Of a stretch of 64,000 nt of DNA, positions 1-64,000 are shown piece after piece (the first letter of the stretch is position 1; the number at the start of each line of letters is the position of its first letter). The position numbers and the translations under genes are program-made. Where the stretch lies: assembly GCA_021821045.1 (NCBI GenBank), contig JAKACW010000012.1, positions 1 to 64,000 on the forward strand, in the 5' to 3' direction. Source of the stretch: Pseudomonadota bacterium. Its GTDB lineage: Bacteria; Pseudomonadota; Gammaproteobacteria; JAADHS01. The notes below the pieces were generated by a model. That model ran no database searches, had not been told where the DNA came from, and saw only the letters and a list, made by a program, of their open reading frames with translations.

Positions 1-629
1 CGATCTCGGCGCCGTACAGCCCGGATATCCCGATCGAAGTCGACGTGATGGAGGCCCATGAACCACCCGTGGCGTATTTTGCCAAGGCGTACGAAGACGG
101 CACGGGCATCGATCTGTTGCAAGGGCAGTTCAGCCGACGGGAGCAGTTGAGCAAATACTGGCGTCCGTGGCGCGCCGCGGCGTCCTTGTTGGTTGCCGTT
201 CTGGTGGTGCAAATGGTCGCCGCCGGATTCGAGCGCTGGCAGCTCTCCAAGGAACTGGCGCGCTTGCAGACCGACGTGAAGAATATCTATCTGTCCACGT
301 TCGAAGGCGCCAAGAACGTGCCCGACCCTCGCGGTCAGATGGAGCTGAAGTTGCGCGAACTGCGCGGCGGACCGGGCGGTGGCGGCGCGTTGTTCGGTCT
401 GTTGGCCAAAGCAGGGCCTCAGTTCAAGGCGATTCCCGGGGTCGAAATCGAGCGGGTCAACTATCGGGCGGGCGAAATCACCGTATCCATTGTCCTGCAG
501 GATCTGCAGAAACTGGATCAATTGAAACAGAAGCTGGTCGATCAGTCCCTCACGGTGGACATACAGTCCGCCACGTCGAAGGACGGCAAAGTCGAAGCAC
601 GACTGCAAATCGGCGGGAAGCAAGCATGA
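1..629 (+). CDS. gspL: Type II secretion protein L, C-terminal part
   Basis: The reading frame is open from base 3, so the 5' part of the gene lies outside the window; the GTG at 45 is internal. GspL is the inner-membrane protein that links the cytoplasmic ATPase GspE to GspM in the type II secretion platform. Visible parts are the end of the actin-like cytoplasmic domain, one membrane segment (LLVAVLVVQMVAAG, about bases 187-228) and a periplasmic ferredoxin-like domain (IPGVEIERVNYRAGEITVSI and onward). The TGA stop overlaps the ATG of the next gene (ATGA), which is the usual gspL-gspM coupling. The call rests on architecture and on the following gspM and gspN genes. Confidence 0.85.
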   Translation, partial: ISAPYSPDIPIEVDVMEAHEPPVAYFAKAYEDGTGIDLLQGQFSRREQLSKYWRPWRAAASLLVAVLVVQMVAAGFERWQLSKELARLQTDVKNIYLSTFEGAKNVPDPRGQMELKLRELRGGPGGGGALFGLLAKAGPQFKAIPGVEIERVNYRAGEITVSIVLQDLQKLDQLKQKLVDQSLTVDIQSATSKDGKVEARLQIGGKQA

Positions 630-1114
630 AGGAATGGTTTGAACAGTTGAGCGCCAGCGAACGGCGCACGTTGATCGCCGGTGCGTCCGTGCTGACCCTA
701 TTGTTGCTGTATACGTTTCTGTGGCGGCCCATCCACAAGGGTGTCGAAGAGACGCGCGCCCGTGTCGAGAGCCAACGCGCGCTGTTGGCCTGGATGCAAA
801 GCGCGGCGGTCGAGGCCAAGAGTCTGATGCGTTCAAGTGCCGGCGCCAAGCCGTCGCGGGGCGGGCAGTCGTTATTGTCCATCGTCGACCAGACGGCGCG
901 GCGTGAAAAGTTGGCGACGGCCCTCAAGCGCGTCGAGCCGAAAGGCACGGACGAAGTGCGCGTTCGGCTCGAAGACGCGGTTTTCGACGACACCGTGGCG
1001 TGGTTGACCCGCTTGCAGGCCAGTTACGGCGTCGACGTGGACAGTGTTTCTCTCGAGCGTGTCGGCAGCGGCCGAGTCAACGCCAGCATCACTCTGAAAG
1101 AAGGCGGTGCATGA
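626..1114 (+). CDS. gspM: Type II secretion protein M
   Basis: 162-residue bitopic inner-membrane protein that partners GspL in the secretion platform. It starts at the ATG overlapping the gspL stop; a longer open frame upstream in the same register runs through gspL and is not needed. It has a short cytoplasmic N-terminus (MKEWFEQLSASERR), one membrane helix (TLIAGASVLTLLLLYTFLW, residues about 16-34), a coiled-coil-like stretch (about 38-65) and a C-terminal periplasmic domain ending in RVNASITLKEGGA. Length and layout fit GspM. Its stop overlaps the gspN start (ATGA), so the three genes are translationally coupled. Confidence 0.88.
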   Translation: MKEWFEQLSASERRTLIAGASVLTLLLLYTFLWRPIHKGVEETRARVESQRALLAWMQSAAVEAKSLMRSSAGAKPSRGGQSLLSIVDQTARREKLATALKRVEPKGTDEVRVRLEDAVFDDTVAWLTRLQASYGVDVDSVSLERVGSGRVNASITLKEGGA

Positions 1115-1866
1115 AGAAGGGTTTGGCTTACGCCGCAATTGGGTTTCTTGCTTACATTATTTTCGCCGTGGTCCTGCTTCCCGCCGATCGTGTCTATGGC
1201 TGGATCGGCCAGAGCTTGGGCGCGGTAAAGCTTTATGATGTGAGCGGCACGATTTGGTCCGGCGCGGCCCGCGGCGCGCTCATCGACGGGCGGCCGCTGC
1301 GCAGCGTCAAATGGCAGATCAGACCGTGGAGCGTGTTTCTCGGCAAGGTTCAAATCGGCTGGTCGTTCGACAATGGTGATTCTTGGGGCAAAGGTGTGGC
1401 GGCGCTGGGCATGAACAAGATGCTCGGGTTGCAGGACGTGCAGGCGCAGATTCCAGTGTCGCAGCTTCAGCCCATGCTCCGCTTGCCGGTGCAGCTCGAG
1501 GGCGTGCTGGCTGTCGATGTCGATGATCTCGACTACGATCCGGCGACTCAGCTTGTTACTCAGGCCACCGGGATAGTGACGTGGAACGATGCCGGTGTGG
1601 CAAAGGTAACGGATGCCAGTCTGGGCACATTCCGCCTTACCGTGACGTCCGAAGACGACAAGATCCTCGGTCAACTGCAAGACGGCGGCGAAGGCCCCCT
1701 CAGCGCCAACGGCAATCTGGTGCTGACGCCCGATCGCAAATGGACCTTCCAAGGCGAAGTGGCGCTGCGCGATCCGCAACGCCGCGACGTCGCCAACGTG
1801 CTGAACCTGCTGGGCCGCCCCAACGCCGAAGGCAAGATCCCGCTGCAGCAAACGGGCACGTTCTAG
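1111..1866 (+). CDS. gspN: Type II secretion protein N
   Basis: 251-residue protein with an N-terminal membrane anchor (AYAAIGFLAYIIFAVVLLPA, residues about 5-24) followed by the beta-rich domain typical of GspN (VSGTIWSGAARGALIDGRPL, then PWSVFLGKVQIGWSF). GspN is an accessory inner-membrane protein found at the end of gsp operons in many gammaproteobacteria; its exact role is not settled. It begins at the ATG overlapping the gspM stop. It is the last gene of the operon: a palindromic repeat starts 9 bp after the TAG, and the next gene has its own ribosome-binding site 320 bp further on. Confidence 0.85.
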   Translation: MKKGLAYAAIGFLAYIIFAVVLLPADRVYGWIGQSLGAVKLYDVSGTIWSGAARGALIDGRPLRSVKWQIRPWSVFLGKVQIGWSFDNGDSWGKGVAALGMNKMLGLQDVQAQIPVSQLQPMLRLPVQLEGVLAVDVDDLDYDPATQLVTQATGIVTWNDAGVAKVTDASLGTFRLTVTSEDDKILGQLQDGGEGPLSANGNLVLTPDRKWTFQGEVALRDPQRRDVANVLNLLGRPNAEGKIPLQQTGTF

Positions 1867-2201
1867 GTTCTGTGTTGTGGGAGCGGATCATTCCGCGATC
1901 CTTTCAGAACATCAGTAAGTTATTATTTTCTCAACAAACCTGGCGCACAATTCTTAGCCGAATGTATGGCCAACTTGTCTCAAGTTCCTTGCCAAATGCC
2001 AACTGGTTCACAAAACACGCATTAGACCAAATCCACCCTCTCAACCCGGCCAAATTTAGTCCGCTATCCCGGGGCGTAACGTACTCGTCCGCACTCATCA
2101 CCGGCCGAACTACGTAACCGAAAGGGTCGAACCCAATACGAAAAACCGAACTTGACGCGAGTGAAGCGTTGAACGCTTTTTAATTTGAACGGAGTAAGAA
2201 T
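1867..2201. other. Intergenic gap with one interspersed repeat
   Basis: 335 bp between gspN and the large lipoprotein gene. It begins with one copy of the interspersed palindromic repeat (1875-1899). The rest is more AT-rich than the neighbouring genes and contains no convincing ORF. A ribosome-binding site GGAG (about 2190) precedes the ATG at 2202. I see no clear sigma-70 promoter that I would place exactly. Confidence 0.6.
1875..1899 (+). repeat. Interspersed palindromic repeat, A1 arm
   Basis: TGTGGGAGCGG-ATCATT-CCGCGAT: the arms GCGG/CCGC can pair. The same sequence recurs at 7264, 23698, 26551 and 39399, and inverted at 16290 and 26509. This copy begins 9 bp after the gspN stop. Confidence 0.85.
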
Positions 2202-5200
2202 ATGAATCAGAACCGCAGTCGAATTGTTCCCTGGGCCTGTATCGTACCGTTGGCAATGGCTGTCGGATTGACGGCTTGCGGCGGGGGTGGGGGAGGCTCG
2301 AGCACCACCACGACGACCACCAACAGTGATGGCGAAGTGGTTTCAAGCGTAACGCGAGGCCTTAGCGTCCCCAGTGAGATTTCAGCTGTTCCGGCAAGCA
2401 GCTCGGCAAGCAGCAGTTCAGCGGTTCCGCGCAGCTTAGGCGCGGCGGTTCGTAGTTTGGCCAAAGCGGCGACCGCTGGTGCGCTTCCCGCCGATTCGGA
2501 CTATGCGACAACTGAAGCGCGAATTTACGTCGAAGAACGAGCCCTCGAACAGTTTGACATCGTCGAACAGATCTTCAAGGCCTTAGCTCAAACTCATTAC
2601 GCCGATGAAGCCAACGTGAACAACGGCCCATATAAAGCCATGATCGCCTGGGAAGATGACGAAGGCGGCAAGTCCATCAAGACACTGGAAACGTGGACGG
2701 TCGAGTCGCGCATGATTGTCGTGACAGTTCCTTCCGACGTGACCGGCAACGACACCGGCGACGTGAATCGTCTGATGGCATGGATTCCGGAAGTCGACGA
2801 AGAGACTGGTGAAGAGGAAACGGTTAAGGCGGAGTTCAAGATTTACTCAGCTCCCAGCAGGGCTGATGACGGTTCCTTGCTGAATTTCGGCGAATGGGAC
2901 ATGAACGTTCTGTTTGAGGCTGATGCGGCTGGCGTCGATACCATTCCGAGCGGTGGTCCACGGGACTACTTTGCGGCGAGTGCCCGCGTTGCTGCCGATG
3001 GAACAAGCACATTGAAAGTGCATGACAAGTTCACCGAGAGCTTCGGTCCGGGCGGCACGGACAAGAATGCGGAACTCAAGGGCGTTCTGGTGCGTGCCGG
3101 CGACGATGGCTACGGCAAGGTCTCGTACCCTGACTGGGATACGTGCTGGCAAAGCATGGGTGGCGGCGGCGCCAATCCGTGTGAAACCAGTATTCCGGTC
3201 AAAGCAGCTCAATATTCCTACAACGCCAACTACATGGGTGTTCAAGAGATTGACGAAAACGGCGTGGCTGCATCGGCCGTCTATAAAGACCGCAACTTAG
3301 ACGGCGCAATTCGCGTAGTGCATCGCTATGGCCTGTTCTATGCCGACGGAATTGCCGGACAAGGCATCATCGAAGGCGACAACCTTGAAAAACACAAGAG
3401 CTTCGGCTTTCCTGTGTCGTACACTCGCGCTGCCCAGAATGACGCGACGAAGCAATTCAGTGAATTCGCATTTTACGGTGCGTGGCAAGGCCGTCATCAA
3501 TTGTGGGGTCCTGGCGGAATCACGGCAGGGTCGACGGTGCTTACGCGTCAAGACTGGAATCCGGCCGACGGCGCTGCGCCGACGTACAAGCTCAAAGAGT
3601 TTGACGGCTCATTCACCAAACGCACACTTGTAACCGCCAACCTGGATGACATCAAGAACATACCAGTCGAGACGTGGCTCAGCGACCACTACGACTTGTT
3701 TTACTTCGATCCGGATGGCGGCGGCGCCGCGGGATTTGATTGGCACTATTGCAGTGGCTACATCGATTGGATGGCTGCAACCACTCCGCCGACCTGCCGT
3801 GACAAGGCCACCAACAATGTTGTCGCCATGACGGCCTTGACCGGATCGAGCTTACTGACGCAATTGCCCGTGACCAGTGGCGAACGCCGCTGGGTGTCCA
3901 TCGGACGGGATGCAGGCGGGATGTTCAAACAATATGTCTATCTCAACGCCAGCAACAGCAGCGACTACGCCGACTACACGACGCCCGGCTTCTATGAAGC
4001 GGATTGGGGCATGCAGGGGTTGGCGCCCAAAGCGGGTGCCCAATGCGGCGGTAGCTGTCGTCTGACGGAAGCGGACGGCATGAGCGCTTGGGTCGACATC
4101 GGCGGTTCGATTTTCATCGCCTACACGGGTGACTTCGACGGCCCGGATACCATCACCGGCTGGGTGCAGAAAACCATGACAGGCTTCGACACCACATCGT
4201 GGGTTCCGACATTCGATCCGGCGGGCGACTCGCAGTTTACGCCAGCGCGAGGGCAGGAATACTACATGAACGCCAAAGGGCAGAACTATGTCGTCAAGCG
4301 CATTGGCAACGCGACGAGCGCGAAGACGGACTATTCCGCCAAATTGGAACTGCAAACCGCGGCAAATCCACTGAACACCGATTCGTCTGCCGCGACCCCG
4401 GCATCGATTCTGCCTACGGGAACGGCGTATCTGGCAGCACCTTGGAATAAGGACGTGAAATACGGCCTCATCGAGAACCCGGCTGATTCGAACTACCTGC
4501 TCCTGGAGGTCGCGCATGATTCGACGAATACGTTGACTCCGGGCGATGTGGGAGCGTCGGACGTCTGGGGCCTGGTCGCTTATAAGGATGTCAACGGGAA
4601 TACGAATTTGGGCGCGGGTACCGGCTTTGACGATGACGTGCCCATGGCATCCGATGGAACTGCGCTGACAGTTGACGCTTTCGGATGGGTCGATCCGAAC
4701 GCCAACGGCGGCAAGGAGCCGATGCAGTTCAACTATGAATATGCCGGCAACGACGGTCAGACTTGGGGTAAACAACAGTTCCTGTATCGCGATGACGGAA
4801 GCCTGACGTCCGACGACTACTTGGTGCTGTCCGATCCAGTCACGCTCAACAACGTGCAGTTGTACAACAACCTGGGTGCGGAGGCTGCCGGAGAGATCGT
4901 GTCCCTCCAGTTCGATGGTTGGATGCATGGTTTGCCTGACATGTACCATGAACTAGCCAAGAACAACTGGGACATTACCGGTTTGGGCGATAAAGTGCGT
5001 CGCTTGCTCGAAGGACAAAAGGTCACCGATAGCAACGGCGTGAGCTACTTCGTCAAACCTCTGGATACCAGCTTGTTCCTTGGCGTCGTCAATGCGTTCC
5101 CCGCTGGACCCCAGCCGGACGTGACTCAGGGCAACTCGGTTGATCTGAATTCGGTGCCGACCTTCACAGCTCACGGTATGGGTGCAGTGCCGACTGAGGA

Positions 5201-5252
5201 CGCCGACGGTAACGCCCTAACTGTGAAGTACTCAGAAGGCAAAGCGTTGTAA
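2202..5252 (+). CDS. Large lipoprotein of unknown function
   Basis: 1016 residues, not recognised. The N-terminus is a lipoprotein signal: basic MNQNRSR, hydrophobic core, lipobox LTAC with Cys26, followed by a polyglycine/serine/threonine linker (residues 27-40) and a Ser/Ala-rich stretch to about 85, a layout typical of surface-tethered lipoproteins. The mature part is acidic, rich in Asp, Gly, Trp and Tyr, with no transmembrane segment. Cysteines occur in close pairs (CWQSMGGGGANPC; WHYCSGYID with PPTC; AQCGGSC), suggesting disulfides. The start is supported by GGAG 8 bp upstream. The gene stands alone, with a terminator directly after it. It follows the type II secretion operon, so it could be a secreted surface substrate, but this is inference from position only. 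Confidence 0.85.
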   Translation: MNQNRSRIVPWACIVPLAMAVGLTACGGGGGGSSTTTTTTNSDGEVVSSVTRGLSVPSEISAVPASSSASSSSAVPRSLGAAVRSLAKAATAGALPADSDYATTEARIYVEERALEQFDIVEQIFKALAQTHYADEANVNNGPYKAMIAWEDDEGGKSIKTLETWTVESRMIVVTVPSDVTGNDTGDVNRLMAWIPEVDEETGEEETVKAEFKIYSAPSRADDGSLLNFGEWDMNVLFEADAAGVDTIPSGGPRDYFAASARVAADGTSTLKVHDKFTESFGPGGTDKNAELKGVLVRAGDDGYGKVSYPDWDTCWQSMGGGGANPCETSIPVKAAQYSYNANYMGVQEIDENGVAASAVYKDRNLDGAIRVVHRYGLFYADGIAGQGIIEGDNLEKHKSFGFPVSYTRAAQNDATKQFSEFAFYGAWQGRHQLWGPGGITAGSTVLTRQDWNPADGAAPTYKLKEFDGSFTKRTLVTANLDDIKNIPVETWLSDHYDLFYFDPDGGGAAGFDWHYCSGYIDWMAATTPPTCRDKATNNVVAMTALTGSSLLTQLPVTSGERRWVSIGRDAGGMFKQYVYLNASNSSDYADYTTPGFYEADWGMQGLAPKAGAQCGGSCRLTEADGMSAWVDIGGSIFIAYTGDFDGPDTITGWVQKTMTGFDTTSWVPTFDPAGDSQFTPARGQEYYMNAKGQNYVVKRIGNATSAKTDYSAKLELQTAANPLNTDSSAATPASILPTGTAYLAAPWNKDVKYGLIENPADSNYLLLEVAHDSTNTLTPGDVGASDVWGLVAYKDVNGNTNLGAGTGFDDDVPMASDGTALTVDAFGWVDPNANGGKEPMQFNYEYAGNDGQTWGKQQFLYRDDGSLTSDDYLVLSDPVTLNNVQLYNNLGAEAAGEIVSLQFDGWMHGLPDMYHELAKNNWDITGLGDKVRRLLEGQKVTDSNGVSYFVKPLDTSLFLGVVNAFPAGPQPDVTQGNSVDLNSVPTFTAHGMGAVPTEDADGNALTVKYSEGKAL

Positions 5253-5310
5253 TCAAATACGAGGGTATCAAGAAGAAACAGCCCAAAGGACTTGGGCACA
5301 CCACCACCCC

Positions 5311-5339
5311 GGGGGCGCAGAAATGCGCCCCCATTTTTT
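5311..5339 (+). terminator. Rho-independent terminator after the large lipoprotein
   Basis: Perfect 9-bp stem GGGGGCGCA / TGCGCCCCC with loop GAAA (5320-5323), followed by A and six T. It lies 59 bp after the stop at 5252. It also argues against starting the next gene at the ATG at 5323, which falls in the loop. Confidence 0.9.
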
Positions 5340-5388
5340 CGCGGGCCGAAAGCGGGTAAAATTGGACCTCTTTCCAGGTGGGGTTCCC

Positions 5389-5919
5389 GTGGGTCAATTA
5401 AACAAGCTAGCCGGCATCCTGGGCGGCATCAGCGAATGGACGGGCCGAATCGTGGCTTGGCTTGTTCTCGCCATGACGCTGCTGGTGACCTACGACGTCG
5501 CCATGCGTTATCTGTTTCAGTCCGGATCGGTGGCGCTGCAGGAATTGGAATGGCACTTGTTCGCCATGCTGTTCCTGTTGGCCGCCGCTTATACCCTAAA
5601 GCACGACGGCCATGTGCGTGTGGATGTGTTTTATCACTCGCGCTTCATGAATCCGCGCCGCCGCGCCTGGGTCGATTTGCTCGGCACCTTGTTTTTTCTG
5701 CTGCCGTTTTGCGTACTGGTGATCCAAGCCAGTTGGCCGTTTGTCGTCAGTTCCTACAGCATCGCGGAAACATCGCCGGATCCGGGCGGGCTGCCGTATC
5801 GATTTCTTCTCAAAGGGGCGATTCCGCTGGGCTTCGCGCTGCTTGCCTTGCAGGGGCTGGCTTCGGCGTTGAATGCGCTGAAAGTCATTGTTTATCAAAA
5901 GCAGGATTCCAGTGACTGA
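5389..5919 (+). CDS. dctQ: TRAP transporter small permease, DctQ type
   Basis: 176-residue membrane protein with four hydrophobic helices (WLVLAMTLLVTYDVAMRYLF; LEWHLFAMLFLLAAAYTL; LLGTLFFLLPFCVLVIQ; GFALLALQGLASAL). TRAP small permeases pair with the large permease to drive ion-coupled uptake of organic acids delivered by a periplasmic binding protein. The patterns DVAMRYLF, LEWHLF and the KHDGHVRVDVFY block are typical of DctQ. I start at GTG 5389 because AGGTGG lies about 7 bp upstream and the longer in-frame ATG at 5323 sits inside the preceding terminator. It overlaps dctM by 8 bp. No binding protein is adjacent; a candidate lies at 18971-20068. Confidence 0.88.
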   Translation: MGQLNKLAGILGGISEWTGRIVAWLVLAMTLLVTYDVAMRYLFQSGSVALQELEWHLFAMLFLLAAAYTLKHDGHVRVDVFYHSRFMNPRRRAWVDLLGTLFFLLPFCVLVIQASWPFVVSSYSIAETSPDPGGLPYRFLLKGAIPLGFALLALQGLASALNALKVIVYQKQDSSD

Positions 5920-7261
5920 CGTATTGCTCGAATTGCTCAGCCAAGAAGCCTGGGCCTTGGTCATGTTCGCCGTCGTCGTGCTGGTCCTGATGATCGGCTA
6001 TCCCGTTGCGTTTACGCTCGGCGCGGTATCCTTGCTGTTCGGCGGAATCTTCCTCGGCCTAGATTTCTTCGATCTGCTGCCTCTGCGTATCTGGGGCATA
6101 ATGACCAACTTTACGCTGCTGGCTGTGCCGTTGTTCATTTTCATGGGCGTGTTATTAGAGAAGTCCGGACTGGCGGAGGATCTTCTCGAAACCATGGGCC
6201 GGCTATTCGGCCGTGTGCGCGGCGGTTTGGCAGTATCGATTGTCGCCGTTGGCGCCTTGCTGGCGGCCACGACGGGCGTGGTCGGCGCGACGGTGGTGAC
6301 CATGGGCGTCATCGCACTGCCGGCGTTGTTGAAGAATGGGTACGACACGGGTCTTGCCACGGGAACCATCGCGGCCTCCGGCACGCTCGGTCAGATCATT
6401 CCGCCGAGTGTGGTGCTGATTCTGCTCGGCGATGTGATGGGCGTGCCTGTCGGTCAACTGTTCGCCGGCGCGGTGGTGCCGGGGTTGATGCTGGTCGTGT
6501 TGTTCATGATCTACATCCTGATCGTCGGCTTGCTCAAACCGAAGTGGGCGCCGCCCGTGCGCGAATCGGCGCAGGTGGACGATCTGTGGGGCAAGGTGTT
6601 GAAAAGTTTAATTCCGCCAATGCTGCTGGTTTTGGCAGTGCTGGGGTCGATTTTTTTCGGGATTGCCTCGCCGACCGAATCCGCGGCGGTGGGCGCCATC
6701 GGTGCGCTGCTTTTGGCGCTTGCCTATCGCAGGCTCACCTGGCGCGGATTGTTGGATGCCATGCGCCAAACGACCGTCATGACCAGCATGGTGTTCTTGA
6801 TACTCATCGGCGCCACGGCGTTTGGCTTGGTGTTCCGCGGTCTTGGCGGTGATGGTTTGATGGAGGAGTTGATGACCTCGCTGCCGGGCGGGGAGTGGGG
6901 CTTTCTGGCCGTCAGTATGCTGGTGATATTCGCCCTCGGGTTTTTTCTCGACTTCCTGGAAATCTGTTTCATCGTGGTGCCGATCCTCACGCCCATCGCC
7001 CAACTGCTCGGCATCGATTTGTTGTGGTTCGGCGTGCTGATCGCCATGAATCTGCAAACGTCGTTTCTTACGCCGCCGTTCGGGTTTTCCTTGTTCTATC
7101 TCAAAGCGGCAGCGCCGGATCACGTCAATATGGGACAGATATATCGCGGCGTCATTCCCTTTGTGGTGATTCAGATTGTCGCGCTGGTTTTGCTTCTTGC
7201 GTTTCCCGCGCTGGCCACCTGGTTGCCGCAGTTCATGGATCAACTACAAGGATTCGGCTGA
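5912..7261 (+). CDS. dctM: TRAP transporter large permease, DctM type
   Basis: 449-residue polytopic membrane protein carrying the transport path of the TRAP system. Family signatures are visible: GYPVAFTLGAVSLLFG near the N-terminus, the pair GTLGQIIPPSVVLILLGD and ASPTESAAVGAIGALLLA, and QTSFLTPPFGFSLFYLK near the C-terminus. Start chosen at GTG 5912, which has AGGA 7 bp upstream and overlaps the end of dctQ; an in-frame ATG at 5888 is possible but would lengthen the overlap. The predicted substrates are organic acids; the separate binding protein suggests alpha-keto or related acids. An interspersed repeat begins 3 bp after the stop. Confidence 0.92.
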   Translation: MTDVLLELLSQEAWALVMFAVVVLVLMIGYPVAFTLGAVSLLFGGIFLGLDFFDLLPLRIWGIMTNFTLLAVPLFIFMGVLLEKSGLAEDLLETMGRLFGRVRGGLAVSIVAVGALLAATTGVVGATVVTMGVIALPALLKNGYDTGLATGTIAASGTLGQIIPPSVVLILLGDVMGVPVGQLFAGAVVPGLMLVVLFMIYILIVGLLKPKWAPPVRESAQVDDLWGKVLKSLIPPMLLVLAVLGSIFFGIASPTESAAVGAIGALLLALAYRRLTWRGLLDAMRQTTVMTSMVFLILIGATAFGLVFRGLGGDGLMEELMTSLPGGEWGFLAVSMLVIFALGFFLDFLEICFIVVPILTPIAQLLGIDLLWFGVLIAMNLQTSFLTPPFGFSLFYLKAAAPDHVNMGQIYRGVIPFVVIQIVALVLLLAFPALATWLPQFMDQLQGFG

Positions 7262-7263
7262 TT

Positions 7264-7387
7264 TGTGGGAGCGGATCATTCCGCGATTTTTTCCTGATTC
7301 ACCGCCCCGGCCATGTCGCATCGCGAAAGAATTCGCTCCCACAACTGACGCTCATCTTTCCCGTGGGAGCGATTTCCTATCGCGATG
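7264..7387. repeat. Three-copy cluster of interspersed palindromic repeats
   Basis: Copy 1 (7264-7287, forward, A1 type with ATCATT centre), copy 2 (7320-7343, inverted, degenerate) and copy 3 (7362-7387, forward, centre TTTCCT). They fill most of the 197-bp gap between the convergent dctM and TPR genes and can form alternative hairpins. No other feature was seen in this gap. Confidence 0.8.
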
Positions 7388-7458
7388 CTTCACCCGAATC
7401 GTCGCTGGCGCAAATTCGTATCGCGGGTCGCTCGTCCCTGTGCATCATAAATTCGCCT

Positions 7459-9237
7459 CTACGAAATCTCTTGTCGCAAACGCGTCAATGGCGCGCTCCA
7501 ATCGCCTGGGATGGTTTGTCGCAACAATGTGACGCTTTGATACCACGGCATCTTGTCGCCCTCGGCCAAATAGCGCCACTCGGGGCTGTAGGGGATCAGC
7601 GCAAAACACTTCACGCCCAACGCACCACATAGATGCACCACGGTCGATTGCACACTGACGACCACATCTAACGCCGAGATTAGGCTGGCTAGCAGATCGA
7701 GATTGTTTTGCGGGTCAACGAGAGAATGAACATGCCGGCCGGTTTGCCCCAGTAGGGCTTCGACGTGTTGCGCCGAATCGCCATGCTGCAGGCTCACCAG
7801 CACGCCGTCGGGCAGCGCGTCGGCTAACATACCGAGGCCGATGGAGCGCGACGCTTGCCGTGTCTTGAGCAACCCGCCTCGCCAACACAGCCCGATCTTC
7901 TTTCCCGATCCAAGCGTCGTGAGCCGTTGGCGATAGTCGGTGGTGTCCTTTGGATCGGCGTTCAGATAGCGCTGTTGCAGAGGAAATGCGGCCGCCGAAC
8001 GCCGAAACAGGACGGGCAACGAACCCATGGGCACCTGCGCTGCGAACGGGCCGAACTCCGACGCCTTCTCACCCCGTTCGCTACGGTTCGACCCCACTAT
8101 CGTTGCTTGCGGAAAGGAGCGCCGCAGCAAGCTAGCCAAGCGAGGATCACATTGAACGACGCAGGACGATGCCCGGCTCAGCGCGTCTGGAACGCAGGAG
8201 GCGAACATGATCTCGTCGCCGATGCCTTGTTCGGCGTAGATCAGAAGTTTTCCGTTCAACGGTTCTCCTTGCCACTGCGGCGCCGAGCCGACATGGCCGG
8301 GTGACTCGGCGGTGAGCTTGCGATACTCGTACTCGCTCCAGCCTTCGTCAAAGCGGCCTTTAAGCAGCAACAGAAAACTCAGATTGAAATGAATCAGCGG
8401 ATCGCCGGGTTGGGTAACCAGCAGGTCGCGAAATAGGCGCTCGGCCTCGTCGTAGTGCTTGGTGTCGCGCAGCAGAACGGCCAAGCCGAGCCGGGTGTCC
8501 GCGTCGCTCGGCGCCAGGGATTGAAGTTGCCGCAGAATCTGTTCGGCCTCGCCCAATGAGCCGCGCAGGACGGCGATGCGTCCGATGTCCAAGAGCAGTC
8601 CAGGATGATTTGGCCGCCGCGACAAACCGATTTCGGCAACCGACGCGGCTTCATCGAACCGCTCCGCGTCGATCAGCAACCGCGTCAGGTTGGTCAGCGC
8701 CGGCAGATTGCCGGGGTCCTGAGCCAGCACCGCACGAAAATCCTGCTCCGCGTCGCTGCGATTGCTCTCTTGGAGGTAAGTTAGCGCGCGGTTGACGCGG
8801 GCGGCGAGATGATCTGGACTCGCCGCGAGCACGGTGTTCAGCAGTGACTTCGCCGTGCCGACATCATTGCGCCGTAGGGCAATCGAACTGAGGTTGACCT
8901 GTGCGGCGGTATTCGCGCGGTCCAGAGCGAGGGCGTGTTTGAACGCGTCTTCTGCAACATCCAGATGATCAAGTCGCAGGCAGGCTATGCCTTTGCGATT
9001 CCAAATCTCGGCTTCATTAAGTCCGCGTCCAATGGCTTGCTCGGCGGTGGCCAGAGCGTCGGCGGTTTTGCCCGCATCCAACAGGGCGTCGAAAAGGAAA
9101 ACGTAGCCGTCACGCCCGTTGGGCGCCGCGGCGACGAGTTTGCGCGCTAGGGCTTCCGCCCGGTTGGCGTCGCCGGCCTTTAACCGGCGCTTTATGCGAG
9201 CGGCTAGCCAGGCGCGGTGCAGTTGAGTCGCGAGCAT
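7459..9237 (-). CDS. TPR protein with glycosyltransferase-9-like C-terminal domain
   Basis: 592 residues, no signal peptide. Residues about 1-310 are tandem tetratricopeptide repeats (for example AEIWNRKGIACLRLDHLDVA, then AEDAFKHALALD). The C-terminal half (about 320-592) looks like the heptosyltransferase/GT9-like domain found in bacterial TPR-glycosyltransferase fusions: LLIYAEQGIGDEIMFASCVP, IGLCWRGG, ALDVVVSVQSTVVHLCGALG and a final PYSPEWRY segment. Such proteins often act in O-linked or flagellin glycosylation. It lies just downstream of the motA-motB pair on the same strand, 139 bp away, which suggests but does not prove a flagellar link. Substrate unknown. Confidence 0.75.
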   Translation of the reverse strand: MLATQLHRAWLAARIKRRLKAGDANRAEALARKLVAAAPNGRDGYVFLFDALLDAGKTADALATAEQAIGRGLNEAEIWNRKGIACLRLDHLDVAEDAFKHALALDRANTAAQVNLSSIALRRNDVGTAKSLLNTVLAASPDHLAARVNRALTYLQESNRSDAEQDFRAVLAQDPGNLPALTNLTRLLIDAERFDEAASVAEIGLSRRPNHPGLLLDIGRIAVLRGSLGEAEQILRQLQSLAPSDADTRLGLAVLLRDTKHYDEAERLFRDLLVTQPGDPLIHFNLSFLLLLKGRFDEGWSEYEYRKLTAESPGHVGSAPQWQGEPLNGKLLIYAEQGIGDEIMFASCVPDALSRASSCVVQCDPRLASLLRRSFPQATIVGSNRSERGEKASEFGPFAAQVPMGSLPVLFRRSAAAFPLQQRYLNADPKDTTDYRQRLTTLGSGKKIGLCWRGGLLKTRQASRSIGLGMLADALPDGVLVSLQHGDSAQHVEALLGQTGRHVHSLVDPQNNLDLLASLISALDVVVSVQSTVVHLCGALGVKCFALIPYSPEWRYLAEGDKMPWYQSVTLLRQTIPGDWSAPLTRLRQEIS

Positions 9238-9289
9238 CGAAGAATCTGGACACCCTTTCCTTGTGACCTAGATCGGGAATCGCGGAATT

Positions 9290-9313
9290 CGCGGAAGCGG
9301 ATCGTTCCGCGAT
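9290..9313 (+). repeat. Degenerate interspersed repeat copy
   Basis: GCGGAAGCGG-ATCGTT-CCGCGAT resembles the A1 repeat but lacks the TGTGGGA head. It sits in the 139-bp gap between motB and the TPR gene; nothing else is evident there. Confidence 0.55.
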
Positions 9314-9376
9314 ACCGGGCTATTTATACCACGAAAGACCGTAGGATCGGCCTTAGCCGCGATGAGCCGCCAAGAG

Positions 9377-10297
9377 CTACTCCTGCGCGGCGGGCAGTCT
9401 AACCACCACCGACACGCGCCGATTGGCGGCACGACCCTGCGGTGTTTGATTGTCAGCGACCGGCTGCGTGTCGCCGAACCCGACCGCGCGCATGCGTGCC
9501 GGGGGCAGACCGAACTCGATGAGCAAGCGGGTGACGCTCGTCGCGCGATGGGTCGAAAGCTCCCAGTTCGATGGGAAGTGGGCCGTTGTGATGGGTCGGT
9601 TGTCGGTGTGGCCTTCAATGAAAATCTCGCCGTCAAACTCGGCCAATGCCGGTGCGATGCTGCGCAGAATATCCCCGCCTTGAATGCTCACGGACGCGCT
9701 CCCCGGCGCGAAAAGGACTTGCTCGTTAAGCGCGATTGAGAAGCCGTTGGGAAGAATCTCGACTGGCGGAATCGACGCACCCAAAGCCGTGTGCAACGCC
9801 GCTTCCACGGCTGACACATCCAGCGTGGAGTACTGTGCCTCGGTAAGTTGTTCGGGCGGCGACGTTGGCTGCTCTGTCGGCATCAATGCGACGTCGGTTT
9901 CGGCGGCTGCATCGCTGATGATCGCCGCATCGGAGACCGGAACATCGTCTCGAGCAGGCGGCGCCAGCTCGGAGTACTCGGCGAGGGCGGCAACCGCGGT
10001 GGGCTGGACTCTTTCGACGTGAATTGTTTCCGGATCGGTTGACGGCGACGCGGTCGCCGCTGCGGTTTGAGGGGCGCTGCTCGCTTGTTGCTTGGTTTGA
10101 TTTGCTTGTTGTGAATCCTGCGCGCTGTTCGCGTGCATCTGGTAGGCGAGCAAAATCACGAACAGGGTGAGCATCAAGGTGAGGATGTCCATGTAGCTGG
10201 TCACCCACGAGTCTTTCTCGGTGCCGTTGTCGAGGTGAGACGTCGGAGACCAATCCAACGCTTTGCCGGTGTTGGCGTGGCTAAACGGTGTGTTCAT
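9377..10297 (-). CDS. motB: Flagellar stator protein MotB/MotD-type
   Basis: 306-residue stator B subunit. It has a single N-terminal helix (SYMDILTLMLTLFVILLAYQ, residues about 34-53) containing the ion-binding aspartate Asp37, a long Ala/Pro/Ser/Thr-rich periplasmic linker (about 55-165) and a C-terminal OmpA-like peptidoglycan-binding domain (FIEGHTDNRPI, SNWELSTHRATSV, AVGFGDTQPVADN). With MotA it forms the ion channel that powers flagellar rotation. Its ATG overlaps the motA stop (ATGA). The linker is longer than in enteric MotB, as in the MotD branch of secondary stators; which class it belongs to, and whether H+ or Na+ is used, cannot be decided here. Confidence 0.88.
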   Translation of the reverse strand: MNTPFSHANTGKALDWSPTSHLDNGTEKDSWVTSYMDILTLMLTLFVILLAYQMHANSAQDSQQANQTKQQASSAPQTAAATASPSTDPETIHVERVQPTAVAALAEYSELAPPARDDVPVSDAAIISDAAAETDVALMPTEQPTSPPEQLTEAQYSTLDVSAVEAALHTALGASIPPVEILPNGFSIALNEQVLFAPGSASVSIQGGDILRSIAPALAEFDGEIFIEGHTDNRPITTAHFPSNWELSTHRATSVTRLLIEFGLPPARMRAVGFGDTQPVADNQTPQGRAANRRVSVVVRLPAAQE

Positions 10298-11103
10298 GCG
10301 GCGCGCAGCTTCGTGACGTTAGAGGGAAGCACGGTATGTTGTGCCTTTAGCGCGGCGAGCGACTCCTGAATCATCATCGGGTGTTGTCGATCCAGCAGCA
10401 TGAGAATGGCTTCCTTGAGCACATTCAGCTGCTGATATTCGCGCTCGACTCGTCGCTCCAACTTAACGGCGAGCGGCTTGAGCAAAAGATTGGAGGCAAT
10501 CAATCCGTAAAGCGTGGTAACGATCGCGAAGGCCATGGTTTGGCCCATCTGTCCGAGAGATTGATCGCCAAGACCGTAGAGCATCTGAATCAAGCCGATC
10601 AGCGTTCCGAGCATTCCCAAGGCCGGGGCGAAGCTGCCCATCTCCCGCAGCAATCGCGCATCGGCAAGGGATTGTTGGCAGTCCGCTTGAATGCGCCAGT
10701 TGACCAGCTTCTCCACTTCCTCCCGCGGGCTGCGATCGAGAACCCATTGAATCCCCTGGCGCAAAAGCGAATGATCGATTTGCTCCATGATCTGCTCCGC
10801 TTGGCGAATGCGGCCGTTGCGAAACGCGTTGGCCACATGCAGCAAGCGTTGTTCATCGGCGGAGGTGTCGCCGGCCGGGCTCTTCAGTGTGTGCCTGATG
10901 CGACTTAGGGCGCGTCGCACGTCGCGGTAGGAATGGCTGAGCAGCAGCGCGGCGAACGTCCCGCCGACTACAAATATCAGGCCCGGAAGATCGATCAAGC
11001 CAAAGGTCAGCTTGGGAAACGCAATACCGAGCGCGAGGAGAATTCCGGCGATGGATAGACCGTACAACGCGTACAGGGCGGTTCGCTGACGATTCGCTTT
11101 CAC
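10294..11103 (-). CDS. motA: Flagellar stator protein MotA/MotC-type
   Basis: 269 residues with four predicted helices: two near the N-terminus (about 10-30 and 35-55) and two near 150-170 and 185-210, separated by a cytoplasmic loop. Family signatures include GTFAALLLSH, the loop segment VEKLVNWRIQ, FAPALGMLGTLIGLIQML with the conserved proline of helix 3, and MAFAIVTTLYGLIASNLLLKP with the proline of helix 4. The start is GTG at 11101-11103, with GGGAGAG upstream. It is the first gene of a two-gene stator operon and overlaps motB by 4 bp. No other flagellar genes are in the window, so this is an isolated stator locus. Confidence 0.88.
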   Translation of the reverse strand: MKANRQRTALYALYGLSIAGILLALGIAFPKLTFGLIDLPGLIFVVGGTFAALLLSHSYRDVRRALSRIRHTLKSPAGDTSADEQRLLHVANAFRNGRIRQAEQIMEQIDHSLLRQGIQWVLDRSPREEVEKLVNWRIQADCQQSLADARLLREMGSFAPALGMLGTLIGLIQMLYGLGDQSLGQMGQTMAFAIVTTLYGLIASNLLLKPLAVKLERRVEREYQQLNVLKEAILMLLDRQHPMMIQESLAALKAQHTVLPSNVTKLRAA

Positions 11104-11250
11104 GGTGACTCTCCCTTGCTATGCGGATGGCATGTCCCAAGGACATCAGCAAGAAGCGTACCTGCACTCGGTCATAGAGAAATCATGCGCTTAGCTTGGA
11201 CGGCGGCGCGCATCAGGCAAGCCATTGCCGGTCCGCGCTGCGCGATTGCC

Positions 11251-11360
11251 GGGGGTCAGGCCTCCAATTACGGAGATCGCTGGGGGTCAGGCCTCGAATT
11301 GCGCTCCGCAATCGGAGGCCTGACCCCCGACTAAATCCGGCAATCGGAGGCCTGACCCCC
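11251..11360. repeat. Four-copy cluster of GGGGGTCAGGCCTC repeats
   Basis: Two forward copies of GGGGGTCAGGCCTC (11251-11269 and 11281-11302, including flanks) and two inverted copies of GGAGGCCTGACCCCC (11308-11328 and 11340-11360). Outer and inner copies can pair into nested hairpins. They occupy the 3' side of the gap between motA and the glutamate dehydrogenase gene and end 10 bp before the latter's stop codon. A fifth/sixth copy pair is at 18924-18959. Confidence 0.85.
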
Positions 11361-11369
11361 GGGGAATCG

Positions 11370-14300
11370 TCAGGCTTTGGTGGGTCCGGTGGTTTGGATC
11401 AGCTTGCGGGCGTCGTTGACGGCGACGCTGAGTAGGGCCAGGTCGCTGGTATCGCTGCCTTTGAATTCGGCGAGGTTTTGCAGGTAGCGCTCGACGGTGA
11501 CCGGGTTCGCCTGTTTCCACAGTTGGAAGAGTTGTTCCGGATCGTCGCTGTCGCGATTGAGCAGCAACGCTTCGCGAGTGACGGTGCGATGCAGGCGATA
11601 AATGTCGTCGCGCAGCGCCGAGCGGGCGAGCCGCGACCAGCGGGTATCCTCGGGCAAGCCGGTTATGTGATCACGCAGCCAGTACAGTTCGAGCTGAGCG
11701 CCGATATGGAAATACAGCCGCGCCACGGTGGTGACCGATCGCTCGAGTGATGTGGCAACTTCCGTGATGTCCAGTCCCGCGAACAACGGCGGCAAGGACG
11801 CGACGCGGGTGGCCAGTCGTTCCGGTACGCCCTCTTCCAGATACTGATTGGCGACGTCGGCCACCTTTTGCGATTCCCGCTCATCAAGCAACTTGACGAG
11901 CACCGACGACAATTCCGTGATGCCAGTTTGAAAGGCTTGTATCGTGCCGCGGATGTCCAGCGGTTGGCGGCAATTGCGCAGGAACCACAGCGTCGCGCGA
12001 TTCACCAGCTTGCGGGTCGCAATCAGCATCATAAGTTGCTGCTGGGCGTTGACCTTGTTGTCCAGCGCTTCGACGGCCTGCCAAATATCGGGCAACTGGA
12101 AGACGTGGCGGGTGACCAGATACGCGCGGGCCACGTCGGGGGCATTGGCGCCGGTGTGTTCGCGAATGCGATAGGGGAACGTCGTGCCCATTCGATTGAT
12201 CATGTTATTGGCGACGTAAGTTGCGATGATCTCGCGCCGCAGACGATGCCGGGTCATGTGGGCGCCGTACTTCTCCCGCATGCGAGGCGGGAAGTAGCTC
12301 CGCAGCTCTTCCACCACGAACGGGTCTTCGCACAGGTCCGACGCCAGGAGCGCCTCGAACACGTCGATCTTGCTAAACGCCAGCAGCACGCTCAGTTCCG
12401 GGCGGGTCAAGCCTTGCTCGGCGGCGCGGCGTTTGGCCAGCTCCTCGTCGTTGGGCAGCGACCAGTTCGTGCGGTCGAGACGGCCGGTTTTCTCAAAGCC
12501 GCGCATGAGCCGGCTCTGCTCATCGAGAAGACTGTAGCCCTGGAACTCGCTCAGCGAGAGCGCTTGCGTTTGCTGATAGTTACTCTGCAGCACCGAATCC
12601 GCGACCTCGTCGGTCATTTGCGCCAGCAACTCGTTGCGCTGCTTCTCGCTCAGATCGCCGGCCTTGACCACTTCATCCAGCAGGATCTTGATGTTGACCT
12701 CGTGGTCCGAGCAATCGACGCCGCCCGAATTGTCGATGAAGTCCGTGTTGATACGCCCGCCCGCCTTGGCGTATTCGATGCGGCCGTTGGCGGTCAATCC
12801 CAAGTTGCCGCCCTCGCCGAACGCCTTGCAGCGCAGCTGGTAGCCGTTGACCCGGATGGCATCGTTGCTTCGGTCGCCGACATCGGAATGGTTCTCGAAG
12901 CGCGCTTTGACGAACGTGCCGATGCCGCCGTTCCAGATCAAATCGACCGGCGCTTTGAGCAACGCTTGAATCAGTTCGTTGGGCGTGAGCTGATCGGCTG
13001 TGATCTCCAGCACCTGACGCATCTGAGGCGAAATAGGAATGGACTTGGCGGAGCGGTTGAATACGCCGCCGCCGGTTGAGATAAGCTTCTTGTCGTAGTC
13101 GGTCCACGCCGAGCGCGGCAGGTGGAACAGACGCTCGCGCTCCACGAAGCTCGCCTCCGGGTCCGGATTCGGGTCCAGGAAAATGTGCTTGTGACTGAAC
13201 GCGCCGACCAGCTTGATGTGCCGCGACAGCAGCATGCCGTTGCCGAACACGTCGCCGTTCATGCTGCCGATGCCCACGACGGTGAAGTCTTGGCTCTGCA
13301 CATCGACGCCGAGTTCGCGGAAATGACGTTTGACCGACTCCCAACCGCCGCGCGCCGTGATGGCGATCTTCTTGTGATCGTAGCCGGCCGAGCCGCCGGA
13401 GGCGAACGCATCGCCGAGCCAGAAGTTGTATTCCTTGGCGATGGCGTTGGCCGTGTCGGAAAACGATGCGGTGCCCTTGTCCGCGGCGACGACGAAGTAG
13501 GGATCGTCGCAGTCGTAGCGGACTACCCGTTGCGGCGGCGCGATCTTGCCCGCCGCGAGATTGTCGGTGATGTCGAGCAGGCCGCGAATGAACGTTTGAT
13601 AGCAGCGTTTGACTTCCTTGGCGATGCTGTCGGCGTCGCCGTCCGTCTGCGGCTGTTTCATGACGAAGCCGCCCTTCGCGCCCACCGGCACGATGACGGC
13701 GTTTTTCACCATCTGAGTTTTCATCAACCCGAATACTTCCGTGCGGAAATCTTCCAGCCGGTCCGACCAGCGCAGTCCGCCGCGCGCGACCCGACCGCCG
13801 CGAAGATGAATGCCTTCCACATGCGGCGCATAGACGAAAATCTCGTAAAGCGGCTTGGGTTCCGGGATGTCGGGAATCTGGGACGAATCGAGTTTGAATG
13901 ACAGACACGGCTTGGACTGCCCGTCTTTGTCGGTTTGAAAATAATTGGTGCGCAGCATCGCTTTGATGAGAGTGAAAAAGCGTCGCTGAATGCGGTCCTC
14001 GTCCAGATTGGGCACCGCGTCCAGCGATTTCTCGATGGAGTCCATCAAGATTTCGGCGCGTTGCGGCGCTTTGTCCTGGCCGTCGGGATCGAAACGAACG
14101 ACAAACAGATCGACCAACAAGCTCGCGATTTGCGGATGATTGGTCAGCGCCTGCTCCATGTAGGGTTGGCTGAACGGGAAGCCGGTCTGACGCAGGTATT
14201 TGCAGCAGGCGCGTAGGATCTCGACATGGCGCCAGGACAGTTGGCCGAACAGAACGAGTTTGTTGAAGCCGTCATTTTCGGTGCGGCCGTTCCACAGTGC

Positions 14301-16214
14301 CGCGAAGGCATCCTGGAACAGCTGCCGCACACTCTCCGAACTCAGTTGCGCGCTGTTGTCGTAGACCAAGCCCAGGTCATGAACCCAAACAGGTTCGCCG
14401 TCATTCAGAACTACTTCATGGGGCCGCTCGTCGAGAACCCTCACGCCCATGTTTTCCAGCATCGGCAGCACCATGGAGAGGTAAATCGGCTCACCGCGGC
14501 GGAACAGCTTGAAGCGCACCGCGCCCTGCGGCGTCTCCAGCGGCTGATACATTGTCATGCCCAGCATGTTGGACGAGCTGAGCGCCTCCATCTTACGGAT
14601 GTCCGCCACGGCGATCGGCGGGGCGTAGTCCTCACTGTAACTTGCGGGAAACGCGCCGCGATAGCGGGCGAATAATCGATTGCCTTTTTCCTCGCCCAAT
14701 TCGTTGAGCAGAGAGCCGTAAACCTCGTCTTCCCACGACCGGGTGGCGTAAAGGATGCGGCTTTCGAGATCGGCGAGGTCATATTCCAGCGCCTCGTCTT
14801 GATCGACGTGGGCGACAAAGTGAATGCGCGCCAAAACGGATTCCGACAGCGCAATGGAAAAGTCGACGGCGCTTGCTTTGAAGCTATCCTTGAGAATCTT
14901 CTGGATGCGCATCCGGATCTCGGTATTGAAGCGTTCGCGCGGCAGGAACACGAGACAGGAGAAGAACCGGCCATAGGGATCGCGGCGAACCAGCAGCCGC
15001 ACCCGCTGGCGTTCCTGAAGGTGCAGTATCGCTGTCGCGGTTTGGTAGAGTTGGTCCGCGGTGGATTGAAACAACTCGTCGCGCGGCAGCGTCTCGAGCG
15101 TGTTTGCCAAGGCTTTCGACGAGTGCCCGCCGGGACGGAACCCGGATCGCGACATGACTTGCTGCACCTTGCGGCGCAGCAGCGGGATGTCGCGCGGGCG
15201 GGAGATATACGCGGCGGAGGTGTAAAGGCCGAGAAAACGCCATTCGCCCGCGATTTCGCCTTTTTCGTTGCTGCGCTTGATGCCGATGTAGTCCATGTAG
15301 GCGGGTCGATGGACGCTGGCGCGGGTATTGGTCTTGGTGAGAATCAACAGCCCCGGTTTGCGCAGTTCATTTCGTAGTTGTGCCGGCAGGTGGCGCGCAT
15401 GGTTTTCCCCCGCCGTGCGCCCGCCGCGGAGAATGCCCAGGCTTGACCCCGGCTTGATCCGCATCATTTCATCGCCGTTTTCCCCCACGATGTCGTAGTC
15501 GGCGAAACCCAGGAAGATGAAGTGGTCGCGATCGAGCCAGTCGAGAAACGCCAGGTCCTCGTTGACGTCCTCGGACTCGAGTTTGGGCGGATGGGCCTTG
15601 AACTCGGCGATGATTGCGCGCAGCTGTTCCCGCATCGTGGCCCAATCCTCGACCGCGCAGCGCACGTCTTCGAGAACATTGTTCAAACTCTGTTCCAAGG
15701 TGCGAAGCTGCTCGTCGCTGGCTTGCCGGTCGACCTCGAAGCGCAAAATGGCTTCGGGCTGACCCTCGCCATGGTTGCCGTCTTCCAACACGTTTTCGAT
15801 TTGGTTGTGAGTGTCGCGGTGAATGTGCATCACCGGGTGAATGATCAGATGCACGGTCAACCCCAGTCGATTGAGTTCCATGCTGGTGGAATCGACGAGA
15901 AACGGCATGTCGTCCTGAACGACTTCGATGATCGTGTGTGTGGATTGCCAGCCGTGTTCCTCCATGCGCGGGTTGTAGACCCGCAACAGCCGTTTGTGCG
16001 GAGCGCGCTTGGCGGCGAAATTCCAGTGCGCGAGCGCGCCGCCATAGAGATCGAGCACGCTGCGTTCGACCAGATCCTCAGGCGCGACGGCGAGGTAGTA
16101 TTGTTCGATGAATTTGACCGCGTTCTCCGCTTGATCCGGCGGGAGTTTTTCGCGGACTCGCTCCAAGACTTTGGCGAGTAAGTGGGATTTTCTGTTCTCT
16201 AAGCTCTTGCCCAT
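11370..16214 (-). CDS. gdhB: NAD-specific glutamate dehydrogenase, 180-kDa type
   Basis: 1614 residues, the size of the large NAD-dependent GDH family (about 1600). It oxidatively deaminates glutamate to 2-oxoglutarate in amino acid catabolism. The N-terminal half carries ACT-like regulatory regions; the catalytic core around residues 780-1200 shows GGLRWSDRLEDFRTEVFGLM, VPVGAKGGFVMK, GSMNGDVFGNGML and the glycine-rich NGRIEYAKAGGRINTDFIDN. The start MGKSLENRKSH at ATG 16214 matches the family's usual N-terminus. It is monocistronic: repeats flank both ends (11251-11360 and 16251-16312). Allosteric control by amino acids is known in the family and not visible here. Confidence 0.93.
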   Translation of the reverse strand: MGKSLENRKSHLLAKVLERVREKLPPDQAENAVKFIEQYYLAVAPEDLVERSVLDLYGGALAHWNFAAKRAPHKRLLRVYNPRMEEHGWQSTHTIIEVVQDDMPFLVDSTSMELNRLGLTVHLIIHPVMHIHRDTHNQIENVLEDGNHGEGQPEAILRFEVDRQASDEQLRTLEQSLNNVLEDVRCAVEDWATMREQLRAIIAEFKAHPPKLESEDVNEDLAFLDWLDRDHFIFLGFADYDIVGENGDEMMRIKPGSSLGILRGGRTAGENHARHLPAQLRNELRKPGLLILTKTNTRASVHRPAYMDYIGIKRSNEKGEIAGEWRFLGLYTSAAYISRPRDIPLLRRKVQQVMSRSGFRPGGHSSKALANTLETLPRDELFQSTADQLYQTATAILHLQERQRVRLLVRRDPYGRFFSCLVFLPRERFNTEIRMRIQKILKDSFKASAVDFSIALSESVLARIHFVAHVDQDEALEYDLADLESRILYATRSWEDEVYGSLLNELGEEKGNRLFARYRGAFPASYSEDYAPPIAVADIRKMEALSSSNMLGMTMYQPLETPQGAVRFKLFRRGEPIYLSMVLPMLENMGVRVLDERPHEVVLNDGEPVWVHDLGLVYDNSAQLSSESVRQLFQDAFAALWNGRTENDGFNKLVLFGQLSWRHVEILRACCKYLRQTGFPFSQPYMEQALTNHPQIASLLVDLFVVRFDPDGQDKAPQRAEILMDSIEKSLDAVPNLDEDRIQRRFFTLIKAMLRTNYFQTDKDGQSKPCLSFKLDSSQIPDIPEPKPLYEIFVYAPHVEGIHLRGGRVARGGLRWSDRLEDFRTEVFGLMKTQMVKNAVIVPVGAKGGFVMKQPQTDGDADSIAKEVKRCYQTFIRGLLDITDNLAAGKIAPPQRVVRYDCDDPYFVVAADKGTASFSDTANAIAKEYNFWLGDAFASGGSAGYDHKKIAITARGGWESVKRHFRELGVDVQSQDFTVVGIGSMNGDVFGNGMLLSRHIKLVGAFSHKHIFLDPNPDPEASFVERERLFHLPRSAWTDYDKKLISTGGGVFNRSAKSIPISPQMRQVLEITADQLTPNELIQALLKAPVDLIWNGGIGTFVKARFENHSDVGDRSNDAIRVNGYQLRCKAFGEGGNLGLTANGRIEYAKAGGRINTDFIDNSGGVDCSDHEVNIKILLDEVVKAGDLSEKQRNELLAQMTDEVADSVLQSNYQQTQALSLSEFQGYSLLDEQSRLMRGFEKTGRLDRTNWSLPNDEELAKRRAAEQGLTRPELSVLLAFSKIDVFEALLASDLCEDPFVVEELRSYFPPRMREKYGAHMTRHRLRREIIATYVANNMINRMGTTFPYRIREHTGANAPDVARAYLVTRHVFQLPDIWQAVEALDNKVNAQQQLMMLIATRKLVNRATLWFLRNCRQPLDIRGTIQAFQTGITELSSVLVKLLDERESQKVADVANQYLEEGVPERLATRVASLPPLFAGLDITEVATSLERSVTTVARLYFHIGAQLELYWLRDHITGLPEDTRWSRLARSALRDDIYRLHRTVTREALLLNRDSDDPEQLFQLWKQANPVTVERYLQNLAEFKGSDTSDLALLSVAVNDARKLIQTTGPTKA

Positions 16215-16250
16215 GGCGTCGACGTCCTTGTCATACCGGCATTCCTTCGA

Positions 16251-16312
16251 TGTGGGAGCGGTTTCCTACCGCGATGTTTTGCCGAGTCGATCGCGGAATG
16301 ATCCGCTCCCAC
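16251..16312. repeat. Paired interspersed repeat, A2 arm + inverted A1 arm
   Basis: Forward A2 copy TGTGGGAGCGGTTTCCTACC (16251) plus GCGAT, a short spacer containing GCCGAGTCG, then an inverted A1 copy (16290-16312). The same unit occurs in opposite orientation at 39399-39462, where the spacer reads GACTCGGC. This shows that the repeat is a roughly 60-bp two-arm element, not just a short palindrome. It lies upstream of the glutamate dehydrogenase gene. Confidence 0.85.
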
Positions 16313-16413
16313 GACAACCACCATGCTCTCAGTCAATGAGTAGGAGGTTCCCTAAGAAATCGGCACGGATCCCGTCCGCCTAAAGTGGAGCAGGAAGCGT
16401 TTTTCCCCTTTGA

Positions 16414-17985
16414 TCAATGGTCTGCGTGGCCGACTGGTTTAAGCAACAAGGAATGGCCGGCCATGGCGGGCGGCGTGGTCAGACCCATCAAGTGCAGCAC
16501 GGTGGGCGCGATCGCGCTGAGGCCTGCGCCGGTGCTAAGCGTCCAGTGGGTCTTATCAATGACCAAGCAGGGAACGGGATAAACGCTGTGTTGAGTATTG
16601 GGTTCTCCGGTGATCGGGTCCACCATTTCGTCGCAATTTCCATGATCGGCGGTCAGAATAATCGAATAGCGGTTCTGCAGCGCTTGATCGATGACGCGGC
16701 CGACTTCGCGATCCAAGCACTCCACGGCTTTAATGATTGCTTCGGGTATCGCGCTGTGACCAACCATGTCACCGTTGGCGAAATTGACAACGATAAAGGC
16801 ATATTCCTCTGACTTGAGGGCATCGACCACCGCATCCGCTACCCCCGCTGCGCTCATCTCGGGCGCCAAGTCGTAGGTCGCGACTTTGGGCGACGGAATG
16901 ATCACCCGGTCCTCGCCTGACACGGCCTCGCCCTGACTGCCGTTAAAAAAATACGTGACGTGGGGATATTTCTCCGTCTCCGCGCAATGAAACTGTTTCA
17001 AACCCGCGCGACTGATGATCTCGGCCAGGGTGGTCGACGGTCGATCTTGTTCGAAAGCGTAGGGATTGCCGAACCATTTGTCGTAGCAGGTAAATGAGGT
17101 TAGACGTGTCCCCGCAAAATCGCCGCGCGGGAACTCCTTGAATTCCCGCTTCAGCAGTGCGCCGGCCAGTTGCCGCGGGCGATCCTTGCGAAAGTTGAAA
17201 AAGATCACCTCATCGTTGTTTTGTATGGCGTCGCGGCCGCGGATCACCGTCGGTGTGATGAACTCATCGCCTTCCTTTTCGGCATAGGCGATCGAAATCG
17301 CTTCTTCGGCGCTCACTGCGTGACGGCCCTCGCGCAACACCATGGCATCCCACGCTTTTTTGGTGCGTTCCCAGCGGTTGTCCCGGTCCATGGCGTAATA
17401 CCGCCCGCTGACCGTGGCGATAGTCCCGCCGGCCCGTTCGAGCGCGCCGTGCAGCAGGGGCAGATAATTGCGCGCGCAATTGGGCGCTGTGTCGCGTCCA
17501 TCAGTGATCATGTGCAGTGCGGGTTTGGTGCCGCGACGCTGGCACAACTCGATGAGCGCAAGCAGATGATTCAAGTGACTGTGCACGCCGCCATCGGACA
17601 CCAGCCCGACCAAGTGCACAGGGCGTTGGGCGGCACGCGCTCCGTCGATGGCGCGGTTGAGCGCTTCATTCTTGAAAAACGAACCGTCCGTAATGGTGTC
17701 GTCGATCTTTACCAGGTCCTGACGAATAATGCAGCCGCTGCCCAGGGTGAGGTGGCCGACCTCGGAGTTGCCCATTTGTCCGTCCGGCAGCCCAACCGCC
17801 TTGCCCGACGCCTGCAACACGGTGTGCGGGTAGTGGGCAAAAAAATCGTCGAACCGCGGCGTGCGCGCCATGGCGATGCCGTTGTTGACCCGGCTGGGAT
17901 TGCAGCCAAATCCATCGAGAATGATGAGCAGAACGGGTTGGCGTGGTGCGCCGCTTTTGTGTTTCATGGCGATATTATCGACCAT
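16414..17985 (-). CDS. gpmI: 2,3-bisphosphoglycerate-independent phosphoglycerate mutase
   Basis: About 520 residues, the normal size for the Mn-dependent cofactor-independent mutase that interconverts 3- and 2-phosphoglycerate in glycolysis and gluconeogenesis. Alkaline-phosphatase-fold signatures are present: LLIILDGFG (metal-binding Asp), QMGNSEVGHLTLGSG with the phosphoserine nucleophile, ITDGRDTAP, FFNFRKDRPRQL, and the C-terminal metal sites NFANGDMVGH and TADHGNCDEM. Two in-frame ATGs are possible: 17985 (523 residues) and 17967 (517 residues, starting MKHKSGAPRQP); neither has a strong ribosome-binding site, and the shorter form fits family length better. It stands alone, divergent from the TauE/SafE gene. 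Confidence 0.94.
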   Translation of the reverse strand: MVDNIAMKHKSGAPRQPVLLIILDGFGCNPSRVNNGIAMARTPRFDDFFAHYPHTVLQASGKAVGLPDGQMGNSEVGHLTLGSGCIIRQDLVKIDDTITDGSFFKNEALNRAIDGARAAQRPVHLVGLVSDGGVHSHLNHLLALIELCQRRGTKPALHMITDGRDTAPNCARNYLPLLHGALERAGGTIATVSGRYYAMDRDNRWERTKKAWDAMVLREGRHAVSAEEAISIAYAEKEGDEFITPTVIRGRDAIQNNDEVIFFNFRKDRPRQLAGALLKREFKEFPRGDFAGTRLTSFTCYDKWFGNPYAFEQDRPSTTLAEIISRAGLKQFHCAETEKYPHVTYFFNGSQGEAVSGEDRVIIPSPKVATYDLAPEMSAAGVADAVVDALKSEEYAFIVVNFANGDMVGHSAIPEAIIKAVECLDREVGRVIDQALQNRYSIILTADHGNCDEMVDPITGEPNTQHSVYPVPCLVIDKTHWTLSTGAGLSAIAPTVLHLMGLTTPPAMAGHSLLLKPVGHADH

Positions 17986-18126
17986 TGCAGCAGGAATTGG
18001 TACGTGCGGTTCCGAGCCTGATGCAATTTAAACCAGAAGTGAACTCTGGTGTTGGTCGAGTGTCGCTTTTGCTGCGCAACCTTGGTAGGCTCGCCGCGAT
18101 GTTGCAGCTCGAGATGTTTTCTTTTC

Positions 18127-18915
18127 ATGCTGATTAGCGCGGCGATTTATCTCGCCGTCGGCGCCGTCGGTGGGTTTCTGGCCGGTATGCTCGGCGTGGG
18201 TGGCGGCATTCTCATCGTGCCGATGCTGGGTTATGTTTTTCTGCAACAAGGCTACAGCGCGGAAAGCATCATGCATCTGGCCGTGGGCACCTCCATGGCA
18301 ACCATCACCATCACATCCCTCTCGGCGTTGCGCGCTCATCACCGTCGCGGCTCGGTTGTGTGGCCGTTGTTTCGCAAGATCACGCCGTGGCTGGCGCTCG
18401 GCGCAATTGCCGGTGGTCTATCCGCTGGTCATTTTTCCACCAAGCAGTTGTTGACCCTATTGGCGGTGCTCGAAGTGATTGTGGCCGTTCAGCTCATATT
18501 AAATGTGACGCCGGCGCCCAAACCGCGATCGCTCGGTGCCGGCGAGGCCGCGGTTGCCGGTGCGGCGATCGGCGGTGTGTCCACCATGGCCGGCGTCGGC
18601 GGCGGGGTGCTGCTGGTGCCTTTGTTCCTGTTTCTTTCGGTGCCGATGCGCCAGGCCGTGGGCACCTCATCGGCCTGCGGCTTTCCGATCTCGCTGATCG
18701 GCACGCTGGTGTTCCTGTCCTACGGGTTTACATCGGATGCTGGCGAGGCCGGCAGTGTTGGCTATGTTCACATTCCCGCGTTTCTCGGCATTGCCGTTGC
18801 CAGCGTGGTGACCGCGCCGCTGGGCGTCGCCGCGGCCCACCGCTTGCCGCTGCCCTGGCTGCGGCGGATCTTCGCGGTGTTCTTGCTGGCGCTGGCGATG
18901 CGGATGCTGTGGTAG
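18127..18915 (+). CDS. TauE/SafE-family membrane permease
   Basis: 262 residues with about eight hydrophobic segments and the two internal repeats typical of TauE/SafE (sulfite/organic anion exporter) proteins: GGFLAGMLGVGGGILIVPML near the N-terminus and GGVSTMAGVGGGVLLVPLFL in the middle. I start at ATG 18127 (MLISAAIYLAV) because upstream codons to 18049 encode a Cys/Arg-rich stretch unlike the family. The family exports sulfite, sulfonates or related anions, but substrate is poorly predicted from sequence. It converges on dctP with a strong hairpin between them. Confidence 0.85.
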   Translation: MLISAAIYLAVGAVGGFLAGMLGVGGGILIVPMLGYVFLQQGYSAESIMHLAVGTSMATITITSLSALRAHHRRGSVVWPLFRKITPWLALGAIAGGLSAGHFSTKQLLTLLAVLEVIVAVQLILNVTPAPKPRSLGAGEAAVAGAAIGGVSTMAGVGGGVLLVPLFLFLSVPMRQAVGTSSACGFPISLIGTLVFLSYGFTSDAGEAGSVGYVHIPAFLGIAVASVVTAPLGVAAAHRLPLPWLRRIFAVFLLALAMRMLW

Positions 18916-18923
18916 CAATTACT

Positions 18924-18959
18924 GGGGGTCAGGCCTCCCATATCGGAGGCCTGACCCCC
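18924..18959. repeat. GGGGGTCAGGCCTCC hairpin between convergent genes
   Basis: Perfect 15-bp inverted repeat GGGGGTCAGGCCTCC (18924-18938) / GGAGGCCTGACCCCC (18945-18959) with a 6-base loop CATATC. It is the same family as the cluster at 11251-11360. It fills the 55-bp gap between the stops of the TauE/SafE gene and dctP and could act as a bidirectional transcription stop, although no T-run follows it. Confidence 0.85.
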
Positions 18960-18970
18960 ATGATGATTGC

Positions 18971-20068
18971 CTATAGCGATTGGGTCCGTGCGTACGCTGC
19001 TTCCGAAATGACGCTCCACGCATCGTTGGTCTTGCGAAATGCACTGTAGGCGTCGAGCACCCGTTTGAAATCCTTGTCTTTCTCCGCCTCTTCGTTCAGC
19101 ACTTCCGTGGTGAATTGGCGTAACTGGCGCAGCACGTCGTCGGGAAACGCATAGACCTGAACATTGAATTTGTTTTTGAGTTTGTCCAGCGCATCCAAGT
19201 TCTTCGCCTCAAACTCCGACAGCATCCACATATTGCTTGCCATGGCCGCGGTTTCGACGATCATCTTAAGTTCTGCCGGCAAATCCTCCCATGCCTTACG
19301 ATTGACCGTCAGTTCCAGTGTGGGGCCGGGCTCTTGCCAGCCGGGGTAGTAATAGAACTTGGCGGCGCGGTACAAGCCAAGCCGCTCGTCGTGATAGGGA
19401 CCGACCCATTCCGTCGCGTCGATGGTGCCGCGCTCCAGGGCGGTGTATATCTCCCCGCCGGCCAGCAGCACGGGATTGACGCCCGCTTTGGCGATGACTT
19501 TGCCGCCCAAGCCGGGAATGCGCATTTTCAGGCCTTTGAGGTCCTCGATGGATTTGATTTCCTTGCGGAACCAGCCGCCCATCTGCACGCCGGTGTTGCC
19601 CATCGGGAAAGGCACCAGATTATGGGGCGCATAAATCTCGCGCCACAACTCCAATCCGCCGCCGCTGTACAGCCAGGCGTTCATGCCCTGAGCGTTCATC
19701 CCGAATGGCACGGAAGTGAAGAACGCCGCGCAGGGAATTTTGCCGATCCAGTAATAGCCGGCGCCATGGCCCATTTGAACCGTGCCTTGGGACACCGCGT
19801 CGAAAGTCTGCATGGCCGGGACAAGTTCGCCCGCCGCAAACACTTGGATATTCAACGCCCCGCCGCTCATTTTCTTGACATCGTCGGCGAATCGTTTCAC
19901 ACCGTCTTGAAAGATGGGAAAGTTTGGCGGCCAAGTCGTGGTGAGCTTCCAGTTGAATCGCTTCGCCGCGTAAACGCTGGGCGAGAGCGCGGCGCCCGCT
20001 GCAATGCTTCCCGCGACGGCGGCGCGCTTGATGAATTGCCGACGCTTCATATTATTGTTGTCGCTCAT
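18971..20068 (-). CDS. dctP: TRAP transporter solute-binding protein, Tat-exported
   Basis: 365 residues. The N-terminus has a twin-arginine signal: MKRRQFIKRAAVAGSIAAGA with the motif RRQFIK, cleavage probably after VYA (about residue 34). The mature part matches the mannitol/chloroaromatic and alpha-keto acid branch of TRAP binding proteins: LTTTWPPNFPIFQDGVKRFA, GLKMRIPGLGGKVIAKAGVN, and GGEIYTALERGTIDATEWVG, whose Arg and Trp positions line the carboxylate site in the family. RBS GAGGGAAC precedes the ATG. It is monocistronic and 11.7 kb from dctQM, the only TRAP permease pair in the window; that they work together is inference. Ligand likely a keto- or hydroxy-acid. Confidence 0.9.
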   Translation of the reverse strand: MSDNNNMKRRQFIKRAAVAGSIAAGAALSPSVYAAKRFNWKLTTTWPPNFPIFQDGVKRFADDVKKMSGGALNIQVFAAGELVPAMQTFDAVSQGTVQMGHGAGYYWIGKIPCAAFFTSVPFGMNAQGMNAWLYSGGGLELWREIYAPHNLVPFPMGNTGVQMGGWFRKEIKSIEDLKGLKMRIPGLGGKVIAKAGVNPVLLAGGEIYTALERGTIDATEWVGPYHDERLGLYRAAKFYYYPGWQEPGPTLELTVNRKAWEDLPAELKMIVETAAMASNMWMLSEFEAKNLDALDKLKNKFNVQVYAFPDDVLRQLRQFTTEVLNEEAEKDKDFKRVLDAYSAFRKTNDAWSVISEAAYARTQSL

Positions 20069-20698
20069 TGATGTTCCCTCTCGCTAAATGAATTGAAGTC
20101 GATGTTCCAATGTGTGTCGACGCACGGGAGCCCGGCGCACAGCGCACTCAACAGTTTATTAGCGAGCTTTAATACACGATGAGGTGCCGCGGAACATTGG
20201 TGGCCAAAGGTTAACCAATTCGCCGCGTGATGTACACCGCAAGTCAATGCGTTGCTGCCTTTGATGCGACGCTTGTCAATACGCGTTTGCTCGAGGTGTT
20301 ACGCGGGATTGCTAGCTTAGCGTTGGACATCCGCTGTACAAAGACTTAGCGCGCTTCGCCGGTGTCAACGCTGTGGGAAATTTTTGATCAGTAGCGCTGC
20401 ATGGCAGTATATCGAGACTACTGTAAATTTTTTCTTGCGCTCCGGATGTTCTCTGCTATGTTTAAAACTGCCGGTGATGTCGGCGGTCTCTGATGATCGC
20501 ACTGTGTTTTGCCACCGGCTGATCCAGTAGCAATTGCTCATGGTTCGCTGTTACCGCGAGCGGACTCTCCGCAACGGTTGAATGGGCGTTTGAGAAGGGC
20601 TTTCCGTTTTCTTCACGACGATGTGCACGTGAGAAGAAGAACAATCCTGCAGAAAAAACGATTCCAGTTTTATCCGCCGGGATGCCTTTTTCGACGTT
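20069..20698. other. 630-bp non-coding region upstream of the GGDEF/EAL gene
   Basis: Divergent control region between dctP (leftward) and the c-di-GMP gene (rightward). No convincing ORF. Two weak sigma-70-like pairs point rightward: TTGATC (20384) with TATATC (20408), spacing 18, and TTGCGC (20435) with TATGTT (20457), spacing 16. This would leave a leader of more than 230 bases before the GTG at 20699. I looked for a c-di-GMP riboswitch in the leader and did not see its conserved core. Confidence 0.5.
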
Positions 20699-23671
20699 GT
20701 GACTTTCGACTTTTTGAAATTGACGAAATCGGGTGCTATGTCGAGGGCGGGATCTGTCGCGGTTAAACGCGAGTTAATTGGTATTCGTCGACGCTTTATT
20801 GCGGCCGCATCTTGGGGTTTCCTGGTTGCGCCGTGTCTGGGCTACGGCGCGGCCATTTTGTTCGGCATGACGCAGCACGCCACGTCCGAGGCGATGGTGT
20901 GGTCCGGACTATTGGTCATGCTGTTGGCGTTCATGCTGACGGTCGCGGCGGCAATCCATTTTTCCTTTTTCCTGCAGCCCGTTCTGCGTTGGGCCGCGCA
21001 ACATCCCACGTTGGGCAGCGCACCCGCGAAAATACATCGCCGCATTCGACGCTTTACGCTCGATTACTGGTTGCTTCATATCGGTTACATCGTTGCCGCG
21101 CCGTTTCTTTTGGTTACCGTTGGTGCGCTTGAAAACCAATACCTGGCCGAGTACACAGCGCCGTCGCATTTCCTGTTGCTTCAGTTGGTTGCCTCGATCC
21201 TGGTTGGGCTGCCCGGTTTTCTGATGGGCCTCAACGGCCTTGGTCGCCTGGTGGCCTTCGTTGGTTTGGACCGGGTGCATGTCAGCTTGCGCTACAAGCT
21301 GGTGATTCTGGTCGGATTCATACCTTTATTAAGTAGTGCGTTGTTGTCGCAGTATTACTGGTGGCGCACCGGCTACGTTTCTTTCGAAACCAGCGTGGTG
21401 TGGGCGGCCTTGGGTTTGCTGCCGCTGGTTATGGCGCTATTGGCCATTCGCGGGATGCAACAAGCCCTGCAGCCGGTGAGAGAAATGCTGGAAACCGATG
21501 GCCAGGTGAGCCATGAGGATTTTTCCCAGTTGCGGCCCCGCTCGGTGGACGAAATTGGGTATCTGACCCAGATGCTCGCCAAATTGATGCGGCGGTTGGG
21601 GGATCAAGATGCACAAGTTCGCGCCATCGTCGGCAACGCGGCCGAGGGCATCATTTTGGTGGATGATGTCGGCCGCATCGACACGTTCAATCGTGCCGCC
21701 GAGAGTTTGTTCGGATATCGCTTCCAGGAGGTGCGCGGTCGCCCGCTGGCTTGGTTGCTGCCGTCGGTGGTCAATCTTTCCGGTACACCCAACGTGGTGC
21801 AGGGCGAACAGGAAGTGGAGGGTATTCACAATCGCGGGCGCAAGATACCCATGTCCGTTCGCGTGAGCGAAATGGAACTGAGCGGCAAAAAGATGTACAC
21901 CTGCTTGGTCGCCGATATCTCCGAGCGCAAGGCCTCGCAGAAGCAGATTATTCACGCCGAGTCACGCTATCGCCACTTGGTGGAAACCGCCCACGACTTG
22001 GTGTGGAGTATTGACCTGCAAGCGCGCTGGACCTACCTCAACAATTCCGCGCGGCTTATTTACGGTTTGGAACCCGAGGAAATGATCGGGCGCCCCGTTC
22101 GGGATTTTCAGATGGATGATTACGCCGAGCAGGACTTCAACGCCTTTACCGACATTCTACGGGGCAAGGAGCTGGTGCAATACGATACGGCGCACGTGGA
22201 TAAGAACGGCAACGTTCACTACTTGAGCTTTACCGCCAAAGCGTATCGCGACACCGATGGTAATGTGATCGGCATCAGCGGCACGGCCCGCGACATCACC
22301 GAGCAGCGAGCGTTCGAGCGCAAGCTTGCCTATCAGGCCTTGCATGATTCGCTGACCGGGTTGGCGAACCGCCGGCAATTTCAACAGGAGCTGGAGCGGG
22401 TATTGGCGCGGGTGGCGCGCAGCGGCGCGATGTGCGCGTTGCTTTATATCGACCTGGACCAGTTCAAGTACATCAACGACACGCTCGGTCATGCCGCCGG
22501 TGATCGTTTGCTCGTCGAGTTTTCCAACCGGCTGAAAGCGTTTTTGCGCGAAGGCGATTTGTTGGCCCGATTCGGCGGCGACGAGTTCACGGTGCTTCTG
22601 TACAACGTCGATGCCCAGAGCGCGCTGCGGGTGGCGGAAAATCTGCGTCGCCGCGTGGAAGATTATCGCTTCCTCGAGCAGGGCAACGTCTACAACATCA
22701 GTTGCAGCATCGGCCTGGCCATGATCGACAACACCACCGTGACGGTCGATGAGTGCATGGCTCACGCGGACCTGGCGTGCCACCTGGCCAAGACGCAAGG
22801 GCGCAACCGTTGCTACATGTACAAGCCCGAAGATCAAGATCGCAGCAGCATGCAGGCCGACATGGGTTGGGCCGCTCGCGTCAAGGAAGTGCTGGAGAAG
22901 GACCAACTGCAGTTGGTGTATCAGCCCATCGCCTCTGTTGCCGACGGCGCGGTGCGGGACTACGAAGTTCTGTTGCGGATGTTGTGCGACGACGGCCAGG
23001 TCATCATGCCAGGCGGTTTCATGCCGGCCGCCGAACGTTTCGGACTCATCAATCAGGTTGATCGCTGGATGGTCAAGCGCGCCATCGCCGAGTTGGGCCG
23101 GTTGCAGCAGGCCGGAGAGGATTTGCGATTCTCGGTTAATTTATCTGCGCGCGCTTTCGAAGATCATTCCTTGTTGCCGCTGATCAGCGATTTGTTGCGA
23201 GAGCATCGCGTGCAGCCTCAAACGCTGACGTTCGAGATCACGGAAACCGCCGCCATTGGCAATCTCTCGGCGGCCGTTGAATTCATTACGGCGTTGAAAG
23301 CGCTCGGGTGCCAATTCGCGCTTGACGATTTCGGTTCCGGCTTCAGTTCGTTTACCTATTTGAAGCATCTGCCCGTGGACAAGATCAAGATCGACGGTTC
23401 CTTCGTGCAGAACATGGTGCATACCCCGGTCGACCAGGCCATGGTTCGGTCCATGAATCAGGTCGCTCACGCGCTGGGCAAGATCACCATCGCGGAGTTC
23501 GTGGAAAACGAGGAGACGCTGCGGTTGTTGCGCAGTTTTCACGTCGATTTCGCGCAGGGATTCCATGTTGGCAAGCCGCGGCAAGACATTCCGCTTGCCC
23601 TCGTGCCGGATCTGTCGTTAGCCACCCGGCTCGGCCGCCCGATCGCCCGCGCGGCCAATGATATAAATTAG
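20699..23671 (+). CDS. Membrane PAS-PAS-GGDEF-EAL c-di-GMP signalling protein
   Basis: 990 residues. About six to seven membrane helices fill residues 30-255, then a HAMP-like linker (ALQPVREMLETDGQ, about 260-300), PAS1 (from about 307, GIILVDDVGRIDTFNRAAES), PAS2 (from about 423, DLVWSIDLQARWTYLNNSAR), a GGDEF domain (motif ARFGGDEFTVLL near 625) and an EAL domain (from about 750). The cyclase site is intact, and an RxxD inhibitory site (REGD) stands five residues before GGDEF. The EAL domain reads EVL at the signature but keeps NLS, ETE-type, DDFGSGFSS, KIKID and QGFHVGKP residues, so phosphodiesterase activity is plausible. Start GTG 20699 or ATG 20738 is undecided. Signal sensed unknown. 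Confidence 0.9.
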   Translation: MTFDFLKLTKSGAMSRAGSVAVKRELIGIRRRFIAAASWGFLVAPCLGYGAAILFGMTQHATSEAMVWSGLLVMLLAFMLTVAAAIHFSFFLQPVLRWAAQHPTLGSAPAKIHRRIRRFTLDYWLLHIGYIVAAPFLLVTVGALENQYLAEYTAPSHFLLLQLVASILVGLPGFLMGLNGLGRLVAFVGLDRVHVSLRYKLVILVGFIPLLSSALLSQYYWWRTGYVSFETSVVWAALGLLPLVMALLAIRGMQQALQPVREMLETDGQVSHEDFSQLRPRSVDEIGYLTQMLAKLMRRLGDQDAQVRAIVGNAAEGIILVDDVGRIDTFNRAAESLFGYRFQEVRGRPLAWLLPSVVNLSGTPNVVQGEQEVEGIHNRGRKIPMSVRVSEMELSGKKMYTCLVADISERKASQKQIIHAESRYRHLVETAHDLVWSIDLQARWTYLNNSARLIYGLEPEEMIGRPVRDFQMDDYAEQDFNAFTDILRGKELVQYDTAHVDKNGNVHYLSFTAKAYRDTDGNVIGISGTARDITEQRAFERKLAYQALHDSLTGLANRRQFQQELERVLARVARSGAMCALLYIDLDQFKYINDTLGHAAGDRLLVEFSNRLKAFLREGDLLARFGGDEFTVLLYNVDAQSALRVAENLRRRVEDYRFLEQGNVYNISCSIGLAMIDNTTVTVDECMAHADLACHLAKTQGRNRCYMYKPEDQDRSSMQADMGWAARVKEVLEKDQLQLVYQPIASVADGAVRDYEVLLRMLCDDGQVIMPGGFMPAAERFGLINQVDRWMVKRAIAELGRLQQAGEDLRFSVNLSARAFEDHSLLPLISDLLREHRVQPQTLTFEITETAAIGNLSAAVEFITALKALGCQFALDDFGSGFSSFTYLKHLPVDKIKIDGSFVQNMVHTPVDQAMVRSMNQVAHALGKITIAEFVENEETLRLLRSFHVDFAQGFHVGKPRQDIPLALVPDLSLATRLGRPIARAANDIN

Positions 23672-23680
23672 CGAACGGGT

Positions 23681-23777
23681 TTGTGGGAGCGCATTTCTGT
23701 GGGAGCGGATTATTCCGCGATTGAATCGGCAGCGCAGTCGACGCGAGCAAAGAATCGCGCAAGGAATGCGCTCCCAC
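23681..23777. repeat. Interspersed repeat cluster
   Basis: A truncated head (TTGTGGGAGCGCATTTC, 23681-23697), a full A1 copy (23698-23722) and an inverted copy (23753-23777) with a spacer containing AATCGGC, like the two-arm element at 39399. It begins 9 bp after the stop of the GGDEF/EAL gene and lies between it and the convergent uvrD. Confidence 0.8.
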
Positions 23778-23801
23778 GGCAGGAACACGCGCCATTGCTT
23801 C

Positions 23802-25970
23802 CTACACCGCCGTCAAATTCGCATACGACAGCACCAACCACTTCATCCCGGCCTGTTCGAAGTTGACCTGGACTCGCGCATGGGGGCCGCGGCCTTCGTG
23901 GTTGAGAATCACGCCTTCGCCGAATTTCGCATGATTCACCCGTTGACCGACGAAGTACTCGCCGCCGGTGCTCTCGGTGAAGGCTGACGGCACGCTGGGC
24001 GCCGCGTTGGCGCGCGGACTTTGCAGCCGCGGGCGCACTTCTTCCATCAGTTCTGTTGGCAGCTCGTTTAGAAACTGCGATGGTCTTTGATAGGTTTCGC
24101 TGCCGTGAATGCGCCGGCTTTCGGCGTACGTCAATGTGAGATGTTTGCGCGCCCGGGTGATACCGACGTAACAGAGGCGCCGCTCTTCTTCCAGTCCGCG
24201 TTCGCTGTCCATGCTCATTTGGTGGGGAAACAATCCCTGCTCAAGTCCGCAAATGAACACCTGGGGAAACTCGAGCCCCTTGGCGGAATGGAGCGTCATC
24301 AATTGGATGCAGTCGTCCCATTGACCGGCTTCCGGGGCGCCGGATTCCAGCGCGGCATGGCCCAGAAACGCGGCCAGTGGCGGCATGTCGTCGTCGCGCA
24401 TGTCCGACTCGGCGAACTGCGCGGCGGCGTTGATGAGTTCTTCCAAGTTGTCGGCGCGGGATTGCTCTTTCTCGCTTTTGTCATTGCGAAAATGTTGCAG
24501 CAAGCCGCAGCCTTCCACTACGACCTTGGCGTGCTCGCCCAGGTCGAGGTCGCGCGTCTGCTCGTCGAGAGAGTCGATGAGATGGAGAAATCCTCCCACC
24601 GCCGTCGCCGCGCGACCGGAAAGCGCTTTTGCTCGAATGGCCCCGCGGCTGGCCTGCCACAAGGAGCACTGTTCGTGGCGGGCAAGTTCCCGAATGATCT
24701 CCAACGTACGGCCGCCGATGCCACGGGTCGGCATGTTGACGACGCGTTCGAACGATGCGTCGTCATCGCGGTTGGCAATGATGCGCAAATAGGCCAGGGC
24801 GTCCTTGATTTCGGCACGCTCGAAAAACCGCAGGCCGCCGTAAACGCGATAGGGGATGCCGGCGGCCAAAAGCGTTTCTTCGAACAAGCGCGACTGGGCG
24901 TTGGAACGGTAGAGAATGGCGACTTCGCTGCGCAGGTTGCCCTGATTGATCCATTGGCGAATACGCTCCGTTACATAGCGCGCCTCGTCGACCTCGTTGA
25001 ACGCCGCATACAGCGCGATGGGCTCGCCGCGATCGCCGTCGGTCCATAGTTCCTTGCCGAGCCGGCTGGCATTGCGCGAGATGAGCGCGTTGGCGGCATC
25101 GAGAATGACGCTGGTGGAACGGTAATTTTGCTCCAGCCGTATGATGCGGGCGCCGGGGAAGTCCTTGTCGAAGCGTTGAATGTGCTCGATGCATGCCCCG
25201 CGCCAGCCGTAGATGGACTGATCGTCGTCGCCCACCACGAACAAATTATTGTGCTTTCCGCTCAGCGCCTTTAGCCAAGCGTACTGAATGGCGTTGGTAT
25301 CCTGAAACTCGTCCACCAAGATGTGACGAAAGCGCTCCCGATAGTGGTCGGCGATTTTGGGATTGTCGCGCAGCAGTTCCTGGGCCCGCAGCAGCAGCTC
25401 GGCGAAATCCACCACGCCGTTGCGTTCGCAGGCGTCTTGGTAGGCCGCGTAGATCTCGCGCATTTTCTTGACGCGCAAATCGTAGCCGGGTTCGATCCCG
25501 CCGGGGCGCAGCCCTTCGTCCTTTTTCTGGTTGATGAACCATTGGACTTGTTTAGGTTGCCACACGGTGTCATCGAGATTGAGATTCTTGATGACACGCT
25601 TGATCAATCGGTTTTGATCTTCCGAATCCAAAATCTGAAAGAGCTGGGGCAGCTTTGCCGCTTGCCAATGAGTGCGCAGCAAGCGGTGGCACAATCCATG
25701 GAATGTGCCGATCCACAGGCCGCCCACCGGCACGCCGAGCAGCCCTTCAACGCGACCGCGCATTTCCGCCGCGGCTTTGTTGGTAAACGTTACGGCGAGC
25801 ATGTTGCGCGGATCGACGCCCTCGGTGCGCATCAGCCAGGCCATGCGGTGAACGAGAACGCGAGTCTTGCCGCTGCCGGCCCCGGCCAGTACTAACAGGG
25901 GCCCTGGGCCGCTGGTGACGGCTTCCCGTTGCTTTTCATTCAGCGAGCTGAGTATGTCTGTTACATCCAT
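23802..25970 (-). CDS. uvrD: UvrD/Rep-family DNA helicase II
   Basis: 722 residues, superfamily 1A 3'-5' helicase acting in nucleotide excision and mismatch repair. Motifs in order: Q motif LNEKQREAV, Walker A LAGAGSGKTRVLVHR (residues about 28-42), motif Ia TFTNKAAAEM, Walker B ILVDEFQDTN, motif III VVGDDDQSIYGWRGA, motif IV RLEQNYRST, motif V LMTLHSAKGLEFPQVFICG and motif VI YVGITRARKHLTLTYA, then a C-terminal region ending FGEGVILNHEGRG-type residues. I start at MDVTDILSSLNEKQ (ATG 25970); the open frame extends 17 codons upstream without family similarity. Convergent with the GGDEF/EAL gene, divergent from the small gene at 26071. Confidence 0.94.
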   Translation of the reverse strand: MDVTDILSSLNEKQREAVTSGPGPLLVLAGAGSGKTRVLVHRMAWLMRTEGVDPRNMLAVTFTNKAAAEMRGRVEGLLGVPVGGLWIGTFHGLCHRLLRTHWQAAKLPQLFQILDSEDQNRLIKRVIKNLNLDDTVWQPKQVQWFINQKKDEGLRPGGIEPGYDLRVKKMREIYAAYQDACERNGVVDFAELLLRAQELLRDNPKIADHYRERFRHILVDEFQDTNAIQYAWLKALSGKHNNLFVVGDDDQSIYGWRGACIEHIQRFDKDFPGARIIRLEQNYRSTSVILDAANALISRNASRLGKELWTDGDRGEPIALYAAFNEVDEARYVTERIRQWINQGNLRSEVAILYRSNAQSRLFEETLLAAGIPYRVYGGLRFFERAEIKDALAYLRIIANRDDDASFERVVNMPTRGIGGRTLEIIRELARHEQCSLWQASRGAIRAKALSGRAATAVGGFLHLIDSLDEQTRDLDLGEHAKVVVEGCGLLQHFRNDKSEKEQSRADNLEELINAAAQFAESDMRDDDMPPLAAFLGHAALESGAPEAGQWDDCIQLMTLHSAKGLEFPQVFICGLEQGLFPHQMSMDSERGLEEERRLCYVGITRARKHLTLTYAESRRIHGSETYQRPSQFLNELPTELMEEVRPRLQSPRANAAPSVPSAFTESTGGEYFVGQRVNHAKFGEGVILNHEGRGPHARVQVNFEQAGMKWLVLSYANLTAV

Positions 25971-26070
25971 GGCGCGATTGTAACAAAATCGCCTCGCCCT
26001 GTTTGTGGTTAGGCGCGGCATTCCGCAAGATGGCTTGCAACTTGCGCGCGAGTTCTCTTAACTGATCGGC

Positions 26071-26490
26071 ATGGACCAGCGTCTCGATCCCTGGCAGCTT
26101 TATTTTCTCGGCGGCGTATTGTTGCTGCCGGTGGTATTGGTGGGCGGCGCGTTGGTGTTCGAAAAGATGGCGTTCGACCGCGACGTGGCCTTGGTTACTG
26201 AACGGCGGATCGATGACCTGGCCAAGCGGTTGCGCGACGCCGATGGCTCCGACCGCTTGTTGCAGTCCTATTCCCTGACATTCAGCGTCATGGGGCCGCC
26301 CAACGCGCTGAGCGTGGCCGCGGCGCGCTGCGACGAAGAGGTGGTGGCGTTGTTCTTTGAGTTGGCTGGTGGGAAATTGCAGCCCGAGTACATTCGCGAT
26401 GCGCAGGCTTATTTCGAGTTGCAGCCCGCGGCACGACAGTGTCCGAAGGTGGGCGAGCTGCTGCGGCGGCGCGTGGGCACGAAGGGGTAG
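26071..26490 (+). CDS. Small membrane-anchored protein of unknown function
   Basis: 139 residues, not recognised. It has one N-terminal membrane helix (LYFLGGVLLLPVVLVGGALVF, about residues 10-30) and a short soluble domain of about 105 residues with two cysteines (AARCDEE and RQCPKV) that could pair if periplasmic. Divergent from uvrD with a 100-bp gap. No clear ribosome-binding site before the ATG. Coding is supported by normal amino acid composition and by its position between divergent and convergent genes; function unknown. Confidence 0.6.
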   Translation: MDQRLDPWQLYFLGGVLLLPVVLVGGALVFEKMAFDRDVALVTERRIDDLAKRLRDADGSDRLLQSYSLTFSVMGPPNALSVAAARCDEEVVALFFELAGGKLQPEYIRDAQAYFELQPAARQCPKVGELLRRRVGTKG

Positions 26491-26508
26491 TGCTGGTCGC
26501 GACGGGGA

Positions 26509-26574
26509 ATCGCGGAATGATCCGCTCCCACAACAGCGACGCTGGTCCGTTGTGGGAGCGGATCATTCCGCGAT
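26509..26574. repeat. Perfect long inverted repeat made of two A1 repeats
   Basis: Two A1 copies face outward (26509-26534 inverted, 26549-26574 forward). The 26-bp arms are perfectly complementary and separated by 14 bases. This element sits exactly between the convergent stops at 26490 and 26582, where it could end transcription in both directions. Confidence 0.88.
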
Positions 26575-26581
26575 ATGTCGT

Positions 26582-27532
26582 TTAGGAGACTTTCTCCCCC
26601 GCCGCCTGCAGATCGGCGTGATAAGACGAACGCACCATCGGGCCACTGGCTACATTGTTGAAACCCAGTTCTTCGGCGATTTGGCCCAATTGGGCGAACT
26701 CCTCCGGCGGCATGAACCGGGCTACCGGCAGGTGATAACGGCTGGGCTGCAAGTATTGCCCCAGCGTCAGCATATCGCAGCGATGGGCGCGCAAGTCTTT
26801 TAGCACTTCGACGATTTCGTCGTTGGTTTCGCCCAGTCCCACCATAACGCCGGACTTGGTCGGCACCTCGGGAAACATCGCTTTGAAGCGCTCGATCAGA
26901 TCCAGCGACCAATTGTAGTCGGAGCCTGGGCGGGCTTGCTTGTACAGGCGCGGGACCGTTTCCAGATTGTGATTGAACACATCAGGCGGCGCGGCGCGCA
27001 GGATGTCCAGCGCCACATCCATGCGGCCGCGGAAATCGGGCACCAATATTTCGATGCGGGTCTGCGGCGACTCGCGGCGCACCGCTTGAATGCACTTGAT
27101 GAAATGTTCGGCGCCGCCGTCGCGCAAATCGTCGCGGTCCACCGAGGTGATCACCACATACTTGAGCTGCATGGCGGCGATGGTGCGGGCGAGATTTTGC
27201 GGTTCGTCCGCGTCCAGCGCTTCCGGGCGACCATGGGCGACGTCGCAGAAGGGGCAGCGGCGGGTGCAGATGTCCCCCATGATCATGAAGGTGGCGGTGC
27301 CGTGGGAGAAGCATTCGCCCAGATTGGGGCAGGAGGCTTCCTCGCAAACGGTGTGAAGTTTGTTGTTGCGCAATACCTCTTTGAGCTGCGCGACGGCGGC
27401 GGTGTTGGGCGACTTGGCGCGAATCCATGCCGGCTTGCGCGGCGGTTGCCACGTTGGCTCGATCTTAATGGGGATGCGAGCGGTTTTGGCTTCGCCGCGT
27501 TCGTGTTTCCCGGTTGGCTTTTTGTCGCTCAT
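26582..27532 (-). CDS. lipA: Lipoyl synthase
   Basis: 316 residues. Radical-SAM enzyme that inserts two sulfurs into protein-bound octanoyl groups to make lipoyl cofactors. Both cluster motifs are seen: the auxiliary cluster cysteines Cys63, Cys68 and Cys74 ([12 protein letters not shown]) and the radical-SAM cysteines Cys89, Cys93 and Cys96 (CTRRCPFC). Other family blocks: [39 protein letters not shown] and [16 protein letters not shown]. The C-terminal RSSYHADLQ includes the conserved RSSY serine that ligates the auxiliary cluster. Its ATG overlaps the lipB stop (ATGA), and it is the last gene of the leftward wall/lipoate operon. Confidence 0.96.
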
Positions 27533-28188
27533 GTGGCCGTCGCTATCTGTGTGTCGCTGTAGTTGAGTAGGCGCCCCAACTGCGTCACCAATCTCCGCAT
27601 TTCACGATCTATATCGGACTGCACGCCTAAGTCCCGTAACTGGGTGACCGTGATCCCCTTGAGTCCGCACGGATGGATTCGAGCGAAGGGCGTCAAATCC
27701 ATGTCGATATTGAAACTCAGGCCGTGGTAGCTGTACCCGCGTTTGACGCGCAACCCGAGCGCGGCAATTTTGGCATCGTCGACGTAAACGCCCGGCGCCC
27801 CCTCGCGGCGGCCCGCCAGAATACGGTATTCGGCCAGGGAGTCAATGACGGCGTCTTCCAGATGGCGCACCAGATCCTTCACGCCCAGCCGGCGCCGGCC
27901 CAAATCGATCAGCACATACAGCACCAGCTGCCCCGGGCCATGGTAGGTGACTTGTCCGCCACGGTCCACTTGGACGACGGGAATATCGCCGGGATTCAAT
28001 ATGTTCTCTTCTTTGCCGTTCAGGCCCTGAGTAAATACTGGCGGGTGTTCGACAACCCAAACTTCATCGGTCGCAGCGGCTTCGCGCTCAGCCGTAAACG
28101 CCTTCATGGCCTCCCACACGGAAAGGTAGTCGCGTCGACCCAATTGGCGCACGATCAAGGTGGAGGCGGGGCTGATGGATGAACTCAT
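27529..28188 (-). CDS. lipB: Octanoyl-[ACP]:protein N-octanoyltransferase
   Basis: 219 residues. Transfers octanoate from acyl carrier protein to lipoyl domains, giving LipA its substrate. Signatures: [30 protein letters not shown], and the catalytic pair Lys140 (DDAKIAALG) and Cys174 ([10 protein letters not shown]). Start is ATG 28188 ([11 protein letters not shown]); the open frame extends a further 72 codons upstream across the ybeD start but that part is not LipB-like. The stop overlaps the lipA start. ybeD lies 32 bp upstream, the classic ybeD-lipB-lipA order. Confidence 0.95.
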
Positions 28189-28220
28189 ACTGCAATAGAC
28201 AACGAAAAGAGGACAGACTC

Positions 28221-28496
28221 CTACAGTACCATGATCACCCGGGGATCCTCGCGCAAGGCATGGAATATGGCTTCGATATGGGCCGGGCTTTGCGCATTGA
28301 TGGTGACCGTGACGGCAATATAGCGGCTTTCGCGGCTTTCTCGCGTCTGAACAGCCCCTTCGCCAAGGTCCGGCGCATGTTGACGCACGGTCGCGACGAC
28401 CCATGCATCGAACGCTTCGCTGGCGTAGCCGACCACCTTGATCGGATAGGCGCAGGGGTACGTCAGTTGAGGTTTTTCTGTCACCGCAACCCTCAT
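28221..28496 (-). CDS. ybeD: YbeD family (DUF493) protein
   Basis: 91 residues, the size and fold pattern of the small ferredoxin-like YbeD/DUF493 family: YPCAYPIKVVGYASEAFDAW followed by a beta strand YIAVTVTINAQSPAHIEAIF. The family lies next to lipB in many proteobacteria and may be regulatory, but its biochemical role is not established. Located 10 bp after the dat stop and 32 bp before lipB, so almost certainly cotranscribed. Confidence 0.9.
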   Translation of the reverse strand: MRVAVTEKPQLTYPCAYPIKVVGYASEAFDAWVVATVRQHAPDLGEGAVQTRESRESRYIAVTVTINAQSPAHIEAIFHALREDPRVIMVL

Positions 28497-28506
28497 GATC
28501 AGCCGC

Positions 28507-29376
28507 TCAGGCCGCGCGCCCTTCGCGGATCTGTTGTTTGTACTCTTGATACAACGCCAGCATGCGCGACCACATCGGCCCCGGTTTGCCGTTGCCCACC
28601 GGTTCGCCGTTGAGCTGGGTCACGGGCAAGATTTCCTTGGTCGAACTGGTGAGCCAAATCTCGTCCGCGCTTCGTAGAGCGGCGACGTCGAAGTTAACTT
28701 CTTGCGCGGGAATATGGTGAGCGGCCGCCAATTCGAGCACTAGGTCGCGGGTGATGCCCGGCAATAGGCGCGGTCCCTTGGGCGGGGTATATAGAGTGCG
28801 ATTCTTTACATAGAACAGGTTGCTCGCGGCGCCTTCGGTAACCTGTCCGTCGCGAACGAAAACTGCTTCGCTGGCGCCCGAATCCAATGCTTGCTGTCGC
28901 GCCAGGATGTTGGCCAGCAGCGCGATCGCTTTAACGTGACAGTTCTGCCAGCGAAAATCGTCCATCGTTATCACGGCGACGCCATCGCGCAAAATCTGCG
29001 ACGGAACCGGCAGCAGCGGGTTAGCCATGGCGAAGACCGTGGGTTCGACATTCTTGGGAAAGGCATGGTCCCGTGGCGCGACGCCGCGGGTGATTTGAAG
29101 GTAGACGCTCAAATCTTTGCCTCCGTTGCGTGCGACCAGCGCCGCGAGGATTTCGCGCCACTTGTCGTGGCTGTAGGGCGCCGAGAGGCGGATGTTGACC
29201 AGGCTATCGTCCAGGCGCGCCAGATGGGCATCCAACCGGAACAAATGACCGCCGTAAACGGGAATCACCTCATACACGCCATCGCCGAAAATAAAGCCGC
29301 GGTCGAGTACCGAGACGCGCGCTTCTGATGCGGGCAAGAAATCGCCGTTGAGGTAAACAATGGGCTGATTAGACAT
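28507..29376 (-). CDS. dat: D-amino acid (D-alanine) aminotransferase
   Basis: 289 residues, fold-type IV PLP enzyme. It interconverts D-alanine and 2-oxoglutarate with pyruvate and D-glutamate, supplying D-glutamate/D-alanine for peptidoglycan. Signatures: YLNGDFLPASEARVSVLDRG, FGDGVYEVIPVYGG, the PLP lysine in HVKAIALLANILARQQA, EAVFVRDGQVTEGAASNLF and the C-terminal EIWLTSSTKEILPV. Fold-type IV branched-chain aminotransferases are the alternative, but length and the DRGFIFGDGVYEVIPVY pattern favour D-amino acid specificity, as does placement between dacA and ybeD in the wall/lipoate operon. Confidence 0.9.
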   Translation of the reverse strand: MSNQPIVYLNGDFLPASEARVSVLDRGFIFGDGVYEVIPVYGGHLFRLDAHLARLDDSLVNIRLSAPYSHDKWREILAALVARNGGKDLSVYLQITRGVAPRDHAFPKNVEPTVFAMANPLLPVPSQILRDGVAVITMDDFRWQNCHVKAIALLANILARQQALDSGASEAVFVRDGQVTEGAASNLFYVKNRTLYTPPKGPRLLPGITRDLVLELAAAHHIPAQEVNFDVAALRSADEIWLTSSTKEILPVTQLNGEPVGNGKPGPMWSRMLALYQEYKQQIREGRAA

Positions 29377-29440
29377 GAGAGGCGCTCAGGGGTTATGAAA
29401 GCCGCAATGATAGCAAGGGCACGTTATGCGATCCATACGG

Positions 29441-30592
29441 CTATTGCTTGATCATTAGCATGACTTCGTCCACCAAGCGACTGAAAAGACCGCCTTCCTC
29501 GACATCTTGCAGAGCGATGAGCGGGCGTTCGGCCACCAGCTTGCCGGCCAGAGAGATCTGCACCGTGCCCATTTCCTGGCCCATGCTTGCCGGCGCCGTG
29601 ATGGTCGGGAGGAGTTGGACGGATGCGTTCAGATTGGGGTATTGGCCGCGTGGAATGGTCACGAACAACGTCTCCTGCAGGCCGATGGGCAACTGCTCCA
29701 CGGCGCCCTTCCAGATGCGTGCGGTGGACAGGGCTTCATTGGCGGAATACAGCTTGTGGGTTTCATAGAAGCGGAACCCGAAGTTGATGAGCGATTGGGT
29801 TTCCTGAGCGCGCCCGTTTTCGCTCTTCGCGCCCAATATTACCGAAACCAAGCGCATGCCCTCCCGTTTGGCCGAAGCAACCAGACAATAGCCGGCGCTT
29901 TCGGTGTGTCCGGTTTTCATGCCGTCGACGGATTCGTCGCGCCACAACAACATGTTGCGGTTGCGCTGTGTGATGCCGTTGAAGGTGAACTCCTTTTCCG
30001 CATACCAGCGGTAATACTCAGGAAATTGCCGGATCATCAGGCGAGCCAAGGTAGCCAGATCGCGGGCGGTGGTGAAATGCTCGGGCTCGGGCAGGCCGGT
30101 GCTGTTCTTGAAGTGACTGTTGAGCATGCCCAGGTTTTTGGCCTGCTGGTTCATCATCGCGGCGAATACTTCCTCGGTGCCGGCAATGTGTTCGGCCAGG
30201 GCGATCGTGGCGTCATTGCCGGATTGGACGATCATGCCGCGCAGCAAATCTTCCACTCGAACCTGTTTGCCGACCTCGATAAATGTTTTGGACCCGCCAG
30301 TTCGCCAGGCCTTCGCGGAGACGGTGACGAGATCATCGAGGCGCAGGTTGCCTTTGCGCAACTCGTCAAAGACGATGTAGGCCGTCATGATCTTGGTGAG
30401 GCTCGCCGGCTCGACGCGTTCGTCCGCGAGTTTCTCCACAATCGGAACATTGCTATCGAAGTCCACCAGAATGTAGGACTTGGCGGCGAGCTCCGGCGCT
30501 GCGGGCATGATAACCGGGGCGGTCTGAGCCTGCGCCTGAACGACAAGACTGAGCAGCAGCGGGATCATCGAACAGCGAAAAAACAACGTCAC
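29441..30592 (-). CDS. dacA: D-alanyl-D-alanine carboxypeptidase (PBP5/6 type)
   Basis: 383 residues. Trims the terminal D-Ala from peptidoglycan pentapeptides on the periplasmic face of the inner membrane. Motifs: SLTK (EPASLTKIMTAY), SGN (VQSGNDATIALAEH) and KTG (GMKTGHTESAGYCLVA). C-terminal PBP5 beta-domain, and an amphipathic anchor at the very end (GGLFSRLVDEVMLMIKQ). The start is GTG at 30590-30592: GGAGG lies at 30601-30605, 8 bp away, and the encoded MTLFFRCSMIPLLLSLVVQA is a good signal peptide; the 51 extra upstream codons in frame are not. Lies 145 bp downstream of rlpA. Confidence 0.94.
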   Translation of the reverse strand: MTLFFRCSMIPLLLSLVVQAQAQTAPVIMPAAPELAAKSYILVDFDSNVPIVEKLADERVEPASLTKIMTAYIVFDELRKGNLRLDDLVTVSAKAWRTGGSKTFIEVGKQVRVEDLLRGMIVQSGNDATIALAEHIAGTEEVFAAMMNQQAKNLGMLNSHFKNSTGLPEPEHFTTARDLATLARLMIRQFPEYYRWYAEKEFTFNGITQRNRNMLLWRDESVDGMKTGHTESAGYCLVASAKREGMRLVSVILGAKSENGRAQETQSLINFGFRFYETHKLYSANEALSTARIWKGAVEQLPIGLQETLFVTIPRGQYPNLNASVQLLPTITAPASMGQEMGTVQISLAGKLVAERPLIALQDVEEGGLFSRLVDEVMLMIKQ

Positions 30593-30737
30593 TCGCAAAA
30601 CCTCCGGATTATGGAGCCGCTTTTCGGCTCTCTTGATGATTGCGTAGAGTCGGCTTGCAGGAGAAAAATGCTCTAACCGATAATGGATGTATTCTAACGC
30701 CTTTAAATCGGAGCGAAAACCGCCGCAATGATCGCGA

Positions 30738-31568
30738 CTACTCAACTATGATGTAGGGCTGCAAACCGAGTTCCCGCAGCGACTGTGAGATCGTATCAGC
30801 GGAAGAGGCGCTGGCCAGGGGGCCTATACGCACGCGGTAGAGAAATGCGGAGCGGCTCTGCTCTTCCTTGATTTTAATGGGTGCGGGCACATGGGCCAGC
30901 CGCCGCTGCAGCTCTTCTGCGTTGTCCCGGCTGCTGAACGCGCCCACCTGTACGAACACGCCGTTGCTGGCCTGGGGCATTGCCTTTGTCGAGATACTCG
31001 TGCCCGATGGCGTGAGGGCGACCACTTCGACCGGCGCGGTTCCCTTGTCGCTGTAACCCAGTTTGACCGCCGCCGCATAGGACAGGTCGATGATCCGCCC
31101 CTCGTGGAAGGGGCCGCGATCGTTGATTTTCACCACCACGCTGCGACCGTTCTCCAAATTGGTTACCCGAGCGTAGGTCGGCAGCGGCAAGTGTTTATGG
31201 GCCGCCGTCATGGCATGCATGTCATAGGGTTCGCCGGACGATGTGCGCTGGCCGTGGAATTTGCGGCCATACCATGAGCCGATGCCCCTTTCCACAAAGC
31301 CCTCGCTTGTGGTCAGCGTGGTGTAACGCTTACCGAATACTTCATAGCTGGCCGGATTGCCGTATTTGCTGACCGGCTCATGCTTGGGAACCGCGTCGGG
31401 AATCTTGCTGACGTCGACGTGCTCCAGCGGTGGACCATCCGACGGGACGGGCGCGCTCGGTCGGGTCGCCGTGGAATGCGGCGCGCAACCGATTAGGCTC
31501 ACGCAAACGACTGCGAGTGGCCCTCCCCATCGGAGTATGGCGATTGGATTTTTTACTGCCCGTGTCAT
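30738..31568 (-). CDS. rlpA: Septal ring lytic transglycosylase RlpA, lipoprotein
   Basis: 276 residues. Outer-membrane lipoprotein that cleaves denuded glycan strands at the division site. Lipobox LIGC with Cys28; a double-psi beta-barrel domain from about 90 (GIGSWYGRKFHGQRTSSGE, YDMHAMTAAHKHLPLPTYAR, VVVKINDRGPFHEGRIIDLS, which includes the catalytic Glu/Asp region); and a C-terminal SPOR domain from about 200 (NGVFVQVGAFSSRDNAEELQ ending GLQPYIIVE). Both domains are complete. In the same operon as rodA/mrdA; an interspersed repeat (31590-31614) separates it from rodA. Confidence 0.93.
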   Translation of the reverse strand: MTRAVKNPIAILRWGGPLAVVCVSLIGCAPHSTATRPSAPVPSDGPPLEHVDVSKIPDAVPKHEPVSKYGNPASYEVFGKRYTTLTTSEGFVERGIGSWYGRKFHGQRTSSGEPYDMHAMTAAHKHLPLPTYARVTNLENGRSVVVKINDRGPFHEGRIIDLSYAAAVKLGYSDKGTAPVEVVALTPSGTSISTKAMPQASNGVFVQVGAFSSRDNAEELQRRLAHVPAPIKIKEEQSRSAFLYRVRIGPLASASSADTISQSLRELGLQPYIIVE

Positions 31569-31589
31569 CGAACTTGAACGCTATGCCGT

Positions 31590-31614
31590 TGTGGGAGCGG
31601 TTTCTTACCGCGAT
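31590..31614 (+). repeat. Interspersed palindromic repeat, A2 arm, inside the wall operon
   Basis: TGTGGGAGCGG-TTTCTTA-CCGCGAT, the A2 variant, in the 85-bp gap between rodA and rlpA. A solitary arm, in a gap that should be transcribed with the operon. Confidence 0.8.
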
Positions 31615-31653
31615 TTCGAATTGCACCCATATTGTTTAGTGTAGCGCGAAGTT

Positions 31654-32787
31654 CTATGTAGGTAGCAATTTTCGATGGGTGTGAATGGACATCAATATGC
31701 CGAACCCCGCCATGACGGTGACCATGGATGTGCCGCCGAAACTGATTAACGGCAATGGCACGCCGACCACGGGCAGCAGCCCGATGACCATGCCGATATT
31801 CACGAAGTAATAAACGAAAAACACCAGAATCAAACTGCCGGCCAAGAGTCGGGTGTATGTTGTTTGTGCTTGCGTCGCGATATAGATGCCACGGAATACG
31901 ATGAACAAGTATAAGGCAAGCAGCACCACGGTCCCGATGAGGCCGAACTCCTCGCTGAAAACCGCGAAAATGAAATCGGTGGATCGCTCCGGCAAGAATT
32001 CGAGGTGCGCTTGGGTGCCGTTCAACCAGCCTTTGCCGTACGCCCCGCCGGAGCCAATGGCGATTTTCGACTGTATGATGTGATAGCCCGTGCCCAGCGG
32101 GTCGTTTTCCGGATTCAGGAACGTAATCACCCGCTCCCGCTGGTAGTCGTGCATGCCGAATTGCCAGAATAGCCATGCCAGCGGCGCGATCAACACCACC
32201 ACCGACGCCACCAATCCGTATGAAACGCCGGAAAACAACAGGACGAATATGCCGGAGCTGGCGATCAGTATCGCCGTGCCGAGATCAGGTTGTTTGATGA
32301 TGAGTCCGGCGGGCACGAGCACCAGCGTGGTCGCGATCAACAAGTGTTTGGTGCGCGGCGGAAGCTGGCGGTCGCCCAAATACCAAGCGACCATCATCGG
32401 CACCGCGATCTTCATCATCTCGGAGGGCTGAAAACGCACCACGCCCAGATCAAGCCAGCGCTGAGCGCCTTTGCCGATTTCGCCGACGGCGAGCACAGCG
32501 AACAGCAAGCCCAGTCCCACGGCGTAGATCCACGGTCCCCAGCGTTCCAAGTGGTGCGGGGGAATTTGGGCGATGACGAACATCACGCCGAAGGCGATGC
32601 CCAGCCGAATGAGTTGTCGTCCGACCACCGCGGTATCCTGACCGCTGGCGCTGTACAGAATCACCAGGCCGACGATGGCAAGGGCGACCAAGCCGACGAC
32701 CAGCGGCACGTCCAGGTGCAATCCGCGCACGAAGAAGAACCAGCGCATGCGCCGGCGTTCGCCCCACCTTTGAACATTGGCCTGCAT
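31654..32787 (-). CDS. rodA: Rod-shape peptidoglycan glycosyltransferase RodA
   Basis: 377 residues, SEDS-family polytopic protein with about ten helices that polymerises glycan strands in the elongation complex with PBP2. Signatures: LGVVRFQPSEMMKIAVPMMV, PDLGTAILI, HLEFLPERSTDFIFAVFSEE with the functional Asp/Glu loop, and the C-terminal GVPLPLISFGGTSMVTVMAG. Start set at ATG 32787 (MQANVQRWGERRRMRWFF); the frame is open further upstream into mrdA but in unrelated sequence. 31 bp downstream of the mrdA stop. Confidence 0.95.
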   Translation of the reverse strand: MQANVQRWGERRRMRWFFFVRGLHLDVPLVVGLVALAIVGLVILYSASGQDTAVVGRQLIRLGIAFGVMFVIAQIPPHHLERWGPWIYAVGLGLLFAVLAVGEIGKGAQRWLDLGVVRFQPSEMMKIAVPMMVAWYLGDRQLPPRTKHLLIATTLVLVPAGLIIKQPDLGTAILIASSGIFVLLFSGVSYGLVASVVVLIAPLAWLFWQFGMHDYQRERVITFLNPENDPLGTGYHIIQSKIAIGSGGAYGKGWLNGTQAHLEFLPERSTDFIFAVFSEEFGLIGTVVLLALYLFIVFRGIYIATQAQTTYTRLLAGSLILVFFVYYFVNIGMVIGLLPVVGVPLPLISFGGTSMVTVMAGFGILMSIHTHRKLLPT

Positions 32788-32818
32788 AGATGCTTTTCGA
32801 ACGCGGCAGCGGTCAAGC

Positions 32819-34681
32819 CTAGCCCGCGTTGCCCCCCTTTCGGTGCAAGAGATAAAAATCCAATACTTGCCGCGCGACCGGCGCCGCGACGGCGCCGCCG
32901 CTGCCGCCGTTTTCCACAATCACGGCAATGGCGATCTGCGGGTTCTCCGCCGGCGCGAAGGCGACGAACAATGCGTGATCGAGCAGGCGCTCGTCCAATT
33001 CCTCGGCCTTGTATCGCTCGTCCTGTTTGATGCCGAACACTTGGGCGGTGCCCGTCTTACCGGCGATGATGTAAGGCGCGTCCTTGCCGATCGCCCGTGC
33101 CGTTCCGGTGCGCCCGTTGACTACGGCGATCATCGCCGAAATCACCGCGTCGACGTTTTCCGGCTTGGCGAAGGAGATGCGGCCGTCCTGGATGGGGGCA
33201 ACATCGGTGATGGCGTCCATGCCCGGGTCGCGGGACTTGCCGACGATTCGGGGTCGCATCTTGATGCCGTCGTTGGCGAGTGTGGCGGTGGCGACCGCCA
33301 GTTGCAGCGGTGTAGTGAGGTAGTAACCTTGCCCGATGCCAACGATCAACGTTTCCCCCGGATACCAAGGCTGTTTCAGTGTGACCTGCTTCCACTCCCG
33401 TGATGGCAGCAGCGCCGGCAGCTCGCCCGTGATATCGATGCCGGCGTTCTTGCCGAAACCGAACTGCGCGAGAAAGGTGTACATCTGGTCGATGCCCAGC
33501 GTCAGGGCCAGGTCATAAAAGTAAACGTCGCATGATTCGGCGATCGCCGAGTGCATGTCAACGCTGGCGTGGCCGCCGCGCTTCCAGTCGCGGTAGCGGT
33601 GCGAGTCGTTGCGCAGCGAGTACCAGCCGGGGCAAAAGATCTGGGTATCTTCGGTGACTTTGTTGTACTCCAGTCCGGCCAAGGCGACGAACGGTTTGAT
33701 GGTCGAGCCCGGCGGGTAGCGGCCGCGCAGGGCGCGATTGAACAACGGTTCGTCGGGGGAAGACTGCAGTTCGGCATAGGTCTTCGTGTCGATGCCGACG
33801 ACGAACAAATTCGGGTCGTACGTCGGCGTGCTCACCATGGCCAGAACATCGCCGGTTTTCGGCTCGACGGCCACGATCGCGCCGCGCCGGCCGGCCATCG
33901 CGGCCTCCGCCGCGGCCTGCAAATAGCTGTCGATGGTGAGATAGAGATCTTTGCCCGGCACTGAGGGGTTTGCTTCCAGAACGCGCAGCACTCGTCCCGT
34001 TGCATTGACCTCGACTTGTTGCACGCCCACATGCCCGTGCAGGGTGTCCTCGTACGATTTTTCGACGCCGATCTTGCCGATGTGAGACGTCCCGCGGTAG
34101 TCGGACGAATCCACGATATTGAGTTCTTCTTCGCTAATGCGCCCGACGTAGCCAATAACGTGGACCCCGGTGGGCCCAAGCGGATAGTTGCGCACCAAAC
34201 GCGCCGCGATGTCGACGCCCGGAAACCGATGCCGGTTGACAGCGAAACGCGCCACTTCTTCGTCAGTCAATCGGAATCGCAATGGAATGCTTTCAAACCG
34301 CGGCTTTTGCCGTTTTAGTTTGTCGAAACGATCGAGGTCGTCCTCGGACAGGGTAATGATCGAGCCGAGTTCGCGCAGCGTATCGGTCAGATTGGGCACC
34401 TGCTCTGGAATGATTTCGAGAATGTAGGACGGGACGTTTTGGGCCAACAACACGCCGTTGCGGTCATAGAGCAAGCCGCGCGTCGGTGGCAAGGGAATGA
34501 TGCTGACCCGGTTCTCCAGCGACAGGGTGGTGAAGTGCTCGTGGCTAAGCACCTGAAGATAGACCAGTCGTGCGATGATGGATGCCGAGGCCAGGCAGAT
34601 GATGACGAACGCGGCCACCGCGCGATTGTTGAACAATCGCGTTTCGCGGATGTGGTCCTTGATGGTAAAGCCTTGAGCCAT
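32819..34681 (-). CDS. mrdA: Penicillin-binding protein 2, elongation transpeptidase
   Basis: 620 residues. Class B PBP that crosslinks peptidoglycan in the elongasome. N-terminal membrane anchor (NNRAVAAFVIICLASASIIA, residues about 18-37), a pedestal domain (RGLLYDRNGVLLAQNVPSYI) and a transpeptidase domain with SxxK (PGSTIKPFVALAG, about 325), SxD (IAESCDVYFYDLA) and KTG (IAGKTGTAQV, about 542). Start ATG 34681, MAQGFTIKDHIRETRLF, matches the family. The same frame stays open another 1.2 kb upstream through mreD and mreC, but that segment is an Arg-rich shadow and is not part of the protein. Confidence 0.95.
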   Translation of the reverse strand: MAQGFTIKDHIRETRLFNNRAVAAFVIICLASASIIARLVYLQVLSHEHFTTLSLENRVSIIPLPPTRGLLYDRNGVLLAQNVPSYILEIIPEQVPNLTDTLRELGSIITLSEDDLDRFDKLKRQKPRFESIPLRFRLTDEEVARFAVNRHRFPGVDIAARLVRNYPLGPTGVHVIGYVGRISEEELNIVDSSDYRGTSHIGKIGVEKSYEDTLHGHVGVQQVEVNATGRVLRVLEANPSVPGKDLYLTIDSYLQAAAEAAMAGRRGAIVAVEPKTGDVLAMVSTPTYDPNLFVVGIDTKTYAELQSSPDEPLFNRALRGRYPPGSTIKPFVALAGLEYNKVTEDTQIFCPGWYSLRNDSHRYRDWKRGGHASVDMHSAIAESCDVYFYDLALTLGIDQMYTFLAQFGFGKNAGIDITGELPALLPSREWKQVTLKQPWYPGETLIVGIGQGYYLTTPLQLAVATATLANDGIKMRPRIVGKSRDPGMDAITDVAPIQDGRISFAKPENVDAVISAMIAVVNGRTGTARAIGKDAPYIIAGKTGTAQVFGIKQDERYKAEELDERLLDHALFVAFAPAENPQIAIAVIVENGGSGGAVAAPVARQVLDFYLLHRKGGNAG

Positions 34682-34701
34682 GATTGTTGCGGCCTTGGCG
34701 G

Positions 34702-35193
34702 TTAGGTAACGCCGAAGCCGCGGCGCAAACTGCGCAGCGTCACAAACACCAGCGGCCACATCAGCATGCTGGAGAGGGACGGCAACCACGACGTCCAATT
34801 GGCGGATGGCTTGCCGATGATGCCGTTCACCCACAGTACAAAGATTTGGTAGATCGTCACGAGTACCAGCACCGACAGCGATTGCTGCCACACGGGGTTG
34901 ACGCGGATGCGCTGGTGCAGCAACAGCGCGAGATACGCCACAATGGCAAGTGCTAGGGCATGCTGTCCGAGCAGGGCGCCGCGCAACACGTCGAGAAACA
35001 AGCCGGATATCCAGGCCGTGCCGACGCCCACCCGTTGCGGCAGGGCGATGCACCAGTACATCAGGCACAGCGCCACCCACTCGGGCCTCGCATACGCCAG
35101 CCATTCCGGCATTGGAATAACCGTCAGCACAAACGCCACGATCAGCGTAAAGAAGATTACGCCGCCGCCACTGTGTCGCGCCAAGGCCGGCAT
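34702..35193 (-). CDS. mreD: Rod shape-determining protein MreD
   Basis: 163 residues, five to six hydrophobic segments, the length of MreD. Family pattern: RPEWVALCLMYWCIALPQRV followed by GTAWISGLFLDVLRGALLGQ and HALALAIVAYLALLLHQRIR. MreD is an integral membrane partner in the elongasome. It starts 6 bp after the mreC stop and ends 20 bp before mrdA; tightly packed operon. Confidence 0.93.
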   Translation of the reverse strand: MPALARHSGGGVIFFTLIVAFVLTVIPMPEWLAYARPEWVALCLMYWCIALPQRVGVGTAWISGLFLDVLRGALLGQHALALAIVAYLALLLHQRIRVNPVWQQSLSVLVLVTIYQIFVLWVNGIIGKPSANWTSWLPSLSSMLMWPLVFVTLRSLRRGFGVT

Positions 35194-35199
35194 GCTCGA

Positions 35200-36093
35200 T
35201 CAGCCTCCGCCGGCGGGCGGCGCCGCGCAATCGGGCTGATCGCTCGGGCAGTCGCTGGATTCGACTCGCGTCGGTTCCCCGTGCCACACCAACAACACTT
35301 CGCGGCTGCGATCCAGCCGGGCCGTCGGCTCGGCTTTGACGTGGGCGAAGGGTTCGCTTGGGTTGACCACTACCTGGGTCACCGTGGCGACCGGATAGTT
35401 CGGCGGGAATCGGCCGCCCAGACCCGACGTGATGAGCAGATCGCCTTCGCGAATATCCGCGTTGTTCGGAATGTGAGGCAAGTCCAGCGTGTTGCTCGTG
35501 CCGGTGCCGATGGCAATGGCGCGCAGGCCGTTGCGATTGACCGTTACGGGGATGGCGTGGCTGGGGTCGGAAATGATCATCGCGATGCTCGTCAGCGGCG
35601 ATGCCGACACGACCTGACCCATGACCCCCTCGGCGTCGAGCAACGGCTGACCGGCGTAGACGCCGTGGCGAGTCCCTTTGTTGATGACGATCTGGCGATT
35701 GAACGGATTGAGGTCGATCGACAATATCTCGGCGATCAAGACCTTCTCTCCGACGCGGATCGACGAATCCAATAGGTCGCGCAAACGAATGTTTTCCGCC
35801 TGCAAGGCGTCGAGTTTCTGCAGCTGCGCTTGGAGCAAGATTTGCTGGGCCTTCAGGTTGGCGTTTTCCTCCTGCAGGTCCCGCCGCGACGTGAAGCCCT
35901 CCGCCAGCCATTCGCCCCCGGTGCGCGGCAGCGTGGTCAGCTGTTGCACGGGGTAGAGCAGCAACGACAAGGCCGAGCGGAGATCGTCCAGATGCTGTTG
36001 TCGATGATCTACGACCATGATCACGATCGACACCAGGGCGAAGAATGTCACCCGAGCGTTAAGGGATGGGCCGCGAGCGAATAAAAGTTTGAT
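35200..36093 (-). CDS. mreC: Rod shape-determining protein MreC, apparent ATC start
   Basis: 297 residues from the proposed start. Periplasmic elongasome scaffold: cytoplasmic tail, one helix (VTFFALVSIVIMVVD), a coiled coil (RRDLQEENANLKAQQILLQA) and the two-barrel MreC domain (GQPLLDAEGVMGQVVSASPL; GDLLITSGLGGRFPPNYPV). The first ATG/GTG/TTG in frame is GTG 36051, inside the helix. Upstream codons back to a TAG at 36105 read KLLFARGPSLNAR, matching the conserved MreC start MKPIFSRGPSLQIR of E. coli. The only position for the initiator is ATC (36093-36091), with GAGGTG ending 4 bp before it. Thus either an ATC start or an ATG-to-ATC error. The C-terminus has two Cys (SSDCPSDQPDC). Confidence 0.9.
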   Translation of the reverse strand: MKLLFARGPSLNARVTFFALVSIVIMVVDHRQQHLDDLRSALSLLLYPVQQLTTLPRTGGEWLAEGFTSRRDLQEENANLKAQQILLQAQLQKLDALQAENIRLRDLLDSSIRVGEKVLIAEILSIDLNPFNRQIVINKGTRHGVYAGQPLLDAEGVMGQVVSASPLTSIAMIISDPSHAIPVTVNRNGLRAIAIGTGTSNTLDLPHIPNNADIREGDLLITSGLGGRFPPNYPVATVTQVVVNPSEPFAHVKAEPTARLDRSREVLLVWHGEPTRVESSDCPSDQPDCAAPPAGGG

Positions 36094-36106
36094 GGGGCAC
36101 CTCTAT
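36094..36106 (-). promoter_or_regulatory. Ribosome-binding site deciding the mreC start
   Basis: On the minus strand the sequence reads TAGAGGTGCCCC-ATC. GAGGTG is a good Shine-Dalgarno match at 4-5 bp from ATC, while the GTG at 36051 has no such site. The in-frame TAG overlaps it and excludes any earlier start. A GTG in this same stretch lies in another frame and stops after 13 codons. Confidence 0.7.
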
Positions 36107-36169
36107 TGCCCAATTGAGCATGCCAGCAAGAGAAGTGGGGGAGCGCTGATTGGGCCTGCTTCGATCGAG

Positions 36170-37582
<1,413 letters not shown>

Positions 37583-37870
37583 ATGAGTCTTTCACGGGAT
37601 CAAGTGACGAAAATCGCCCATTTGGCGCGGCTCGACATTGCCGAAGCGGATGTCGCCAAGTATCAAAGCGAGTTGTCCAACATTCTCACCATGGTCGAGC
37701 AGATGAGTGCTGTCGACACCAAAGGCGTCGACCCCATGCCCCATCCCTTCGACTTGGGACAGCGCTTGCGCGAGGACGAGGTCACTGAGTCGAACCAGCG
37801 CGAGTCATTTCAGGCCATCGCGCCGCAGGTCGAGGCCGGCCTCTATCTGGTTCCCAAAGTCATCGAGTGA
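37583..37870 (+). CDS. gatC: Asp-tRNA(Asn)/Glu-tRNA(Gln) amidotransferase subunit C
   Basis: 95 residues, the normal GatC size. GatC wraps around GatA and GatB to stabilise the complex that converts misacylated Glu-tRNA(Gln) or Asp-tRNA(Asn) to Gln- or Asn-tRNA. Signatures: LSRDQVTKIAHLARLDIAEA, QSELSNILTMVEQM, and the C-terminal FQAIAPQVEAGLYLVPKVIE. First gene of gatC-gatA-gatB. Confidence 0.96.
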   Translation: MSLSRDQVTKIAHLARLDIAEADVAKYQSELSNILTMVEQMSAVDTKGVDPMPHPFDLGQRLREDEVTESNQRESFQAIAPQVEAGLYLVPKVIE

Positions 37871-37894
37871 TCGACAACGAATCGAAAGTCAATT

Positions 37895-39349
37895 ATGCAC
37901 ACCTTATCTATAGCGGAAATGGCCGAGGGACTGCGCGCCAAAAAATTTTCCAGCGTCGAACTGACGGACGCCTTCCTCGCGCGCATCGCCAAATTCGATA
38001 AACAACTCAATGCCTATGTCACCGTCACGGCGGACCAGGCGCGGGCCGAGGCGAAGAAAGCGGACCAGCGGCGCACTAAGGGCGAAGACGGTCCATTGCT
38101 CGGAATACCGATTGCCCAGAAGGACATCTTCTGTACGCGCGGCGTGAAAACCAGCTGCGGTTCGAAAATGCTGGACAACTTCATCGCGCCCTATGACGCC
38201 ACCACTGTGGCCAAATTCAACCAAGCCGGCGCGGTCATGCTCGGCAAGACGAACATGGACGAGTTCGCCATGGGTTCGTCCAACGAAACCAGTTTTTATG
38301 GTCCGGTGCGCAATCCCTGGAACACCAAGACCGTGCCCGGCGGTTCGTCCGGTGGCTCGGCGGCGGTGGTCGCCGCGCGTTTAGCTCCCGCCGCCACAGG
38401 AACGGACACCGGCGGCTCGATTCGCCAACCGGCGGCATTGGTCGGCATCACCGGATTGAAACCCACCTACGGCCGCGTCTCCCGCTACGGCATGATCGCC
38501 TTCGCGTCGAGTTTGGATCAAGGCGGTCCGATGGCGCCGTCCGCGGAAGATGCCGCCATTCTGCTGCGGGCAATGGCCGGTTTCGATCCTTTGGATTCCA
38601 CCAGCATGGACAAGGCCGTGCCCGATTATGCGGCGCAACTCTCGGCGAGCATTAAAGGACTGAAGATCGGTTTGCCCAAGGAATATTTCGGCGAAGGACT
38701 GGACGGCGCGGTGGCGAAGGTCATCGGCGAAGCCATCGAGCAATTGAAAAAACTCGGCGCCACTGTGCACGAGATCAGCCTGCCCAACACCGGGCTGGCG
38801 GTGCCGACGTACTATGTAATCGCGCCGGCCGAGTGTTCATCCAACCTCTCGCGCTTCGACGGCGTGCGTTTCGGCTACCGCTGCAAGGATCCCAAGGATC
38901 TGCACGATTTATACAAGCGCTCCCGCGGCGAGGGTTTCGGCGCCGAGGTCAAACGTCGCATCATGATCGGGACCTATGCGCTGTCGGCCGGTTACTACGA
39001 TGCGTATTATCTAAAGGCCCAGCAACTGCGGCGGCTGATCAAGAACGACTTCGATGAAGCGTTCAAGAAAGTCGACGTCATCGCCGGACCCACGTCGCCC
39101 TCGGTGGCCTTCAACCTTGGCGAAAAAACCGCCGATCCGGTCACCATGTACCTGTCGGACATTTACACCATCGCGGTGAACTTGGCCGGCGTGCCGGCGT
39201 TGTCCATGCCGGCGGGGTTCGCCAACAAACTGCCGGTAGGGTTGCAGTTGATCGGCAACTTTTTCGATGAAGGCCGCTTGCTGAACGTGGCGCATCAATA
39301 TCAACTGGCGACGGACTGGCATCGCCGCATTCCGGCGGAATTCGCTTAA
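37895..39349 (+). CDS. gatA: Asp-tRNA(Asn)/Glu-tRNA(Gln) amidotransferase subunit A
   Basis: 484 residues. Amidase-signature subunit that releases ammonia from glutamine or asparagine. Catalytic triad: Lys76 ([10 protein letters not shown]), Ser151 (cis-Ser, [12 protein letters not shown]) and nucleophile Ser175 ([12 protein letters not shown]), with the spacing of the family. C-terminal [20 protein letters not shown] is typical of GatA. 24 bp after gatC. A repeat pair lies between it and gatB. Confidence 0.97.
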
Positions 39350-39398
39350 GAGAACCCCGATTTATCGAACAAAACGGATCGGCATTGTTGGTATCCAT

Positions 39399-39462
39399 TG
39401 TGGGAGCGGATCATTCCGCGATTGACTCGGCGAAGAATCGCGGTAGGAAACCGCTCCCACAG
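39399..39462. repeat. Two-arm interspersed repeat between gatA and gatB
   Basis: A1 arm forward (39399-39422), spacer with GACTCGGC, then A2 arm inverted (39437-39462). It is the exact reverse arrangement of the element at 16251-16312. It lies within the gatA-gatB gap of an operon expected to be cotranscribed; the hairpin may affect gatA mRNA stability or gatB level. Confidence 0.88.
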
Positions 39463-39491
39463 CGTCAATTTTGAACGAGGCACGCATTAGT

Positions 39492-40931
39492 ATGGAATGG
39501 GAAGCAGTCATCGGTTTGGAAATCCACGCGCAGCTAGCGACGCGGAGTAAGATTTTCTCCGGCGCATCGACCGATTTCGGCGCCGAGCCCAACACGCAAG
39601 CCTGTGCGGTGGACCTGGGCCTGCCCGGCGTGTTGCCGGTGCTGAACAAGGAAGCCGTGCGCATGGCGGCGAAGTTCGGTTTGGCGGTGGGCGCCACGGT
39701 GGCCAAGCGTTCGGTGTTCGCGCGCAAGAATTATTTCTACCCCGATTTGCCGAAGGGCTATCAGATCAGCCAATACGAGCTGCCCATTGTCGCCAAGGGC
39801 AAGATCGAGATTGAGCTCGAAAGCGGCGAGCACAAAACCGTCGGCATCACGCGCGCCCATCTGGAAGAAGATGCGGGCAAGTCGCTGCATGAGGATTTTC
39901 ACGGCATGACCGGCATCGATCTCAATCGTGCCGGCACACCGCTGCTGGAAATCGTATCCGAGCCGGATTTGCGTTCGGCCGCCGAGGCCGTGACCTATCT
40001 CAAGAAAATCCACTCTCTCGTGCGCTATCTGGAAATTTGCGACGGCAATATGCAGGAGGGCTCGTTCCGCTGCGACGCCAACGTCTCGGTGCGGCGCAAA
40101 GGCGCGGATAAATTCGGCACCCGCGCGGAGATTAAGAACGTCAATTCGTTCCGTTTCGTGGAAAAGGCCATCAACTTCGAAATCGAACGCCAGATCGAAT
40201 TGATCGAGAGCGGTGGCCAAGTAGTCCAGGAAACCCGGCTCTACGACGCCGACAAGGACGAAACCCGCTCGATGCGCTCCAAGGAAGAGGCGATGGACTA
40301 TCGCTATTTCCCTGATCCCGATTTGTTGCCGCTGATCATTGACGACGCCTTCGTTGAAGGCGTACGCAAGACGCTGCCCGAACTTCCCGATGCCAAGCGC
40401 GAGAGATTCGTTAAGGACTATGGCCTGAGCAACTACGATGCCAGCGTGCTCACCACCAGCCGAGAGCTGGCGCAGTATTACGAGGCCGTGGTCAAGGCGG
40501 CCAAAGGCGAAGCCAAGCTCTCCGCCAACTGGGTGATGGGCGAGTTGCTCGGCGCGTTGAATAAAGAAAACAAAGACATTACCCAGAGCCCGATCGGCGC
40601 CCAGCAGTTGGGCGGCATGATCTGCCGCATCACGGACAACACCATTTCGGGCAAGATCGCCAAGCAAGTCTTCGAAGCCATGTGGGCCGGCGAAGGCGAT
40701 GCGGATGCGGTGATCGAAGCGAAGGGTTTGCGGCAGGTGACGGACACCGGCGCCATCGCCAAGATCATCGACGACGTCATCGCCAAGAACCCGGAGCAGG
40801 TGGAGCAGTATCGCTCCGGCAAAGACAAGCTGTTCGGGTTCTTCGTCGGTCAGGTGATGAAGGAATCCAAAGGCAAGGCGAATCCGGGGCAGGTCAACGA
40901 CCTTCTGAAGCAGAAGCTGGATAATAAATAA
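39492..40931 (+). CDS. gatB: Asp-tRNA(Asn)/Glu-tRNA(Gln) amidotransferase subunit B
   Basis: 479 residues. Kinase-like subunit that binds the tRNA and phosphorylates the misacylated residue before amidation. Signatures: [58 protein letters not shown], and [16 protein letters not shown]-terminal YqeY-like helical tail ([20 protein letters not shown]) that contacts the tRNA elbow. Start ATG 39492 (MEWEAV) gives the family N-terminus; GAGG about 12 bp upstream. An in-frame TTG at 39471 is less likely. Confidence 0.96.
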
Positions 40932-40940
40932 CCGGCCGTC

Positions 40941-41027
40941 TCCCGTGGGAGCGGTTTCCTACCGCGATTCTTCGTCTAAATGATCGTTACAGACAATTCT
41001 TCGCGGTAGGAAACCGCTCCTACGGGA
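40941..41027. repeat. Long inverted repeat of two A2 arms overlapping the sulfotransferase stop
   Basis: Forward arm 40941-40967 and inverted arm 41001-41027: 27 bp each with one mismatch (G versus A in the GTGGGAG head). It fills the gap between the convergent gatB and sulfotransferase genes and the inverted arm runs 8 bp into the latter. It probably serves as a transcription stop for both. Confidence 0.88.
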
Positions 41028-41907
41028 CCAAACCCAAAAACACCAAACACTCCGGTTCCAGCATCTCCCGTGCCTGGTCGAGTATGCGCTGCTCCTGCTG
41101 CTTGCTAAGCAAGGTCTTGTAATCCCCCACCTTGCCTTTGCGAATGAGCCCGCCTTTCTCGAAGTGTTCGGAGATCGTATAACCCGGCACGGCGGAGAAC
41201 TTGGCGTTGTGGCGCTTCATCCACTCGAATGAGCAGTGTTCCAGTACCCGCGCTTTTTGGTCCGGTTCAAGCGTCCAGCCAAGAAACCCAACAATCGAAT
41301 CGACAGCCTGTTCCAGATCACGCTTCATGTCCTCATAGCGCAGCCACAGCACATTGGCATCCGTGCGATGGGGCCACCAGCTCTGAATGTTGCGAAACCA
41401 GGCGCCGCCCGCCAGCCAGCGCTCGAACAAATCGTCGAACGTCGCGTTCTCGTCGACGCCAAGACGGTCGCGAATCGGATCGGCCAAGTTGATCATGTGG
41501 TGGTAATAACTCACGCAGCAGTCGCGAGGATCGCGCGAGGTCATCACGATGCGCACGGTGTCCGTTCCGGGTGTCTGTTCGTAGGTGCAGTGCGTCTTGA
41601 AAATGCGCGGGTTGGACATTGCTTCGTAGTCGCGCAGCATCGTGGCCACGTCCACGCCCGGTCGGCGATATTCCAGCCATGGCACCACATCGAAGATGTT
41701 GTCGAACGACTCGTCGCCGCCGCTGCGCAATTGATACAGAATCTGCTGCATCCAGGTCGTACCCGCCTTGGGCGCGGTGGTGATCAGCACATCCGTGGCG
41801 CGCGGCCTGAATCCCGCCAGCAGCGCCGGCTCGTGAAAGAGCGACGCGGCGCCCCATTTCGGATCTAAATTACCCGCAGGTTGCGCCGCTGTTTTGGTGT
41901 TCGTCAC
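41020..41907 (-). CDS. Sulfotransferase family protein
   Basis: 295 residues, cytosolic PAPS-dependent sulfotransferase fold. 5'-phosphosulfate loop VLITTAPKAGTTWMQQIL (residues about 40-57) and the 3'-phosphate motif VRIVMTSRDPRDCCVSYYHH (about 117-136); late motif HFEKGGLIRKGKVGDYK matches the conserved RKGxxGDWK box. It would transfer sulfate to a hydroxyl or amine of an unknown acceptor. Last gene of the leftward cytochrome c-GST-sulfotransferase group; 13 bp after GST. Its TAG stop is built from a repeat arm (see findings), so its natural C-terminus may have been changed. Confidence 0.88.
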   Translation of the reverse strand: MTNTKTAAQPAGNLDPKWGAASLFHEPALLAGFRPRATDVLITTAPKAGTTWMQQILYQLRSGGDESFDNIFDVVPWLEYRRPGVDVATMLRDYEAMSNPRIFKTHCTYEQTPGTDTVRIVMTSRDPRDCCVSYYHHMINLADPIRDRLGVDENATFDDLFERWLAGGAWFRNIQSWWPHRTDANVLWLRYEDMKRDLEQAVDSIVGFLGWTLEPDQKARVLEHCSFEWMKRHNAKFSAVPGYTISEHFEKGGLIRKGKVGDYKTLLSKQQEQRILDQAREMLEPECLVFLGLVP

Positions 41908-41920
41908 CGCGCCCCCGAAG

Positions 41921-42604
41921 TTAGTTGATCGACACGAAGGTCGGCACTTTTTCCTTCATCGCCGCGACGAAGCCGTGGTGCGCTTCGTTTACTGCGTTCC
42001 ACGACGGCCGGCCCTTCATGCGGTCGAGCCAACGATTGACGTTGGGAAAACGCGCGAACTTTACGCCGATGACTTCGCCGAGAGTCAACAGCGCCGCACC
42101 AAAGTAATCCGCGATGGTGATGTCATCGCCGCACAGATAGTGCTTTTGCGGTCCCAAGATGTTTTGGTCCAGTAGGGTCAAGCAGGCGAGCGCTTTCTCC
42201 CGGCCCCAGTCCACCGTGATCTTGTTGGCGTCGGCGGGCTTGCGCGCGTGGTGAGGGAAGATCTGCGGATACACCATGTTGTAGCCGAACTCGCGATAAA
42301 GATTCGTGTTGAACCAGTCCATGATTTCGTTGACGCGGGCGCGTTGACGCAAGTCTTTCGGATAGGCGGGTGAGTCGAATTTCTCGGCCAGATACTTCAA
42401 AATCGCCGAGCTTTCCGTGAGGATGAAGCCGTCATCATCGAGCACGGGCACCATGCGATTGGGATTGATGGAGATAAACGGCTCCCGGTGGTGGGCGCCG
42501 GTCAACAAGTCCACCACTTCCGTTTCGATGGGAATATCATTGTCGGCGCAGAATTGCATGATCGGCCGCGACGTGGTCGATATGGGATGGTAATAGAGCT
42601 TCAT
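41921..42604 (-). CDS. Glutathione S-transferase family protein
   Basis: 227 residues. Thioredoxin-like N-domain (MKLYYHPISTTSRPIMQFCA, NRMVPVLDDDGFILTESSAI with the cis-Pro and glutathione-binding Glu-Ser) and an all-helical C-domain (YLCGDDITIADYFGAALLTL is the conserved N-capping box). Resembles bacterial theta-like GSTs; conjugation or isomerase activity and substrate are unknown. Start ATG 42604 has GGAAAG upstream; the frame is open further upstream through the cytochrome c gene but without meaning. Between cytochrome c (37 bp) and sulfotransferase (13 bp), so likely one operon. Confidence 0.9.
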   Translation of the reverse strand: MKLYYHPISTTSRPIMQFCADNDIPIETEVVDLLTGAHHREPFISINPNRMVPVLDDDGFILTESSAILKYLAEKFDSPAYPKDLRQRARVNEIMDWFNTNLYREFGYNMVYPQIFPHHARKPADANKITVDWGREKALACLTLLDQNILGPQKHYLCGDDITIADYFGAALLTLGEVIGVKFARFPNVNRWLDRMKGRPSWNAVNEAHHGFVAAMKEKVPTFVSIN

Positions 42605-42641
42605 AGTGTTTTCTTCCTTTCTTGGTTGGTCCCAGCGAACT

Positions 42642-43139
42642 CTACTGGGTTTTGACTTGTTCCGGAACAAAGTTGATATAGGCGTATTGCGCGACTTTTT
42701 CCGGCGGCACATAAGCCGGTGCTGGTACGCCTTTCGGTCCCAGCGAGCGAATGAACTGATACACCGCACGCAGATCCGTTTCGCCCATGTCGCGCAGATT
42801 GAACCAGGGCATCGGCGGGCGGGCTTCGAAGCTGTGGGCGAACTTGACCCACTCCTGCTCGGTCATTCCCGCCAATTTCAGCCGCAGATTCACCGGATAT
42901 GTTACGCCCCACGGTCCCTTGAAGCCTACCGGATTGCCGGTCAGCCATTGGTCTTCGGGCAGCGCGCCGGCGGTTTCTACGTAGCCCGGCGTGTGACAAT
43001 CATTACAGCCGGTGATTTTAACCACGTAGCGGCCGTGATCGATCATCTCCTCTTTGAGTCCCTTGGCGTCATCCGCAAACACCGAGTTGGAAAGCAGGCT
43101 AACGCCCATGGTCAGTACTGCAGCAAGTTTGGTTTTCAT
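42642..43139 (-). CDS. Periplasmic cytochrome c-type protein
   Basis: 165 residues with a signal peptide (MKTKLAAVLTMGVSLLSNSV, cleavage about after Ala22) and one haem-binding CXXCH site, Cys45-Asn-Asp-Cys48-His49. Met110 in RPPMPWFNL is a likely sixth ligand. Resembles the c-type monohaem domain found in small electron-transfer proteins and alcohol/aldehyde dehydrogenase subunits; partner enzyme not present. RBS AAGGGGG lies just upstream. First gene of the leftward trio; the divergent region contains a perfect CRP-type palindrome 89 bp upstream of the start. Confidence 0.9.
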   Translation of the reverse strand: MKTKLAAVLTMGVSLLSNSVFADDAKGLKEEMIDHGRYVVKITGCNDCHTPGYVETAGALPEDQWLTGNPVGFKGPWGVTYPVNLRLKLAGMTEQEWVKFAHSFEARPPMPWFNLRDMGETDLRAVYQFIRSLGPKGVPAPAYVPPEKVAQYAYINFVPEQVKTQ

Positions 43140-43227
43140 ATAACCCCCTTCAATGTGTGGTCAGTGATTGAGTGATCTCGATAACACTCGAGATGGGCAC
43201 AGGCTACGTCGGAGGCGGACGTTGCGC

Positions 43228-43243
43228 TGTGATGTATCTCACA
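43228..43243. promoter_or_regulatory. Perfect CRP-type palindrome
   Basis: TGTGA-TGTATC-TCACA: both half-sites match the CRP consensus exactly with the canonical 6-bp spacer. It lies between cytochrome c (start 43139, leftward) and the CRP-like regulator (start 43326, rightward), centred about 41 bp upstream of a TATAAT box at 43277. The neighbouring regulator has the recognition-helix residues that read this half-site. Confidence 0.8.
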
Positions 43244-43254
43244 GGGGGTTCGAT

Positions 43255-43282
43255 TTTCAATTCACTGCCTCAGCGCTATAAT
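43255..43282 (+). promoter_or_regulatory. Candidate sigma-70 promoter for the CRP-like gene
   Basis: TATAAT at 43277-43282, with TTTCAA at 43255-43260 as a poor -35 (spacing 16). A weak -35 next to an activator site is the pattern of a CRP-dependent or autoregulated promoter. The start point would be near 43289, putting the palindrome centre at about -53. Confidence 0.5.
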
Positions 43283-43325
43283 CCCCGCTCTTGTTCTGCG
43301 AAAAATTTGCGCTCGGTGTCGCGGT

Positions 43326-44024
43326 ATGCACAATGTCGAACAACAGCACATCATGTTGGCGCTGCGGGAGAATCGCTTGTTCCGCCTCATCGCGCCGACA
43401 CATCATGGCGCGCTGGCGAACGTGGCGCAGCGGCGCGTCATTCCGGACAAAACGACGATCGTGCGCAAAGGCGAAACGGGCGACGAGATGTTCGCTCTGG
43501 TGCGTGGCCGCGTGGTGATGACGTCGTTATCGCCTGAAGGAAAGGAGCTGACCCTCGGCTATCTTGGCGCCGGCGATATTTTCGGCGAGATCGCCATGCT
43601 CGACGGCGGCCCGCGGACCGCGAACGTCACCGCCATCGAACCCTGCGAGGTCCTGGCGTTTCGTCGCAATGCTTTTTTGCAGTTTCTGCGCGAGTGTCCC
43701 GATGTGGCGATCAATTTCCTGACGCTGCTTGCGTCTCGATTGCGCAATACCGACCAAACACTGGAAGACACCTCGCTGCGCCAATTGCCATGCCGTCTTG
43801 CTCGGCGCTTGATCAATCTGGCATCCGATTTCGGCCACGCCACCATGGGCGGCGTGAAGATTCCGATACGGCTTTCCCAGCAAGACATCGGCAGCATGAC
43901 CGGCGCAACCCGCGAGTCCGTCAATCGCCAGTTACGCGAATGGGAAGGTCGCGGCGTGATCGCGTTGGAGCAGGGCTACATCACGATCGTCGATCACGCC
44001 CGCTTGTCGTCGCTCGCCGAGTAG
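43326..44024 (+). CDS. Crp/Fnr-family transcription regulator, cAMP-binding type
   Basis: 232 residues. N-terminal cyclic-nucleotide domain with phosphate-binding cassette FGEIAMLDGGPRTANVTA: Gly87, Glu88, Arg97, Thr98 and Ala99 agree with cAMP-binding consensus. C-terminal winged helix with recognition helix TGATRESVNRQLREW; Arg196, Glu197 and Arg201 occupy the positions CRP uses to read TGTGA. No Fnr-type cysteine cluster at the N-terminus. Start may be ATG 43326 or 43353; neither has a strong RBS. A class III cyclase follows 10 bp downstream and a perfect CRP site lies upstream, so it likely binds cAMP made by its neighbour. It is more like alphaproteobacterial Crp relatives than enteric CRP. 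Confidence 0.9.
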   Translation: MHNVEQQHIMLALRENRLFRLIAPTHHGALANVAQRRVIPDKTTIVRKGETGDEMFALVRGRVVMTSLSPEGKELTLGYLGAGDIFGEIAMLDGGPRTANVTAIEPCEVLAFRRNAFLQFLRECPDVAINFLTLLASRLRNTDQTLEDTSLRQLPCRLARRLINLASDFGHATMGGVKIPIRLSQQDIGSMTGATRESVNRQLREWEGRGVIALEQGYITIVDHARLSSLAE

Positions 44025-44034
44025 GGCCGTCTCA

Positions 44035-45321
44035 ATGTTCAGTCCCGAGTCCGGTCAGTCCGCTCTTTCCCGCTCCACCGGATTGACGGACAGCATCGCG
44101 GCGTGGCTGCTGACCGCGTCGGTGCGCGACGCCGACTACGGCACGCTCGTCGAGGGTTTGGGGCGGCGTCTTTTGAGCGGCGGCATTGCGGTGCATCGGG
44201 TCAATATCGGCGGTGTAATCGTCCATCCCGTCATGGGTGCGCGCGACGCCGTGTGGGAAGCGGATTCTCAATCGGTGCGCCACGACCGCATAACCCGCAA
44301 CGAACTCCTGACGCCCGCGATGCAGAACTCGCCGTTCTTCTCCATGGCGTATGAGCAGCAACAGTTCTATCGCTTACGGTTGGATGGACAGGATGCCTCC
44401 ATGCCCTTTCCCATCTTGGGTCGTTTGCGCGACCAGGGCTACACGGACTATTTTGCGTCCTTCATGTCGTACGGCCGCAGCTACTCCACCTTCGGCAATC
44501 TTCCGGCGAGCATCGAAGGCGCGCTGGCTTCCTTCACGACGCGCCGCCTCGGCGGCTTCACCGATGAGGAAATCGACGACTTGAAGCGCCTCCATCTGCC
44601 GTTGTCGGCGGCGATCAAGTCATCGATGACCAACGATTTCGCGCTGACGCTCATGCACACCTATGTCGGAACGTATTCCGCCGAGCAAGTGGCGAAAGGG
44701 CGCATTTCCCGCGGCGATGCGCAAACCACACGCTGCGTGATCTGGTACAGCGATTTGCGCGATTGCTCCGGCCTGGCTGCATCGTTGCCTGGCGAGCAGT
44801 ATCTGGCGCTGCTCAACCAATACTTCGATTGCACCGCCGGCGCCATCATCGATCACGGCGGCGAAGTGCTGAAGTTCATCGGCGACGCGGTGCTGGCGAT
44901 CTTTCCGATCATCGAGCCGGACCGGCCCGCGGCGGATATGTGTCGCGCCGCGGTCATGGCGACCCGTGAAGCCCTCCAGCGCGCCCGCGCCGTCAATGAT
45001 AGGCGGGCCCGAGACGGCGTGCCGACGATCAACTTCGGCGCGGCGTTGCACCTTGGCGATGTGATGTATGGCAACGTGGGTACCGCGCGGCGCCTCGACT
45101 TCACCGTCATCGGCCGAGCGGTCAACGAAGTGGCTCGCTTGGAAAAGTGCTGCAAGACACTACGCAAGCGGGTCGTCGCGTCGGAGGAGTTTTGCCGGGC
45201 CGCGCCGCAGACCTCCCGCGCGACGCCATTCGATCTCGATCCAGCCCTGGGGGTAAGCGCAAAACAAGCCTATGTTCTCGATGATTGCTTCGATCGGGGC
45301 ATTATTGCTTGGCGGGAGTAG
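44035..45321 (+). CDS. Class III adenylate cyclase
   Basis: 428 residues, no membrane segment. N-terminal domain of about 225 residues of the kind seen in rhizobial-type cyclases (GIAVHRVNIGGVIVHPVMGA), then a class III catalytic domain. Metal-binding Asp240 (IWYSDLRDCSGL) and Asp284 (LKFIGDAVLAIFP); adenine-selecting Lys280 and Asp355 (RRLDFTVIGRAVNE), transition-state Asn364 and Arg368. All are present, so ATP to cAMP is predicted. It begins 10 bp after the CRP-like gene, with AGTAGGG at the end of that gene as a possible RBS. Together they form an operon encoding signal synthesis and receptor. What the N-terminal domain senses is unknown. Confidence 0.9.
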   Translation: MFSPESGQSALSRSTGLTDSIAAWLLTASVRDADYGTLVEGLGRRLLSGGIAVHRVNIGGVIVHPVMGARDAVWEADSQSVRHDRITRNELLTPAMQNSPFFSMAYEQQQFYRLRLDGQDASMPFPILGRLRDQGYTDYFASFMSYGRSYSTFGNLPASIEGALASFTTRRLGGFTDEEIDDLKRLHLPLSAAIKSSMTNDFALTLMHTYVGTYSAEQVAKGRISRGDAQTTRCVIWYSDLRDCSGLAASLPGEQYLALLNQYFDCTAGAIIDHGGEVLKFIGDAVLAIFPIIEPDRPAADMCRAAVMATREALQRARAVNDRRARDGVPTINFGAALHLGDVMYGNVGTARRLDFTVIGRAVNEVARLEKCCKTLRKRVVASEEFCRAAPQTSRATPFDLDPALGVSAKQAYVLDDCFDRGIIAWRE

Positions 45322-45448
45322 GCGCCGATCCGACAGGGTGCTGTCAAAGCCGAATCCCGCGCGGCCGTGCGTTGTTGTCGTCCGCTTGCGTGACCAGTTA
45401 GACTGGGGTGACCAACGGGCAGCCGTTCAGTCATAGGATTACTCTCTC

Positions 45449-46903
45449 ATGCCAACCATCCGTTCCCGCACCTGGCTCATATACTGCGCGCTTGTCGCGC
45501 TGTCCATCGGCGGACTTTGGCTGATACTAACGCTCGGTGAAGACTGGGCATCGACAAGTGGAAGCAGCGCAATGCAAAACGCAGCCACTGGATCGCCGAC
45601 GTCGTCGGACACATGGCACGGTGGACTTGTCGATGCCTTGGTGGCTGCCCTTAGTCATCCGCTAAGCCTCTTGTTGGCGCAAGTGATTGTGATAGTGCTT
45701 TGCGCGCGGGGCTGCGGTTTGTTGCTGCAACGGCTGGGACAACCGCGGGTGATCGGGGAAATTCTCGCTGGAATCTTACTGGGGCCTTCGCTCGTCGGCG
45801 CGATCTGGCCGGAATTCGGACCCTCGTTCTTCCCTCCGGAGTCACTGCCTAAATTGCATATTTTGAGTCAAATCGGGCTCGTCTTATTTATGTTCATCGT
45901 TGGTATGGAAGTGAATATGTCGTCGTTGAGACGGCATGCGCGGGAGGCGCTGTTGGTCTCCCACGTAAGCGTGGCATTTCCCTTTTTGCTGGGTGCGGCG
46001 CTCGCCATTGGATTGTTCGACGCCTACGCTTCGCCGCGCGCCGGTTTCACCACCTTCGCCTTGTTCATGGGTATCGCGATGAGCGTCACAGCGTTCCCGG
46101 TGCTTGCGCGCATTTTGATGGATCGCGGCCTCACCAAGACGCCATTGGGCACCCTGGCGCTCACCTGCGCAGCGGTCGACGACGTCACGGCTTGGTGTCT
46201 GCTCGCGCTTATCGTGGCCATTGCCCAGGGCGGATCCGCGCTTGGCGCAACTTACATTATTGCTCTCGCGCTGATCTATGTTGCGGCGATGTTCTGGCTG
46301 GTAAGACCATTGATGAAGCGACTTATCGGTGGTTCCGACATTGATCAACGGCTGATGGTCGTCATTCTGATGTTGGTGCTGATATCCGCTTTGAGCACAG
46401 AGCTTATCGGGCTCCATGCTCTGTTCGGCGCCTTTTTAGCCGGTGTTATCATGCCGCCGCACGAGGATTTCCGCCGCGCAGTTGCGGCGCGCGTGGAAGA
46501 TGTCAGTACATTAATCTTGCTCCCGTTATTTTTCGCCTTCACCGGTTTGCGCACCGAGATCGGCCTGCTGAATGATCTTGAATCGTGGCTGATCTGCGGT
46601 CTAGTTATCGTGGTTGCGGTGGTGGGCAAGCTGGTTGGCAGCGCCGTGACGGCGCGATGGAGCGGCATGCGGTGGTCGGATTCATGGGCGCTCGGAGTGT
46701 TAATGAATACGCGCGGCCTCATGGAATTGGTGGTCCTCAACCTTGGCTATGATCTCGGTATTCTTTCCGCGAAGCTATTCACGATGATGGTGGTGATGGC
46801 GTTGGTTACGACGCTCATGACGGGACCGCTGCTCAACCTCATTCTGCGCCGGGCAAACGATGGCCCGGCGCCGACTCGCGTTTCCAAGGGCAGCGTCCGC
46901 TGA
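45449..46903 (+). CDS. CPA2-family cation:proton antiporter
   Basis: 484 residues, about 13 hydrophobic segments. Sodium/hydrogen-exchanger domain signatures: LLQRLGQPRVIGEILAGILL, GPSLVGAIWP, LFMFIVGMEVNMSSLRRHAR, ALTCAAVDDVTAWCLLALIV (the Asp-Asp transport motif) and LGVLMNTRGLMELVVLNLGY. No C-terminal TrkA-N/RCK domain, unlike KefB/KefC. The first helix is followed by a Ser/Gly-rich loop, suggesting an extra N-terminal helix. Probably exchanges Na+ or K+ for H+. Start ATG 45449 with AGGA about 10 bp upstream. Confidence 0.88.
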   Translation: MPTIRSRTWLIYCALVALSIGGLWLILTLGEDWASTSGSSAMQNAATGSPTSSDTWHGGLVDALVAALSHPLSLLLAQVIVIVLCARGCGLLLQRLGQPRVIGEILAGILLGPSLVGAIWPEFGPSFFPPESLPKLHILSQIGLVLFMFIVGMEVNMSSLRRHAREALLVSHVSVAFPFLLGAALAIGLFDAYASPRAGFTTFALFMGIAMSVTAFPVLARILMDRGLTKTPLGTLALTCAAVDDVTAWCLLALIVAIAQGGSALGATYIIALALIYVAAMFWLVRPLMKRLIGGSDIDQRLMVVILMLVLISALSTELIGLHALFGAFLAGVIMPPHEDFRRAVAARVEDVSTLILLPLFFAFTGLRTEIGLLNDLESWLICGLVIVVAVVGKLVGSAVTARWSGMRWSDSWALGVLMNTRGLMELVVLNLGYDLGILSAKLFTMMVVMALVTTLMTGPLLNLILRRANDGPAPTRVSKGSVR

Positions 46904-47213
46904 CTTCCAACTCAAGGGCAAAGCTGAGGAAGGTCCGGATCGCCACGATCACCGCGAGCACGCCCAGATTCTGCAGCGTCGGCTCGATCGCCACCGTGCC
47001 GATGATGTCGGCAATGACCAAGAGTTCAAGGCCGAGCAGAATCGCCCGTCCTAGGTCGGCGCGCAAGGCATGGTAGGCGTCCTGAAACGCCATGTGGTTG
47101 GCCAGGCGTTTCGCGAAGACGCCGCCGGCCAACAGCGCCCCGAGCAACAGCACGGCGACACCGGCCAATTCAACAACTCGTGCCGCAGAAGCAATTAGAG
47201 GTTCATAGTTCAT
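46839..47213 (-). CDS. DUF1622 membrane protein
   Basis: 124 residues with three hydrophobic segments (VVELAGVAVLLLGALLAGGV; GRAILLGLELLVIADIIGTV; NLGVLAVIVAIRTFLSFALE). The block DLGRAILLGLELLVIADIIG and IVAIRTFLSFALELEVSGR is typical of DUF1622 proteins, whose role is not known. Starts at ATG 47213 (MNYEPLIAS). The 3' end overlaps the antiporter gene end by 65 bp, tail to tail, so the two transcripts are complementary there. Confidence 0.85.
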   Translation of the reverse strand: MNYEPLIASAARVVELAGVAVLLLGALLAGGVFAKRLANHMAFQDAYHALRADLGRAILLGLELLVIADIIGTVAIEPTLQNLGVLAVIVAIRTFLSFALELEVSGRCPWKRESAPGHRLPGAE

Positions 47214-47582
47214 CTTAATGACCTTGCGTTGAGAAATGCCGAGCGGGGGATATGTTGCCAATGGGTCCTAAAGCCCTCCGCCCATCGGTGTTGCTAGAGT
47301 AGGTCAAAGCGATAAAAATCGCCACCGAGGTCGGGACGAAATCGTCTTTCACTATGCGCCCTATTGCGGCCGCTTGCCCATCTGGGTATGCTGCGATCGT
47401 TGGGATGATTTTAGTTAGCGAGCAGTCAAAGCTGCTAACGCAAAAAACGAAAAAAATAGTAGATGGGATCGGCAGTTTCGCGCTGACGGCGCTCAGCCGG
47501 CAATTTTTGAATCAAACGAACGCACATTCTAACGTCGGCATACGAGTCGTATGCCAACTTTTGTGTTCTATCAAATACTGGG
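47214..47582. other. Gap upstream of the exported protein gene
   Basis: 369 bp, relatively AT-rich in its right half. It holds a 19-bp palindrome at 47537-47555 and no gene that I would accept; an open frame of 80 codons (47354-47596) overlaps the next start and has no RBS. Confidence 0.55.
47537..47555. promoter_or_regulatory. Operator-like 19-bp palindrome
   Basis: GGCATACGA-G-TCGTATGCC: nine-base arms are perfectly symmetric about a single central base. It ends 27 bp before the ATG at 47583. The size and symmetry suit a dimeric repressor such as a TetR or GntR type protein; no such gene is adjacent. Confidence 0.55.
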
Positions 47583-48968
47583 ATGACGATGAGTAAAGCA
47601 TGGAGACGGGCGGGTTGGGTCGTAGGTTTTCTTGTGTGCGGTACGGCGACGGCGGATAACGAAGGAATCATTCGGATTGTGGGTCAAACGACATCAGTTC
47701 CGGTTTCCGATGCGGTCGTATATATCAATGGGAAAGGGAAAGCTGTCGACGCTAACGGCGAGGTGCGGGTGACCTTGGGCGAGGTGCCTGTCGAATTAAC
47801 TATAGCGTACAGGGATGGCGCCACTCGTCATATAGAAACAATTCACGGGTTCCCGCCCCGCGAGGTGACCACGGTTCATGTTCCGCACAAATCCAGTATA
47901 AAACGCGAGGCCGTGTTTTCTCTCGGTGTTCCCTTTGGACCAATTCAGCGCGAAGCCAAAGCGCTCGTCATTTTGCCGCAGCTGGCTTACGAAAGCGGCG
48001 GCCTGAATTTCGGGCATTACAACAACGTTCGGCTCTACTCCGATCAAATTCAAGACGATGGCAGGATGACGCTGATGGTCGTCGCGCTCGACGAGAAGCT
48101 CATTCCGGCCAAATACGGCTATATGTTGGACGTTGACCCGAGCGCCCTAGAAGCGGGCCACATCATGTTTAAACCGCCCCTCGCGACTGATATTGACAAA
48201 GAAGTTCAGCTTGTCCGGTGGCAAAAGGAGGCGGACCCCATAAACCCCAGCGACAGCAAGACCGCGTGTGACTTTAACGCGCCTCCGTATACGGGTTGCG
48301 GGCTCTATCCCGACAAGGGCGGCGTTTTTTCATGGATCAATGTTTGGCGCAAAGGCGAGCTGTTCCATGCGCCGGGTGCATTTCTTCCGCCTCGCACGGC
48401 CGGCGCGAATCCTCTGATGGTTTTGCCTGACGCTCAAATTGAATTGGTGGCGCATGACGATCCAAAAGGATTTGCCCCGTTCAATTATGCGCGACATCGT
48501 TTCTTGCGGTTCGACGCTTCCCCCGCAGACGTAGTGAGCCTTACTATGCCGAACGTCGTTATCGGAAGCCTAGAGCAGCACGGAGCCGATGCGATTCAGG
48601 TAAACGCCGCGTCGCGCGAAGCACGTTTCACTATCAACTCCGTGGGCGAGAGTCGAAGTGATGAACAGAACTTGGATTTCGGACAACTCCAGATTATTTG
48701 GACCGACTCTGAAGAGAGTGTTCGAACTATTTGGAATCAGTATTTTGAACCCAAAGCGGGTGAGAATATCGTTGCGCCAACGGCTGTGGCGCGTTCGCTT
48801 TCAAGTTGGTTGCCTGATGCAAAGCAGGATCAATTCGAGAATGTGCAGGTTTGGTTATATGGCAGCGACGGCGTCAACGGATATGGGGAGGCGATTGAGC
48901 TGTACGCGGATGGAAGAGAGACCGTTCGCCAAGGAGACGGGGCTTTTCAAGTCACGCGCTGGCGCTAG
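47583..48968 (+). CDS. Exported protein of unknown function
   Basis: 461 residues, not recognised. Signal peptide MTMSKAWRRAGWVVGFLVCG with cleavage near ATA-DNEG (residue 24). The region 30-90 looks like a carboxypeptidase-regulatory or Ig-like beta domain (VSDAVVYINGKGKAVDANGE, then VRVTLGEVPVELTI). The rest is beta-rich, with two cysteines close together (ACDFNAPPYTGC) and many aromatic residues. Two ATGs (47583 and 47589) are possible. Stands alone behind a palindromic operator-like site. Its base composition is somewhat more AT-rich than its neighbours, which may hint at transfer. Confidence 0.8.
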   Translation: MTMSKAWRRAGWVVGFLVCGTATADNEGIIRIVGQTTSVPVSDAVVYINGKGKAVDANGEVRVTLGEVPVELTIAYRDGATRHIETIHGFPPREVTTVHVPHKSSIKREAVFSLGVPFGPIQREAKALVILPQLAYESGGLNFGHYNNVRLYSDQIQDDGRMTLMVVALDEKLIPAKYGYMLDVDPSALEAGHIMFKPPLATDIDKEVQLVRWQKEADPINPSDSKTACDFNAPPYTGCGLYPDKGGVFSWINVWRKGELFHAPGAFLPPRTAGANPLMVLPDAQIELVAHDDPKGFAPFNYARHRFLRFDASPADVVSLTMPNVVIGSLEQHGADAIQVNAASREARFTINSVGESRSDEQNLDFGQLQIIWTDSEESVRTIWNQYFEPKAGENIVAPTAVARSLSSWLPDAKQDQFENVQVWLYGSDGVNGYGEAIELYADGRETVRQGDGAFQVTRWR

Positions 48969-49008
48969 TCAACAGTGGGGTCAGTGAGCGGTTGGATTGC
49001 TCAACGGA

Positions 49009-49446
49009 CTAGTGTTTGGTGTGAGCAGTGGCGGCCGTGTCCGCTCGCAAGATCAATTCGTCGAACCCATCATTTCGCAGCATGAATGCTCGCAGCGGCG
49101 GCGTTGCCTGCGGATTGACGATTACATAAGGCGTGTCGGGATAGCTCGCTTCGTGGCAATCAGTTTCTGACGGTTTCGGGGGCGAGAAGGGATGAGAGTG
49201 GTATATGGCGTGGAGCTGTTCGCCTGTTTGGCGCATTTGCTTAAATGCCGCGATCAGCTGTTTGGGTTCCAGTTCATAGCGGTAGCGACGGTCGGCGGCG
49301 GCATTGTTGATTTCCAGAACGGTGAATGAAGTGCTCGATCGAAGGATCAAGCCGCACACTTCTTCGGTTGGACACGCTGCGGCGAGGGCGATGAGCTGCT
49401 TTTGCACCGTGATCGGAAGTTCAAAAATTCGATCGGTTGCGGTCAT
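49009..49446 (-). CDS. JAMM/MPN+ family metallopeptidase
   Basis: 145 residues. Complete JAMM zinc site: Glu29 (TEEVCGLIL), His83, His85, Ser93 and Asp96 in IYHSHPFSPPKPSETD, the H-x-H-x7-S-x2-D spacing. The bacterial members (Mov34/MPN) usually remove C-terminal extensions from ubiquitin-like sulfur carriers and lie beside ThiF/MoaD-type genes; none is seen here. Start ATG 49446 overlaps the prmC stop (ATGA), so it is translated with prmC. The alternative start upstream lies inside prmC in another frame. Confidence 0.9.
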   Translation of the reverse strand: MTATDRIFELPITVQKQLIALAAACPTEEVCGLILRSSTSFTVLEINNAAADRRYRYELEPKQLIAAFKQMRQTGEQLHAIYHSHPFSPPKPSETDCHEASYPDTPYVIVNPQATPPLRAFMLRNDGFDELILRADTAATAHTKH

Positions 49447-50297
49447 GGCGCGCGGGCAATGACAAGACGCGGCTGTCCGGCGTAGTCCCGCAGTGTTTGA
49501 CATTCGCGCCAACCATGTTCTTTTAACAATGCCGCCAGCACCGACGATTGATCGTAACCGTGTTCCACTAGCAGCCAGCCGCCCGGCGTGAGGTGATCCC
49601 GGCCTTCGCTGATGATGACTTTCGCGGCGGCGAGACCCTCCGCGTCGCAGCTCAATGCAATGTCGGGTTCGAAACGCAAATCGCCCCGCGTCAGAGAGGG
49701 ATCGCCATGCGCGATGTAGGGCGGGTTAGCGACGATCATATCGAAGAGTTCGTCGGGGGCGGCGCCGAACCAGTCGCTGTGCAGAAATCGAACGTTGTGG
49801 ATTTGCAGACGTTCCGCGTTGGATTGCGCAACGGCAAGTGCTTCGGGCGAAATATCCAAGGCCGTCAGCGTGCAGTTGGGACGTTCCTTGGCGATTGCTA
49901 ACGCGATGGCGCCGCTGCCGGTGCCCAGATCGAGTACCCGTATTGGTTTGTCGGCCGGCAAACGCGCCAACGCCTCTTCGACCAGCAATTCGGTTTCCGG
50001 GCGGGGAATCAGTGTCGCCGGCGTGACGTTGAGTTGCAGAGACCAAAACTCGCGATAGCCCAGGATGTAAGCAATGGGCTCGCCGCGCGCGCGCCGGCCG
50101 ATGAGCGCCGCGAATGTCTCCACGACTTCCGCCTCGATTGTGCGCTCCGGCCGGGCGTGCAACCGGGCGCGGGTGAGATTGGCGGCGTGAGCGAGCAGAA
50201 CCTCGGCGTCCAATCGCGCCGACTCGCTGTCGGGCGCCAGCTCAGTGATGGCCCAGCGCAACAAGTCCGCGACGGATTGCGCTTGTGCGAGTGTCAC
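49443..50297 (-). CDS. prmC: Release factor glutamine methyltransferase
   Basis: 284 residues. Methylates the GGQ glutamine of RF1 and RF2. N-terminal five-helix domain ([20 protein letters not shown]), then SAM-binding [20 protein letters not shown] and catalytic NPPY ([15 protein letters not shown]). Start GTG 50295-50297 overlaps the prfA stop (GTGA). Placed directly after its substrate gene prfA. Confidence 0.96.
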
Positions 50298-51382
50298 ACC
50301 TTGTCGCCCATCTCAGCGAGCAGTTCGGTCTGGTGTTCCTGAATCAGCGGCTCGATCACATCGTTCAGATTGCCCGTCAGGACCGAATCGAGCTTATATA
50401 GAGTCAGGTTGATGCGGTGATCGGTCATGCGCCCTTGAGGATAGTTGTACGTGCGGATGCGCTCCGACCGATCGCCGGTGCCCACCAGCATTTTGCGCGT
50501 GGCGGCTTGTTCCTTTTGTTGTTTCTCCTGCTCCATGTTGAGCAGGCGGGCTTGCAGTAAGGACATGGCGCGCGATCGGTTCTTATGTTGCGAGCGCTCG
50601 TCCTGGCATTCCACCACCACGCCGGTCGGCAAGTGGGTGATGCGAATCGCGGAATCGGTTTTGTTGACGTGCTGACCGCCCGCACCCGACGCGCGATAGG
50701 TGTCGACTTTCAGATCAGCCGGATTGATTTGAATCTGCTCGACCTCGTCCGCTTCCGGCATGATTGCCACGGTGCAGGTGGAGGTGTGAATGCGACCCTG
50801 CGCTTCGGTGGCCGGAACGCGCTGCACGCGGTGCGCGCCGGATTCGAATTTCAGTTTTGAATACGCGCCCTGACCGATGATGCGTGAAATGATTTCTTTG
50901 TAGCCGCCATGTTCGCCGTCATGGGTGCTGAGGATCTCCATGGTCCAGCCTTGATTCTCGGCGTAGCGCGAGTACATGCGATGCAAATCCCCGGCGAAAA
51001 TCGCCGCCTCATCGCCGCCGGCGCCGGCGCGAATTTCCAGAAACACGTTGCTGTCGTCATGGGGATCCTTCGGCAGCAGGTGTTTCTGCAGCTCGATCTC
51101 CAGAGCCTCGATGCGCTGTTTGGCGCCCTGCAGCTCTTCCTCCGCCATGGCGCGCACGTCGGGGTCGCTGTCTTTGAGCATGTCCTGAGCGGCGGCAATA
51201 TCGTTTTCGGCAGCGAGATAATCATTGAAGCAGTTGACGACGGGCTGAAGCTGAGAATACTCGCGAGAGTAGTCGCGAAAACGATTCTGCGAATTGATGA
51301 CGTCCGCCTCGGACAACAGGGCGCTCAACTCCTGCAGCCGCTCGGAGATTTGCTCCAGCTTACGGCGGATGGAAGGTTTCAC
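50294..51382 (-). CDS. prfA: Peptide chain release factor 1
   Basis: 362 residues. Terminates translation at UAA and UAG. The stop-codon-reading PAT motif ([16 protein letters not shown]) and the GGQ peptide-release motif ([20 protein letters not shown]) are both intact. N-terminal helical domain ends around 110. Starts at GTG (51380-51382), 3 bp after the hemA stop. Middle gene of hemA-prfA-prmC. Confidence 0.97.
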
Positions 51383-51385
51383 ACG

Positions 51386-52657
51386 CTACTCGTCAGCGTC
51401 GGATTTCTTGATGTCGAAAAGTTCTTGCGCGGCGTCGACAAGATCGTAGCGGCCATCATATCCAGCCTGTCTCATTTGCGCGCTCGGAGCGTGGATCAGT
51501 TTGTTGGTTAAACCGCGGGCCAGCCATTGCATAACTTCTTCCGGTGATTCGCCTCTGGCCAGCATGCGTCGCGCCTTCTCCAATTCCGCATCGCGCAAGG
51601 ATTCGGCTTGCTCGCGGTAGGCGCGTATCGTATCGACGACTTGCAGCGAGCGCAACCAACCCATGAAATGGGAAACTTGCGACTCGATGATTTCTTCGGC
51701 TTGCTTTGCCGCTTCTTGGCGGGACTTCAGACCTTCTTGAATGATTTCTTGCAGATCGTCGACAGTGTACAAATAGACGTCGTCGAGTTGGCTGCATTCG
51801 GGTTCGATGTCCCGCGGGACCGCGATATCGACCATCAAGATAGGTCTGTGCCGCCGCGCTTTGACCGCCCGCTCCACGGCGCCCTTGCCTAAGATCGGCA
51901 GCGTGCTGCCGGTGGATGAAATTACGATATCCGCTTCCGCCAGATGAGAGCCGATCTCGGTCAGCGAAATGGCGAAGGCGTTGAATTCCTTAGCTAAGGC
52001 GTGCGCTTTTTCCACTGTGCGATTGGCGATGATCATGCGCCCGATGCCGTTTTCGTGCAGATGCCGCGCCGCCAGCTCGATGGTTTCACCGGCGCCGATC
52101 AACAGGGCGGTGTGCTGCGGGAAATCGCTGAAAATCTGTTTGGCCAGGCTGACCGCGGCGAACGCCACCGAGACCGGGCTCGAGCCGATGGCCGTATCGG
52201 AGCGAATCTGCTTCGCCACCGAAAAGGTGTACTGAAACAACTTGCCCAGCAATGTGCCGACGGTTCCTGCTTGAACCGCTGCGCGATAGGCGGTTTTGAT
52301 CTGGCCGAGAATCTGCGGCTCGCCGAGAATGAGCGAGTCCAGACCGCAGGCGACGCGCAACAAGTGTTGAACGGCTTGTCCTTCCGGATGCATGTACAGG
52401 AAGGGCTCTAGTTCCTCGCGCTTAAGTTTATGATAATGTTGAAACCAGTCGATGATTTTGCGGCCATCGTCTTCGGCCGCCGTGGTGCATACCAGTTCGG
52501 TTCGATTGCAGGTGGACACGATTGCCGCTTCCGAGGCATACCCCAGAGCAGTCAGTTCGCGCAGCGCCTCTTCAAGTTTTTCAGGCGAGAACGCGACGCG
52601 CTCCCGAATGTTTACGGGGGCGGTCTTGTGGTTAATTCCGAGGGCTATGAGTGCCAT
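51386..52657 (-). CDS. hemA: Glutamyl-tRNA reductase
   Basis: 423 residues. Reduces Glu-tRNA(Glu) to glutamate-1-semialdehyde, first step of tetrapyrrole synthesis. Catalytic Cys in [16 protein letters not shown] (Cys50), [25 protein letters not shown]-binding [20 protein letters not shown] and [12 protein letters not shown]-terminal dimerisation helix. The N-terminus [20 protein letters not shown] is that of the family; no degradation-type Lys-rich tag. First gene of hemA-prfA-prmC-JAMM, divergent from the TPR lipoprotein. Confidence 0.97.
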
Positions 52658-52978
52658 GAACCAAAGCTACAGTGTCTGATCGAAATTTATGCGCTCGTCG
52701 AAAGCCATATTTACCCGCGCTTGAAATGATGGATGTAGACCATGGCCCTAAACATTGTTTTTTCTATTAATAATTTCGGCTTTCGCGAGCCAAATTTAAT
52801 ACCATAAAATGCGTCCAAAGGGAACGCAGCGGGTTGCAATGCTACAGCTTGGTCGATTGTGGCCGAAACAGTTATGACACCATGAAATTCAAAGGGTTAT
52901 ATGCCTAAAACGGACTTTTGCAGCGGCCCTAACGATTTGCGGACGCCGGATGAACCTCCACGTCAGGGAGATGCGCCT
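52658..52978. other. Divergent control region between hemA and the TPR lipoprotein
   Basis: 321 bp, clearly AT-rich at 52730-52830 (TTTTTTCTATTAATAATTTC), so the promoters for hemA and the TPR gene are expected here. I see no exact consensus pair. The ATG at 52901 opens the same frame as the TPR gene but its first 26 codons are not signal-like, so I treat them as leader. Confidence 0.5.
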
Positions 52979-54748
52979 ATGAAGAAATATCTATCGATGC
53001 TTGGTTTTTCGTTGCTGCTGGCCAGTGGTTGCGCCACTGTGCCTCCCCCGGCATCGAGCGGCAGCACCAGCCCGCACGGGGCGATGACCATCGAGTCTGC
53101 TGAAGGCGGCGCCGAGGCGTTCGATCCCGATGCGGCCACGCCCACGGTGCCGGCGGTCGAACTGAGCGGTGATCTTCTTTATGAGTTGCTTATCGCCGAT
53201 ATCGCCCAACGCCGCGGTCACTATGACCGTTCCGTCGACGGTTATCTGCGCTTGGCGCAAGAGACGCGCGATCCGCGCCTGGCGGAGCGGGCGACCCGTA
53301 TTGCCCTCTATGCGCGTCGATCCGCCGAAGCACAAGAGGCCGGCGAGTTGTGGGCCGAGCTTGATCCCGAGAACGTCGAGGCGCGCCAATCCCTGGCTGC
53401 CCTCTACATCCGCGACGGCAAAACGGACCAGGCGTTGTCCCATATCGAAGAGATTTTGTCGTATTCCGCCGAGGGTGCGGACAATGGCTTCATGGTGATC
53501 GCTAGCCTCCTGAGCCGGGAGAAGGACAAACGGGTGGCGCTCGACGTAATGGGCAAGTTGGTCGCCGCCCGCGAAGGCAACGCCGACGCGCTGTATGCGT
53601 ACTCCCACCTGGCGGCGCGCCTGGGTGAGTTGGAAGAAGCGTCCAAGGCGATCGACCAGGTCATCAAGCTCAAGCCGGATATGGACGCGGCGATTATTCA
53701 GAAGGCGCGAATCCTGCAGGCGCAGGGAAAGACGGCGCAGACTTCCGCGTTCCTGCAAGACGTCATCAAACGCGATCCGCGCAATCCGGAATACCGCCTT
53801 TTTTACGCTCGAATGCTGGCTGACGAAGATCGCTTTGACGAAGCGTTCACCCAATTCGCCAAGTTAAACGAATTAAGCCCCGGCAATGATGACATCGTTT
53901 TCGCCCTGGGTTTCCTGGCGCTTCAATTGGGTCGTCTCGACGAGGCCGAGAAATATTTGGTCGAATTGATCGATCGTGGCGGCCGGGGTCCCGAAGTGAT
54001 GTATTACCTCGGGCGGTTGGAGGAGGAGCGGGGCGACCTTGCGAAAGCCAAGCGCTGGTATGGTCAAATCAATGACGGTGAGCACTACATAAACGCCCAA
54101 ATCCGCATCGTGGTGCTCAAAGCGCACGACGGCGATTTGGCCGGCGCCCGGGCCCATCTCGATGCCTTGAAGGCCCAGCGCCCGGCGCACCGATTGCGTT
54201 TGTTCCTTGTCGAGGGCGAAGTGCTGGTCGAGCACGAGAAGTATCAGGAAGCCCTGGACATGTACAACGCCGCCCTGAGCGAGTTCGCCGACAACGCGGA
54301 TCTGCTTTACGCGCGCGCCATGGTTGCCGAGAAGTTGGACAACCTCGACCAGCTCGAAACCGACCTGCGGGCCATTCTCGCTCGCAATCCGAACAACGCC
54401 GAAGCGCTGAACGCGCTGGGCTACACCCTGGCTGACCGTACCGACCGCTACCAAGAAGCGCTGGAGCTTGTCACCCGGGCGTTGGAGCTGCGTCCCGGGG
54501 ACTATTTCATTTTGGATAGCATGGGCTGGGTCCATTACCGGCTCGGCAACCATGACGAAGCCGTCAAGTATTTACGCCGCGCGCTCGAGATGAAGCCCGA
54601 TGCCGAGGTTGCGGCGCACCTGGGCGAAGTGCTCTGGGTGGCCGGCGATAAGGACGGCGCCCGCAAGGTTTGGCAACAGGCGTTGGAGTATGACCCCGAG
54701 ACCAAGCGCAAGATCGTGCTCGAGGTTATGCAACGCCTCGATCATTGA
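52979..54748 (+). CDS. TPR-repeat lipoprotein
   Basis: 589 residues from ATG 52979 (MKKYLSMLGFSLLLASGCAT). RBS GGGAG 9 bp upstream. Lipobox LASGC with Cys18 at the end of a hydrophobic core, a Pro/Ser-rich linker, then about a dozen tetratricopeptide repeats to the end (for example NPNNAEALNALGYTLADRTD and DYFILDSMGWVHYRLGNHDE). Proteins with this layout lie upstream of lolB in many gammaproteobacteria and are predicted to be envelope scaffolds; partner unknown. The frame is open from ATG 52901, less likely. TTG start of lolB overlaps its stop. Confidence 0.85.
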   Translation: MKKYLSMLGFSLLLASGCATVPPPASSGSTSPHGAMTIESAEGGAEAFDPDAATPTVPAVELSGDLLYELLIADIAQRRGHYDRSVDGYLRLAQETRDPRLAERATRIALYARRSAEAQEAGELWAELDPENVEARQSLAALYIRDGKTDQALSHIEEILSYSAEGADNGFMVIASLLSREKDKRVALDVMGKLVAAREGNADALYAYSHLAARLGELEEASKAIDQVIKLKPDMDAAIIQKARILQAQGKTAQTSAFLQDVIKRDPRNPEYRLFYARMLADEDRFDEAFTQFAKLNELSPGNDDIVFALGFLALQLGRLDEAEKYLVELIDRGGRGPEVMYYLGRLEEERGDLAKAKRWYGQINDGEHYINAQIRIVVLKAHDGDLAGARAHLDALKAQRPAHRLRLFLVEGEVLVEHEKYQEALDMYNAALSEFADNADLLYARAMVAEKLDNLDQLETDLRAILARNPNNAEALNALGYTLADRTDRYQEALELVTRALELRPGDYFILDSMGWVHYRLGNHDEAVKYLRRALEMKPDAEVAAHLGEVLWVAGDKDGARKVWQQALEYDPETKRKIVLEVMQRLDH

Positions 54749-55419
54749 TCTTCTCCGTGACTCTCAATCGTGCTTGGGCGCGCGCGACAACGCGCGCCGC
54801 GCCACTTGCGCTGATTGGCCTGATCGCGGCCGGCGGTTGTTCCACGATGCTGCCGGCGCCGACGCCCGAGACCATCATCACTCCCGAAGACTACGACGCC
54901 GCCGCGCAATCCCTCGCCACCTGGACGTTGCAAGGGCGGGTGGCGGTCAATCGGGACGGCCAGGGCTGGACGGCTTCGCTGCGTTGGGGTCAGCAACGCG
55001 ACGATTACCACATCGATTTGAGCGGACCCTTTGGTCAGGGCGCGGCGCAATTTGAGGGTAATGGGGAACACATGCGGGCCCAACTGGCCGGCGAGGAGTT
55101 CGTCCGCGAAGGCGATCCTTCGGAACTGATGTATCAGGTTTTGGGCTGGGACGTGCCCGTGGCCTCGCTGCGCTACTGGGTGCTGGGTTTGGCCGATCCG
55201 TCTCAGCCGGCCCAGCGTCGGTGGGATGAGTACGGCCGTCCCGCCGCCCTTAATCAGATGGGCTGGACCATTGAATATACCCGCCACCGCGAGGATACTG
55301 TGCTGCCGCTTCCGACGCGGCTTGCAGCAACCCGCGGCGAGTGGCGTTTCAAGCTAATCGTTGACGAGTGGATTGACCAATCTCCCCAGGACGATCAAAG
55401 CCGTACCGATGCACAGTAA
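54745..55419 (+). CDS. lolB: Outer-membrane lipoprotein receptor LolB
   Basis: 224 residues. Accepts lipoproteins from LolA and inserts them in the outer membrane. Lipoprotein signal ends AAGGC with Cys32. Domain signatures: TWTLQGRVAVNRDGQGWTAS, LRWGQQRDDYHIDLSGPFGQ, and VASLRYWVLGLADPS containing the exposed loop leucine region. Start TTG 54745 overlaps the previous stop; GTG 54757 (MTLNRAWARATT) is also possible. Lies directly before ispE, as usual in gammaproteobacteria. Confidence 0.93.
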   Translation: MIFSVTLNRAWARATTRAAPLALIGLIAAGGCSTMLPAPTPETIITPEDYDAAAQSLATWTLQGRVAVNRDGQGWTASLRWGQQRDDYHIDLSGPFGQGAAQFEGNGEHMRAQLAGEEFVREGDPSELMYQVLGWDVPVASLRYWVLGLADPSQPAQRRWDEYGRPAALNQMGWTIEYTRHREDTVLPLPTRLAATRGEWRFKLIVDEWIDQSPQDDQSRTDAQ

Positions 55420-56269
55420 CGAAAGTTGGCCCGCACCCGCCAAGCTCAATTTATTCTTGCACATCACCGGGCGCCGCCCCGACGGCTACCACACGCTGCA
55501 AACCGTCTTCCAATTCCTCGATTTCGGGGACGAGCTATCATTCCAGCCGCGGGACGATGGCCGTATCGAACGGATCGGCGACGTGCCGGGGGTTGCCGCG
55601 GAACGCGACTTGAGTGTGCGTGCGGCACGCTTGCTGCGCGAGGCCGCCGGCGGGAACCACGGCGTCACCATTGAGATTCGCAAGCGGTTGCCGATGGGCG
55701 GGGGCGTCGGGGGAGGCAGTTCCGACGCGGCAACCACCCTGGTGGCGCTAAACGCGTTGTGGAACATCGGATTGGGCGCCGATGAGTTGGCCCGGCTCGG
55801 TTTGCGCCTGGGGGCCGATGTCCCCGTTTTTGTGCGCGGTCGAGCCGCGTGGGCCGAAGGGGTAGGGGATGAGCTGCAGCCGCTTCCGGATCTTCCCGAG
55901 CCGTGGTATCTGGTGATCGTTCCCAATTGCCACGTGCCCACCGCCGAAATCTTCTCGGTCCCTGAATTGACACGAGACCAGCCGCCCATCAAAATACGCA
56001 ATTTTCTCGCGGGCGAGGCCCGCAATGTGTGCGAGCCGGTGGTGCGACAGCGCTATCCCGAAGTGGACGAAGCCCTTAAATGGTTAGGGCAATTCGGTCC
56101 GGCACGGATGAGCGGGACCGGGGCCTGTATTTTCTTGGCGTTTGATTCCCAAGAGAAAGCGCGAGCTGTGTATAATGGCCGTCCCTCGAAGTGGGGTGGT
56201 TTTGTCGCGCGGGGCCAGAACGAGTCGCCTCTGCGGCGGCGATTGGAAAGCGCGTTGCTCGAGCGTTAA
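55409..56269 (+). CDS. ispE: 4-diphosphocytidyl-2-C-methyl-D-erythritol kinase
   Basis: 286 residues, GHMP kinase of the MEP isoprenoid pathway. Substrate motif PAPAKLNLFLHITGRRPDGY, ATP loop LPMGGGVGGGSSDAATTLVA, and the C-terminal GPARMSGTGACIFLAF. Start ATG 55409 (MHSNESW); 48 bp of the ORF upstream are within lolB. Overlaps lolB by 11 bp. A TATAAT at 56171 lies within its 3' end and may be the tRNA-Gln promoter. Confidence 0.96.
   Translation: MHSNESWPAPAKLNLFLHITGRRPDGYHTLQTVFQFLDFGDELSFQPRDDGRIERIGDVPGVAAERDLSVRAARLLREAAGGNHGVTIEIRKRLPMGGGVGGGSSDAATTLVALNALWNIGLGADELARLGLRLGADVPVFVRGRAAWAEGVGDELQPLPDLPEPWYLVIVPNCHVPTAEIFSVPELTRDQPPIKIRNFLAGEARNVCEPVVRQRYPEVDEALKWLGQFGPARMSGTGACIFLAFDSQEKARAVYNGRPSKWGGFVARGQNESPLRRRLESALLER
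56142..56176 (+). promoter_or_regulatory. Possible tRNA-Gln promoter inside ispE
   Basis: TATAAT at 56171-56176 inside the ispE coding region, about 111 bp before tRNA-Gln. The nearest -35 look-alike, TTGATT (56142-56147), is 23 bp away, too far; so the call rests on the perfect -10 only. Confidence 0.35.
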
Positions 56270-56286
56270 AAGCGTTTGTTTGTCGG

Positions 56287-56361
56287 TGGGGTGTCGCCAA
56301 GCGGTAAGGCACTGGATTTTGATTCCAGCATTCCCAGGTTCGAATCCTGGCACCCCAGCCA
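56287..56361 (+). tRNA. tRNA-Gln (anticodon TTG)
   Basis: Full cloverleaf of 75 bases including encoded CCA: acceptor TGGGGTG / CACCCCA with discriminator G, D arm GCCAAGCGGTAAGGC, anticodon loop TTTTGAT with TTG, T arm CCCAGGTTCGAATCCTGG. Very close to E. coli tRNA-Gln. Lies between ispE and prs, the standard location in gammaproteobacteria. Note that the gatCAB genes at 37583-40931 make Gln-tRNA through transamidation a possibility. Confidence 0.97.
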
Positions 56362-56462
56362 TATTGATGTGATGTAGCTTCGGAATAATAAATCATCGAG
56401 ATACGGCCCGCACGCGCCGTTGCGTGGCGGTACTCGGTGATGCGCTCCAAAGAGGGGGAAGG

Positions 56463-57416
56463 GTGCCCGACAATAAGATGATGGTCTTCACGGGCAACGC
56501 CAATCGGACCTTAGCCGAGGCGATTGTCGGCCATCTCAATATGCCGCTTGGTAGGGCAATCGTCGGGCGTTTTAGTGACGGCGAGGTGATGGTTGAAATC
56601 ATGGATCACGTCCGCGGTCAGGACGTGTTCATTGTTCAACCGACTTGCCGCCCCACCAATGACAACTTGATCGAGTTGTTGGTGATGGCGGACGCGATAC
56701 GGCGCGCGTCTGCCTATCGGATCACCGCGGTGATTCCGTATTTTGGTTATTCGCGACAGGACCGGCGGCCGCGTTCGGCGCGTGTTCCGATCACGGCGAA
56801 GGTTGTTGCGAATATGATCGCGAGCGTGGGTGTCGACCGCGTGTTGACGGTCGACTTGCACGCCGATCAGATCCAGGGGTTTTTCGATTTGCCGGTGGAC
56901 AACGTCTACGCGTCGCCGCTGTTGCTCGGTGACATCTGGCGGCAAGAGTACCCGGATCTGATCGTTGTATCGCCGGACGTCGGCGGCGTAGTCAGGGCGC
57001 GAGCGGTGGCAAAGCGACTCGACGACGCTGACTTGGCGATCATTGACAAACGCCGGCCGCGGCCTAACGAAGCCAAGGTGATGCACATCATCGGCGAAGT
57101 GGAAGGCCGGACGTGTATTTTGGTCGACGATTTGGTGGACACCGCGGGAACACTGTGTGAGGCGGCGCGGGCATTGAAGGAGCGCGGGGCGAATAAGGTC
57201 TTCGCCTACACCACGCACCCGGTGCTTTCCGGCCCGGCTGTGAAGAACATTGAAAGTTCTGTGCTGGATGAGTTGGTGGTGACCGATACGGTGCCCTTGA
57301 ACAAGGAGGCGGCCGCCTGTTCAAGAATTCGGCAGCTGAGTATCGCGGGAATGCTGGCGGAGACCATGCGCCGGGTCAGCGCCGAGGAATCGGTCAGCAG
57401 CATGTACATGGATTAA
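56463..57416 (+). CDS. prs: Ribose-phosphate pyrophosphokinase
   Basis: 317 residues. Makes PRPP from ribose-5-phosphate and ATP. Family motifs: [30 protein letters not shown] (ATP site), [13 protein letters not shown], and the PRPP-binding loop [20 protein letters not shown]. Start GTG 56463 has GAGGGGGAAGG just upstream; a longer frame from ATG 56424 has no RBS. Follows tRNA-Gln by 101 bp and precedes rplY. Confidence 0.96.
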
Positions 57417-57469
57417 TTTGAGCGCGAAACGTTCGCGATCTTTGAGAAGAGTTTTTTTAGGAGAGTGCC

Positions 57470-58129
57470 ATGAGTGTAAGTTTTGAAATTAATGCGACCA
57501 CCCGCAAAGGGTTGGGTACGGGAAATTCACGTCGACTGCGTAACGCCGGGCAGGTTCCCGGGGTGTTGTACGGCGCGGGCAAAGAACCCACGGCGATCAC
57601 GCTCGTGCACACCGACGTGGTTCAGCACTTGGCCCATGAGGCGTTTTATTCTCACATTCTGACCCTCAATTTGGACTCGAAGCCCGAGAAAGTGGTCTTG
57701 AAGGACGTTCATCGCCATCCGGCTCGACCGCGGGTTGACCACATGGAGTTCCAGCGCGTCTCCGACACCACCCGGATTCGCATGCACGTGCCTTTCCATT
57801 TCGTCGGCGAAGAAGCGGCCCCGGGTGTGAAGCTGGGCGGCGGCATCGTTACCCACCTTATGAATCATGGCGACGTGATTTGCATGGCGAAGGATCTGCC
57901 CGAGTTTATCGAGATTGACGTTTCTAAAATGGAAATCGGCGACTCTGTGCACCTCTCGGACATCAAACTCCCCGCCGGTGTTAAGTTCGCGGCCTTGGTC
58001 CAAGGCGTTGATCACGACCTTCCGGTTGTCTCCATCCACGTTCCTCGCGCTGCGGTAGAGGAAGCGGTAGAGGCTGCTCCGGCAGCGGCCGAGGCCGCCG
58101 CCGAACAGCCGGCCGCCCCCAGCGCCTAG
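57470..58129 (+). CDS. rplY: 50S ribosomal protein L25/general stress protein Ctc
   Basis: 219 residues, the long form with an additional C-terminal domain, ending in an Ala/Glu-rich tail (EEAVEAAPAAAEAAAEQPAA). Binds 5S rRNA. N-terminal L25 domain: TRKGLGTGNSRRLRNAGQVP and FYSHILTLNLDSKPEKVVLK. RBS AGGAGAG 6 bp upstream. Between prs and pth as in many gammaproteobacteria. Confidence 0.96.
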   Translation: MSVSFEINATTRKGLGTGNSRRLRNAGQVPGVLYGAGKEPTAITLVHTDVVQHLAHEAFYSHILTLNLDSKPEKVVLKDVHRHPARPRVDHMEFQRVSDTTRIRMHVPFHFVGEEAAPGVKLGGGIVTHLMNHGDVICMAKDLPEFIEIDVSKMEIGDSVHLSDIKLPAGVKFAALVQGVDHDLPVVSIHVPRAAVEEAVEAAPAAAEAAAEQPAAPSA

Positions 58130-58153
58130 CTGTTGCTCAATTCCGGACCGGCG

Positions 58154-58771
58154 ATGACGGCATCAACCATCGACCTCATCGTCGGTCTGGGCAATCCCGG
58201 GCCAGAGTACGACGCGACGCGTCACAACGTCGGATTTTGGTTGGTGGACACAGTGGTTGCCGACCAGGGCCAACGCTTCTCTCGCGAACCGAAGTTCCGC
58301 GGCGATGTTGCCAAAATCGTTTTAGCAGGTAAAACCGTGTGGCTGCTCAAGCCCGCGACGTTCATGAACCGCAGTGGCGAGGCGGTCGCCGCGCTGGCAT
58401 CGTTCTACAAGATTTCCCCGGAGAATATTCTGATTGTGCATGACGACCTGGATCTTCCGGCGGGCGCGGTGCGCTTGAAGAAAGGCGGCGGCCACGGCGG
58501 ACATAATGGGTTGCGAAGTTTGATCGAGTGTCTTGGCAGCGCCGATTTCATGCGCCTGCGTCTGGGGATCGGCCATCCCGGGGACCGAGAACAAGTCGTC
58601 AATTACGTGTTGCACCGGGCGAGCGCCGAGGATGAGCGTCTAATCACCGAAGGCATCAATGCTGCCGTGTCTGAACTCGCCCGCATCGTGGGCGGCGACA
58701 CGGCGAAGTCGATGCAGGTGCTGCACACCAAATTCAAGCCGCTGTCCGACGCTCCGGCCAATGGCAACTAA
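58154..58771 (+). CDS. pth: Peptidyl-tRNA hydrolase
   Basis: 205 residues. Recycles peptidyl-tRNA. Signatures: [20 protein letters not shown] with catalytic His24, [18 protein letters not shown], and [20 protein letters not shown] with the conserved Asp and GHNGLRS region. Start ATG 58154 (MTASTID); a TTG at 58133 is in frame but not needed. Confidence 0.96.
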
Positions 58772-58793
58772 CACCAATCTAAGAGAACACATC

Positions 58794-59885
58794 ATGGGCT
58801 TCAAATGCGGAATCGTTGGATTGCCGAATGTCGGCAAGTCCACATTGTTCAATGCCCTGACAAAAGCGGGCATCGAGGCCGCGAACTATCCGTTCTGCAC
58901 CATCGAGCCCAACGTCGGGATCGTTCCCATGCCGGATCCGCGCTTGGATAAATTGTCCGAGATCGTAAAGCCGCAGAGAGTCGTGCCGACCACCATGGAG
59001 TTTGTGGACATCGCGGGACTGGTGGCGGGCGCATCCAAGGGTGAGGGGTTGGGCAACCAATTTCTCGCCCACATCCGCGAAACCCAGGCCATCGCTCACG
59101 TGGTGCGTTGCTTCGTCGATACGGACGTGATTCACGTCGCCGGAAAGGTGAGTCCCAAAGAGGATATCGAAGTTATCGACACCGAGTTGGCGCTGGCGGA
59201 TTTGGATTCCATCGAAAAGGCTATTCAACGCACCGCAAAGGTCGCGCGCAGCGGCAACAAGGAAGCCAAGCAAAAGTTGGATTTGTTCGAGGCGGTCAAA
59301 GCCCATCTCGATACGGGCGCCCCGGTGCGCGCCATGCCGGGCATCGCCGATCACGCCGAGGACTTGCGGGAGCTGTTCCTGCTTACCAATAAACCCACCA
59401 TGTATGTCGCCAACGTGGCCGAGGACGGTTTCAAGAACAATCCGCTGCTCGATGAGGTGCGCAAGATTGCCGCGGCGGAAAACGCCGTGGTGGTTCCCGT
59501 GTGCGCGGCGATCGAATCGGAAATCGCCGAGTTGCCGGACGAAGACAAGGGCGCGTTTCTCTCCGATCTCGGTTTGGACGAGCCCGGCCTCAATCGCGTC
59601 ATTCGCGCCGGATACGGCTTGCTGGGTCTGCAGACGTATTTCACCGCGGGGGTCAAGGAAGTGCGCGCTTGGACGATTCCCACGGGCGCTCGGGCGCCCC
59701 AGGCGGCCGCCGTTATTCATACGGATTTCGAACGCGGCTTTATACGCGCCGAAGTCATCGCCTACGAGGATTTCGTGGCTTGCGGCGGCGAACAAGGGGC
59801 GAAAGAAGCGGGCAAATGGCGCCTCGAAGGCAAGGACTACGTCGTTAAGGATGGCGATGTCATCCACTTCCGCTTTAACGTGTAG
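58794..59885 (+). CDS. ychF: Ribosome-binding ATPase YchF
   Basis: 363 residues, Obg-like family with ATP preference. G1 [20 protein letters not shown]2/G3 [20 protein letters not shown], the [10 protein letters not shown] region in the ATP-selective G4 position (N-x-x-x rather than NKxD), and a C-terminal TGS domain ([20 protein letters not shown]). Start ATG 58794, 22 bp after the pth stop; the frame is open further upstream in pth in an unrelated reading. Confidence 0.96.
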
Positions 59886-59921
59886 CTGAATCTCTTGTGG
59901 GAGTCTGTAAACCCTGTCGCC

Positions 59922-59952
59922 TTTACAGGCCGCTTGCGCAGCATGGTATAAT
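59922..59952 (+). promoter_or_regulatory. tRNA-Met promoter
   Basis: TATAAT at 59947-59952 with TTTACA at 59922-59927 (spacing 19), 17 bp upstream of the tRNA. The -35 overlaps a small hairpin CTGTAAA...TTTACAG (59905-59928). TATAAT match is perfect; -35 placement uncertain. Confidence 0.55.
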
Positions 59953-59968
59953 GCCGGCCTTTCCAATC

Positions 59969-60045
59969 GGCTACGTAGCTCAGCTGGCTAGAGCACAGCA
60001 CTCATAATGCTGGGGTCCCCCGTTCGATCCGGGGCGTAGCCACCA
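59969..60045 (+). tRNA. tRNA-Met (anticodon CAT), elongator-like
   Basis: 77 bases with encoded CCA. Acceptor GGCTACG / CGTAGCC paired, discriminator A; D arm AGCTCAGCTGGCTAGAGC; anticodon loop CTCATAA; T arm CCCCGTTCGATCCGGGG. The first base pair G-C rather than mismatched C-A excludes initiator tRNA, so it is an elongator Met tRNA (or a tRNA-Ile2 with modified C34; not decidable from sequence). Lies 83 bp after ychF. Confidence 0.95.
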
Positions 60046-60074
60046 TCTTCTCGTAACGAAATCCTCGGGCGAAA

Positions 60075-60102
60075 AAAAGCGGCGCGTTGCCGCGCCGCTT
60101 TT
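60075..60102. terminator. Bidirectional terminator
   Basis: 12-bp perfect stem AAAAGCGGCGCG / CGCGCCGCTTTT with TTGC loop. Preceded by seven A (a T7 run for the leftward gene at 60120) and followed by TTTT for the rightward tRNA-Met transcript. Lies between convergent transcripts. Confidence 0.92.
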
Positions 60103-60119
60103 GCGAACCGCCGCTGCGA

Positions 60120-60521
60120 TTACTCGCGCGTGAGTTCGACCCACGTGATCTCCAGATTGTTCTTGCCGGGCGCGATGCGGTGTTGCAGCGTGATCGGCGT
60201 GTTGTTGATATACGCTTGACGCAGGGTCTCCACCATCTCGCGGTTGGCTGCTGAGTCTTTCTCCAGTGCGATGCCGTAGACTTTTTCCGGCTCGGAATCC
60301 AACCGGACCAGCACGTCCGCTTTTAGCGTATCGGCGCCCGTGCCAATGTTCAGGCCCGGTTCCTGAATTCGAAATACTTTGACTTTCCCCTTCACTTCCA
60401 CGCTGTGACCGGCATGGGTACCTTGCTCTGGACGCTCCAGCCCTTGAGGCGTATCGGCGAGTGCCAATGAACTTGCGAGCAATGTAGATGCGACCAGTGC
60501 GGTTATGCTTCTTGCCTTCAT
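60120..60521 (-). CDS. Small periplasmic protein of unknown function
   Basis: 133 residues. Signal peptide MKARSITALVASTLLASSLA, cleavage about after Ala22 (LALA-DTPQ). Mature part of about 110 residues, hydrophilic, beta-rich, with no cysteine; not recognised. The block VEVKGKVKVFRIQEPGLNIG resembles a small secreted beta-barrel. Starts at ATG 60521, GGAG 8-9 bp upstream. Downstream terminator ends it. A 16-bp motif at 60608-60623 lies 87 bp upstream. Confidence 0.7.
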   Translation of the reverse strand: MKARSITALVASTLLASSLALADTPQGLERPEQGTHAGHSVEVKGKVKVFRIQEPGLNIGTGADTLKADVLVRLDSEPEKVYGIALEKDSAANREMVETLRQAYINNTPITLQHRIAPGKNNLEITWVELTRE

Positions 60522-60756
60522 GACATTTTCTCCTGTTATTGACGTTGGTAAAGAATTGCGATGGGCGTAAATTACGCTGACAGTCTTAACGACCGATTAG
60601 CGAACGCTTAACGTTGCGTTAAAGCAGACAAAGAAAACTTTGTTTGCGCCCTTCCCCCGAGGGCATTGTACGCACGGCACGTGGTTTTGCAAAAACTGCG
60701 CACTCGGAACATGGTGTATTAGTATGCAGAAGAAGGCGCGCGATAGGCGCCAAACC
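60522..60756. other. Gap upstream of the small periplasmic protein
   Basis: Contains the 16-bp motif copy TTAACGTTGCGTTAAA (60608-60623) and, after it, a roughly 130-bp stretch (60625-60756) to the end of the convergently facing ribbon-helix-helix gene, where I see no feature. Confidence 0.5.
60608..60623 (+). promoter_or_regulatory. 16-bp motif, copy 1
   Basis: TTAACGTTGCGTTAAA. The same motif with two differences (TTAACATTGCGTTAGA) occurs at 60978-60993, in another promoter region. Copy 1 lies 87 bp upstream of the gene at 60120-60521. Confidence 0.5.
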
Positions 60757-60954
60757 TCAAGGCAGCGTCGGATTGTCGCTGTCCTGATTTGCTTGGTCCA
60801 ACCAATTCGATCCCAATTTTTGTTCGATATATTCGCGAATAAATTGCCGAACCTTTTGCGATGGCGTAACGTCTTCCTTCGCGCAGAGCTGTTCGAAAAT
60901 CTGTTTTTTGCGCGGGTCGATGAGTAAAGTTAAGCGCGCCGTTCTATTTTCCAT
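60757..60954 (-). CDS. Ribbon-helix-helix DNA-binding protein
   Basis: 65 residues from ATG 60954 (an in-frame ATG at 60984 gives 75). Short N-terminal strand (TARLTLLIDPRKKQI) followed by two helices (EQLCAKEDVTPSQKVRQFIR, EYIEQKL) fits the MetJ/Arc fold. Ends with a polar tail. Such proteins act as dimeric repressors, often autoregulated, or as antitoxins; no toxin gene is adjacent. Divergent from the SulP gene. A 16-bp motif copy lies 24 bp upstream of its start. Confidence 0.75.
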   Translation of the reverse strand: MENRTARLTLLIDPRKKQIFEQLCAKEDVTPSQKVRQFIREYIEQKLGSNWLDQANQDSDNPTLP

Positions 60955-60977
60955 TCTTCGTACCCGTGTTAATTCCG

Positions 60978-60993
60978 TTAACATTGCGTTAGA
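60978..60993 (+). promoter_or_regulatory. 16-bp motif, copy 2
   Basis: TTAACATTGCGTTAGA, 14 of 16 identical to copy 1. It lies in the divergent region between the ribbon-helix-helix gene (start 60954) and the SulP gene (start 61053). Together the two copies suggest one regulator for three transcription units. Confidence 0.5.
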
Positions 60994-61052
60994 TTTTTAC
61001 GATAACGTAGTGTGTATCTAGTTGCTGTGCAAGTCTTTCGAGGTTTCACTCA

Positions 61053-62789
61053 ATGCCCCACCGTGCCCATTTGTTCTCCTTGCGCGTCGGTCATGCGCTA
61101 AGAGAGAGTTTTTCCCGTGAGCCGTATTCAGCGCGACGATTATGGAAAGATGTCATGGCCGGCATCACCGTCGGCATCATCGCGATTCCCTTGGCGATGG
61201 CGTTGGCGATTGCCAGCGGCGTGGCGCCCCAATATGGTCTCTACACTGCCATCATCGCCGGCTTTCTCATCCCGCTGACCGGGGGCTCGCGCTTTAGTAT
61301 TTCCGGGCCGACTGCGGCGTTCGTCGTGATTCTGTTTCCTATTGCGCACAAGTACGGATTGGGCGGCCTGCTGGTGGCGAGTTTGATGGCCGGCGGGATT
61401 CTCATTTCCATCGCCGTGCTGCGTTTCGGACGGCTCATCGAATACATCCCGGAGTCGGTGACGCTGGGATTTACCGCCGGCATCGCTATTGTGATCGCCA
61501 CGCTGCAGATCAAAGACATTCTCGGTCTGAGCCTCGCCGAAGTGCCCGAACATTACGTCGAGAAAGTTTGGCAGTTGGTGCAATCGGCGCCGGCCGTTCA
61601 TTGGCCCAGCGTGGTGGTGGCTGTCGCGACCTTCGGCGTGATGGTGTTATGGCCGCGCTTGAAAACGCCGGTGCCGGCGCATTTGCCGGCGCTATTGATG
61701 GGCACGGTGATCGCACTGGCGATGGTGTCGTCCGACCCGGACTGGGCGGTCGACACCATTGGCTCGCGTTTCAGTTACCTTTTGCCCGACGGGACGAGCG
61801 GGCAGGGCATTCCGCCGGTATTGCCGGCCTTCGAATGGCCGTGGAATCAGCCCGGACCGGGCGGCGCGCCCATCGAGTGGAGTTGGCAGATGATTCGCGA
61901 TTTACTACCCGCGGCGTTCGCCATCGCCATGCTGGGCGCCATCGAGTCGCTGTTGTGCGCCGTGGTGCTCGATGGCATGACCGGTACGCGCCACAGCGCC
62001 AACAGCGAGCTGTTGGGTCAAGGCATCGGCAATGTCGTTACACCATTTTTCGGCGGCATCACGGCGACGGCCGCCATCGCTCGCTCCGCGGCCAACTACA
62101 AAGCCGGCGCCCAATCTCCGATATCGGGGATGATTCACGCCTTTGTCGTGCTGCTGGGCTTGGTGGTTCTGGCCGATCTGTTGTCCTATCTTCCCATGCC
62201 CGCCATGGCCGCGCTGCTGGTGATGGTGGCGTGGAACATGAGCGAAGCGCCCAAGGCCAAGCACTTGCTGAAAACCGCGCCTCATAGCGATGTGTGGGTG
62301 TTTCTCACCTGCTGCTCGCTCACGGTGCTGTTCGACATGGTTATCGCCATCACCGTGGGCATCGTCATGGCCGCGCTGCTGTTTATGCGCGAGATCGCCG
62401 AGATGACGAAAGTCAGCGACATTACGGACAATCGGCGCATGGTTCCGGAGCCCTTGGCTGAAGGCTGGCGCGTATTCAAGATCAGCGGCCCGTTGTTCTT
62501 CGCCGCCGCCGACCGCATATTCGGCGAATTGGCGACGCTGTGCGACCACAAGCAGGGCATTGTGCTTTATCTCGACGGCGTGCCCATTTTGGACGCCGGC
62601 GGACTGTCGGCGCTGAACAAGTTGATCTCCAAATGCGAGAAGACCAATACCAGGATCTATTTGGCCGACCTGCAGTTTCAACCGCTCAAAACCCTCGCAC
62701 GCGCCGGGGTGAGGCCTATTGAGAATGTGTCCGCGCTCTTTCCGTCGCTGAAGGACGCGTTGGACAACGTGCCACGGCCGCCGGCTTGA
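61053..62789 (+). CDS. SulP-family anion/dicarboxylate transporter with STAS domain
   Basis: 578 residues. Membrane domain of about 12-14 helices from residue 28, with GIIAIPLAMALAIASGVAPQ and the sulfate-transporter signature YGLYTAIIAGFLIPLTGGSR; the GGITATAAIARSAANYKAGA block is the conserved second-half motif. C-terminal STAS domain from about 460 (LYLDGVPILDAGGLSALNKL). Layout is that of DauA/YchM-type transporters, which carry sulfate, bicarbonate or C4-dicarboxylates; substrate cannot be fixed. A regulatory motif lies upstream of its start. Confidence 0.9.
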   Translation: MPHRAHLFSLRVGHALRESFSREPYSARRLWKDVMAGITVGIIAIPLAMALAIASGVAPQYGLYTAIIAGFLIPLTGGSRFSISGPTAAFVVILFPIAHKYGLGGLLVASLMAGGILISIAVLRFGRLIEYIPESVTLGFTAGIAIVIATLQIKDILGLSLAEVPEHYVEKVWQLVQSAPAVHWPSVVVAVATFGVMVLWPRLKTPVPAHLPALLMGTVIALAMVSSDPDWAVDTIGSRFSYLLPDGTSGQGIPPVLPAFEWPWNQPGPGGAPIEWSWQMIRDLLPAAFAIAMLGAIESLLCAVVLDGMTGTRHSANSELLGQGIGNVVTPFFGGITATAAIARSAANYKAGAQSPISGMIHAFVVLLGLVVLADLLSYLPMPAMAALLVMVAWNMSEAPKAKHLLKTAPHSDVWVFLTCCSLTVLFDMVIAITVGIVMAALLFMREIAEMTKVSDITDNRRMVPEPLAEGWRVFKISGPLFFAAADRIFGELATLCDHKQGIVLYLDGVPILDAGGLSALNKLISKCEKTNTRIYLADLQFQPLKTLARAGVRPIENVSALFPSLKDALDNVPRPPA

Positions 62790-62796
62790 GGCGGCG

Positions 62797-63111
62797 TTAC
62801 GGACGCCGTGACGGTTTGCCGTACAGTTTGCGCAGTTCGATCTTGGCCTGCTCCAAGACTTGGCGTTGCTGCGCATCCAAATTCGAACCGGCGCGATTGA
62901 TGTAGAACACCAGCATCGACATGGCGGAACGGAACGGCGATGCCTTGCGTCGCGTGCTCTGTTCGGCCGACGCGCTCAGGGACTGGGCGATGCGCCGCGG
63001 ATCCTTCCAGGTGAAAACACCTTCCTCCAAATCCAAAGCGGCGCTTTCGCGCGTGACGCGCGCCGACCAGTTGGCGGGATTCGGTTTGCGTGAATCTGGC
63101 GCCATGGGCAA
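62797..63111 (-). CDS. DUF3175 family protein
   Basis: 104 residues. Highly basic and without membrane segment. Pattern NWSARVTRESAALDLEEGVF, TWKDPRRIAQSLSASAEQST, then SPFRSAMSMLVFYINRAGSN and a helical end (AQQRQVLEQAKIELRKLYGK) is that of DUF3175, whose function is not known. It follows the DUF99 gene with a 6-bp gap, so both are likely cotranscribed. Confidence 0.88.
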   Translation of the reverse strand: MPMAPDSRKPNPANWSARVTRESAALDLEEGVFTWKDPRRIAQSLSASAEQSTRRKASPFRSAMSMLVFYINRAGSNLDAQQRQVLEQAKIELRKLYGKPSRRP

Positions 63112-63117
63112 CTCAAA

Positions 63118-63684
63118 TCACGCTCGATGGCGGCTCTGGCCGGTGGCAATCCCGCCGGCAATGAGGTGGGCGGTACGCAGCGGCTCAGGCAGAACGCCGT
63201 TCCTCGCGTGCTGGCGAATCAGATGGGCCGCTTCGGCGAGCGTTATCCCTGCGCGTTGCACGAAGACGCCGGCGCACGGTTCCATCGGACCCGCCGCCTC
63301 GATCAAAGCCCATTTGCGCGTGCCGCCACGCACATGATGCAACAGGGCGGAGCGGATCGCCGCCATATTCGGTTTGCGGCGCGCGATGACGAGCACCGGC
63401 AGTCTTAGCGCGTCATGCAATGCGTGGATGTCCACCACATTGAAGCCCGCGAGCGCGATGCCCTGCAACAGTACCGCGTGCAGTTGGGGTCGGAATTTCG
63501 AGTTGCGCACGAGATCCGTCAGCGCGCGCGTGGCGTTGGAGCCGTCGCGCCGCACCTTTGCACTCAACACCCCCTCAAGACGCGCGCCCGCGTACACCGC
63601 GCCCACGATGAGCACGTTTCCGCGATGCTCCCGCGGAAACGGGGCATCGTCGATGCCGATAACGTGCGAAGTGCGTTTGGCCAT
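63118..63684 (-). CDS. DUF99 family protein (endonuclease V-like)
   Basis: 188 residues from ATG 63684 (MAKRTSHVIGIDDAPF). DUF99 pattern: HVIGIDDAPFPREHRGNVLI, VGAVYAGARLEGVLSAKVRR, LLQGIALAGFNVVDIHALHD. The family is structurally related to endonuclease V, is common in archaea and scattered in bacteria, and has no confirmed activity. The opening IGIDDAPF fits its first acidic strand. An in-frame start at 63717 is possible; no RBS favours either. Upstream of and cotranscribed with the DUF3175 gene. Confidence 0.85.
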   Translation of the reverse strand: MAKRTSHVIGIDDAPFPREHRGNVLIVGAVYAGARLEGVLSAKVRRDGSNATRALTDLVRNSKFRPQLHAVLLQGIALAGFNVVDIHALHDALRLPVLVIARRKPNMAAIRSALLHHVRGGTRKWALIEAAGPMEPCAGVFVQRAGITLAEAAHLIRQHARNGVLPEPLRTAHLIAGGIATGQSRHRA

Positions 63685-63761
63685 AGGGGTAAGGATAGCG
63701 GACTTATCGGCTATCATAGTGGCCGATTCGACCTTAATCCCAAGACCAACGGAATGAGAGG

Positions 63762-64000
63762 ATGATCAAATCAGCGACGGGAGGGCTCTGCGTTTTGTTG
63801 GCAACGATTGCCGCGGCGGCGCCCGCCGACGAACAGAAACAACTCGGCGGCAGTTTGGTGTTTACTATTCCCCCGGCCTGGGAACTGCAGCAGCACAAAA
63901 GCCACGAGCAGACCGAGCTGACCGTTCTGCGTATTCCGCTGCCGTCGGTGATTCAAGCGTCGGCGAGCGCCAACGTCGTGATCCTTGGACGCAAGAATGA
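63762..64000 (+). CDS. Secreted protein, N-terminal part
   Basis: 79 codons visible before the window ends; incomplete. Begins MIKSATGGLCVLLATIAAAA with a signal peptide cleaved near APA-DEQ (about residue 22). Mature start DEQKQLGGSLVFTIPPAWEL is beta-like. GAGAGG lies directly before the ATG, a tight spacing. Function cannot be judged. Confidence 0.6.
   Translation, partial: MIKSATGGLCVLLATIAAAAPADEQKQLGGSLVFTIPPAWELQQHKSHEQTELTVLRIPLPSVIQASASANVVILGRKN

Follow-up and report, generated by a model that had tools for sequence, protein, structure and literature searches.

A CRP-type regulator, an adenylate-type cyclase and a TGTGA-N6-TCACA palindrome at one gammaproteobacterial locus: a candidate local cAMP switch

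Organization of the locus

The window analyzed here is a 64-kb stretch of DNA in which a gene for a CRP-type transcription factor (43326-44024, + strand, 232 aa) is followed on the same strand, 10 bp past its stop codon, by a gene for a class III nucleotidyl cyclase (44035-45321, 428 aa, Pfam Guanylate_cyc). The two genes are probably co-transcribed as one operon. The CRP-type protein has a cNMP-binding domain and an HTH_Crp_2 domain, and its recognition helix reads GATRESVNRQLREW. Across a divergent gap of 186 bp (43140-43325) lies a mono-heme cytochrome c gene (42642-43139, - strand), which is a possible target. Its product carries a signal peptide and a single heme site, CNDCH, and a Pfam search with it returned no match. 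The cytochrome c gene is followed after 55 bp by a glutathione S-transferase-like gene (41921-42586, - strand), and this one after 13 bp by a sulfotransferase gene (41020-41907, - strand). The three genes likely constitute one operon.

Inside the divergent gap we found an exact CRP-type palindrome, TGTGA-N6-TCACA (TGTGATGTATCTCACA, 43228-43243, no strand assigned). The original prediction had located this perfect site between the leftward cytochrome c gene and the rightward CRP-type gene, and its coordinates for the palindrome, both of these genes and the cyclase gene all proved correct. The site is the sole exact match in the window, where dinucleotide shuffles of the whole sequence give 0.04, and the 186-bp gap, modelled as a first-order Markov sequence, would contain an exact match with a probability of about 2e-4. 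A site with one mismatch at 42992-43007 was rejected as an operator: it lies within the cytochrome gene, where its letters simply encode the CNDCH motif. Heme motifs are able to mimic CRP sites in scans, as this example illustrates.

Upstream of the CRP-type gene, the + strand carries a sigma70-like promoter, TTTTCA-N17-TATAAT (43254-43282), recognized by consensus match only, at 10 of the 12 positions. Transcription starting from it near 43289 would place the centre of the palindrome near -53.5, which is not a textbook position for CRP. On the opposite (-) strand of the gap, a start from the weak -10-like element TGTTAT at 43186-43181 would place the centre near -61.5, a textbook position.

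Sequence features of the CRP-type protein and the cyclase

The CRP-type protein matches PF00027 and PF13545 above their cut-offs, which places it in the CRP/FNR superfamily. It is 31% identical to E. coli CRP, and against the global CRP equivalog NF008732 it scores 99.6 bits, below the curated cut-off of 266. When aligned to E. coli CRP, it retains the phosphate cassette (G87, E88, R97 and T98), and its R196, E197 and R201 correspond to the recognition triad R180-E181-R185. The protein carries the residues of TGTGA-reading CRP proteins, and is a predicted reader of such sites. The cassette (GE...RTA) and the Arg196-Glu197-Arg201 triad are thus present, as originally predicted; what that prediction had not mentioned is a change in the adenine contacts. 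The first of these (E. coli T127) is retained as T142, and the second (S128) is changed to D143. The position of E. coli S83 is occupied by Thr98. Among solved structures, the best sequence matches include the mycobacterial and E. coli CRP, both of which are cAMP receptors.

The cyclase scores 25.1 bits with PF00211, against a cut-off of 21.9, and has the residues of a class III adenylate cyclase: the metal-binding Asp pair (D240 and D284), the adenine-type Lys/Thr pair (K280 and T357) and the transition-state Asn/Arg (N364 and R368) are all intact. Its position, the PF00211 match and these residues bear out the claim that a complete class III adenylate cyclase begins 10 bp downstream of the regulator gene. 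The enzyme is predicted to be catalytically intact and of the adenylate type. Its first approximately 220 residues matched no Pfam family. This N-terminal domain has counterparts in alphaproteobacterial plasmid cyclases, at about 34% identity, and in a few members of the class. A contig scan of genomes with the cyclase as query found no relatives. In three plasmid neighbourhoods (L058-L060), no separate CRP/FNR regulator gene adjoins the cyclase, which gives no indication that the pairing is ancestral in this family of cyclases. An AlphaFold model of the cyclase alone was uninformative (pLDDT 38).

Cyclase genes and palindromes beside related CRP genes

For comparison we used 80 loci that encode related CRP proteins. 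Among the gammaproteobacterial ones, the three nearest to the local CRP (L139, L140 and L150; 44-45% identity) form one clade with the window protein (support 88/97), and in all three a class III cyclase is encoded immediately upstream of the CRP gene. These cyclases are FHA-fused, a different type from the window's, and lie upstream, whereas the window's lies downstream. In the cyclase-FHA proteins, Asn (NTIGDE) takes the place of the usual purine-selecting Lys ahead of the second metal Asp, which makes their product uncertain. Exact palindromes occur in the divergent gap before the cyclase-CRP unit in L140 and L150; the L140 site, TGTGAGATATATCACA, and the window site read on its reverse strand, TGTGAGATACATCACA, differ by a single base out of 16. 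Loci with an adjacent cyclase cluster on the CRP tree, where only one in 500 label shuffles was as low. Judged from sequence, the comparison with relatives supports a functional link of the cyclase, the CRP-type protein and the site.

The comparison alone does not single out the reader of the site: the genomes of L139, L140 and L150 also carry a canonical CRP, for which their palindromes might be operators. In these genomes (G369, G370 and G053, respectively), the canonical CRP shares 62-65% identity with that of E. coli, and each also encodes a further CRP-like protein for which the value is 50-51%. Most other relatives of the local CRP have neither an adjacent cyclase nor an upstream palindrome. 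One genome (G373) combines a 43% relative, L141, with the lack of a canonical CRP; it contains no exact palindromes, and the region upstream of the L141 gene has no near site either. The absence of an exact palindrome from that genome counts mildly against a local reader. A conserved autoregulatory palindrome directly upstream of the gene showed a slight excess across the CRP family, and nothing more.

The L140 locus has a further feature. Next to its cyclase-FHA and CRP-type genes are two hcp-like genes (type VI secretion; L140:3306-4869) that are almost identical and were named by inspection of their translations; each has an exact TGTGA-N6-TCACA site upstream, at 87 and 95 bp. Possibly, this is a cyclic-nucleotide-controlled secretion locus.

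A global CRP system in the same genome

The genome to which the window belongs encodes a canonical CRP (C53:35677-36285), which is 61% identical to E. coli CRP and has the same recognition triad. It also encodes a class I CyaA (C53:68033) and five class III cyclases, the window's included. Given the canonical CRP, CyaA and the four further class III cyclases, the local CRP-type protein is not the sole candidate reader of the palindrome; likewise, with CyaA and those four enzymes present, the local cyclase is not the sole candidate source of cAMP. The original prediction described signal maker, receptor and target as adjacent parts of a local cAMP signalling module. The three are indeed intact neighbours, with support from relatives, but the pairing of local reader with local source had been made without the rest of the genome.

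A genome scan for the palindrome, proposed at the time as a check, returned 17 exact sites, against one for a reversed-pattern control. With few exceptions they are intergenic or lie within gene starts that have probably been extended too far. A similar enrichment was seen in several related genomes without a close relative of the local CRP. Most likely, the genome runs an ordinary global CRP regulon. The scan does not identify the neighbouring protein as the reader, since the canonical CRP is present, and for that reason the enrichment was rejected as proof of a regulon of the local protein.

What distinguishes the window site from the rest is its sequence context. The 16 other exact sites have A/T-rich flanks and a preference for C/T and then G in the spacer. 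In leave-one-out scoring, with these 16 sites as the basis of the contrast, the window site scored -12.7 for its flanks, where all others scored at least -3.3, and -4.4 for its spacer, where all others scored at least -0.1. Compared to random positions, its flanks rank at the 0.5 percentile, and in its spacer it resembles random DNA. The outlying flanks and spacer point away from the global CRP as the reader. Three readings of the window site follow: some factor besides the global CRP binds it, it is a global site of atypical sequence, or it matches by chance, which its position makes unlikely. No further near-copies of it (0-1 mismatch) were found in the genome.

Known and recurrent cyclase-CRP systems

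The closest known system is the cgrA module of Rhodospirillum centenum, arranged in the order RC1_3784, TGTGAAGCAGTTCACA, RC1_3785-gcyB-gcyC-cgrA (PMC4681086). CgrA is a CRP homologue that uses cGMP. It binds TGTGAAGCAGTTCACA between the divergent RC1_3784 and RC1_3785, as established by footprinting, and activates the cyclase genes, its own gene and the divergent gene; the two divergent genes, like the cyclase subunits, are CgrA-dependent, by 60- to 80-fold and with RNA-seq evidence (PMC4681086). As in the window, the CRP homologue is encoded with cyclase genes, and a TGTGA-N6-TCACA site lies in the divergent gap. The R. centenum module differs from the window in its use of cGMP, in belonging to an alphaproteobacterium, and in that the cyclase subunits precede the CRP gene, gcyB and gcyC being described as non-catalytic. 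In the window, by contrast, the CRP gene precedes a single adenylate-type cyclase gene, and the genome has a global cAMP-CRP system besides. Two hallmarks of a CgrA-kind module are found at the window locus: a crp-type and a cyclase gene in one presumed operon, and a site in the divergent gap. The Rhodospirillales relatives in our set (L142, L143, L155 and L156) are about 40% identical to the local CRP.

Other systems share part of the design. Sinorhizobium meliloti Clr recognizes GTNNCNNNNGNNAC and responds to cAMP and cGMP; it is, as the window protein may be, a CRP-type receptor served by non-CyaA adenylate cyclases, and its genome, too, has many cyclases (PMC10127613, PMC10463352). In Xanthomonas campestris, a cGMP-making class III nucleotidyl cyclase is encoded in linkage with a partner that acts in its pathway (XC_0250 / XC_0249); it shares the cyclase-partner linkage with the window and differs in making cGMP (PMC3770947). 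The E. coli or gammaproteobacterial CRP with class I CyaA has the same target core and recognition triad as the window. It differs in its low identity to the local CRP (31%) and in that crp and cya are not adjacent, and its true counterpart in this genome is the protein at C53.

Pairs of CRP and cyclase genes also occur elsewhere in the class. In L146 (Methylococcaceae), a CRP-type gene is followed after a 13-bp gap by a CHASE2 cyclase. A genome of the window's own family (L253) has another pair, as do three more from the class (L254, where the genes are divergent, L255 and L256). Their CRPs are 31-35% identical to the window's, no exact palindrome lies nearby, and the CHASE2 type was confirmed for L256. 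The CRP-CHASE2-cyclase operons (L146 and L130/L256) resemble the window in having a CRP-type gene and then a class III cyclase within a few bases, and differ from it in their CHASE2 sensor, in belonging to other CRP branches and in having no exact upstream palindrome. Since separate pairs occur in several genomes of the class, the pairing is a recurrent design. The novelty that the original prediction had implied, from enteric cya and crp being usually unlinked, was therefore overstated: the linked design is already known, and at the R. centenum locus it has been shown experimentally to work (PMC4681086).

A candidate feed-forward switch and its alternatives

Directly established are the gene order, the intact motifs, a palindrome beyond chance expectation and the recurrence in relatives. 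From these we infer, with moderate confidence, that the locus forms a feed-forward switch like that of CgrA, self-contained and driven by a cyclic nucleotide, most likely cAMP. The cyclase (44035-45321) would make cAMP when its N-terminal domain senses a signal. The CRP-type protein, encoded on the same presumed transcript (43326-44024), would bind cAMP and then the palindrome at 43228-43243, and so control its own crp-cyclase operon; the divergent cytochrome c-GST-sulfotransferase operon would probably also be under its control. In this proposal the identity of the ligand, DNA binding by the local protein rather than the global CRP, and the direction of regulation are all presumptive, and the outputs (its own operon and the cytochrome c-GST-sulfotransferase genes) are suggested by position.

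The palindrome could instead be an operator of the global cAMP-CRP at C53, in which case the crp-type/cyclase and cytochrome c operons would be ordinary regulon members and the local protein would act elsewhere. Much of the genomic context is compatible with this: a canonical CRP with the same triad and a class I CyaA are at hand, the 17 exact palindromes against one in the control are nearly all intergenic, relatives without a close local CRP show a similar enrichment, and the genomes with comparable loci (L139, L140 and L150) carry a canonical CRP as well. We nevertheless consider this rather unlikely, for the other 16 sites have A/T-rich flanks and a C/T-then-G spacer preference that the window site lacks, and on both counts it stands clearly apart from them. 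The surroundings of the site, which look random or worse, would also suit a functionless chance match beside crp-type and cyclase genes that are merely operon neighbours, and about one to three exact matches are expected per genome (one in the reversed control; 0.04 per 64 kb in shuffles). Such a coincidence is improbable given the value of about 2e-4 for this 186-bp gap and the comparable sites that L140 and L150 have in their equivalent gaps.

A different question concerns the ligand: does the local receptor answer cGMP or another cyclic nucleotide, as CgrA does, or both cAMP and cGMP, as Clr does (PMC4681086, PMC10127613)? The substitutions S128 to Asp143 and S83 to Thr98 would be consistent with a ligand other than cAMP. 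The linked cyclase, however, has the adenylate-type Lys280/Thr357 pair, and the best matches among solved structures include the mycobacterial and E. coli CRP. We regard a response to another ligand, in place of cAMP or along with it, as very improbable.

Beyond the proposed feed-forward switch itself, it is tempting to speculate that the locus is a private cAMP circuit operating beside the global CyaA-CRP system, in which the G/C-rich flanks and the spacer insulate the local site from the global receptor. We put this forward tentatively, as a possibility that is doubtful at present. For specialists, the main interest lies in the question of how one cell would keep a local receptor distinct from its global CRP. 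If the local protein is indeed the reader, the locus would be a compact natural case of two cAMP receptors kept apart although both read TGTGA...TCACA, with the flanks and the spacer of the site as the discriminating code. It would also extend the feed-forward design of the cGMP-dependent CgrA to a cAMP version in the Gammaproteobacteria.
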